The notes under the pieces were generated by a model. That model was given only the letters and a program-made list of their open reading frames with translations, was not told the origin of the DNA and searched no databases. Position numbers and translations under genes: made by a program. A DNA stretch of 35,188 nt, from positions 1 through 35,188 of IMG/VR virus record IMGVR_UViG_3300028589_000025; one strand, given 5' to 3'. This document shows, one piece after another, positions 1-35,188 of this stretch. Within the stretch, counting starts at the first letter, position 1, and each line of letters opens with the position of its first letter. Source of the DNA: a virus.

Positions 1-534
1 TTCGATCCGAATAAAAATCGTCGTGATGACAACGAATATTTTGAGGAAGAGATTGAGTATGATCCAAACAATCCGAATGAGCCTGTAAGAAAGAAAAAGG
101 AAGAAGAGCAGACCGTCGCGATTGATGAAATCTACCGCATGATTAAACAGCTGTCGCATCCCGACAAGATCATGCGTTTCAGTGCCGCCGACAAACAGAA
201 AATCGTTGCAATATTCCACGAATCAACCGAGTTCATGGAAGACGATAATCTGGAAGCGTTGGTATTCAGTTACGTCAAGCTGCGAATCTTTCGGCACGAA
301 CCGCACAAGATTCCGGATTACATTGAATCGTTTATGCGTAAACGCCATTCGCAAATCCTGCGCCATATGGCATTCCTTATGGAAAAGCCTTTTACACCGG
401 CAATCCTCGAATGGCGCGATGGCAATGAAGCGTGGGCAATTATTCTGTTTAAACGCTACCTGAAAGAGGATGCGCGGCAACGTGAATTGAATGCACAACG
501 CGAACAAAGCGATGAAGAATTCTTCGCTGATTAA
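1..534 (+). CDS. Hypothetical acidic protein, C-terminal fragment (5' end outside window)
   Basis: The reading frame is open from base 1 to the TAA ending at 534, so only the last 177 residues are visible. The first 40 or so are strongly charged, with runs of Glu, Asp, Lys and Asn, and look disordered. From about residue 46 the sequence becomes a helical-looking domain with regularly spaced hydrophobic residues. The tail is again charged and ends in EEFFAD. I do not recognise a family. A strong terminator follows at once, so this is the last gene of the upstream transcription unit, next to a tail sheath gene. That placement suggests a virion or packaging role, but only by position. An internal ATG at 139 is not needed as a start because the frame is open upstream. 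Confidence 0.75.
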   Translation, partial: FDPNKNRRDDNEYFEEEIEYDPNNPNEPVRKKKEEEQTVAIDEIYRMIKQLSHPDKIMRFSAADKQKIVAIFHESTEFMEDDNLEALVFSYVKLRIFRHEPHKIPDYIESFMRKRHSQILRHMAFLMEKPFTPAILEWRDGNEAWAIILFKRYLKEDARQRELNAQREQSDEEFFAD

Positions 535-557
535 TCATTACAAATGCAATACAAAGC

Positions 558-581
558 GGGGGCCTATATGGCCCCTTTTTT
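558..581 (+). terminator. Rho-independent terminator
   Basis: A perfect GGGGCC / GGCCCC stem with a TATAT loop is followed directly by six T residues. It lies 24 bases after the stop of the upstream gene and before the candidate promoter of the tail sheath unit, so it separates two transcription units. Confidence 0.9.
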
Positions 582-602
582 GTTGCCTGAAATCCCCTTT
601 GC

Positions 603-611
603 GTAATTTAA
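603..611 (+). promoter_or_regulatory. Candidate phage late promoter (GTAATTTAA element 1)
   Basis: GTAATTTAA lies between a terminator and the tail sheath gene, 68 bases before its start. The same 9-mer, or a close variant, occurs at 14591, 15003, 21636 and 34603, each time shortly before the first gene of a unit. No clear -35 box is visible. Promoter function is inferred from recurrence and position. Confidence 0.5.
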
Positions 612-678
612 ATACAGGAAATGCGTTTATTCGCGATTCTCAATTTCCCGTATTCCAACCATATAAGGGGATTCACCC

Positions 679-2319
679 ATGGCTTTTACCAACTCCAGCG
701 CTGGGGTTTATGATCAGGATCGCGACGTAAGTCAACGCGGTTCGCCGGTCATTAGCTCTATTGCGGCTGCTGTGATCGAGTCCGCTCGCGGCTCTACGTC
801 GGAATGGATTTACGTTACCGATACGCAAGATTTGAAGGAAAAGTTCGGTGACAAGAACTATTCCAAATACGGCTACGGCATGCATTGCGCAGAACACGTT
901 TTGGTGCAAACCGCAATGTGGATTAAACGTGCAGTAAACGCCGATACCGCCCGCACCGCTGGCGCCTACCTTTCGGTTGACGATAGCGCTGCATTGGAAC
1001 CAGTTATTAAACTGGTGAATTTCGACGATGGAACCAACAAACCGCAAGGCGTATTGGGGAATCCGCTCGACGTGTTGGGTTTCAACGTAAACGAGCCGGG
1101 CGTTAAAAACGCTTTGCTTTACGTTTGCGCGAATAGCCCCGGCGATTGGGCAGGCGCACTGACTGTATTGGTTCGTCCGGCAAACCCGGAAGGAACCGAA
1201 GTCGGTGAATTCAATGACCCAACGCATTTCTATCTGGAAGTTTTCCTGAATTATCAGGGCAGCGCCAGCATTCCGGTTGAATCGTATCTGTGTTCGCGTA
1301 AATTCGAACTGGATGGCGAAGGCAATCAGATGTTTGTCGAGTCGCGTGTAAACGCATTCTCGCAATACATCAAAGTGAAAAACAATTCGCTTTGCCCACC
1401 GGTTGAAATCCGCACTTCTGCTTTCGAACGTCTGGATGGCGGCGCCGATGGTGCGCGTGCGACCGTGGCCGAAGTGAGCAACGCATGGGAAGGCATCGAC
1501 GATACCGATCAATTCGCAGTGCAATTGCTGGTTGGTTGCGGTTACGAAAACCCGATCATTCACCGCCGCATTGACGCCGTAGCAACTGCACGCGGTGACG
1601 CGATTTCGATTGTTGATTTGCCGCACGAATACGAAGAAGTTTCGCGTGCTGTGAACTACCGTCGCAATATCCTGAACCTGAGTTCCAGCTACTCGGCAAT
1701 GTATGGCCCGCGTGGTCAGATTACCGACGACGTTTCCGGCAAGAAATTCTTTTGCCCGATTTCCGGTTTGGTTGCTGCGCAATACGCGTACACCGACCGC
1801 GTTCGTGCCTACTACTGGGCACCGGCTGGTTTGAATCGTGGTCAGGTAAAAGTCACGGATCTTTCCAAGAAATACAGCCTGCGCGAACGCAACGCTTTGG
1901 AACAGGCGCAAATCAACTACGTGCGTCGAATTCCGGGCCGTGGTTTCGTGATCATGGAACAACTGACTTTGCAGAATTTCGCGTCTGGTTTCCAGAACGT
2001 GAACGTGCGTCGTTTGGTAAATGGCATCAAAGCAATGATTCGTCGTGCTTTCCTGCCATCGGTTTTCAACCCTGCCGACGATTACGAACGCAAGCAGCTG
2101 AAAAACATCGTGGACGCCGAAGCAGCAACGGTGAAACGCGGTCGTGGTTTGTACGAATGGGAAACCATTTGCGACAGCCGTAACAACAAACCGGCAGATA
2201 TCGCGAATAACGATATCAACCTCGATTTCGTTATCGACCCGAGCATTCCGGCCCGCCGTGCTTCCCTGACCGCCGATATCCGCAATTTCGGTTCCTCTAT
2301 CAGCTTCCAAGAGAATTAA
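679..2319 (+). CDS. Contractile tail sheath protein (sheath 1)
   Basis: This 546-residue protein has the layout of T4 gp18-type sheath proteins, which polymerise around the tail tube and contract to drive it through the host envelope. The N-terminus (AGVYDQDRD, then a VIESARGSTSE segment) matches the start of sheath proteins. The C-terminal half carries the most conserved blocks: AVNYRRNILN, YYWAPAGLNRG, YSLRERNALEQAQIN and a VRRLVNGIK helix. All of these recur in the second sheath gene at 21687, so the two are paralogues that diverge strongly in the N-terminal half. The start is supported by an AAGGGG sequence 9 bases upstream. It is the first gene after a terminator and a candidate promoter, and three probable fibre/decoration genes follow in the same unit. 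Confidence 0.92.
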   Translation: MAFTNSSAGVYDQDRDVSQRGSPVISSIAAAVIESARGSTSEWIYVTDTQDLKEKFGDKNYSKYGYGMHCAEHVLVQTAMWIKRAVNADTARTAGAYLSVDDSAALEPVIKLVNFDDGTNKPQGVLGNPLDVLGFNVNEPGVKNALLYVCANSPGDWAGALTVLVRPANPEGTEVGEFNDPTHFYLEVFLNYQGSASIPVESYLCSRKFELDGEGNQMFVESRVNAFSQYIKVKNNSLCPPVEIRTSAFERLDGGADGARATVAEVSNAWEGIDDTDQFAVQLLVGCGYENPIIHRRIDAVATARGDAISIVDLPHEYEEVSRAVNYRRNILNLSSSYSAMYGPRGQITDDVSGKKFFCPISGLVAAQYAYTDRVRAYYWAPAGLNRGQVKVTDLSKKYSLRERNALEQAQINYVRRIPGRGFVIMEQLTLQNFASGFQNVNVRRLVNGIKAMIRRAFLPSVFNPADDYERKQLKNIVDAEAATVKRGRGLYEWETICDSRNNKPADIANNDINLDFVIDPSIPARRASLTADIRNFGSSISFQEN

Positions 2320-2324
2320 TTCCA

Positions 2325-2969
2325 ATGGAAAAACAACTCGTAGATATCCGCGATTCTTATCGCGTGATTTCGGACATTCAGAATCTGGACGAAACCAATC
2401 CGATTCCGATCCGTGTGCAGAACTCGACAGTTCGCCGCGTGCATACCACCGTGTGCGCGCTTACCGAGCCGTACAACGAAATTCTGCCGCTCAATGTGAT
2501 CTGGTTCGATTTCAACCCAAACCACGGCCCGTATTACAACACTGCGCGCCGTCGTGTTTCGAAAAACCCTGACGTGGCCGCTGGCACGACCCACACGTGG
2601 GAAGTGATCGACACCATGGCTGAATACGACGTAGACCAATTCTACGACGCGGAAGATTCGGCAATTTTGGCGCAACTCGATCCGATTCCGGGCGCGACGA
2701 AAGATATTCTTGGCATCGCGAAATTGAGCGTTGCCCCTGTCAGCCCGGCAAATCCGATTGCTGTTGGTGAAGGTGATCCGCGTCTTTCCGATCCGCGTAA
2801 ACCGACCGAACACACGCACCCGGAAAAACCGGCTACGCAGCTGAAAACCAAAACCACCGTGATTACCATTTCCGGCAGTGCAACGCCGGTTGTTGGTGCA
2901 ACTCTGATCGCGACCGGTAATGGCAACGCTGTATGGCGCCAGCTGACTTCTACCGACATTCAGAAATAA
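2325..2969 (+). CDS. Probable tail fibre/decoration protein, short paralogue of next gene
   Basis: The product has 214 residues. It aligns by eye with the first 170 or so residues of the protein encoded next: both have an N-terminal domain with an LNVIWFDFNPNH / YNVTWINADPNH core. Both then have a GIAKLS / GGVKLS segment and a GDPRLSDPRKPTEHTHP / NDLRMSDERDPLPHSHG segment. The D-R-S-D-R-P-H-H pattern is common in phage tail fibre and collar-type proteins at junctions between domains. This copy lacks the Ig repeats of its neighbour and ends after about 45 further residues. It begins 5 bases after the sheath 1 stop and is co-transcribed with it. The most likely role is a small tail-attached structural protein, perhaps the anchor on which the longer Ig proteins assemble. 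The exact role is unknown. Confidence 0.75.
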   Translation: MEKQLVDIRDSYRVISDIQNLDETNPIPIRVQNSTVRRVHTTVCALTEPYNEILPLNVIWFDFNPNHGPYYNTARRRVSKNPDVAAGTTHTWEVIDTMAEYDVDQFYDAEDSAILAQLDPIPGATKDILGIAKLSVAPVSPANPIAVGEGDPRLSDPRKPTEHTHPEKPATQLKTKTTVITISGSATPVVGATLIATGNGNAVWRQLTSTDIQK

Positions 2970-2978
2970 GGAATCGTC

Positions 2979-5306
2979 ATGACACTGACCGAGTTTGTTG
3001 ACGAGAAAATCGCGATTGCTTTGAACTATCGCGGCCTCTCGAAATTCAACCCGGTCGAGATTATTGTCGAGGGCAATGGGAAGAAATTCTCTGTCCTCGT
3101 TTCTCTTCTCGAACCGGATACCTTGACCGTTCCGTACAACGTGACGTGGATCAACGCTGATCCAAACCACGAAGATTACAAAGTCCTGATGCGCCGTGTT
3201 GATGCAGAAAAATACGACGACAAGGATTATCGTGGATCGTGGGCGGTTCTTTCCACCGTTGAAGAAATTTTCAACGAAGAACAGTTTTTCAAAAAAGAAG
3301 CTGATCCGATTTTGGGCGCAGTGCCTGATTTCCGTCCGCCGCTGGCTTCGAAAGATCGTTTCGGCGGTGTGAAACTTTCGCAGAATTCTGTGATTGTTGA
3401 TCCGCTGGTTCCGATCATGGTTGGCGATAACGATCTGCGCATGAGCGACGAACGTGACCCGCTTCCGCACAGCCACGGCGACGTGCCGCGCACCATGCTT
3501 TCGTGCGGTGACGGTTCGGAAAATTACGTGACTGTAATCGGCACCGATCCGGGCAACGGAACTCTTCTGTTTATCACCGAAGTAACCGAAGACGGAAATT
3601 TCATCGCTGAATGGTTGCCGCCTACCACGGAATTTGCGTACATCGGCCCGCGTCCGGTTTCCCTTGCGGTTACTGGCCCGGCTGAAAAAGTGGTTGGCAA
3701 CACTAACCACGTATTGCGCGCCGATGTGACCATGGATGACAGCACGAAGTTTTTCAGCGTGCAGGCAACGTGGACACTTACCAACAACGAAGAACACGGT
3801 TCGATCAATGCGGCTACTGGCGTTTTCCACGCTGGTTTGGTTGCGGTTGATACGCCGGTTACTGTTCGCGCCAGTTGGAAACACGAAGAAAGTGGCGACA
3901 CTGTTTTCGTTGATTTCGTGATTACCATTATCGGTGATCCGGATCTGGTTCTTCTTGACCACATCGAAATCGTTGGCCCGACGCAATTCCTGAAATCGGA
4001 AATCGGCACCTACACCGTTTTGGCAACCTACAGCGACGGCTCGACCGCCACCGTAACGCCGAACGCGTTTATTTCCAGCAATTCGAACGCAGGTTCTTTT
4101 GTTGGTGGTGTGTTGACTCCGCGTCCGCAACAAATTCGTGATGTTTCTACGAACTTGTCCGCCACTTATGTGAGCGCTGGCGTAACTCGCAACGCATCGC
4201 TGGCTGTGGTTATCAAAGACCCGGCTATTTACCCGAACACAATCGCAATCACCGGCCCGAACACTGTTGATCAGGATGCGGCAATCGACCTGAATGCACA
4301 CGTTGTTTTCTCTGATGCTTCCGAAGCAGATGTGAACGCGCTGTGGACTCTGACCTCTGGTACTTATGCGACCATTGATCAAAACGGTTTGTTGACTGCA
4401 AAACCACTGACTGCACCGGGCAGCAAATCCGTTGAAGTGAACGTTTCGTACACCCAAAACGGCGTGACTGTAACCGCGAAGCGTACCATTGCAATTGCGG
4501 ACACGAAAAACTGGCCTGTATCTGGTGCAATCACCGGTTCGAATACCATCGCGCCGCTGGAAACCAAAGCCTACGTTTACACCGTCACTTATAGCGATGG
4601 TTCGACCGTGGATAAGATTCCGGGCGAGTGGACAACTTCGGATACTTCGAAGGCAACCGTTGATGCTGAAGGTAATGTGACTGGCGTTGCAAACGGCGCT
4701 GTAAACGTTCGCACGACCTACACTGAAGACGGCATTAACCTGAACGCGACCAAAGCAATCACCGTCGAAACTGGCGTGGTTGAAATTCCGCCGCTGCGTT
4801 ATGGCGTTGCGATGTTCTCCAACGTGCAATTTACTGGTGGCCCAATCGCCAGCGAAATTACTCAGGAAGAACGCGATTACGGCGTGACCGAAGAAACGTC
4901 TGCGTCCGGCAAACAGTACACCCACTGGACTGGCCTCGATGATTTCGTTTCGAGCGTGATGACCAATACCCTCGATATCACTACCGATGGCATTGCGAAA
5001 AACATCGAAACCGTTATCACCGTGGACGATTACGTTTACGTGATGTGGGATGCTCGCGCTGGCGATACGTTCATCGTCGATTTGGCGAACTCTTTCAACG
5101 TTACTTTCGACGGTATCAATTACCGCAACGATGTAATCGGTAACGAAGAAGGTCTGCCGGGTTACGATGCGAACCTGCCGAAAACTCTGACCGTGCAGTA
5201 CGATGACGGCACCGGAGTACGTCCGTGGATTATTGTTCGTAACGAGGCTACAACTCTTCCGGAGTTCAGCCCACGTACCAACAACTACTCCATTAAATAC
5301 GTGTAA
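2979..5306 (+). CDS. Big_2-type Ig repeat tail fibre/decoration protein
   Basis: The product has 775 residues. Residues 1-175 are the same module as the upstream 214-residue protein. From about residue 225 to 605 there are four Ig-like repeats of roughly 95 residues. Each has the Big_2 pattern: an xITGP or xIVGP strand, then TYSDGST or FSDAS, then W-T-S, then ATI/ATV-D-x-x-G-x-x-x-A, then an S-Y-T-x-x-G strand. Repeats are joined by short linkers of the AIYP or NWPV type. Residues 610-775 form a separate C-terminal domain without repeats. Bacterial Ig domains on phage virions usually serve surface display or weak binding to cell-surface carbohydrate. Starts at an ATG preceded by AAGGAAT. The following terminator ends the unit or attenuates it before the next Ig gene. 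Confidence 0.85.
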   Translation: MTLTEFVDEKIAIALNYRGLSKFNPVEIIVEGNGKKFSVLVSLLEPDTLTVPYNVTWINADPNHEDYKVLMRRVDAEKYDDKDYRGSWAVLSTVEEIFNEEQFFKKEADPILGAVPDFRPPLASKDRFGGVKLSQNSVIVDPLVPIMVGDNDLRMSDERDPLPHSHGDVPRTMLSCGDGSENYVTVIGTDPGNGTLLFITEVTEDGNFIAEWLPPTTEFAYIGPRPVSLAVTGPAEKVVGNTNHVLRADVTMDDSTKFFSVQATWTLTNNEEHGSINAATGVFHAGLVAVDTPVTVRASWKHEESGDTVFVDFVITIIGDPDLVLLDHIEIVGPTQFLKSEIGTYTVLATYSDGSTATVTPNAFISSNSNAGSFVGGVLTPRPQQIRDVSTNLSATYVSAGVTRNASLAVVIKDPAIYPNTIAITGPNTVDQDAAIDLNAHVVFSDASEADVNALWTLTSGTYATIDQNGLLTAKPLTAPGSKSVEVNVSYTQNGVTVTAKRTIAIADTKNWPVSGAITGSNTIAPLETKAYVYTVTYSDGSTVDKIPGEWTTSDTSKATVDAEGNVTGVANGAVNVRTTYTEDGINLNATKAITVETGVVEIPPLRYGVAMFSNVQFTGGPIASEITQEERDYGVTEETSASGKQYTHWTGLDDFVSSVMTNTLDITTDGIAKNIETVITVDDYVYVMWDARAGDTFIVDLANSFNVTFDGINYRNDVIGNEEGLPGYDANLPKTLTVQYDDGTGVRPWIIVRNEATTLPEFSPRTNNYSIKYV

Positions 5307-5312
5307 CGTGAA

Positions 5313-5350
5313 GGCGGGTTGTCCATTTGTTTTGGGCACCCCGCTTTTTC
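5313..5350 (+). terminator. Rho-independent terminator between two Ig-repeat genes
   Basis: The stem GCGGGTTGTCC (5314-5324) pairs with GGGCACCCCGC (5334-5344), with one mismatch and one G-T pair, and is followed by five T residues. No promoter-like element follows before the next gene, so it may act as an attenuator that lowers expression of the second Ig protein. Confidence 0.8.
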
Positions 5351-5375
5351 CGTTGAATATGGAGAATATTTTCTC

Positions 5376-7043
5376 ATGGCCGATACTAGCTTTGAGGAAC
5401 TGGTGCCAATCCAACTGGATTTGGTTGGCCCTAGTGCTCCAATAGCGGAGCGTTCGACTTTCCAAATGCGTGCGGTCGCCACTTTTGACGACAATTCGCA
5501 ACACGAAGTCGAGGCAGAATGGTCTGTTGCTTCCGAACAGTACGGCACGATTTCACCGAGTGGTTTATTTACTGCTGGTTCTGTGCAAACGGGTACGCGC
5601 CCGGTGCAAGTCTTGTGCAGGTATTATCACGCGGGATCGGATTCCACGCTGACTGCAACAGTTGTCATTTATGTGCGGGATGTTGATACGCCTCCTGCCC
5701 TCATTTCTATTTCCATTGCGGGTAAAACCGAAGTGGAGAAAAATACAATCGAATCCTACGTTGTCACTGCGAATTACGACAATGGTTCGAGCGCTATTGT
5801 TATACCGACTACCTTTGTTTCCAGCCGCCCAAGCGTTGCCACAATTGACGCGACGGGCCTTGCGCATTTCCAAAAGATTCGCGGCTCTGCAATGGTTCGC
5901 TTTACCGCCTCCTACACGGAGAACGGTGTAACGCGCCAGATTTTCATGGACATTCTGGTTGTCGATTCTGCAATTTATCCGGTCAAAGCTTTTGTGATCG
6001 GGCCGTCAATTGTGATGGAACGTGCGCGTGCCAGTTTTGGCCTTGACGTTCTTTTTGATAACGGCAAAAATAACGAGGTTGTTGCGACGTGGGTCAGCAC
6101 CAATCCCGAGGCCGGTACGATTTCATGTAACGGTGCATTTTGTGCCAACGCAGTCGAAGGCGTGGAAACCACCACGATTATTGGCGTCTTCGAATACGAT
6201 GGAATTATTACCAGTGCTTCAATTGAATTGAGCGTCGTCGGTTTAACCGTGCGTGCCGAATCGTTGGAAATTGAAGGCCCTTCGAAAGTTCGTGAAGGTT
6301 TGGTCGTTCAGTATTACACCACGCTGATTTTTAGCGATGGTACACGTAAGGCCGTTACCTCGAAGATTCACACGGTAACAAGTGCTGGCGCCCTTGACGA
6401 CGGCAACCAGTTCTACGCAGCGCCAAAAGTTGATGCGGAAACATCCGTAAATTTCATGGCGCAATATGAAAACCTTTCGGCTTTCAAAACCATTGACGTT
6501 GTGCCGTCCGCTACGCTGCCTGTCAGCGCGTGGATTGAATTGCGCTCGCCAATGTACGTCGGTGAATACCAGTCGCTGAAGTTCCACGTTGTTTATGCTG
6601 ACGGTACAGACATTGTGCTGCCTGCGAAGTGGACGCTTTCCAATAACCATATCGCGTCGATTACCAATTCGGGAATTCTTCACGCGGTGCAGGTAATGGA
6701 AACGGCAGAACTGACTGTTTACGCCACGCTGTCAATTAGCGGTGTTGAATTGGAAGCAAGTTTGCCCGTGACCATTATCGACAATCGCACGTATCCAATC
6801 CATGCCCGCATTACCGGGCCGGAAACGTTCCGTGTGTTGGTGCCTACGCAATATCAGGCACTGGTCGAATTTAGCGATGGTTCCGAGCGCACAGCCAGCG
6901 CGTTGTGGTGGTGTTCTGACGACAACGTTTCAATCGTTCTCGGTGTTGTAACCGCAACCGTTCCGGGCACGTACACGCTGCAAACTTCCTACACACTCCA
7001 ACACGAAACAGTCACCGCGACGAAAGAGATTATTGTGACATGA
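5376..7043 (+). CDS. Big_2-type Ig repeat protein, six tandem repeats
   Basis: The product has 555 residues from the ATG at 5376, which has GGAGAAT upstream. An earlier in-frame ATG at 5319 lies inside the terminator stem and lacks a binding site. The whole protein is six Ig-like repeats of about 93 residues with almost nothing else. Each opens with a VGP, IGP, ITGP or IEGP strand. Each goes on to FSDGS, YDNGS or YADGT, then W-V-S or W-T-L, then a G-x-x-x-A turn and a closing strand. Linkers are of the AIYP, TLPV or RTYP type, the same as in the upstream Ig protein, which points to origin by repeat duplication. It has neither the N-terminal module nor the C-terminal domain of its neighbour. 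Likely a tail or capsid decoration. It ends in an ATGA overlap with the next gene. Confidence 0.82.
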   Translation: MADTSFEELVPIQLDLVGPSAPIAERSTFQMRAVATFDDNSQHEVEAEWSVASEQYGTISPSGLFTAGSVQTGTRPVQVLCRYYHAGSDSTLTATVVIYVRDVDTPPALISISIAGKTEVEKNTIESYVVTANYDNGSSAIVIPTTFVSSRPSVATIDATGLAHFQKIRGSAMVRFTASYTENGVTRQIFMDILVVDSAIYPVKAFVIGPSIVMERARASFGLDVLFDNGKNNEVVATWVSTNPEAGTISCNGAFCANAVEGVETTTIIGVFEYDGIITSASIELSVVGLTVRAESLEIEGPSKVREGLVVQYYTTLIFSDGTRKAVTSKIHTVTSAGALDDGNQFYAAPKVDAETSVNFMAQYENLSAFKTIDVVPSATLPVSAWIELRSPMYVGEYQSLKFHVVYADGTDIVLPAKWTLSNNHIASITNSGILHAVQVMETAELTVYATLSISGVELEASLPVTIIDNRTYPIHARITGPETFRVLVPTQYQALVEFSDGSERTASALWWCSDDNVSIVLGVVTATVPGTYTLQTSYTLQHETVTATKEIIVT

Positions 7044-8341
7044 TTATTTCCCTTGCCGCATCACCTGCTGATTTCAAGCAGTTCGAATGGATGTACAACG
7101 CGGGTAAAAGTTTTAAGTTGCGGCTGGACGATACGCCTGTCACGGTCGATACTGACGATTTGGTTGGCTTCCGAAAAGCAACACGGGGGCCAACCGCTGG
7201 CGCGTATCAAGTGGTACTCGCCAAATACCCGCAAAAGATTTACCGGTCGATCAAGCAGGATCAAATCGACAAATTCATCAAGCAATTCAAAGAGTACAAA
7301 GGGATTCCGGAAGCGCCAAAAAAGGAAGGCGCACGCCACCAGTACATGCGCAAAAACCAACTGGAAAATGATCGTCAAGAATCGCAGTTTTATGTGAGTC
7401 CTAGCAAGCCACGCGAAGTTCACAGTTACGACCGCGACGATTACCAGTGGCGAAAGGTAATGCACAGCATCACCGTGACCACGAAGCATTACGGGACTTC
7501 CCGTTCTACTTTGAAAACCGGTGACGTTGTGGGCCTGCGCTACCTGCGTAAATCCCATGGCGGTTATGTGATCATGCCGAACGGTGAACGCGTGTTGATC
7601 GCGCATGAACTGTACGAACAAATCACGAACAATACCGACATTGAACCGCGTGCCCAACAGCAGACCGGCATCGTCGAATTTGCAGAACTGGCAAAAGAAC
7701 TTCCCAAGCGTGCGCGGGCAATTAAAATCCCACGCAAGCCACGCGATGTTCCGCTGCCGCGCCAGACCAAAACTGGCGAGTCTGAAAGTGCAAAACATGT
7801 GGTGCGAAATAAACCGCTTGTGACCACTTTCGATTACAAAGATATCGACGAAGATTTCGATTTCGAACCGGAAGACGAAGAAAATCTGCTGAATCCGCCA
7901 ATCGAACAGGAAGATTTCCCCGAGGAAAGCGGAGGCAATACTGTAAATAAAGGAGAAGAACCGGGTATAACTCCTTTGGAAGACGAAGACTTTGAGGAAG
8001 AGGAAGATCCAGAAATGGATTTCCACAAAGATCAGGAAACCGACGAAGACGGTGAACCAGTCGATGATGAAACTGCGGTATTGGCACAAGAAGGGCAAGT
8101 GCTGATTGCGCGGGATAACGCCGAGTGGGTAATCGTCAGCATTGAAGAACACGGCATGTCTGACACGCTTGTGCTTTACAATGAAGACACCAAATCGTTG
8201 CGTCATTACAAAGTGCATGCCGGGGAAGACTTGCGGCAATTGAAATCTGTTTCGGTAGGGCGTCTGATGCAAGGGCCTGAACTCGACAAGATTTTGGAAA
8301 AGGCCGCCGACCTTGAAATGACTGCTGGGAAACGTCTATGA
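7040..8341 (+). CDS. Hypothetical, possibly head-associated protein with LAAS N-terminus and acidic linker
   Basis: The product has 433 residues. It opens with MIISLAASPADF, a short hydrophobic peptide ending in an A-A-S motif that closely resembles the start of the protein at 14625 (IALAASPLSD). Residues 8-205 form a mixed basic region with a GDVVGLRYLRKSHGGYVIMP segment. Residues about 270-345 are a long acidic, probably disordered linker (DIDEDFDFEPEDEE and similar). Residues 346-433 form a second small domain of beta strands and helix. No family is recognised. It overlaps the previous gene by ATGA and the next by ATGA, so it is translationally coupled to the DNA ligase. Because of the motif it may be a prohead protease substrate carried in the head. 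That is inference. Confidence 0.7.
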   Translation: MIISLAASPADFKQFEWMYNAGKSFKLRLDDTPVTVDTDDLVGFRKATRGPTAGAYQVVLAKYPQKIYRSIKQDQIDKFIKQFKEYKGIPEAPKKEGARHQYMRKNQLENDRQESQFYVSPSKPREVHSYDRDDYQWRKVMHSITVTTKHYGTSRSTLKTGDVVGLRYLRKSHGGYVIMPNGERVLIAHELYEQITNNTDIEPRAQQQTGIVEFAELAKELPKRARAIKIPRKPRDVPLPRQTKTGESESAKHVVRNKPLVTTFDYKDIDEDFDFEPEDEENLLNPPIEQEDFPEESGGNTVNKGEEPGITPLEDEDFEEEEDPEMDFHKDQETDEDGEPVDDETAVLAQEGQVLIARDNAEWVIVSIEEHGMSDTLVLYNEDTKSLRHYKVHAGEDLRQLKSVSVGRLMQGPELDKILEKAADLEMTAGKRL

Positions 8342-10278
8342 AATTCACGCTTGAACAAAAGCGAGCAATGCGCCGCGATCCACTAGCGTTCGCGAAGTCG
8401 TACAAACTTCCAAAGCTGAACGAAATCCTGAAAGAGTTGGACGAAAGATATCGTGCAAATGCGGAAGTAGTGTCGGATGAAATCTACGATATCATGGACG
8501 ATTATCGTTGGTCGATTACGAAACGTGCGAAAAGCGCAAAGGATGTTGGCGGTGTTAAAAACGTCGATATCGTTCTCGAAGTTCCGATGGCAAGTCTCGA
8601 TAAGTTCCACACGCTGACGGAAAGTCGCCGCCTCGCTTTTATGAAGGCTACCAGCTTCACTCTGAGCGACAAGGAAGACGGAATTTCCTTGTCCATCACT
8701 TACCAAGATGGTGTGCCAATTCTGGCGACCACTCGCGGTAAGAAAGGCACGGTCGGTAAGAACGTGTCGAAGATTATTCCGCACCTCAAAATTCCGAAGT
8801 CAATTCCGTACAAAGGGCGTTTCATTGTCCGTGCGGAATTCACGATTGATAAAACCACGTTCAAGAAATATTTCCCTGACGACAAGACTGGCCGCAACAC
8901 TGCCGGTGGCTTGCTCAACCGGGACGTAGTGCATGAGCATGCGAAGAAATTCCGTACCATCTGCTACGAAATTCTTTTGGGCAAAGGTGCAGGCATTCCA
9001 CTCAACGAACAGTTGGCGATTCTCGAACGCTACAAATTCGATGTGGTGCCGCACATTGTGGTGAAGAAAATCACGCAAGAGTCGATGGAGAAATACCACG
9101 ACCAGCGGAAGAAAGAAGCGGGCCGGGATATCGACGGCGTTGTGATGGCGCAGAACGTCAAATACAAAGCTGGTGAAGGTTATCCGGAACACGCCTACGC
9201 ATTCAAAATCAACAGCATTGCAAATTCTGTTGTGGTGCCTGTAATCGACGTGGTGTTCGAGGAATCACGCCTCGGAAAACTCACGCAGGTAATCAAGATC
9301 GAACCGACCATTATTGGCGGTGTGAGCGTCACCAGTTTTACGGCGCACAATTACGATTACATCAAAAACGGTTACAGCCAAGAAGACGTGAAGAAAAACG
9401 GTGGCAAGCCGCCGTATAAACCGCGTCCACTGAACAAAGGCGCGATCATTCGTTGCGTGCGTTCGGGCGACGTAATCCCGTACATCATGGAAGTTGTGGA
9501 AGCTGCGAAAAAGCCAGCCGTGCCCGACGTTCCGTACAAAGTAAAAGGCGCATTTCTTTACGCGGTGCATGATGGGAAATCCAACCTGCGCACGATTAAA
9601 GAATTGACGTACTTTTTCACCGTGTTGGAAGTTGACGGCGTGAAGCAAGGTGTTGTCACCAAGCTTGTGGACGCCGGTTACGACACCGTGAAGAAAATCC
9701 TCGATATGGATTTGGCCGATATCAAGAACCTACCAGCTTACGGCGAAACTTCTGCCGTGAAATTGCACAAGGCCCTGAAGTCCACAAAATCCAAAATGAC
9801 TTTCCTGAACGTTGCCCAAGGTTCTGCCGCTTTTGGTGAGGGCATCGCTGAAAAACGTCTGCAACTTCTGTTCGATGGCATTCCCGAATTGCTCGAAACA
9901 ACTTGGGACGATTCGCAGTTGGCGCGGCGCGTAAGGGATATCAAAGGTTTCGATAAACTGGCTGATCAGATTGCCGGGAACCTAAATGCATTCGTCAAAT
10001 TCTGCAAGCGCAATGGGATTAAACTTATTGCGGCTAAAAAAGCGGAAGTAGTTGGTTCCAAGATGGCTGGGCAGTCCGTGTTGTTCACTTCCGTTCGCGA
10101 TGCAGAAGCGGAAAAATGGATTATTGCAAACGGTGGTAAGATCGCCTCTACGGTTAAGCAGGCGACACTGCTGATCGTGAAGGATGAATCGGCTTCAAAT
10201 AAAAAGACCGCCGAAGCAAACTCCTTGAAAATACCAATCCAAACGATCAACACTTTTCGCAACAAATACGGAATTTAA
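8338..10278 (+). CDS. ligA: NAD+-dependent DNA ligase (LigA type)
   Basis: The product has 646 residues, close to the usual 670. NAD+ ligases seal nicks in duplex DNA through a lysyl-AMP intermediate. Visible parts in order are the Ia-type NMN-binding region (VSDEIYDIMDDY, residues 45-56) and the SLDKFHT segment (86-92). The nucleotidyltransferase motif KEDG follows with Lys112 as the nucleophile, then VRAEF (164-168) and RNTAGGLLNRD (186-196). DIDGVV (264-269) and AYAFKI (286-291) complete the catalytic domain. An OB-fold follows (about 300-390, with SGDVIPYI), then helix-hairpin-helix repeats (about 420-555) and a C-terminal BRCT domain (about 570-645). The four-cysteine zinc finger expected between the OB-fold and the HhH repeats is missing: only three cysteines occur in the whole protein, far apart. 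Overlaps the preceding gene by ATGA. Its location among virion genes is unusual. Confidence 0.93.
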   Translation: MKFTLEQKRAMRRDPLAFAKSYKLPKLNEILKELDERYRANAEVVSDEIYDIMDDYRWSITKRAKSAKDVGGVKNVDIVLEVPMASLDKFHTLTESRRLAFMKATSFTLSDKEDGISLSITYQDGVPILATTRGKKGTVGKNVSKIIPHLKIPKSIPYKGRFIVRAEFTIDKTTFKKYFPDDKTGRNTAGGLLNRDVVHEHAKKFRTICYEILLGKGAGIPLNEQLAILERYKFDVVPHIVVKKITQESMEKYHDQRKKEAGRDIDGVVMAQNVKYKAGEGYPEHAYAFKINSIANSVVVPVIDVVFEESRLGKLTQVIKIEPTIIGGVSVTSFTAHNYDYIKNGYSQEDVKKNGGKPPYKPRPLNKGAIIRCVRSGDVIPYIMEVVEAAKKPAVPDVPYKVKGAFLYAVHDGKSNLRTIKELTYFFTVLEVDGVKQGVVTKLVDAGYDTVKKILDMDLADIKNLPAYGETSAVKLHKALKSTKSKMTFLNVAQGSAAFGEGIAEKRLQLLFDGIPELLETTWDDSQLARRVRDIKGFDKLADQIAGNLNAFVKFCKRNGIKLIAAKKAEVVGSKMAGQSVLFTSVRDAEAEKWIIANGGKIASTVKQATLLIVKDESASNKKTAEANSLKIPIQTINTFRNKYGI

Positions 10279-10281
10279 CCA

Positions 10282-10599
10282 ATGAACACCGTAGCAACCG
10301 TGCAACAAATGCTGACACGCGAATATCCCTACGACGTAAAACTTGTGGAGCATCACGAAAAGCCCGACCTTCCGGCTCGCCTGAGTCTGATGGTTTACGG
10401 CGAACAAAACGGCCTTGCGGTCGTGACTCTGGAACGTCAGGATGCATGGGGCATTTCCGACGTGAAAACGAACAACCACTATCGCAGTGTGCAGTGGCCG
10501 AACGCCGTTAAATTCCCGCCTAGTGCGGAGGGCGCAACCGGGCTTGTCAAATCCATCATGGAAAGCATTTCGGCTTTCGACCAACAGCGAGTTAAGTAA
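10282..10599 (+). CDS. Hypothetical protein (105 residues)
   Basis: A small soluble protein with no signal peptide or membrane segment. The middle (RLSLMVYGEQNGLAVVTL) looks like two beta strands and the C-terminus (GATGLVKSIMESISAF) like an amphipathic helix. It contains several tryptophans and histidines but no recognised motif. The gene sits 3 bases after the ligase stop and abuts the glycosyltransferase start without a gap, so it belongs to the same operon and is probably translationally coupled to both. Function unknown. Confidence 0.65.
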   Translation: MNTVATVQQMLTREYPYDVKLVEHHEKPDLPARLSLMVYGEQNGLAVVTLERQDAWGISDVKTNNHYRSVQWPNAVKFPPSAEGATGLVKSIMESISAFDQQRVK

Positions 10600-11751
10600 A
10601 TGAAAATTGCCGTGTACGCAATTGCGAAAGATGAACAAAACCAGATTGAAACTTGGCTGGAAAATGTGAAGGATGCAGACGGCATCTTTGTTCTGGACAC
10701 TGGGAGCAAAGACGCCACAATAGGCCTGCTGGAAGCGGGCGGCGCTGTAGTCAACCAGATGCACACCGGTAAACCTTTCCGGTTCGACCATGCCCGTAAT
10801 GAGGCAATGTCTTATATTCCAAATGACTACGACGTTTGCATTTCTCTCGATTTCGATGAACGTTTGTCCCCCGATTGGCGGGAAGTAATCGAAACACAAT
10901 TCACAGAAGAAATGTCTACGGCCAACTACACGCTGGTTTATTCGCACGACGAACATGGGAACATTTTAATGTCCTATCCGCGTCTGGCGATTCATCGTCG
11001 CAATACCTGTGCATGGCAATATCCAGTACACGAAATATTGATCGCGCAGGAAGCTGGACAGAAGCCTACCCTGCCGATCATGGTCGTGCATTACGGCGAA
11101 CAAAAAACGCCGGGGCACTACATTGATTTGCTGAAACTTGCCTACGAAGAAAACCCCAACGACGCACGGAATCTTTCGTACCTCGCTCGCGAATATCAAG
11201 CGATGGGTAATTTCTCTATGGCGAGTCCACTTTTCCAGCAGCACGTGGAACTTGAGCCATTCGCGCCGTTCCGTGCTGATAGCTGCATGCGCATTGCGCG
11301 TATGTCGCAGGATTTTGAGACAGTCGAGTGGTGGTATCGTCACGCAATTCAACATTGCAACAATATCCGCGAACCGTACTGTCACCTCGCTTCGTATTAT
11401 TTCCAGAACGGGAAATATGAGCATGCCGTGGCGTGTGTGAAAAGCGCAATGGATTACGAAAAACCAGATTACGATATGATTTTCGAGGATCTGTATTATT
11501 CGGGTACATGGTGCGATCACATGTTGATGGCCTGCTACCAACAACTCGGACATTACCGTTTCGCTGCAAAGCATCGCGACATTTTGCTGAGCATGCATTT
11601 GGGCGGTGATATTCCGGTCGATATCGCAACTGACGTTGTGAAATTGAACCAACGAATTCAGGAAGTCTTCTATGATTATTGCTCTAGCGTGGGCGTTCAA
11701 GGACGAATCGCACGTGCAGGAAATGGCAACGTGGCAGAAACGCCTGAGTAA
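10600..11751 (+). CDS. Glycosyltransferase, GT2-like, with TPR-like C-terminal region
   Basis: The product has 383 residues. The N-terminal 170 match a GT-A fold family 2 enzyme. MKIAVYAIAKDE is the first strand and nucleotide-binding turn, VLDTGSKDAT (31-40) is the second, and FRFDHARNEAM (60-70) is a conserved segment of the TPR-linked GT2 group. LDFDERL (83-89) holds the DxD metal site that binds the nucleotide sugar. Residues about 180-345 contain helical pairs with TPR-like spacing (ARNLSYLAREYQAMGNF, then EPYCHLASYYFQNGKYEHAV). The sugar and acceptor cannot be told; virion protein, modified DNA and host surface are all possible. Its last 26 codons overlap the next gene in another frame, and those residues look unlike the rest, which suggests a lost original stop codon. 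Confidence 0.82.
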   Translation: MKIAVYAIAKDEQNQIETWLENVKDADGIFVLDTGSKDATIGLLEAGGAVVNQMHTGKPFRFDHARNEAMSYIPNDYDVCISLDFDERLSPDWREVIETQFTEEMSTANYTLVYSHDEHGNILMSYPRLAIHRRNTCAWQYPVHEILIAQEAGQKPTLPIMVVHYGEQKTPGHYIDLLKLAYEENPNDARNLSYLAREYQAMGNFSMASPLFQQHVELEPFAPFRADSCMRIARMSQDFETVEWWYRHAIQHCNNIREPYCHLASYYFQNGKYEHAVACVKSAMDYEKPDYDMIFEDLYYSGTWCDHMLMACYQQLGHYRFAAKHRDILLSMHLGGDIPVDIATDVVKLNQRIQEVFYDYCSSVGVQGRIARAGNGNVAETPE

Positions 11752-12877
11752 GGGTGAATTTCTGAAACTGTCGAAGAGCGGAAAAGAGCGTTACATTAAA
11801 CTCTATCCGCATTCGAGCCATCGTTTCCTCATGACCGGAAAGGAAGATCCGGACAACATCGAAAAGAAAGCGCCTGCACCAACGGGCGCCAAGCGATTCA
11901 AAGACGAAGACGAAATTCAAAAGCAACGTCAGCGAATCGCAGCCCGCAAAGATATTTCCGATTTCAACAAATCGAATGTCGCGGTGATTAACCCGAGTTC
12001 TTTGCAGGCACTCGACAGCGTAAAAGACGAACACCTTCGCGAAGCTTCTGACAACATTCAGAAGAACAAAAAGGATATCGTGGCCGCTGTGCAACAGCAG
12101 CAAAAGAAACTGCCGAACATGTACGGAAAAGGGCTGGGCGCCGTGCGTGATTTGGTTTCCGGTGAACAACATCCGGACGATATGAGTACCACGCAGAAAC
12201 ACGCAATGCACCGCGTTTTGGGCGGCGTTGCAACCATGGCCCTGTTGGGTGCTGGTGTGTTGGCTGCTGGTATGGCTGCTGCGCCCCTCGGCGTGCTGTT
12301 GGGTGCAACTCTGTTCAACGTGTGGGCCGGTTCCAAACACGGTAAAAACCTGCGCGATGACATTGATGAATTGCGTGCTGCGCGTGAAAAGAAACGCCGT
12401 GCAGAACGTAAAGCAAATGGCGCAGATTCCCAAGCCTTTGCATCCTCGGTATTTACTCCGAACGAATCCACGGAAATGTCTGATGCTGATACCATCGGCC
12501 TGATTCTGGATCATGTGACGGATATGCTGAAATACCATTCGGTGAAAGATTTCCAAGAACAACGCGACGAAGTATTTGCAGGCGCCTCTGCATCTGCGTT
12601 GAAACCGGAATTTGCCGAATTGCGTTACCTGCTGAGCTATGCACATTGCCGCGATTACACACCGCAAGGCGATGGCGTTTCGTTCAGTTGTGACGGCGGT
12701 TATCCGACGCTGGAAAAGCTTTTCAAACGCATGGGTTACATGGTCAGCGCCACCGAAGATGGTGATCAGGTTGCGTACCATTTCGACAATGGTAAAGGCC
12801 GTGCAACGTTGGGCAAATTCGATAACAATTTCTACATTCGTTACGACGGTGATTTCGATTACCGTACCGTTCTTTAG
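11672..12877 (+). CDS. Hypothetical, possibly head-associated protein with hydrophobic central segment
   Basis: The product has 401 residues. The start at 11672 is chosen because AGGAAG lies 7 bases upstream, although it gives an 80-base overlap with the glycosyltransferase gene. The N-terminus, MIIALAWAF, resembles that of the protein at 7040 (MIISLAAS). Residues about 25-150 are charged and helical with a coiled-coil look (SDNIQKNKKDIVAAVQQQQ). About residues 185-222 are strongly hydrophobic and rich in Ala, Gly and Leu (GVATMALLGAGVLAAGMAAA), enough for one or two membrane passes. A charged helix follows, then AFASSVFTPN (an AxAS motif) and a compact C-terminal domain (about 270-401) with the YDGDFDYRTVL end. 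No family recognised. A head-internal or ejected membrane-active protein is possible but unproven. Confidence 0.68.
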   Translation: MIIALAWAFKDESHVQEMATWQKRLSKGEFLKLSKSGKERYIKLYPHSSHRFLMTGKEDPDNIEKKAPAPTGAKRFKDEDEIQKQRQRIAARKDISDFNKSNVAVINPSSLQALDSVKDEHLREASDNIQKNKKDIVAAVQQQQKKLPNMYGKGLGAVRDLVSGEQHPDDMSTTQKHAMHRVLGGVATMALLGAGVLAAGMAAAPLGVLLGATLFNVWAGSKHGKNLRDDIDELRAAREKKRRAERKANGADSQAFASSVFTPNESTEMSDADTIGLILDHVTDMLKYHSVKDFQEQRDEVFAGASASALKPEFAELRYLLSYAHCRDYTPQGDGVSFSCDGGYPTLEKLFKRMGYMVSATEDGDQVAYHFDNGKGRATLGKFDNNFYIRYDGDFDYRTVL

Positions 12878-12887
12878 GAGGCAATAA

Positions 12888-13226
12888 ATGCTCACGTTTT
12901 TGAGTGATCCTGACGAACGTCATTTGCCCATGCATGAGCGCACGAAGGTTTGGGTTTGCGATGGCGATAAACGCATTGCAACCCTTGCCGCTGTGCCCGA
13001 CGAAAGCGCAAACCGTTCGCACCAAACCGCAATGTGGACTGCAAAAATCCACCACAAACAATTCGATCCTTTCGACCACGATCATGAACTGGATGAAGAA
13101 AATCCAAACGTGCATGTGGCGCAAAGTGACGAAGGATTATTGAGTCTGAATAATCCAAATAAACTGGCAATTGCAGACGCCCGCCAGTGGGTGCGCGATC
13201 ATTACACTGGAGGCCAGAAAAAATGA
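12888..13226 (+). CDS. Hypothetical protein (112 residues)
   Basis: A strong AGGAGG lies just before the ATG. The product is acidic and rich in His and Asp (DPFDHDHELDEENPNVHV) with no membrane segment. The C-terminus (LAIADARQWVRDHYTGG) looks like a helix. It ends in an ATGA overlap with the prohead protease gene, so the two are translationally coupled and may act together, for example as protease partner or portal-proximal factor. That is guesswork from position; no family is recognised. Confidence 0.68.
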   Translation: MLTFLSDPDERHLPMHERTKVWVCDGDKRIATLAAVPDESANRSHQTAMWTAKIHHKQFDPFDHDHELDEENPNVHVAQSDEGLLSLNNPNKLAIADARQWVRDHYTGGQKK

Positions 13227-14041
13227 TTGTTGATCAATACGGAAATGATCTTGGGAATATGGCGGTCGGGTTTAATCTCGGCACGCCGATTTCCACGGTG
13301 GAACTCAACGGCGCACGCCTGAACGAATCCGGTCAATTGCCAATCAGCGCCGCTATTTCGGGCACTGGTGAAGCGGAAACACTGGAAGCGAATACGTGGC
13401 TGCAACGTGCTGCGGAATATCACAATCTTTCGCGCAATATTAACGATTACATTCTGGTCACTGTGCCTGCAATGGTTACGCGCATTCCCAATACCAACGG
13501 GGATTCGGTAGACCTGAAACAATTCACCGCGTGGAATGAACCGTGCGCCCGCATGGCTTATAAAACGTGGGAAGGCCGACCGATGTATATCGAACACCAG
13601 CACAAACCTGAATGGGTTCGTGGTCTGATTTTCGGTACGTTTATGCGCCCGACGAAGTTCAAAAACATTCAGAAACTGGTAATGCTAGCGGCACTCGACC
13701 GCACGCGTGATCAGGTTCGTTGTGCGCGTGTTTTAAAGCGCGAATTGAACACGTATTCCATGGGCATGATGTACAGCGCGTATGTCTGTTCCGTTTGCGG
13801 GCATATTGCCGGTAAAGGGATTGGCAGTCCGTGTTCCCATACGCGCCCCGGCAAACCGACGTATCAATTGACTGATGGTCGTTTGGCTTATCGTCGTTGC
13901 ATGAATATCACCGGTTTCGAATTGTCGCTGCTGGAAAACGTCGGTGGTCGCCACGGCCAAGACGGTTACAAACAGGGCTTCGGTGATCCGTCTTACGTTT
14001 CCGCAATCGGGGATATTATTCTCGATCCGAAAGCTGTTTAA
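13223..14041 (+). CDS. Prohead (head maturation) protease
   Basis: The product has 272 residues from the ATG at 13223, which has GGAGG 10 bases upstream. An in-frame ATG at 13187 has no such site. Prohead serine proteases cleave scaffold and capsid propeptides after shell assembly. Visible features fit the family: IPNTNGDS (88-95), then TWEGRPMYIEHQHKP (115-129) with the candidate catalytic His125, then a strand ending in Asp159, and NTYSMGM (176-182) with the candidate nucleophile Ser179. A zinc-knuckle-like CSVCG (189-193) pairs with CSH (204-206), an arrangement seen in many proteases of large phages. The C-terminal 70 residues carry a GFELSLLENVGGR segment. The gene precedes the scaffold-like and capsid genes, as expected. 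Catalytic assignments rest on pattern, not alignment. Confidence 0.8.
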   Translation: MIVDQYGNDLGNMAVGFNLGTPISTVELNGARLNESGQLPISAAISGTGEAETLEANTWLQRAAEYHNLSRNINDYILVTVPAMVTRIPNTNGDSVDLKQFTAWNEPCARMAYKTWEGRPMYIEHQHKPEWVRGLIFGTFMRPTKFKNIQKLVMLAALDRTRDQVRCARVLKRELNTYSMGMMYSAYVCSVCGHIAGKGIGSPCSHTRPGKPTYQLTDGRLAYRRCMNITGFELSLLENVGGRHGQDGYKQGFGDPSYVSAIGDIILDPKAV

Positions 14042-14137
14042 ATGAAAACCTACGAAGAATCACCGCGTGATTCCAAAACGAAAAATCAAGATCCGCCAAA
14101 GGATGATGATCGTGACGATTGGTCAACCGGCTGGTAA
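14042..14137 (+). CDS. Possible small acidic protein (31 residues)
   Basis: A short frame starts one base after the protease stop codon (TAA-ATG contact) and encodes a very polar peptide (MKTYEESPRDS, then DDDRDDWSTGW). There is no ribosome binding site of its own apart from coupling to the upstream gene. It could be a real translationally coupled peptide or chance. The aromatic, acidic C-terminus is distinctive, but the evidence is thin. Confidence 0.3.
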   Translation: MKTYEESPRDSKTKNQDPPKDDDRDDWSTGW

Positions 14138-14147
14138 ACGTTCAATG

Positions 14148-14195
14148 ATCTACATGCGATAGCCCATTCCATTCCGGGGTGGGCCGAATGTAGAT
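14148..14195 (+). promoter_or_regulatory. Long RNA hairpin immediately upstream of small CxxC gene
   Basis: ATCTACAT (14148-14155) pairs perfectly with ATGTAGAT (14188-14195). After a small internal loop, GCCCATTCC (14162-14170) pairs with GGGGTGGGC (14176-14184) across an ATTCC loop, giving 17 pairs in all. No T-run follows, so it is not a normal terminator. The next gene starts 8 bases after it without a recognisable Shine-Dalgarno sequence. It may be an RNase processing site, a translation control element or a transcript-stabilising end. Confidence 0.6.
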
Positions 14196-14202
14196 TAAAC
14201 GA

Positions 14203-14463
14203 ATGTCTTCAAACAAAGAACAGAAGCAATTGCAGCGGTTCCACGATGCACGCGTGATTAAGAAACGTGTAGCTGATTGGAACCATTACCCGCAACGTGA
14301 TAGCCGTATTAAACCATCGAACAAATGGAATAAACGGAATGCATTCAATTGCGGGCAATCAAACTGCGCGATGTGTGGAAACCCTCGGCGTTCGAAAGGT
14401 GAAGTAACCGTGCATGAATTGGCGGCAATTGAATCGTTTGAATACGCATTGAAACACATCTGA
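14203..14463 (+). CDS. Small basic protein with C-x5-C-x2-C cluster
   Basis: The product has 86 residues. It is basic and polar (HDARVIKKRVADWNHYP), with a cysteine cluster FNCGQSNCAMCGNPRRSKGE in the second half that could bind one zinc ion. Small proteins with a similar CxxCGNPRR core occur widely in tailed phages and bacteria without known function. The ATG is the first possible start after an in-frame stop at 14191, and no GGAG-type site precedes it. Instead a stable hairpin ends 8 bases upstream. A terminator lies about 70 bases after its stop. It sits inside the capsid module but may be regulatory rather than structural. Confidence 0.7.
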   Translation: MSSNKEQKQLQRFHDARVIKKRVADWNHYPQRDSRIKPSNKWNKRNAFNCGQSNCAMCGNPRRSKGEVTVHELAAIESFEYALKHI

Positions 14464-14531
14464 AAAACGTCACTAATTTATTAATAGTCTACGAGGGTAG
14501 GCTTGTTGTATCTCTTTATGTCACAGCATTT

Positions 14532-14570
14532 AGCCCATACAGGTTCCCCCGCCTGTGTGGGCTTTTTTTT
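14532..14570 (+). terminator. Strong Rho-independent terminator
   Basis: AGCCCATACAGG (14532-14543) pairs with CCTGTGTGGGCT (14552-14563), one G-T pair included, and the stem is followed by a T-run to 14570. It closes the unit ending with the small CxxC gene. The 161-base gap 14464-14624 otherwise holds an A/T-rich element at 14473-14487 and the candidate promoter at 14591. Confidence 0.92.
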
Positions 14571-14590
14571 GTCCAAAATTTCTGTTCGGG

Positions 14591-14599
14591 GTAATTTAA
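14591..14599 (+). promoter_or_regulatory. Candidate phage late promoter (GTAATTTAA element 2)
   Basis: GTAATTTAA lies 20 bases after a strong terminator and 25 bases before the ATG of the next gene, which has an AAGGAG site between. It is an exact match to elements 1, 4 and 5. Confidence 0.55.
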
Positions 14600-14624
14600 A
14601 CATGTAGCATCAAGGAGCCTGCTA

Positions 14625-14987
14625 ATGGAAGTATTTATCGCGTTAGCAGCCTCGCCATTGTCTGATATGCACCAGCCGAAAACCTTCGATCTTCGCAGCT
14701 TGAAACACCAATTGCACAACATTCAGGAAATCCGAAAGGGTCTGATTAAATGCGATATCAAGTACGATAACGTAGGCAACGGCAAACCGCATCACAGCGC
14801 TCGCGTTGATTTTGTTTCTGATATGGGTACGGGTAGCATTCAATTCACCCTTGAAGAAACGAATTGGCATTACGAGGGTGAAACGGATATTAATGGCGAA
14901 CACACGAAATACGAAGGGTTTACCGCGCACGATTCGGTGCAAGCGATTTGCCGTAAGGTTCGTGGGCTGCTGTTGAAACTACTCTGA
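14625..14987 (+). CDS. Small possible capsid-internal protein with IALAAS N-terminus
   Basis: The product has 120 residues. It opens with MEVFIALAASPLSDM, very close to the start of the protein at 7040, with an A-A-S motif at residues 8-10 that may be a prohead protease site. The rest is a compact alpha-beta domain: a helix (LRSLKHQLHNIQEIRKGL), then strands (KCDIKYDN, SARVDFVSD, SIQFTLEETNWHYEG), then a C-terminal helix (DSVQAICRKVRGLLLKLL). No family is recognised. It has its own candidate promoter and an AAGGAG site placed between short TAGCA/TGCTA repeats. It directly precedes the scaffold-like gene, so a prohead core or internal protein role is plausible. That is inference. Confidence 0.7.
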   Translation: MEVFIALAASPLSDMHQPKTFDLRSLKHQLHNIQEIRKGLIKCDIKYDNVGNGKPHHSARVDFVSDMGTGSIQFTLEETNWHYEGETDINGEHTKYEGFTAHDSVQAICRKVRGLLLKLL

Positions 14988-15002
14988 AGTTTTCTGAACT
15001 TT

Positions 15003-15013
15003 GTAATTTTTAA
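15003..15013 (+). promoter_or_regulatory. Candidate phage late promoter (variant element 3)
   Basis: GTAATTTTTAA is the shared element with two extra T residues. It lies 44 bases before the ATG of the scaffold-like gene. A TATAAAAA stretch at 15022-15029 is an alternative -10-like sequence. Confidence 0.4.
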
Positions 15014-15056
15014 ACGTGAGGTATAAAAACCCACAAACTCTTAAATGGAGTGAACC

Positions 15057-16985
15057 ATGTCGAAACGAAATTCGCGCCTGCGCGGCATCGTCGTTATGGC
15101 TGATAACCAAGAGCAAGCAGTGGAACTTTTCAGCGCTGTCGCTTCGGGTACTTATCGCGTTTTGGAAAGTAAAGATGGCGCGTTCGCCATTGCTACCGCC
15201 CAATCCGATTTGCAACTTCTGAACCCGTTGAACGGTGAAGAAATGGTTGCCGTTCCGGAAGACGAAAAGCATGAAATGGTGGCCGTAGCCTCGAACACTG
15301 AAGAGGATATGGACGCGTTCTATCAAGCCTGCTCCAGCGGTTGCGGCGCACACGTTATCACCGACAGTCTCGAACTGTTGGATAAATGCCCGGCTTGCGC
15401 TTCCGACCTCCCCCAAATGGAAGACGCTGACTTGAAAAAGAACAACCAACCAAAAGAATTGCTGCTCGCAGTTGCCACTGATCGCGTTTCTGCTGTTGAA
15501 GCATTCCGCGCTCTGGCAAGTGGCGAAGGCGAAACTTTTGCCGCGAAATGCGATGACGTTATGGTCATTTCCAACCAACCAATCAACTTCGACATTTACA
15601 AGAATATCGAAGCGGAAAAAGTTGAAGGTTATGTACCACAACTCGCCGTGGCATCCGCTGCCACCGAAGACGGCAAAATGAAAGTGCATTATCTGGTTAC
15701 TGCTTCTGACGAAGGCCCGGAAATGCATATCGTCGCCAGCAACCAATCTCCGATTTTCTGCCCCGTGACCAACATGGGTCTGGTTGATCCGGAAGACGAC
15801 ATGAGCGCCGAGCAAAAAGCTGTGGCGTCCGCCGATTTCCTCGCCAAAGCTTCGGATGACGAAGACGAAGAAGAGGAAGAAGACGACGAAGAATTCGAGG
15901 AAGAAGAGGAAGAGGAAGAAGATCCAGACGACGAGGAAGAAGAGGAAGAAGAGGAAGAAGAAGACGATGACGACGATCTTTCTTTGGGCCTCGCTGCTTC
16001 GAAAGGCAAGAAAAAAGGCGGCGTTCGTAAAAAGGTAAAACCTGAAATGGCTACCGCAAGCGCGAAAACCGAAGCTGAGCAATTGGCCGAGCAAAATGCC
16101 GCCGTTGCAAATGCTGAAAACAACGCAGAAAACACTGGTGAACAACCAGCCGCTGCCGCCGCACCTGTTGTGGCCGCTACGCCTGAAGTTGTGGCCCCGG
16201 TTGAAGTAACCGCATCGTTCGTTTCCATCGCGTCTACGGACATGAAGGAAAATACTGTTGATGTTAATTATGTAGGTAACGTCCAAGGCGAACCTACGTG
16301 GATGGCATTCCACAACGGTATTCCTTTCGCAAAAGCAATCGCTTCTGCTTCGGAAAATCCGGCTACTTTTGCTGATCCAGCAATTGGCCGTGCTTTCAAA
16401 GCAATTGCCAGCGAACAGGGCGTGCCTGCTGCGCTGCAACAACTGCGTTTCGAAGAAATCAAACCGGTTCTGCAAATCGAACAGGTTGTTGCGGAACAAA
16501 TCAAATCGCAAGTTACCGAACAGGGTAACGTGCTGGCTGAAGCAACCGCACGCGATAAATCGGAACTCGCAACCCGCTACGAATCCGCTCTGGCGACGGC
16601 TGCACACGGTATTAACACCGGTTATTTCCGTGACCTGAACAACCCGATTGTGACCGCGCTCGCTTCCAGTCTGGAAGCTGTTGGTCTGTCCGGTGCTGAA
16701 GAACTTCTGCAACGTGCGTTCATCGAACATTCGCCTGAATACCATGCGTCGATTTTGGCGAAGGCTGGCGAAATCATGAACTTCGAACAAGTCGTTCAAA
16801 ACCAGATGGCAGTTGCCGTGACTCAAATCGAACCGAAAAACGTGGCTACCGCGTCTTCGCTTTCGGTCGGTCGCCCGGTGCAAACTCCAGCGCAAGTGCA
16901 ACAAGAAAACGTGGTCGCAACCGCTTCGGCACAGCAACCGCAAACTGATTTCAAAACCAAGCTGACCGGCTTGAAACTGTTCTGA
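15057..16985 (+). CDS. Probable acidic scaffold / prohead core protein with repeated AxAS motifs
   Basis: The product has 642 residues and starts at an ATG preceded by GGAGTG. Residues 11-160 hold three related segments. Two are clear repeats: AVELFSAVASG (21-31) and AVEAFRALASG (146-156); a weaker one is DAFYQACSSG. Cysteines 92, 96, 111 and 114 could form a zinc ribbon. Residues 267-307 are almost pure Glu/Asp, then a Lys-rich patch (SKGKKKGGVRKKVKP), then an Ala/Pro-rich linker, then a helical C-terminal half (about 415-600). The tetrapeptide xxAS occurs about 18 times across its length, 13 of them AxAS. Position between protease and major capsid genes, acidity and the serial motif fit a scaffold degraded during head maturation. 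Alternative: a structural protein that retains a cleaved C-terminal domain. No sequence family recognised. Confidence 0.68.
   Translation: MSKRNSRLRGIVVMADNQEQAVELFSAVASGTYRVLESKDGAFAIATAQSDLQLLNPLNGEEMVAVPEDEKHEMVAVASNTEEDMDAFYQACSSGCGAHVITDSLELLDKCPACASDLPQMEDADLKKNNQPKELLLAVATDRVSAVEAFRALASGEGETFAAKCDDVMVISNQPINFDIYKNIEAEKVEGYVPQLAVASAATEDGKMKVHYLVTASDEGPEMHIVASNQSPIFCPVTNMGLVDPEDDMSAEQKAVASADFLAKASDDEDEEEEEDDEEFEEEEEEEEDPDDEEEEEEEEEEDDDDDLSLGLAASKGKKKGGVRKKVKPEMATASAKTEAEQLAEQNAAVANAENNAENTGEQPAAAAAPVVAATPEVVAPVEVTASFVSIASTDMKENTVDVNYVGNVQGEPTWMAFHNGIPFAKAIASASENPATFADPAIGRAFKAIASEQGVPAALQQLRFEEIKPVLQIEQVVAEQIKSQVTEQGNVLAEATARDKSELATRYESALATAAHGINTGYFRDLNNPIVTALASSLEAVGLSGAEELLQRAFIEHSPEYHASILAKAGEIMNFEQVVQNQMAVAVTQIEPKNVATASSLSVGRPVQTPAQVQQENVVATASAQQPQTDFKTKLTGLKLF
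15857..15972 (+). repeat. Purine-rich GAA/GAG low-complexity tract inside scaffold-like gene
   Basis: About 115 bases are almost entirely A and G, made of GAA, GAG and GAC codons for the acidic stretch, broken by a few C and T. A similar shorter tract occurs at 28559-28603 in the tail-tip gene. The reverse strand reads as poly-serine, which is an artefact of the composition. Confidence 0.85.
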
Positions 16986-17002
16986 TAACGGAGAAACTCC
17001 CA

Positions 17003-17743
17003 ATGATCGTTGATAAATACACTCGCGCATTCAACACCGAATTCCGCGACGTTGAACCCGGCCTCGACCTGCGTGAAGACGGCCAAGCGCTCGTTTTCTC
17101 GAAAGTAAATGGCCGTACTTATGTACGTCCTTCGCAAGGCGTTGTTGGCGAAATCTTCGCCGGTATTTCGGTTAACCGTAATACCCCGCCTTCGTTCCTG
17201 CCGAAAATCGTTGCAGACACCATCGTTCCGGAAAGCGGCGTTGTTGACCTCGGTCGCCTGCCACTGAACGGCCAAATGCTGGTTAAAGTCGGCGGCGAAA
17301 CTCTGGAAATTTCCGCTGCTGCGCCTGTTGAAGGCAAAGTGCAAAGCGTCGGCACCAAACTGTATTTCTTCACCGGCACTCCTGCCGTCGATGGCGGCGC
17401 TGCTGCTGTTCCGGGCGATACCGGCAAAGAATTGTTCGTGCAAATGATGTACGAACCGACCGTTTCCGAAGCCAAAACCATTCGCGGTGATGCGCCAATC
17501 GGTGGCCTGTCGAGTTCGGAACTGGGCCGCATTGCCGTCCTGACCCGCGCTGAACAAGTCGCTACCACTTTCTACGACGCTGCCGCCGACTGGTCTACCG
17601 CTCTGCGTCCGAAACTGGGCGTTGACGGCAAGTTCACCACTTCCGGCCCCGGCGAAACCGTGAACACTGTTCTGGTTCTGCAAACCCCAGTACAAGACGC
17701 AGCTTCCTACGGCCCGCTGGTCGTCAAAATCACCAACGCTTAA
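17003..17743 (+). CDS. Probable capsid-associated structural protein (decoration candidate)
   Basis: The product has 246 residues. It lies between the scaffold-like and major capsid genes, with GGAGAA before the ATG. It begins MIVDKYTRAFNTEFRDVEPG. The middle (about 85-155) is rich in short beta strands and Gly/Ala turns (LVKVGGETLEISAAAPVEG, then KLYFFTGTPAVDG), and the end is again beta-rich (TVNTVLVLQTPVQDAASYG). There are no cysteines and no membrane segment. In many phages this slot holds a head decoration or cement protein. I do not recognise the family, so decoration is inferred from position and the all-beta look. It shares the first four residues MIVD with the prohead protease, probably by chance. 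Confidence 0.6.
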   Translation: MIVDKYTRAFNTEFRDVEPGLDLREDGQALVFSKVNGRTYVRPSQGVVGEIFAGISVNRNTPPSFLPKIVADTIVPESGVVDLGRLPLNGQMLVKVGGETLEISAAAPVEGKVQSVGTKLYFFTGTPAVDGGAAAVPGDTGKELFVQMMYEPTVSEAKTIRGDAPIGGLSSSELGRIAVLTRAEQVATTFYDAAADWSTALRPKLGVDGKFTTSGPGETVNTVLVLQTPVQDAASYGPLVVKITNA

Positions 17744-17780
17744 TCGCGAACCGTTCGAAAAATTCTTGGAGAAATAACAT

Positions 17781-18890
17781 ATGTTCACCCCAAACAAAAT
17801 TCAAGGCGCACGGATGGTTCTGCGTGACGGTTCCCCGCTCGACGAACTGCGCTATTCGAAAGGTGGTTCGCTGGCTCTGAGTTCCGCCACTGGCGAATTC
17901 AACGCCTCCGACAGCAAAGACCTCGCCCAACAAATCGGTCGTCTGATGGACGCCGTGCAAAAGGGCATCGTTGTTCCTGAACAACAAATCGCCACCGCTT
18001 CGAGCAAAGAACAACGCGAACAACGTCGCGAAATCATGCGCGAAGCAATGGCTTCCGACGAAAACTGGCAAGCACTGGGCGCGAACATCGCGCAACAGGT
18101 TTACGAGCAATCCGAGCGTGACGGTTTCCTGCGTAAACTTTCGCAAGGTAACACTCTGCGTCAGGGCGAAGTTCAACGCGTTCCAATGCCTCCGCACGAT
18201 TCGATGGCAGTTGTTGCCACCGGCCCTGCTGGCGTCGGCTACCAGAACATTCGCGCTCGTCAATTCCTGCCTGCCGAATTCGAAATCATCGCCAACGTTC
18301 GCGTAAACGCGCTGGACATGGAACAGGTTTCGGGCGATCTGCTGGAACACGCTTACAACGACGCGCTGCAAAGCATGATGGTTCAAGAAGACCGTCTGTG
18401 GAAAATCGCTGCTGACGCAACCGTTGGCATGATGAACCCAATCGAATACATCGCTGGCGAACTGACCACCAAAAACCTCGGTCGTCTGCGCACCGCTGTA
18501 ACCGACTGGAACCTGCCAGCAACTACCGCGATCATTTCCAACGACTACTGGTCGGATATCATCGGTTCGAACGATTTCGCAACCATGCTCGATCCGATCA
18601 CCAAGTACGACTTGGCTCTGAACGGCCAGCTGGGTACGCTGGTTGGTCTGCAACTGCTGACCGATGGTTTCCGCGCACCGAACCAAAAGGTTCTGGAACG
18701 TGGCGAAATCTACGTTGTTGCCAGCCCTGAACACCACGCTGCCTACTCGACTCGCGGCGGTATTCAATCCCGTCCGGTTGACTACGCGCACGAAGGTTCG
18801 ACCGCTAAAGGCTGGATGCTGTCCGAAGCGTTCTCGTTCGTTCTCGCCAACAACCGTTCCGTCGTGAAAGGTAAGCGTCTGGTTCGTTAA
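17781..18890 (+). CDS. Major capsid protein (HK97-fold type)
   Basis: The product has 369 residues with a strong GGAGAAA site. The arrangement fits HK97-fold capsid proteins. An N-terminal region of about 75-90 residues with helices (LAQQIGRLMDAVQKG) precedes the fold. Then come a PMPPHDSMAVVATGPAGVGYQNIRAR-type N-arm/E-loop area (about 144-168), a spine helix region (SGDLLEHAYNDAL, then MMVQEDRLWKIAAD) and a C-terminal P-domain/A-domain block. The block has TTAIISNDYWSDI, LVGLQLLTDGF and GEIYVVASPEHHA. AxAS motifs at 71-74 (ATAS) and 89-92 (AMAS) mark likely ends of a propeptide; cleavage there would leave about 277-295 residues, a usual mature size. The last gene before a strong intergenic RNA fold. 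Confidence 0.85.
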   Translation: MFTPNKIQGARMVLRDGSPLDELRYSKGGSLALSSATGEFNASDSKDLAQQIGRLMDAVQKGIVVPEQQIATASSKEQREQRREIMREAMASDENWQALGANIAQQVYEQSERDGFLRKLSQGNTLRQGEVQRVPMPPHDSMAVVATGPAGVGYQNIRARQFLPAEFEIIANVRVNALDMEQVSGDLLEHAYNDALQSMMVQEDRLWKIAADATVGMMNPIEYIAGELTTKNLGRLRTAVTDWNLPATTAIISNDYWSDIIGSNDFATMLDPITKYDLALNGQLGTLVGLQLLTDGFRAPNQKVLERGEIYVVASPEHHAAYSTRGGIQSRPVDYAHEGSTAKGWMLSEAFSFVLANNRSVVKGKRLVR

Positions 18891-18892
18891 TT

Positions 18893-18965
18893 AATCTCCG
18901 CGTCGGTTGAAGTAAAAAGGAGCGCCCCTTTAAATTTCAACCGGCGTCAGATTCTTCTGGAGATT
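18893..18965 (+). promoter_or_regulatory. Nested intergenic RNA fold that can sequester the next ribosome binding site
   Basis: Three nested pairings are visible. AATCTCC (18893-18899) pairs with GGAGATT (18959-18965), CGTCGGTTGAA (18901-18911) with TTCAACCGGCG (18936-18946), and AAAGG (18916-18920) with CCTTT (18927-18931). The outermost helix contains the GGAG site of the following gene at 18971. No T-run follows, so termination is unlikely. It could protect the 3' end of the capsid message, limit translation of the next gene, or both. Confidence 0.6.
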
Positions 18966-18970
18966 AAAAG

Positions 18971-19507
18971 ATGGACATTCAGGCTCTTTTTTCACTTGCG
19001 GCATTGTGTTGCAAAAACGGAAGAGACGAATTGGCAGTGCAGGTGCTTAAACAGATTTGCAATTGCGATGAATTTTCTTCGATCCTGAACAGTTCGCTAC
19101 TTCCTGCATTGACCTGCGCCCCGGTACAGAATCAATGCTCGACGGTTCCGCTTGCTGAAGGTGGTAACGAAGGGCAAGTCGATGGACTCGACAGTTTTGT
19201 CGATTACGTTGAAGAAACTTCACCAACCGTTACTAAATTCGGTACTGCTCCAAATTCGGAAAATTCCATCAACCCTTCGTTGCATGGAACTGATAGCGTG
19301 GCGCTTCGGCAGATTATGTCGATGGCGTCCGCTGTCTACGCACAAAAGCAGTATTTGGAAGAGGGCGAAACAATCATCCTCGATCCACAACTATCGGCTT
19401 TTGCTTCGGTTGACCTCGAACCCTACGATGATGAATCGTTGGTAATTCGAGCGCCAGCCCAAGCGATGCAACCGCTAATTCCGGGCCGTATCAGGATACC
19501 GCTGTAA
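18971..19507 (+). CDS. Hypothetical protein (178 residues) after major capsid gene
   Basis: The N-terminal 60 residues look helical, with Leu/Ala/Cys-rich segments (LFSLAALCCKNGRDELAVQV). A long polar, probably disordered middle follows (about 60-110). The C-terminal part contains SMASAV and AFASVDLEPYDDES, which include xxAS motifs like those of the scaffold-like protein, and ends with PLIPGRIRIPL. No family recognised. The ribosome binding site GGAG can pair with the 5' side of the intergenic fold, so its translation may be held below that of the capsid protein. A terminator follows. A minor head or head-completion protein is plausible from position only. Confidence 0.65.
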   Translation: MDIQALFSLAALCCKNGRDELAVQVLKQICNCDEFSSILNSSLLPALTCAPVQNQCSTVPLAEGGNEGQVDGLDSFVDYVEETSPTVTKFGTAPNSENSINPSLHGTDSVALRQIMSMASAVYAQKQYLEEGETIILDPQLSAFASVDLEPYDDESLVIRAPAQAMQPLIPGRIRIPL

Positions 19508-19510
19508 CGA

Positions 19511-19550
19511 AAAGGCCGCTGTGAGAAATCACGACGGCCTTTTTTGTTTT
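19511..19550 (+). terminator. Rho-independent terminator
   Basis: AAAGGCCGctGTG (from 19511) pairs with CACgaCGGCCTTT around a short AGAAAT-containing loop, and is followed by six T, one G and five T. It starts 4 bases after the stop codon of the upstream gene and closes the capsid unit. Confidence 0.9.
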
Positions 19551-19564
19551 TGGAGGCAGAAAAA

Positions 19565-20287
19565 ATGACTGATACGCCAGCCCGTGAAAAGTTGCGTGAC
19601 GCATTAAAAAGTCGTGACCTACTGGGCAATCAGAGTTTCAAGCAGACGCACTTGTTCACGTCGTTTGCTGCAATTCGCGCATCGTTCAAAAGATATTTTA
19701 AGCTTCAAGATTTGCCGTTCGTTCACAACAACGATGTAAAGCAACTTCTGCGTTCCAAAATGGAACCGTCGTTTCCGTATGCATACGTGAGCGTGAACAG
19801 CATCGCAAAAACTGAAGCGCATTTGTTGTCGCCTACGATTCGTCGTCGCGGCGTCGGGGATGTTCTGGATGGCAGCAATAGCCAAATCACCAGACTGCAT
19901 TATTTCCCTATCCAACTTCGCTACGAATTCCACTACATCACCAACGATTACGTGGACGCAATTCGCTTTATCGGGGAGGCCCTGATTCTCATTGATTCCA
20001 AGGCCCTCAACGTGCGTATCACCAGCGGCAAGGCCAGTAGCTTTGTCGATATTGTGATGGACACAAAAGAAATCGCAATCCCACGGGCCGACAAAGAAAA
20101 CGAAGTTGACCCTGAAGGTTTCGATCTGACTTTTTCGTGTACTTCCAATACGTGGACGGGCGTCGAGAAACAAATCTCCAAGATCAACAATCGCGGGGAA
20201 GTCACTTTCAATGCTGTCGTGGTTAATCCTGACGGCAATGTTACTGACGAAGAAATCTCCATTCTTCAAACGGCGGGTGACGTATGA
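19565..20287 (+). CDS. Probable neck/tail structural protein (240 residues)
   Basis: The ATG at 19565 has GGAGGCAG 5 bases upstream. An alternative TTG at 19544 falls within the terminator T-run and is rejected. The product has a basic helical N-terminus (REKLRDALKSRDLLG) and a mixed alpha-beta body with FPIQLRYEFHYITNDYVDA near the centre. A C-terminal acidic region has FDLTFSCTSNTWTGVEKQI. The pattern of a beta-rich core following an RRRGVGD loop recalls tail completion or sheath-terminator proteins, but I cannot assign one. It overlaps the next gene by ATGA and stands two genes before sheath 2, which supports a neck or tail-completion role by position. Confidence 0.62.
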   Translation: MTDTPAREKLRDALKSRDLLGNQSFKQTHLFTSFAAIRASFKRYFKLQDLPFVHNNDVKQLLRSKMEPSFPYAYVSVNSIAKTEAHLLSPTIRRRGVGDVLDGSNSQITRLHYFPIQLRYEFHYITNDYVDAIRFIGEALILIDSKALNVRITSGKASSFVDIVMDTKEIAIPRADKENEVDPEGFDLTFSCTSNTWTGVEKQISKINNRGEVTFNAVVVNPDGNVTDEEISILQTAGDV

Positions 20288-21639
20288 AACCGATTCAAAT
20301 ATACAAGCCACCAGCACGCACCGTCGTGACAGAAACGCGCCAGTTTCTGGTGGATAATACCCGGCGCACAGGCATTAACGCATTCAGTGTTGCAACCAAA
20401 GTAACGGAAGCAACATTGGAGCAAAAAGATATCACGATCGGCCCTGATAATCCGTACACAATTAAGGATGTGCATAACATTCTTTCTATTCAGTGTCCGC
20501 ATCCGATCCAGATTGAAATGGTGGCCTTCGGTTTGATTCCTGAACCTGAAGTACGATCCGAGCAAATCTTTTTCGACGCGACGATTGAAATCGGTGTGGC
20601 AAACGCCAGCCGTTTCGTGACCTGCAAAGTCACCGACCCCGACATTTTCACCACGGCTCCAATCACTATTTCCGTGCAGAATATGCGGACTGGTGAAACT
20701 GAGGAAGTGTCGCTGATCCGTAGTTCGCAGGGCGTTTACGAAAGCTTTTTGCAGACGCAAAACAATGATGCAACCGGTGTTGATTTCGACGGCATGATGT
20801 TCTGCCGCAAAGACGACATTTTGCGATTCACTTACGAAGAGCAATTCGACGCCACCGGTAAATCGCGGGTGATTACGAAAGATCAGGTTGTGACGCTGGA
20901 TTTCGAACCGACCACGATTGAAGTTCCGGCCACCGTTGTGTTTGGTGGTTTCCTGAATTTCAAGGTGCGTAATCCGCAACAGCCTTATGCGCAAATCACC
21001 AACGTGCGCAGCGGTTCGACAAAGCAAGTTCTGCACAGTGCATTCGTTCCAATCGAATTAACTTTCGACGACGGTGATACCGCGCTCGCAGTGAATGACA
21101 ACGACGTGATTCGCGTCACGACATTCGGCAAAGATATTTACGGTCAATTGCAGGAAATTTCTGTTGATGTAACCGTGAGTCCTGCGCCACCTGCTGTAAT
21201 CGAATCCGTAACGCAAGTCGATATCACGCAGCCGTTCTCTGTGGTAATCACGGACAACAGCGCACGCGGCCAGAAAAACGTAGTGTTCCGCAATCAATTC
21301 ACCGGTGCAGTTTTTACCTATCCGTTGAATGAATTGCAATTCAATTACAGCGGCAAATACGGCATTGATTTTCCGACGTTCCATCACATCGGACTGCCGG
21401 GCCAGCCTGTTGTAATCGAATATACGCAGGGCATTACACCGGTAACGAAAACGCTGGAATTGATTCGCCCACCAATGGCGGAATGTCCGGCACCCGATAC
21501 ACAAGATCCGGATGCGGGCGTTCAAAGCGCACCGGTTAAAATGACGGTAAATGGTCAATTCTTTTTGAATGGATCTTTTGCCGGAACCATCAAGCTTACG
21601 TCTGAAAATGTCGTTCGCTGCACTTTGATTAAAGCGTAA
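20284..21639 (+). CDS. Probable virion structural protein, beta-rich (451 residues)
   Basis: The product has 451 residues and is dominated by beta-strand-like alternation: TIEIGVANASRFVTCKVTD, DQVVTLDFEPTTIEVPATVV, DVIRVTTFGKDIYGQLQE, VDITQPFSVVITDNSARG. The repetitive strands suggest several stacked beta-sandwich modules. It ends in a cap-like segment (PVKMTVNGQFFLNGSFAGT). There are no catalytic motifs or membrane segments. Translationally coupled by ATGA to the preceding gene and followed by the candidate promoter of sheath 2. A neck, collar or tail-surface protein is the best guess from fold and location. Confidence 0.62.
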   Translation: MKPIQIYKPPARTVVTETRQFLVDNTRRTGINAFSVATKVTEATLEQKDITIGPDNPYTIKDVHNILSIQCPHPIQIEMVAFGLIPEPEVRSEQIFFDATIEIGVANASRFVTCKVTDPDIFTTAPITISVQNMRTGETEEVSLIRSSQGVYESFLQTQNNDATGVDFDGMMFCRKDDILRFTYEEQFDATGKSRVITKDQVVTLDFEPTTIEVPATVVFGGFLNFKVRNPQQPYAQITNVRSGSTKQVLHSAFVPIELTFDDGDTALAVNDNDVIRVTTFGKDIYGQLQEISVDVTVSPAPPAVIESVTQVDITQPFSVVITDNSARGQKNVVFRNQFTGAVFTYPLNELQFNYSGKYGIDFPTFHHIGLPGQPVVIEYTQGITPVTKTLELIRPPMAECPAPDTQDPDAGVQSAPVKMTVNGQFFLNGSFAGTIKLTSENVVRCTLIKA

Positions 21640-21644
21640 TTTAA
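21636..21644 (+). promoter_or_regulatory. Candidate phage late promoter (GTAATTTAA element 4)
   Basis: An exact GTAATTTAA copy overlaps the TAA stop of the upstream gene and lies 43 bases before the sheath 2 start. Element 5 at 34603 overlaps a stop codon in the same way. Confidence 0.5.
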
Positions 21645-21686
21645 TAGTAATCCCGAAACGATTTGGGAGATTACTGGAGAAAGTCC

Positions 21687-23279
21687 ATGACCCTACAAAA
21701 CGGCAGTAATACGTCGGCGGGTGTGTATGGCGGTGAAGTGGATAACTCGCAATCCGCATCGTCTACCTACCCGACCACGGGGGCCATGGTAAGTGAATCC
21801 AATCGCGGACGTGTTGGAGTACCGACGCTTGTTACTAGCGTGGGTGATTTCCGAGCCAAATTTGGCTTGCGTGATGCATCGCTTACCTTCGGCCATTTCG
21901 CCGCTGAACGCTTCCTGAAAAAAGCGCAGCGTCTTTGGTTTTATCGCGTTGATACCGAAGCCAATTATGGTTCCGGTTCTGTTGTTACGAAAGACGGTTT
22001 TGCGACTGCCAAAGCGGCAACGCAAGGCTATCTCGATCCGGCAACCGAACACAATCAACTGCCTGATGAAATCGGTTTTATTTACGGCGCCGATCCCGGC
22101 ACGTGGAACAACCAGCTTCGCGTCTTGATGTATCCGGACGTGAACGATATCGACAACGAGCAATTTGTTTTGCAAGTTTTCGAAACCAACATGAGCGTCC
22201 CGGTCGAAACCTACCGTGGCACTCTGCGTGAAAAAGTGGACGGCCAACGTCGTCAACTGAGCATCGCGTACCAGTTGGAAAACCTCGAATCGCGCATTCG
22301 TTTTAAACCGAACGTGAACCATCCTGAGTACATCAATTCGGGCGGCGCAAAACGGTTGATCAACGCAATCGTGGAAGTCGATTTGTCCTACGGCGATAAC
22401 GGTCGTGTGGCAAACACTGGCGATATCATCGAAGGTTGGGGCGCATTCGAAAACGAAGATGATTTCGAAATTCGTTTGCTGATCAACGCCGGTTACGCCG
22501 ACGCTGGTATCCATCAAGAAATGATTCAGCTGGCGGAAACTCGCCGGGATTGTTTCGCGATTCTGGATATTCCATCCGATCAACAAACGGTAACGCGTGC
22601 GGTTAATTACCGCCGTAACGTTCTGAACACGAACACCAGTTTCGCCGCGCTTTATTGCTCGGATATTCTGGAAGTTACCGACGACAACCAAGAAGTCTAC
22701 GTGCCGTGTTCCGGTGCTGTCGCTGCTGTGTTCGCACAGTCTGACGAAGCTCGGGATGTGTTTTGGGCACCGGCTGGTGTTGTTCGTGGTGTGATTACCG
22801 AAATCAGCGGCACGCGTCACCGTTACTCGCTGCCTGAGCGGAACATCCTCGACCAAAACCAAATCAACATGATCCACAAGCAAGCCGGTTACGGTTATTG
22901 CGTGTGGGGCGCACAGACTTTGCAATCGCAAAAATCTGCGCTGCAAGATGTTCCGGTTCGTCGTCTGATCAACTTGATCGAAACCACTGCGAAATATGAT
23001 GTTCTGGTCGGCCTGTTCGATCCGAACGATGAATTCCTGTGGGCGCAGTTGAAAGGCATTGTGGAACGCATCCTGACGCCGATCAAAGGCCAACGCGGTT
23101 TGTATTACTCGGCGGTGTATTGCGACAAGAATACCAACCCGAAATCGCAGATTGCAAACGGTGACGTTGCACTGGTTTACGTGATTCAGCCGACTCGTTA
23201 TGCGAAGCGGATTAAATTCACCACGACCGTTGCGGCTACCGGCCAACTCAGTACCGCCGTGGAACAAATCGCGGCTTAA
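21687..23279 (+). CDS. Contractile tail sheath protein (sheath 2)
   Basis: The product has 530 residues from the ATG at 21687, with GGAGAAAG upstream. An in-frame ATG at 21663 would add eight residues from the leader and lacks a site. It has the same sheath signatures as the protein at 679: SAGVYGGEVDNS at the N-terminus, AVNYRRNVLNTNTSFAALY, FWAPAGVVRGVITE, YSLPERNILDQNQINMI and a VRRLINLIE helix. The N-terminal 300 residues differ strongly from sheath 1. Directly followed by the gp19-type tube gene, the usual sheath-tube order, so this copy is the more likely main sheath. The other may be a minor or baseplate-proximal form. Starts from a candidate promoter. Confidence 0.92.
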   Translation: MTLQNGSNTSAGVYGGEVDNSQSASSTYPTTGAMVSESNRGRVGVPTLVTSVGDFRAKFGLRDASLTFGHFAAERFLKKAQRLWFYRVDTEANYGSGSVVTKDGFATAKAATQGYLDPATEHNQLPDEIGFIYGADPGTWNNQLRVLMYPDVNDIDNEQFVLQVFETNMSVPVETYRGTLREKVDGQRRQLSIAYQLENLESRIRFKPNVNHPEYINSGGAKRLINAIVEVDLSYGDNGRVANTGDIIEGWGAFENEDDFEIRLLINAGYADAGIHQEMIQLAETRRDCFAILDIPSDQQTVTRAVNYRRNVLNTNTSFAALYCSDILEVTDDNQEVYVPCSGAVAAVFAQSDEARDVFWAPAGVVRGVITEISGTRHRYSLPERNILDQNQINMIHKQAGYGYCVWGAQTLQSQKSALQDVPVRRLINLIETTAKYDVLVGLFDPNDEFLWAQLKGIVERILTPIKGQRGLYYSAVYCDKNTNPKSQIANGDVALVYVIQPTRYAKRIKFTTTVAATGQLSTAVEQIAA

Positions 23280-23306
23280 TTATCCAACATGGAAAAAAGG
23301 TGATTT

Positions 23307-23816
23307 ATGCCTAAAGTAACGTTGGACGAAGCGTATAGCCTGCTCGACCCGATGCTGAATGACAACTTTGAACTTTTGTTCACTGACATTCCGGGCGGTG
23401 GCGACGGTCGTCAATTGCGGATTCAGTGCTTGGGTGCTTCCCTGCCCGGCGCCAGTCTGCAAACTGTTGAGGTCGAATTGTTCGGCCACAAACTGATTTT
23501 TGCTGCACGTAAAACCTTCAGCCATAGCATGACCGTGGCGCTGCACGAAGTTTACGATGCGCGCACTTATCAGGCTCTGAAAGACTGGGCGGCTGTTGGT
23601 CGCGCAACGCAAACGCAAACCGGTGGTTTCCACGATGCGTACATGCGTACCGCGCAACTGACTGTTTTCGACCAGACTGGTGCGGATGCGGCGGCGTGGA
23701 ATATTCACCGGATGTTCCCGACCGAAATTTCCGAATACGCCTTTGAAGGTGCGGGTGGTCAAGCATTGCGTCAGGATGCGACCTTCGCCTATGGCTATGT
23801 AGAGCGCATTATCTGA
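23307..23816 (+). CDS. Tail tube protein, T4 gp19-like
   Basis: The product has 169 residues, the usual size for gp19-type tube subunits (about 160-165). These form stacked hexameric rings inside the sheath. The protein begins MPKVTLDEAYSLLDPML and then has the alternating strands of the tube fold (FELLFTDIPGG, RQLRIQCLGASLPGASLQTVEVELFGHKL). A YQALKDWAAVGR helix follows, and then late strands ending in FPTEISEYAFEG and ATFAYGYVERI. The gene lies directly after a sheath gene and has AAAAAGG before its ATG. A terminator follows. Confidence 0.85.
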   Translation: MPKVTLDEAYSLLDPMLNDNFELLFTDIPGGGDGRQLRIQCLGASLPGASLQTVEVELFGHKLIFAARKTFSHSMTVALHEVYDARTYQALKDWAAVGRATQTQTGGFHDAYMRTAQLTVFDQTGADAAAWNIHRMFPTEISEYAFEGAGGQALRQDATFAYGYVERII

Positions 23817-23822
23817 TTCGCG

Positions 23823-23857
23823 AAAAGCCCGGTGGATTTTTTCCATTGGGCTTTTTT
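23823..23857 (+). terminator. Rho-independent terminator after tail tube gene
   Basis: AAAAGCCCGGTGGA (23823-23836) pairs with TCCATTGGGCTTTT (23842 onward), with G-T pairs in the middle, and is followed by a T-run. It could reduce transcription from the abundant tube gene into the baseplate genes, which have no visible separate promoter. Confidence 0.88.
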
Positions 23858-23877
23858 CGCTTGTGTGGAGTCTGAAA

Positions 23878-24381
23878 ATGCCGATCCTTACGCTCGAAGA
23901 ATTTATAGAAAAACGTTCGGGCGACAGAAGCCCGATGCTGGATTTTTATTGGTACTGCGTTGAACTGCCTTTCGACCTCGATCCGTCGTATGTCGAAACG
24001 GTAACGCTGCCAGTTCCGTCGATCAACATGAAACCAGTTTTCATGGCTGGTCGTTTTGCGCAATATCCCGGCTTTCGTGAATTGGGTGCATTCGACATTA
24101 CTTTTTACGAAGACGTTTCGATGCGCAGTTTTAAATACGTGGACGACTGGCGCAATCGTGTAATGCATCCAACGGAAGGTTATTATTACCTGCCGGGGAA
24201 TTACAAACGCAACATGAAATTTGCTCTGACTGATGGGCGCACGACAGACACGCCGATCATGACTGTAACGCTGGAAGACGTTTGGCCTACCACCACAAGC
24301 CCCATAGGCTTAGTGAACAACGGCGGTCAAGCAATCAAGATTCAACAAAACTTTGCAATTGATAGGGTGACATACGAATGA
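23878..24381 (+). CDS. Second gp19-fold tail tube-like protein
   Basis: The product has 167 residues from the ATG at 23878, with GGAG 7 bases upstream. A GTG at 23863 lies before that site and is rejected. The late part has the tube-type pattern: FDITFYEDVSMRSFKYVDDW, then YYYLPGNYKRN, then MTVTLEDVWPTTTSP, then an IDRVTYE terminal strand. It resembles T4 gp19, gp48 and gp54 relatives more than the tube protein next to it. In T4, gp48 and gp54 start the tube on the baseplate, so a tube-initiation or terminator role is plausible. It overlaps the next gene by ATGA, which places it with the baseplate hub group. Confidence 0.68.
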   Translation: MPILTLEEFIEKRSGDRSPMLDFYWYCVELPFDLDPSYVETVTLPVPSINMKPVFMAGRFAQYPGFRELGAFDITFYEDVSMRSFKYVDDWRNRVMHPTEGYYYLPGNYKRNMKFALTDGRTTDTPIMTVTLEDVWPTTTSPIGLVNNGGQAIKIQQNFAIDRVTYE

Positions 24382-25160
24382 AATTCGATAGTTCTAATCT
24401 GCCGTCCCGTGGGATTCCTTACGCTGTCAAAACAATTGAGGTCAATCCTTTTCGTCCACGTCATTTGCCGTTTCTTTCCGAAGCGATCCTGACCCAAAAC
24501 GATAAGCCGATGATCGAAGCTGTTGGGCAGGTTATGGACTTCGATGTAAACCAGCTGACCGATGGTGATTTTTATTACATCTTGGCGTGGCTGCGTTTTT
24601 ATTCGCGTGACCTCCCGATCTTTTGTGAATGGGAATGCACCGGTATTGTTTTCACTCGCGAAGGCGACGAAAGCGGCAAGCTGTACACGATGGAAGAAAT
24701 CGACAGCATGACCGAGCAATACTTCGAAGCGCGTGGCACGGAAGCCGAAGCGCACATGGAAGATCCGAGCAAGATCAGCTGGATCGAACACGACTGCGAC
24801 GAATACAATAACCAAACCGTTTCGTTCGAAGAATTCACCCTGAAATATATGGATGAATCCGAACTCGATCCGGCGCTGGATTACCCACGCGTGCGCGATC
24901 TGGTGGCCTACAAGGAACTTGGGGCCGACGTGCGTAATCAGAAAGTGATTGGCCCCGTGCGTTATTTGCGCGAAGGCAAAACTCTGCACGAACGTTTGAA
25001 CTCACTCGACAATATCGACATGGATTTGTTCGATAAAGCCAGCCGCGCACATTTCCAGTTTGACCACGGCGTGCTGCAACGCATTCACAAAAAGTGCAAG
25101 AAATGCGCACGTGAACACGCGTTCGATGTAACGGTCGATGCACATTCGTTCTTCGTGTAA
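24378..25160 (+). CDS. Baseplate hub protein, T4 gp26-like (first copy)
   Basis: The product has 260 residues. The N-terminus (SSNLPSRGIPY, then FRPRHLPFLSEAILTQ) and the segment DVNQLTDGDFYYILAWLRFYS followed by FCEWECTG match the gp26-type baseplate hub family, whose members share an L-T-x-x-D-x-x-x-I-L-x-x-L-R block. An acidic middle follows, then YPRVRDLVAYKEL, and a C-terminal zinc-like KKCKKCAREH. In T4 gp26 is part of the central hub assembly; in other phages relatives may serve as tail chaperones. It overlaps the next gene by TAATG, which points to coupled translation in a fixed ratio. Confidence 0.68.
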   Translation: MKFDSSNLPSRGIPYAVKTIEVNPFRPRHLPFLSEAILTQNDKPMIEAVGQVMDFDVNQLTDGDFYYILAWLRFYSRDLPIFCEWECTGIVFTREGDESGKLYTMEEIDSMTEQYFEARGTEAEAHMEDPSKISWIEHDCDEYNNQTVSFEEFTLKYMDESELDPALDYPRVRDLVAYKELGADVRNQKVIGPVRYLREGKTLHERLNSLDNIDMDLFDKASRAHFQFDHGVLQRIHKKCKKCAREHAFDVTVDAHSFFV

Positions 25161-26128
25161 TGAGCGACGATCTGGACGCTCTCTCTATTGAAGTCGGGGA
25201 CTTACTGACTGGCAACCCCGCGCTGGATGACTTCTATAGTTTTGATCGCATTTATTTGCGGCAATTTGTCCTGAAAGAATTGCCGCTGCTGCACACTGGT
25301 ATGACGGCGAAGACGCGGCCCCACCAGCACATTATCCGTGCGGTGCAAATGTGCTGCAACATCGACGTAAACGAATTAACAGACGGCGATTTCATGTACA
25401 TCATGGCCCGTCTGCGCAAAAGTTCTTTCCCTGATTTTCCTGTTCGTGCGCAATACACCTGCAACAACATGGTGTACGTGAACAGCAAAAACAATATCGG
25501 TTTCGGTGTGACGGCCAAGGATGCAAAACGGTTGGGGTTTAAGCTGCAACCGTGCGGCTTCACGCAGTCTGAAATTGTTCCACAAACCGAAATCAAGCTG
25601 AACACTTTGGACGACGACAATAACCGTCTTATTCATCCGAAGATTTCTTTGCCTCGCGTGGGCACCCTGACCGACTACTACGAACACGTTTCAGATTTCC
25701 CGCATTACAAATATGTGGGCGACATTGCGCGTTGGGTCAAACAGGGTAAAACGTACCGGGCAAAGCTGGCCTATCTGATGGCACAGCCGGACATGGAACT
25801 CTTTCAAGAAATCGAGAAAGTAAAAACGAAATGGTTTCACGGCGTCACGGAAAAAGTGCGGCTGCGTTGCGGTCAATGCAACCACGTAATGTTCCACGAA
25901 TCGAGTCCATCAATGCTGAGCTTCTTTGCGGATAATTCCGACAAAGACGTTTATGTAATGTGCTACAACCTCATGTCGCAATTCGGGGTTATGCCTGATA
26001 TGAATATGCCGGTGCGTATGTTCCTCTATCACCATTCCACTTTGGCTGCTGACCGGCGCGAAGCGGAACAAAAAGCAAAAGCACAACAGAACGGTGGTAA
26101 ACCTGTGATGGGCACCAGAAGAAGGTAA
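25160..26128 (+). CDS. Baseplate hub protein, T4 gp26-like (second copy)
   Basis: The product has 322 residues. It is paralogous to its upstream neighbour: DVNELTDGDFMYIMARLRKSS is followed by YTCNNM, then LPRVGTLTDYYEHV, KYVGDIARWVKQGKTYRAKL and RLRCGQCNHVMFHE. These correspond to the same order of blocks in the first copy. It has an extra C-terminal part of about 65 residues (MCYNLMSQFGVMPDMNMPVRMFLYHHSTLAA) with a basic end. Located directly before the large tail-tip gene, the place where tail assembly chaperones lie in other phages. Baseplate hub or chaperone function is inferred from family resemblance and order. Confidence 0.65.
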   Translation: MSDDLDALSIEVGDLLTGNPALDDFYSFDRIYLRQFVLKELPLLHTGMTAKTRPHQHIIRAVQMCCNIDVNELTDGDFMYIMARLRKSSFPDFPVRAQYTCNNMVYVNSKNNIGFGVTAKDAKRLGFKLQPCGFTQSEIVPQTEIKLNTLDDDNNRLIHPKISLPRVGTLTDYYEHVSDFPHYKYVGDIARWVKQGKTYRAKLAYLMAQPDMELFQEIEKVKTKWFHGVTEKVRLRCGQCNHVMFHESSPSMLSFFADNSDKDVYVMCYNLMSQFGVMPDMNMPVRMFLYHHSTLAADRREAEQKAKAQQNGGKPVMGTRRR

Positions 26129-26134
26129 AACCGC

Positions 26135-29100
26135 ATGGCTGCTCTAGACCAATTAAACGAAATTGTCGATAAACACGCGACAGAAAAGAACGAACGCGAA
26201 GTTGGGCCAAAGCGTCGGACTGAAACCAAACCGCGACTGATGCAGCACTCTCACGTTGCGCAAGATGATGACGTGAAATTGTCGGGGCAGAAACGCCATT
26301 CCTACGCACGCACCGGTCGCGCTGATCAGAAACAAAATCAGCAAAATAAATCGAATGTTCCTGCGGTTCGCACGCAACCGAATCAATCGCAGGATCGTTC
26401 GAACGCCGATGCCATCGACGGACAAACGCAAGTTATCCGCACGCAGGTAATGGCGTCGAATAAACAATCGAATTTGCTGCAACAACAATCCGGTTTGATG
26501 CAGGATCAGTTGGGCGCCCTTCAAGACGTGTCGGATGTAATCACGCGCCTTTCTGAATTCATGCAGAAGCAAGCGACCAAACCTGAGCCGAAAATTCAGG
26601 GCAACACTTACGAAGGCGAATTCAGCCGCGTAAATGACAAACAATTGGCTGCGCAGGAACGCCGTCGCACAATCATGGATGATATCCGTGAAAAGCGTCG
26701 TGAACAGCAGCGCGAACGTGCGTCGAAACAGGAACGCGATAAACTCGGTCGCTTCAAACGCAACGGCCCGAAATTGCAACGCATTGGCGGTGGCGTTCCG
26801 GGTATGGGCGGCGGTGCAGGAATGCCCGGTGGCCTCGGTGGTTTTGGTGGCCGTGCTGCTGGTATGGGTGCTGCTGCGCTTGGGCCGATTCTGGCGCTGG
26901 CAACTGCGTACTATGGCGGCAAAGCCATGGATGCAATGTACGATAACGCAACGTTTGAAAAAAGCGAAGCGGGTACAATGCGCAAAGGCTGGCAGTCGGG
27001 TAACGATTGGCTGCAAGATAAATTCCGTCCCGATCAAGGCAATTCGCCAAGCGATAATTTTGCACGCCAAGACGGACGCGCCGCACAAGGAAAAATGATT
27101 GGCGAAAAAGCACGCCATCAAGATTTCGGTTCGGTTAGTGCTGCGTTTGAATCTGGCGGAAAAGGCGTCGGCACCGTTTCCAGTGGCAAGGGTGACAACG
27201 GCGGCGTTTCCTACGGTAAACACCAGCTGAGTTCGAAAGCTGGCACCATGACTGCGTTCCTGCGTTCTGAGGAAGGTCAGCAGTATTACAACGATTTCCG
27301 AGGACTGGCGCCCGGCTCGAAAGAGTTCGATGCGAAGTACAAAGAAGTCGCTGGCCGTGATGGTGAAAACTTCGATAAAGCGCAACAAAAATTCACAACC
27401 AAATCGCACTATGATCCGCTGGCGCAGTGGTTCACCAAACAATACGGCGTCGATCTAGATAAGCGTTCGCGTGCTTTGAAAGAAGCGCTTTATTCTGTGT
27501 CGGTTCAGTACGGTGTTTCCACCGGTAAATCTGTTTTGGGTGATGCATTCGGCAACCGTGATATCGCGGAAATGGACGATGCAACACTGATCGACTATAT
27601 CCAAGAAACGCGGGCCAATACGGTTTCGACTCGTTTCCGTTCCAGCGACAAAGCAACGCAGGAAGCCGTTTACAAACGTGCGGGTACTGAAAAAGCTGCG
27701 CTGTTGGGAATGCTCAACGAAGAAAAAGCCGGGCCGGGTTCTGCGGCTAAAGACGGTTCCGGAATTGGTGCGCAATATTCGCAGAAAATGATCGGTGCTT
27801 ACGGTGGTCAACCATCGGGCGGCACTGGCACAGGCGCTGCGTCGAATGGCACTGTCGGCGTTATGGCTCCGACTTCTGGCGGTGGCGGTGCAACAACTGG
27901 TGCAGGCGACGAAGCGGGCGGCGGTACTGCTGCGGCAGAACTTAGTCCCGGTGACGGTGCGCTTTATGCACTCGGCCAAAAGAATACGATCCCGAATGAC
28001 AACTCGGTAAACATGTCCGGTTTGAATAGCAAATTCAAGCAAGCATTTTTTACCATGGTTGGCGATTGGGTTCAGAATCAGGGCGGCACGCAGGTTAAAG
28101 TTGCGTCGGCTTTCCGTACCCGTGCAGAACAGGAACAATTGTGGATTAAATACGGTCGCAATACCAAACGCGTTGCACGTCCCGGTACGTCGCGACACGA
28201 ATCTGGTTTTGCAATCGACATTGATCGCAATTCTGCATCTGCGATGGAAGGCAAAGGCCTGTTCAAGAAATACGGTTTTCATCGTCCACTTTCCAACGAG
28301 CCTTGGCACGTTGAAATGATCGGCGCCGGTAAAGGTGGCGGTACACCAGAAACGAAAGCTGCTGGTGTTGCACCACAATTGATGCAAGGCGCTGCACAGG
28401 AAATGGATAAAGCAGCGGCTGCTGTAGCGACAAATTCCGCTGAAGAAAACACGAAAGGTGCAACACCTGCCAGTGGAAAAGCCACAACATCTGGCGCCGA
28501 CGAAGCTGGCGGCGGTACGGTTGCTAAATCTGGTGTGGCCGGGAGCAAGGAATTAATTGAGGAAGAGGAAGAAGAGGAAGAGGTAGACGAAAAAGAGGAA
28601 GGGCCAGAAACTCACGAAATAAAAACGGAAGCAATTCCGCCATCCGTAAACGTGATGGGTGATACGCCAGTTACTGAGGGCGGTACAAATCCAGAAACGC
28701 ACCAAATAAAAACGGAAGCAATTCCGCCATCCGTTAACGTGATGAACGGCACGCCAGTTACGGTGCCGGGTGTGGGTGCAAACGGAAAACCTGCTGTCGG
28801 TGCTAATGGAAAACCTACGTGGTCGCAGCAGCACGGGCAAATGGGCCAAACAATGGGTTCGCCGGGTTCGCCCGGATATTCCCAACGTGCGCGCCCTGTT
28901 TCGCAAACACAAACCGGTCGTGCGGTAACTGGAGCCATTACGAAAATCGGTAGCGTTTATGGCCTCGGTTCTTTCGGTTCTATGGCGCCCGGCGTTGACG
29001 GTGCATTGCGCGGCGTTGATTCGAAAGTACAAGGCGTTTTCAACAAGGTTCCGGGTCTGCGTGAGCTTTCGCGTATTCCGGGTTTGCCACAAATTCCGCG

Positions 29101-29653
29101 CTTGTCTTCGGGCCTGCCGAGTTTCGGAAAACTTGTGAATGGTGCAGCCGATAAAATCGGTAGTTTCTTCGGTGGTGATGAACCGCCTGCGGAAACCGTG
29201 CCGTATTCGGAACGTCCTAAAGTAATGGGCGGTCAAAAAGTTACATACACCGGGCCTGCCGTAACTTCCACGGATCAAATCGGTGTTTCTTCGTTGAATG
29301 CGCCAGTGGCAGCAATGTCGCCAGCGAGTCCAACGTATTACAACAACGATGCGCCAGTAGTTACAAAAGCTGCGGGTGCTACTCCGATTTCGCCAATGTC
29401 TGCACCTGCACAAGCAATCTCGACTCCCGCACCGGAATCTGTTGAAAGAAATACTTTTGACGGTGTGCAAAAAGTTTCGATTGCTTCCACTGATGTTCCT
29501 CAAGCTGACGGCGGTGCCGGTGCAGCAGCGGGCGGTGGTGGTTCTGGTGGCGGCGGTAGCGGTGGTGCGAAAAACGAAATGCCCCAAATCGACGACGTTC
29601 CGGCGATGATGGATGACTTCGGACTTTTGTTCGTAAATATGGGAATGGTTTAA
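26135..29653 (+). CDS. Large tail-tip protein with two peptidoglycan-degrading domains
   Basis: The product has 1172 residues. Residues 1-210 are polar and helical, ending in a basic patch (DDIREKRREQQRERASKQER). Residues 216-262 are Gly-rich then hydrophobic (AAALGPILALATAYYGG), possibly one membrane pass. Residues about 333-525 resemble a phage lysozyme/chitosanase-like glycosidase (FESGGKGVGTVSSGKGDNGG, then SYGKHQLSS; Glu339 is the candidate acid). Residues about 628-730 are an M15 VanY-type peptidase, with SRHESGFAIDID (zinc ligands His688 and Asp695) and EPWHVE (Glu722 and His725). A Gly/Ala linker, an acidic stretch and two 29-residue repeats follow. The remainder (about 890-1172) is low-complexity with a Gly-Ser-rich run near the end. 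It probably opens a hole in the cell wall at infection. A tape-measure function is also possible given its position. Confidence 0.82.
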   Translation: MAALDQLNEIVDKHATEKNEREVGPKRRTETKPRLMQHSHVAQDDDVKLSGQKRHSYARTGRADQKQNQQNKSNVPAVRTQPNQSQDRSNADAIDGQTQVIRTQVMASNKQSNLLQQQSGLMQDQLGALQDVSDVITRLSEFMQKQATKPEPKIQGNTYEGEFSRVNDKQLAAQERRRTIMDDIREKRREQQRERASKQERDKLGRFKRNGPKLQRIGGGVPGMGGGAGMPGGLGGFGGRAAGMGAAALGPILALATAYYGGKAMDAMYDNATFEKSEAGTMRKGWQSGNDWLQDKFRPDQGNSPSDNFARQDGRAAQGKMIGEKARHQDFGSVSAAFESGGKGVGTVSSGKGDNGGVSYGKHQLSSKAGTMTAFLRSEEGQQYYNDFRGLAPGSKEFDAKYKEVAGRDGENFDKAQQKFTTKSHYDPLAQWFTKQYGVDLDKRSRALKEALYSVSVQYGVSTGKSVLGDAFGNRDIAEMDDATLIDYIQETRANTVSTRFRSSDKATQEAVYKRAGTEKAALLGMLNEEKAGPGSAAKDGSGIGAQYSQKMIGAYGGQPSGGTGTGAASNGTVGVMAPTSGGGGATTGAGDEAGGGTAAAELSPGDGALYALGQKNTIPNDNSVNMSGLNSKFKQAFFTMVGDWVQNQGGTQVKVASAFRTRAEQEQLWIKYGRNTKRVARPGTSRHESGFAIDIDRNSASAMEGKGLFKKYGFHRPLSNEPWHVEMIGAGKGGGTPETKAAGVAPQLMQGAAQEMDKAAAAVATNSAEENTKGATPASGKATTSGADEAGGGTVAKSGVAGSKELIEEEEEEEEVDEKEEGPETHEIKTEAIPPSVNVMGDTPVTEGGTNPETHQIKTEAIPPSVNVMNGTPVTVPGVGANGKPAVGANGKPTWSQQHGQMGQTMGSPGSPGYSQRARPVSQTQTGRAVTGAITKIGSVYGLGSFGSMAPGVDGALRGVDSKVQGVFNKVPGLRELSRIPGLPQIPRLSSGLPSFGKLVNGAADKIGSFFGGDEPPAETVPYSERPKVMGGQKVTYTGPAVTSTDQIGVSSLNAPVAAMSPASPTYYNNDAPVVTKAAGATPISPMSAPAQAISTPAPESVERNTFDGVQKVSIASTDVPQADGGAGAAAGGGGSGGGGSGGAKNEMPQIDDVPAMMDDFGLLFVNMGMV
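28604..28761 (+). repeat. Tandem 87-base direct repeat inside tail-tip gene
   Basis: Two copies, 28604-28674 and 28691-28761, start 87 bases (29 codons) apart and encode nearly the same segment, with core TEAIPPSVNVM. Identity is very high across the first 54 bases, with most changes at synonymous or tolerated positions. A recent in-frame duplication in a disordered linker. Confidence 0.85.
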
Positions 29654-30370
29654 ATGGGAATTATCGCAAATCCGTACAACCCAAAAATCCCCAGCGGCTC
29701 ACGATCCAAACCGGAAATTTCCAGTATCTACACGATTCAACTGGACGTGCGCCGCGAAGGGGCGAGCTACCTGACACTGGATACGCCGTTGCCTGAAAAC
29801 TTCGGCTTTTCCTTGGCTTCTACTTACGACCGTCCGTTTGCAAAACCGCTTTCTCAGATTGCCGGTGATTCAGCGGGCATGGGCGGCGCAGCAGGTACAG
29901 CAGAAGACGTGCTGCGTGCGTCCACGGGCGTAACGTCGATTATGAAATATCTTTCGGGTTCGGTTTGGTCGTCGGGTTCTGCGATGACCATTTCGATTCC
30001 GTTTGTGATCGTTGCACACGACAGCGCCTATTTCGAAGTTACTGATAAAATCAAAAAGCTGACGCAACTTGCCGCGCCTTCAGAAAGTGCGGCGGGTACG
30101 TTGGTTGCGCCGGGGCCGCACGTGGGTAACACCACTGCGCTTCTGGCTGGTGACTTCTCGGGCGGTGTGCAATTGGGCGGTGACGAAATCACTTTGCGCG
30201 TCGGAAGGTTTCTGAAATTTACGCCGTGTATTATCAACAGCGTACACACGACTTTCGATTCGCAGTTTGACCAAGCGGGCAACCCGATTGCGGCAACTGT
30301 TAACGTTGAGTTCGAAGCTTTCTGGACAACCACGAAAGAAGACCTCGATAAATTCTTCACCATGCTTTAA
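29654..30370 (+). CDS. Probable baseplate/tube-cap protein, gp48/gp54-like candidate
   Basis: The product has 238 residues. The N-terminal 100 include SIYTIQLDVRREGASYLTL and Gly/Ala-rich loops. The C-terminal part has the pattern ITLRVGRFLKFTPCIINSVHTTFDS, then GNPIAATVNVEFEAFWTTT, then EDLDKFF. The motif of a late strand, G-x-P-x-x-A-x-V-x-V-x-F and a final T-x-E-D turn is common in baseplate tube and hub-adaptor proteins of contractile tails. It follows the tail-tip gene without a gap and precedes a gp53-like gene. Assignment to gp48/gp54 is by pattern and order, not alignment. A hub adaptor is an alternative. Confidence 0.6.
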   Translation: MGIIANPYNPKIPSGSRSKPEISSIYTIQLDVRREGASYLTLDTPLPENFGFSLASTYDRPFAKPLSQIAGDSAGMGGAAGTAEDVLRASTGVTSIMKYLSGSVWSSGSAMTISIPFVIVAHDSAYFEVTDKIKKLTQLAAPSESAAGTLVAPGPHVGNTTALLAGDFSGGVQLGGDEITLRVGRFLKFTPCIINSVHTTFDSQFDQAGNPIAATVNVEFEAFWTTTKEDLDKFFTML

Positions 30371-30382
30371 AGGAAGTGACGT

Positions 30383-30712
30383 ATGCCGGTTTATGATCAG
30401 CGTGAATTTGTGATTGTGGATGAATACGGCGTTGACCCACTGCTTGATCCCTCCTACGAAGCAATCGAAGGCACCACTTCGTATCGCCAATATACTGTAA
30501 ATGCTACAGAGCAATTCAACCCTGCCCTGATCGCATACAACGTGTACCGGAATGCGAAGTGGTGGAAAGCGATCATGATTTACAACGGGTACATGGACAT
30601 TTGGGAAATCGTAGAAAATACGAAGATCAAAATTCCAGATATCAACGAAATGAGTACGCGCCTGCAACGGGCGAAAACGGGCGCTAATTCCAGCGTCGTC
30701 GTAACCCTGTAA
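30383..30712 (+). CDS. Baseplate wedge protein, gp53/LysM-like candidate
   Basis: The product has 109 residues. The segment AYNVYRNAKWWKAIMIYNGY, followed by DIWEIVENTKIKIPDINEM, fits the gp53-type wedge proteins. Those carry a LysM-like fold with the pattern Y-R-x-x-W-W-x-I-x-x-x-N, then G or N-x-x-x-I-P. In T4, gp53 joins wedges to the central hub. The gene has AAGGAAG before the ATG and lies between the tube-cap candidate and the hub candidate, a typical baseplate order. Confidence 0.65.
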   Translation: MPVYDQREFVIVDEYGVDPLLDPSYEAIEGTTSYRQYTVNATEQFNPALIAYNVYRNAKWWKAIMIYNGYMDIWEIVENTKIKIPDINEMSTRLQRAKTGANSSVVVTL

Positions 30713-30730
30713 ACAAAAGAGAAAAAGGAT

Positions 30731-32005
30731 ATGGCTCAAGCGTCCCTAAACATTGAAGGCATGGCGTTTTGCACGCTGGATATTGCGGGAAGCCCCATGC
30801 CCCCTTCCATGAACATGATCGAAAATATCTGGATCATGGAAGGTTTCGGTATGGGTCTACCGACTATGAAACTTAGTCTGTACGACGAAAAAGAAACCTT
30901 GAGCCGTGACCTCAATCTCAAGGAAGGCACCACGATTTCTATTCGCTTGGGAAAAACCGCCGACACTGCGCCGGAAATGAAATTTCGCGTATTCGGTTGG
31001 GGCCGTCCAAGGAACTCCAGCGGTAAAGTTATTCACGTCGCGTGCATTCTCGATTCACCTAAATTCGGTGCAGGTTCTATGACGGAATCTTTCGAGGGAC
31101 ACACTGCAAATGTTCTGCAACAAATTGCGGAACGTTCCGGTCTGCGTTTTGAAGGCCCGACCGGCGCACCGAAAGACACGCAGGTTTGGTTAAACGTGAG
31201 CCAGACCCGCATGTCGTTTTCGGAAGACGTGGCGATGCGTGGATACATGAGCGACGAAAGTTGCATGGCGCGCATTGTGCGCATGGACGGCACGCTGGTT
31301 TATAAAGACCTGATGGCAGTCCTAAAAGAAGAACCAAAAAACACATTGGTTCACAACAAAGACGGTGCCGGTGCCAGCGGTAAATCGGTTGACGTTCGTG
31401 CAGCAAAAGACCGAAGTTATTCTGGTCTGTTTTCTCACTACATCAACTACGGACACAAATTGTTCGGGCACGATTTCGGTTCGGACGATAACGGAACATT
31501 CTCCATTGAATCCATGGACATTACGGCGCCGGGCGCTGCTGGTGTTCCGGTGAATATGGAAGTGGCAGCAGAGTTAAAAGAACGCGGCGCCCGTGTGACC
31601 TACAGCGGCCTCGATCCGGGCACTGGCCCCGACGAAGGTTTCAACATTCACGAAAAATACGAACGCGCTTATTACCAAAACGTTCGGCTGCTTTCCATGT
31701 TCAGCGAAAGCGTAATTGCCCTGTCGGATACTGCAACGGAAATTCAAACGTTTCAGTCGATTGATTACCAACAGGGCGCGGGCGCAAAAGGCCCGGCTGC
31801 ACCAACACCAAACGATATCGCCGGGCGTTACGTTGTCGGCGGAAAAACGATCATGGTGAAGGGCGGGAAGAAATACGCAGAACTGTTTTATTTGTACCGT
31901 CCGTTCCTCACTGAAGCGGGTAATCCGGCTGGCACGTCAGCACCCAAGAAGACTGGAAGCGCATCGACTTCCGGCGTCAACACAAGCAGCCGAAACTTCA
32001 CCTAA
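30731..32005 (+). CDS. Probable baseplate hub protein (gp27 / GpD-like)
   Basis: The product has 424 residues. The N-terminal half has the order of hub proteins of the gp27/GpD type: an opening strand set (MAFCTLDIAGSPMPPS), an early LSLYDE strand, then LNLKEGTTISIRLGKT, then FRVFGWGRP, then HVACILDSPKF. A DVAMRGYMSDESCMARIVRM segment follows, in which helix and strand support an internal repeat. The C-terminal 70 residues are Gly/Ser/Thr-rich and look disordered (KKTGSASTSGVNTSS). Likely forms the ring that joins tube and needle. No OB or needle domain is seen here, so the central spike must be encoded elsewhere. Its stop overlaps the next start (TAATG). Confidence 0.55.
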   Translation: MAQASLNIEGMAFCTLDIAGSPMPPSMNMIENIWIMEGFGMGLPTMKLSLYDEKETLSRDLNLKEGTTISIRLGKTADTAPEMKFRVFGWGRPRNSSGKVIHVACILDSPKFGAGSMTESFEGHTANVLQQIAERSGLRFEGPTGAPKDTQVWLNVSQTRMSFSEDVAMRGYMSDESCMARIVRMDGTLVYKDLMAVLKEEPKNTLVHNKDGAGASGKSVDVRAAKDRSYSGLFSHYINYGHKLFGHDFGSDDNGTFSIESMDITAPGAAGVPVNMEVAAELKERGARVTYSGLDPGTGPDEGFNIHEKYERAYYQNVRLLSMFSESVIALSDTATEIQTFQSIDYQQGAGAKGPAAPTPNDIAGRYVVGGKTIMVKGGKKYAELFYLYRPFLTEAGNPAGTSAPKKTGSASTSGVNTSSRNFT

Positions 32006-32196
32006 TGATCGAAGTCTATATCGACAACCACGACCAACCTAGCCACGTGGAAGAAACTGTAAATAAGCTAGGAATACAGGTCATAAAGTTTGAACACGCC
32101 GATAGCGTAAGCTGCGTTTATTTGCATGGCGCTATCGGCATCGAACCATTGTACGCACTGGATATAATGCACGTGCGCAAAGCGGGTGAGAAATGA
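32005..32196 (+). CDS. Hypothetical protein (63 residues)
   Basis: Starts within the stop of the hub candidate (TAATG) and ends in an ATGA overlap with the next gene, so it is part of a translationally coupled chain. The small soluble product has an alpha-beta alternation (MIEVYIDNHDQ, VNKLGIQVIKFEHADSVSC, VYLHGAIGIEPLYAL), reminiscent of a small ferredoxin-like fold. No family or function recognised. Confidence 0.6.
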   Translation: MIEVYIDNHDQPSHVEETVNKLGIQVIKFEHADSVSCVYLHGAIGIEPLYALDIMHVRKAGEK

Positions 32197-32534
32197 ATAA
32201 AGGTGAACCGGGAATTCCGGGCGGTGGCCCGTTTGATCCCTTGCTGGACGATATTTGCAACGCGATGACTCCGCTGGTTCTTTCCGGGCAATTCGCCGGG
32301 AATTATTTGCAGCGTGACGCCGTGGTTCAGATGGTGGCGCGACACGCACAGCGCTATGCAGCAAACCAGATTGCGCTTCAAAATGCGCAGTCGGTTCAGT
32401 TGCTGACCAACCTCCTGACTGAATTGCAGGGCACCGCGTGCGCACTCGATTCCGATAAAATGTATTCCAGTTTGGTGACGAAGAAATTTCTTGCCGCCAT
32501 TCAAAACATCAACAATCCCGTGACTGCCAACTGA
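32193..32534 (+). CDS. Hypothetical protein (113 residues)
   Basis: After a Gly/Pro-rich start (GEPGIPGGGPFDPLLDD) the protein is almost all helix, with heptad-like Leu, Ala and Gln spacing (RHAQRYAANQIALQNAQSV, LLTNLLTELQGTACALD). It probably forms a coiled coil. Coupled to the upstream small gene by ATGA. Function unknown; a chaperone or small structural protein would suit the shape. Confidence 0.62.
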   Translation: MNKGEPGIPGGGPFDPLLDDICNAMTPLVLSGQFAGNYLQRDAVVQMVARHAQRYAANQIALQNAQSVQLLTNLLTELQGTACALDSDKMYSSLVTKKFLAAIQNINNPVTAN

Positions 32535-32541
32535 GGTCGTT

Positions 32542-32772
32542 ATGCACGAAACTTCCAACGAATTACCGCCATGCAATCAGGAAGTATATGATCATGGCGT
32601 CAGCGTCGGCTTTTTCGACATTCCAAAGCACACGGCAGAGCATATCTGTCAGGCTTTTTCTCAGACGCTTGGCGTCCGTGTCGATTGGCATTTCATCGGT
32701 GGCCGCGTCCACATCAAAGCGCTGTTGCCAAAAACTGAGCAGGTAGAGGAAAAAGAAAATGTCGGGAATTAA
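32542..32772 (+). CDS. Hypothetical protein (76 residues)
   Basis: Begins 7 bases after the preceding stop with a GAGG site. The product has a helix ([20 protein letters not shown]) followed by a strand ([11 protein letters not shown]) and an acidic end. The helix-strand pair recalls a small alpha-beta fold but no family. It overlaps the dCTP deaminase gene by 14 bases, so the two are co-translated. Confidence 0.58.
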
Positions 32773-33502
32773 GTCGGATCGCTGGATCAAGCGGATGTGC
32801 CAGCCGACGCGTGAAGCGTTTTTGGTTAACGGTGAATTCTATGCGTGGGTTGGTTCGCACCGTGCCTTCGACTTGCTGGCCCTGCCTCCTACAGGCTCGC
32901 GCGTGATCAGCAAACGTTTCATCGAACACACTCCGATGATTTCGCCTTTTTCTGACAAACAAATTTCGTCTGTCGAATACAAGGCCATTGGCGACGGTGA
33001 CGGTGAACGTTCTGTTCGCAGCATCATTCCTTACGGCCTAAGTTCCTACGGCTACGACATTCGTTGCGGTAACGAATTCAAGATTTTCACCAACATCAAC
33101 AACACCGTCGTCGATCCGAAAAACTTCACCGACGCGAACTTTGTATCCAAGCACGTAGACGACGGCGATGCGATCATCATTCCGCCGAATTCTTTCGCGC
33201 TGGCAAACACGCCTGAGCAATTCAACATCGACCGCGATACGCTGGTTATCTGCCTCGGCAAATCGACGTATGCCCGTTGCGGTATCATCGTAAACGTCAC
33301 GCCGCTGGAACCTGAATGGAAAGGTTCGTTGACGTTGGAATTTTCCAACACAACGCCATTGCCTGCGAAGATTTATGCGGGCGAAGGCTGCGCACAAATT
33401 CTGTTCCTCGGCTCCGACGAAGAGTGTGAAATTTCCTATGCGGATCGCAAAGGAAAATACATGAATCAGGCGTCGTTTCCAGTCTCTCCGAAAATGCTGT
33501 GA
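32759..33502 (+). CDS. dcd: dCTP deaminase with internal insertion
   Basis: The product has 247 residues; usual bacterial Dcd is about 190. The enzyme deaminates dCTP to dUTP, the route to dTTP precursors. The start [10 protein letters not shown] matches the Dcd N-terminus. The rest matches closely: [82 protein letters not shown]. Catalytic residues Ser169, Arg173 and Glu194 are present. Between residues 14 and 59 an extra segment of about 44 residues (with [19 protein letters not shown]) interrupts the usual SDRWIRRM...MIxPF junction. No stop or shift is present, so it is a real insertion. The site GAGG precedes the ATG. Confidence 0.93.
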
Positions 33503-33508
33503 GGCACC

Positions 33509-33853
33509 ATGGACGATTTCGATGGTTTGTTTGAAGGCGCTGCGGAACTGGTCGGTGAAGTTATTGAAATGTTGACGTGGGGTTCTGCGTCCTCTTCCGT
33601 TTCTTCTGCCACAACCAGCGCCCCGCTGTCTGCTGAGAAAATCACGGAACTGAAAACGACTCCTTTTCTGGAAGGTTTCGAAGCCGGTACGAAATGGCGT
33701 GTGAAAGAAAACGAGTGGTGGGACAACGTAACGACCGATGACGTTTTGGTGGTGAACGTTTCGATCAGCACACACGTTATTTTCAATCGACCGAACGGTG
33801 AAATCCTGTCGGTTCCTAACGGCATGATTGACGACTTCGAAAGGATCGAATAA
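33509..33853 (+). CDS. Hypothetical protein (114 residues)
   Basis: A GAGG site lies 4 bases before the ATG. The N-terminal 60 residues are acidic then Ser/Ala/Thr-rich (GSASSSVSSATTSAPLSAE). The C-terminal half is a compact beta-type domain (FEAGTKWRVKENEWWDNV, DVLVVNVSISTHVIFNRP, NGEILSVPNGMIDDFE), which looks like a small SH3-like barrel. No family recognised. It ends in a TAATG overlap with the next small gene. Confidence 0.62.
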   Translation: MDDFDGLFEGAAELVGEVIEMLTWGSASSSVSSATTSAPLSAEKITELKTTPFLEGFEAGTKWRVKENEWWDNVTTDDVLVVNVSISTHVIFNRPNGEILSVPNGMIDDFERIE

Positions 33854-34026
33854 TGGCGCCTCACGATAACCGCGAAACCAAAGCTCGCAAAAATAAAGTC
33901 CGCATTCGCTGCCTGACCAACGGCGAATTCATGGCGTATAGCTGGCTGGGCTACTACGCCCGGTACGGCTCGACCATGCAGGATGCACACACCAGCTATT
34001 GCAGGTTGGTTTGTGAACTGAACTAA
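33853..34026 (+). CDS. Small hypothetical protein (57 residues)
   Basis: The frame starts in the TAATG overlap with the preceding stop and ends just before a terminator. It is basic at the start (HDNRETKARKNKVRIRC) and then has TNGEFMAYSWLGYYARYG. The first four residues of this segment also occur as VNGEFYAW in the dCTP deaminase insertion, a short match that may be chance. Contains three cysteines. Function unknown. The translational coupling and the following terminator support it as a real gene. Confidence 0.6.
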   Translation: MAPHDNRETKARKNKVRIRCLTNGEFMAYSWLGYYARYGSTMQDAHTSYCRLVCELN

Positions 34027-34030
34027 AACG

Positions 34031-34064
34031 AACGGGATTTGCCTTGCGGTAGATCCCGTTTTTT
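34031..34064 (+). terminator. Rho-independent terminator
   Basis: AACGGGAT (34031-34038) pairs with ATCCCGTT (34053-34060), with TT before and a T-run to 34064 after. It lies 4 bases after the stop of the small upstream gene. Confidence 0.9.
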
Positions 34065-34094
34065 GTGGGATAAAAACATAAAAGGATTGGCCTG

Positions 34095-34352
34095 ATGCGT
34101 GCGCTCTATATTTGGATTGCTTGCTTGTGCAGTAGCTTGGCCGCAATTGGTTTCTGTCATGCGGGCATTCTGCTTATGACGTTGTGGCGTCAGGCAGACA
34201 ATCGCTACATTGAACTTTTCGGCACTTACACTGTCGCGGCGATCATTCCATTGTTCTTTTTGGCATTCATGGTTTCTGTTTGCCTTGTCACTCTCAAATG
34301 GGCGGTGTGTCGCCTATTCAAACGCGAACCAAACTTACCGGATTTCTTTTAA
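34095..34352 (+). CDS. Small membrane protein 1 (85 residues)
   Basis: Two hydrophobic segments are visible: residues about 4-30 (IWIACLCSSLAAIGFCHAGI) and about 45-70 (YTVAAIIPLFFLAFMVSVCL), separated by a polar loop with WRQADNRY and followed by a basic end. An N-terminal signal-anchor topology with two passes is likely. AAAGGA lies upstream of the ATG. The stop overlaps the start of the next membrane protein gene (TAATG). The pair could be holin-like, part of a lysis set or host-envelope factors, but nothing specific identifies them. Confidence 0.6.
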   Translation: MRALYIWIACLCSSLAAIGFCHAGILLMTLWRQADNRYIELFGTYTVAAIIPLFFLAFMVSVCLVTLKWAVCRLFKREPNLPDFF

Positions 34353-34606
34353 TGCGTCTTTTCGTTTTACGTTGCTCGCTGGTGTTTATTCCGCTGTCTA
34401 TGGCAATCATGGTGGCGTTGGTTGTACTGCTGTCGCACAAAGCGCTGGCAGGTTGGTTCTGGATGCGGGAACACGAAATGTATCGGCACAGCATTGCATT
34501 CAGTGTGGCCGCAATGCTGGTCGTTTACTTCGGTGCCTCAACTCTGCGTGATGGCTATCGGCTAACACGCGAAATCATTCGAGATATTTCTGCCTTTAAA
34601 GGGTAA
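34352..34606 (+). CDS. Small membrane protein 2 (84 residues)
   Basis: Starts at the ATG in the TAATG overlap with membrane protein 1. An in-frame upstream ATG at 34280 lies within that gene and has no site. Two hydrophobic segments are visible: about residues 5-28 (LRCSLVFIPLSMAIMVALVV) and 48-65 (AFSVAAMLVVYFGAS). A charged cytosolic-type tail ends in IIRDISAFKG. The two tandem proteins have the same plan of two passes with a short loop, so they may form a complex. Function unknown. A candidate promoter overlaps its stop codon. Confidence 0.6.
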   Translation: MRLFVLRCSLVFIPLSMAIMVALVVLLSHKALAGWFWMREHEMYRHSIAFSVAAMLVVYFGASTLRDGYRLTREIIRDISAFKG

Positions 34607-34611
34607 TTTAA
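34603..34611 (+). promoter_or_regulatory. Candidate phage late promoter (GTAATTTAA element 5)
   Basis: An exact GTAATTTAA copy overlaps the TAA stop of the upstream gene and lies 60 bases before the next start. A short GTGCA/TGCAC hairpin (34625-34641) lies in the leader that would follow. Confidence 0.5.
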
Positions 34612-34670
34612 TGGTAGGTATTCCGTGCAGATGTTTTGCACATGTTTTCCACCAATAAAGGAATTCTTTA

Positions 34671-35188
34671 ATGAATGTCCAGAACTACTCGGGCGTATGG
34701 GCCGAGATTATTGAAGCCTTGCAGGACAAAGGCGATCCCTCGAAGATCCGCCGCATTCAACTGACCGAAGCTGAAATGGAAGAGGTTGTACAATCGGGCG
34801 CATTTCGCAAAACCGTTGCGTCCCATTACGGCTCTTCCGAAGTTCCGGTGCTGACGCAAATCGAAGCAGGCAATGACGGCAAGATCATTTCGTTTTATTT
34901 CGGTGATGTTCTTATCTGCCTCGGCCCGTGGTCGGCAACTGGCCCGCTGGCTGCAATCGTTTATGCCCCACTGACCGAAACGCCGAAAGCAGAAACCACT
35001 TTTGTTCGTGAAGTCGGCGGCGTCAATTACATGCTGGCAGGCGTAGGCAATCCGGCTGACGATTTCGTGATTGGTAAAAACGCGAATATCGAACTCGGTT
35101 TGGCCGTGCGTAAATACAACAACAGCGAATACTTCGGTGATGGCGCTGGTGGCTTCGAAATCGAATTGGAACCGGGCGAGCGTTGGAC
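34671..35188 (+). CDS. Hypothetical protein, N-terminal part (3' end outside window)
   Basis: The ATG at 34671 has AAGGAA 9 bases upstream. The visible 172 residues begin with a helix (NYSGVWAEIIEALQDKGDPSK) and a basic-acidic segment (IRRIQLTEAEMEEVVQSG). A region of strands follows (FYFGDVLICLGPWSATGPL). A VGGVNYMLAGVGNPADDFVIG segment and an acidic FGDGAGGFEIELEPGE end come last. No family is recognised. A candidate promoter 60 bases upstream makes it the first gene of a new unit. Frame stays open to the window end. Confidence 0.65.
   Translation, partial: MNVQNYSGVWAEIIEALQDKGDPSKIRRIQLTEAEMEEVVQSGAFRKTVASHYGSSEVPVLTQIEAGNDGKIISFYFGDVLICLGPWSATGPLAAIVYAPLTETPKAETTFVREVGGVNYMLAGVGNPADDFVIGKNANIELGLAVRKYNNSEYFGDGAGGFEIELEPGERW

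Follow-up and report, generated by a model that had tools for sequence, protein, structure and literature searches.

The 35,188-nt window analysed here (the whole stretch of DNA) is part of the genome of a Pseudomonas jumbo myophage of the Lu11/HRDY3/PaBG type. Its scaffold-like protein carries 14 copies of the tetrapeptide AxAS, a series that very probably serves as the recognition signature of the prohead protease that the phage itself encodes, with a predicted cut A-x-A↓S (the arrow marks the scissile bond). The head locus contains the following genes:

13187–14041, plus strand: head maturation (prohead) protease, 284 aa from GTG (phrog_18299, E 1.1e-96)
15057–16985, plus strand: scaffold-like (prohead core) protein, 642 aa, 14 AxAS (ORF and motif search; phrog_20988)
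17003–17743, plus strand: virion structural protein, homologue of PaBG gp81, 246 aa, without AxAS (phrog_16710; motif search)
17781–18890, plus strand: major capsid protein, 369 aa (phrog_2522 major head protein, E 3.7e-116)
18971–19507, plus strand: 178-aa protein 3' of the capsid gene, AFAS at residue 143 (motif search)

The major capsid protein shares 94% identity with that of HRDY3, 85% with Lu11 and 60% with PaBG. The scaffold gene has the features of a prohead core gene, lying just upstream of the capsid gene and encoding a highly acidic product with many putative protease sites. No Pfam family was found for this product, thus there is no Pfam backing for the 'ATPase' label of phrog_20988, and a fold search with its AlphaFold2 model returned no PDB match; these results call the unsupported label of this family into question. 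Homologues of the 178-aa protein contain two AxAS in Lu11 and three in PaBG, and on its motif content this protein may be a further protease substrate.

The AxAS series in the scaffold protein

The motifs start at residues 27, 76, 113, 152, 197, 255, 263, 332, 427, 429, 449, 534, 597 and 621. Shuffled sequences of the same composition contained 0.97 ± 0.97 AxAS (maximum 7); for xxAS, 20 were observed against 6.4 AS expected (shuffle maximum 17), and none of 20,000 shuffles matched either count. The initial annotation was therefore right that motif density exceeds what composition would give, although its figures of 13 AxAS and about 18 xxAS were slightly low. Pairs of alanines are 2.1-fold over expectation at spacing 2 versus 0.8–1.1 at the other spacings from 1 to 10, the AxA excess persists when the acidic tract is masked, and Ser directly after AxA is 5.1-fold over background. 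The series is not a DNA repeat, because the 14 twelve-mers that encode it all differ, with mixed Ala and Ser codons. The other proteins of the window show no AxA excess (75 observed versus 71.9 expected), and the scaffold protein comes top when all ORFs of the window, Lu11, HRDY3 and PaBG, overlapping ones included, are ranked by AxAS. The sites are distributed as follows:

15135–15146, plus strand: AVAS 27, predicted helix end (motif search and AlphaFold2 model)
15282–15293, plus strand: AVAS 76, low-confidence linker 76–82, strong cleavage candidate (model)
15393–15404, plus strand: ACAS 113, part of the Cys-rich knuckle CPACAS, which enterobacterial relatives have as CPSCSA (motif search, alignment)
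15510–15521, plus strand: ALAS 152, predicted helix end, equivalent to site 27 (motif search and model)
15645–15656, plus strand: AVAS 197, low-confidence linker 197–205, strong cleavage candidate (model)
15819–15830, plus strand: AVAS 255, immediately before the acidic tract (motif search)
15843–15854, plus strand: AKAS 263, edge of the acidic tract (motif search)
16050–16061, plus strand: ATAS 332, in low-confidence segment 267–380 and past the acidic tract, strong cleavage candidate (model)
16335–16352, plus strand: AIASAS 427–432, a pair of motifs that overlap, segment modelled as ordered (motif search and model)
16401–16412, plus strand: AIAS 449, within a predicted helix (motif search and model)
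16656–16667, plus strand: ALAS 534, within a predicted helix (motif search and model)
16845–16856, plus strand: ATAS 597, low-confidence linker 595–630, strong cleavage candidate (model)
16917–16928, plus strand: ATAS 621, in a low-confidence linker close to the C-terminus, VATA↓SA where enterobacterial relatives have QSQS↓SA (alignment and model)

The 14 motifs are not all independent, since sites 27 and 152 occupy equivalent positions in an apparent internal repeat and site 113 belongs to the Cys-rich knuckle. Low-confidence segments of the model hold only five of the 14 motifs, which counts against cleavage at all of them; the enrichment (odds 2.1-fold, Fisher p 0.18) is not significant and was dropped as support. 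Judging from the model, perhaps half of the motifs sit in plausible linkers, and about half are in parts of the protein with a predicted fold, so that cleavage at each of the motifs is not supported.

The predicted protease and the probable capsid maturation site

Alignment with relatives indicates that the ATG at 13223 is a likelier start of the protease than the GTG. The best match of its AlphaFold2 model was T4 gp21 (5jbl; Foldseek E 5.8e-4, prob 1.00; VIA Z 11.7 over 149 residues), followed by herpesvirus proteases (Z 5–6.4). Four features were recognised in the protein:

13262–13273, plus strand: AVGF 26–29, N-terminal [AS]x[AGS]F segment, possible autocleavage site (alignment)
13595–13597, plus strand: His137, presumed catalytic, invariant in 40 homologues, 54 residues before Ser191
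13757–13759, plus strand: Ser191 (NTYS-M-G), presumed nucleophile, invariant in 40 homologues
13787–13840, plus strand: Cys201, Cys204, Cys216 and His218, predicted metal-binding knuckle, all four invariant in 40 homologues

On its modelled fold and conserved His/Ser, the predicted enzyme is of the gp21/assemblin type (clan SH). The roles of His137 and Ser191 were assigned by analogy, not by coordinate superposition; the conserved His and Ser of T4 gp21, His85 and Ser140, have a similar spacing. The earlier proposal of a prohead protease candidate is thus supported by the gp21-fold model, the phrog_18299 assignment and the invariant His/Ser pair, but the gene is near the scaffold gene rather than adjacent to it, as two small ORFs intervene. 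Ser191 is followed by Met or Leu in almost every AxA phage of the clade, whereas phages of the main SxS clade have Lys there. The N-terminal segment, where autocleavage at AVGF 26–29 is possible, reads AxAF or AxGF in the clade of the window and SxSF in enterobacterial relatives; as a strict covariate of scaffold type it fails, with SxSF present in PaBG, L091, L104, L105 and L112.

Both motifs that the initial annotation had pointed out in the major capsid protein are present:

17991–18002, plus strand: ATAS 71–74, preferred maturation site ATA73↓S74 (conservation, predicted mass loss)
18045–18056, plus strand: AMAS 89–92, secondary candidate (conservation in the Lu11 group only)

The first lies in a variable linker, where most close relatives keep AxAS or AxAN and enterobacterial relatives have SxS; the second is kept locally, as AMAS, ALAS or ALSS in the Lu11 group only, and reads AMVD in PaBG. 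Cleavage at ATA73↓S74 would remove 19.1% of the mass and cleavage at AMAS 89–92 24.6%, and the PaBG capsid protein is reported to lose ~20% of its mass (PMC7412058). On these comparisons ATA73↓S74 is favoured over AMAS 89–92. Of the two propeptide ends proposed earlier, after residue 74 or 92, the former is thus preferred and the latter (91/92) is the weaker candidate, each with the predicted bond one residue earlier. The structure 6wkk (phage G gp27) was rejected as proof of a mature start near residue 74, its chain being near full length (280/282 aa); the mature form of phage G gp27 is 255 aa by N-terminal sequencing (PMC5646251).

The PaBG homologue of the scaffold protein, gp82, is not among the 14 listed virion bands (PMC7412058), which would fit loss from the mature virion, although the absence is from a stained gel only. 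PaBG proteins found in several gel bands were rejected as a motif test, being uninformative or mildly negative: gp81 and gp191 are without AxAS in a motif search, and gp213 (tail sheath) and gp215 (tail fibre) are tail proteins.

AxA and SxS signatures among relatives

PaBG, Lu11 and HRDY3 have homologues of the protease, scaffold, virion and capsid proteins and share the scaffold AxAS, whereas the Erwinia/Dickeya 'Lupandier' relatives have the same four homologues but SxS instead of AxAS. Among XxY pairs free of Asp and Glu, AxA was the most strongly over-represented in 8/8 Lu11/PaBG-type scaffolds and SxS in 8/8 enterobacterial-type scaffolds, and the SxS excess, like that of AxA, survives acidic-tract masking. 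Within the clade the P3 Ala is conserved at 87%, the P1 Ala at 91% and the P1' Ser at 69%, compared with 61% for other Ala and 53% for other Ser. The capsid linker, AxA[SN] or SxS, matches the scaffold type in most phages, and in the Erwinia/Dickeya relatives SxS replaces AxA in both proteins while P1' varies; exceptions are L104, L105 and L112, which combine AxAS/VxAS-rich scaffolds with a capsid linker without clear AxA.

Since the signature is now S-x-S across scaffold and capsid linker in the Erwinia/Dickeya/Yersinia relatives, enzyme and substrates would have changed together. The tree requires two changes for each label, and the metagenome phage L111, which carries SxS although it falls within the AxA clade, represents a second, separate switch; counted over related sequences, the A-to-S changes amount to two events, not many. 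Column by column, A-to-S double changes between clades number 2.5 per sequence pair at spacing 2 versus 1.3 at spacing 3, with only two consensus column pairs showing such a change; as standalone support this was set aside as weak, because linker sites move. We give an even chance to the proposal that the P3/P1 preference of the protease switched between Ala and Ser at least twice, with scaffold and capsid sites rewritten in step each time, and that the switch involved the neighbour of the catalytic Ser, which is Met192 in the window protease and Lys in the main SxS clade. If true, it would be a case of a viral protease co-evolving with a large multi-site substrate set, with a herpesvirus-like Ala↓Ser bond on one side, and the predicted rewriting opens to direct test the long-standing question of how protease specificity changes when many substrate sites must follow.

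Predicted cut register and comparison with known proteases

In the proposed mechanism, the prohead shell would first assemble around the scaffold and the protease would act afterwards, cutting A-x-A↓S with Ala at P3 and P1 and Ser at P1'. The scaffold would be chopped into peptides able to exit the head, and the first 73 residues of the capsid protein would be removed at ATA↓S, a trimming that would permit expansion and DNA packaging. The motif excess, the position-specific conservation and the parallel A-to-S rewriting were observed, as was the protease fold, from a model; from them we infer that cutting occurs, at which bond and in which order, and that the enzyme is the protease encoded at this locus.

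That the motif excess is an artefact of composition or low complexity is scarcely credible, even in a protein rich in Ala (15% of the scaffold) and Ser, as it is contradicted by the shuffles, the lag control, the acidic-tract masking, the codon diversity and the flat background of the neighbouring proteins. The motif might instead serve scaffold structure or binding, for instance as helix caps, as part of a repeated domain or as a shell-binding repeat, and not be read by the protease. The equivalence of sites 27 and 152 in the internal repeat, the place of site 113 in the Cys knuckle and the location of several motifs in predicted helices speak for such a role, and the helix and knuckle positions count against cleavage; this explanation is nevertheless unlikely, because the motif also occurs in the capsid linker and in scaffold linkers of unrelated architecture, and a signal confined to lag 2 that changes Ala to Ser jointly in scaffold and capsid linker would not be expected of a single structural element.

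As a head-protease signature AxAS behaves as the initial annotation had supposed, except that the cut is shifted by one residue. Cleavage after the Ser (AxAS↓), the register proposed there, draws on the 14-fold enrichment of the four-residue motif and the frequency of Ser following AxA, but is quite unlikely: the Ser is the least conserved of the three fixed positions and is often Ala or Thr, while both Ala are constrained. In SxS phages the capsid linker keeps SxS but varies at position four (S, A, G, N, H or Q), the alignments CPACAS/CPSCSA and ATAQ/SQSG pair AxA with SxS and leave the fourth position variable, and the SPN3US protease favours Ser at P1' (PMC10052503). A-x-A↓S is thus the likelier register.

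The predicted specificity is unlike that of the prohead proteases of T4 and phiKZ, as proposed earlier, and also of 201phi2-1 and SPN3US, all of which are reported to cut after Glu (PMC5694885). T4 gp21, the best fold match, is likewise encoded with head genes but cuts after Glu (PMC5694885), whereas in the window scaffold AxE is below expectation (7 versus 12.3, motif level) and a motif search found no AxES; the CxxC...CxH knuckle is extra relative to gp21. SPN3US gp245 and phiKZ gp175 (MEROPS S80) are also jumbo-phage enzymes with a P3-x-P1 rule, Ala (or Ser/Gly) at P3, many propeptide sites and, in SPN3US, a P1' Ser preference (PMC5694885, PMC10052503), the SPN3US cut being A-x-E↓S with P3 Ala and P1' Ser preferred (PMC10052503). 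They belong to another phage group and have Glu at P1, whereas Ala/Ser is predicted here, and at the motif level the window scaffold does not fit the Glu-P1 pattern [A/S/G/L/I]-x-E. The window protease is thus a predicted Ala/Ser-P1 variant of the gp21-fold prohead proteases.

Herpesvirus assemblin (maturational protease, MEROPS S21), the next-best fold, cuts scaffold within the procapsid, and its scissile bond is Ala↓Ser, which the AxA↓S signature of the window scaffold resembles at the motif level. A substrate used in assays of the HCMV protease includes Asn-Ala-Ser (PMC12632753). Whereas protease and scaffold are separate genes here (13187–14041 and 15057–16985) and the scaffold carries up to 14 motifs, assemblin forms a fusion with its scaffold (PMC8537868), in which it has few cut sites; P3 Ala belongs to the window signature and is not a herpesvirus rule. 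We found no published cleavage motif for PaBG, Lu11, HRDY3 or the Erwinia/Dickeya 'Lupandier' relatives in the open-access papers searched. The existence of a class with Ala (or Ser) at P1 in a further group of jumbo phages would broaden the reported Glu rule and be reminiscent of the herpesvirus protease, a structural relative that cuts an Ala↓Ser bond, and the AxA/SxS signature can be used to find processed head proteins in the Lu11/PaBG phage group.

Head gene region and protease

The 35-kb virus record is taken from the head-tail region of a jumbo myophage genome. Its capsid protein shares 94% identity with the protein of the Pseudomonas phage HRDY3, 85% with that of Lu11 and 60% with that of PaBG. 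The head genes are arranged as follows:

13187-14041, plus strand: head maturation protease (phrog_18299)
between protease and scaffold-like protein, in plus-strand reading order: two small ORFs
15057-16985, plus strand: scaffold-like protein (phrog_20988)
17003-17743, plus strand: virion protein (phrog_16710)
17781-18890, plus strand: major capsid protein (phrog_2522)

Lu11 and HRDY3 have the identical order of head genes; in PaBG the protease, as annotated, lies far off at 181-182 kb. Lu11 (NC_017972) also carries, next to the head-tail connector (77531-78142, minus strand), a second, partial capsid-like reading frame in which two short stretches resemble residues 240-321 of the capsid protein.

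The protease model drew on 40 homologues (mean pLDDT 79, core >90). Its first match is T4 gp21 (Foldseek E 5.8e-4, probability 1.00; VIA Z 11.7, 149 residues, 3.1 A), followed by herpesvirus proteases (Z 5 to 6.4). Z values of 5-6 alone are not strong, but most of the entries ranked after gp21 belong to a single family that is known to have this fold. His137 and Ser191, which are 54 residues apart and invariant, have His85 and Ser140 as their gp21 counterparts. The four residues of the predicted metal knuckle (C201, C204, C216, H218) do not vary either.

AxAS motifs of the scaffold-like protein

The initial annotation described a density of AxAS and xxAS motifs in the scaffold-like protein beyond that expected from composition. 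This excess is real, with counts slightly above those first given: 14 AxAS against 0.97 expected and 20 xxAS against 6.4 expected, neither count being reached in any of 20,000 shuffles. The Ala-Ala excess is confined to spacing 2, where it reaches 2.1-fold in the Lu11/PaBG group (0.8-1.1 at other spacings), and remains after masking of the acidic tract. It is not a DNA repeat, as the 14 AxAS twelve-mers all differ at the DNA level, and other window proteins show no AxA excess (75 observed, 71.9 expected). The scaffold tops the AxAS ranking of every ORF of 100 aa or more from the window, Lu11, HRDY3 and PaBG.

The scaffold structure model is uncertain overall (mean pLDDT 69, pTM 0.30), with low-confidence segments at 76-82, 124-130, 197-205, 267-380 and 595-630. 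Motifs 76, 197, 332, 597 and 621 lie within such segments and 263 at an edge, and these are the best cleavage candidates; other motifs fall in predicted helices, a Cys knuckle (113) or mutual repeats (27 and 152). An 'ATPase' label of the scaffold found no support in Pfam or fold search. The PaBG homologue, gp82, is missing from a set of 14 virion bands in which gp80, gp81 and gp83 are represented, as expected of a protein digested and then lost, a stained gel being weak evidence. In HRDY3 the annotation splits the scaffold (L004:8998-10973), just past the acidic tract, into two overlapping ORFs in different frames, through either a sequencing error or a real frameshift; in the window, Lu11 and metagenome relatives the ORF is intact.

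Position of the proposed cut

The reading of the motif as a probable protease site is supported, while the proposed cut after Ser is shifted. Within the Lu11/PaBG group the two motif Ala are conserved at 87% and 91% and the Ser at 69%, compared with 61% for other Ala and 53% for other Ser; where replaced, the motif Ser mostly becomes Ala. The aligned pairs CPACAS/CPSCSA and ATAQ/SQSG set AxA opposite SxS with the fourth position free, and in capsid linkers the residue after SxS can be S, A, G, N, H or Q. SPN3US gp245 cuts at A-x-E with Ser favoured at P1' (PMC10052503). Conservation, alignments and this P1' preference together argue for a cut at A-x-A↓S, one residue ahead of the position first proposed, and we infer that the window phage is cut there.

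Of two propeptide ends suggested for the capsid protein, the first is preferred. The predicted mass loss is 19.1% for a cut at ATA73↓S74 and 24.6% for one at AMA91↓S92; the reported loss for the PaBG capsid protein is ~20% (PMC7412058), a gel estimate, so the second site remains a candidate. A PaBG cut near the aligned APSA (69-72) predicts a loss of ~19%, and the second site aligns to AMVD. The solved phage G capsid chain was no help as a guide to this cut.

The proposed Ala-Ser bond recalls that cut by herpesvirus assemblin. The phage system would work like assemblin in its bond without being a member of that group, because protease and scaffold are not fused here as they are in herpesviruses. 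The enzyme family is an established one, and so is the principle of head proteins with several cleavage sites in series. The predicted P1 Ala or Ser, in keeping with the different specificity first suggested, is not among what was known: T4, phiKZ, 201phi2-1 and SPN3US all cut after Glu (PMC5694885).

Relatives and other possible substrates

The motif is kept in the Lu11/PaBG group and replaced by SxS in enterobacterial-type phages. When pairs with Asp or Glu are left out, the top over-represented XxY pair is AxA in 8/8 Lu11/PaBG-type scaffolds and SxS in 8/8 enterobacterial-type scaffolds (Erwinia, Dickeya, Yersinia and an Alcaligenes record), the latter with S..S enriched 2.4-fold at spacing 2 and 0.8-1.3 at other spacings. 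In most Lu11-type phages the capsid linker reads ATAS, AIAS or AVAN, and L091 likewise has ATAS; the enterobacterial type has VHSxS or VSESx. Exceptions are L028/L029 (VIAS), PaBG (APSA or AVAA) and L104, L105 and L112 (none clear). Judged from these sequences, the linker motif follows the scaffold type and the signature changes as a whole.

The protease tree needs two changes per label, the metagenome phage L111 being an SxS case within the AxA branch. Directly after the nucleophile, AxA phages other than L109 carry Met (Leu in L104 and L105), whereas Lys stands there in the main SxS clade and Val in the branch L106-L111. This link to motif type rests on two changes and not on many independent events. 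The metagenome branch L106, L107, L108, L109 and L111, with Ser-Val-Gly-Phe at the nucleophile and mixed AxA/SxS scaffolds, is of use in counting specificity switches.

Further proteins carry the motif:

HRDY3 157764-158456 (L162:1265-1957), minus strand: very acidic 230-aa protein, three [VE]ATAS at 13, 132 and 211
HRDY3 190458-191309 (L163:4459-5310): 283-aa protein, AVAS near residue 40 and ATAS near 245
window 11672-12877: 401-aa protein upstream of the protease, three AxAS (p 4e-3)

The 230-aa protein is a candidate for a second small core protein and for a substrate of the same protease; its Lu11 and PaBG homologues keep EEATAS/EEAAAS. The 283-aa protein adjoins the head-tail connector; comparable sites are retained in its Lu11 and PaBG counterparts, so it too may be a head protein that is processed. 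The 401-aa protein has no PHROG or Pfam match, and its HRDY3 homologue has two AxAS.

Salmonella phage Sen-NF (L008, PV359490) and Alcaligenes phage Afa-NA1 (L007) have near-identical scaffold counts despite differing hosts, and their compared virion- and capsid-protein stretches are also nearly the same. Most Sen-NF genes abut with zero bases between, which together with the near-identity suggests an assembled or edited record.
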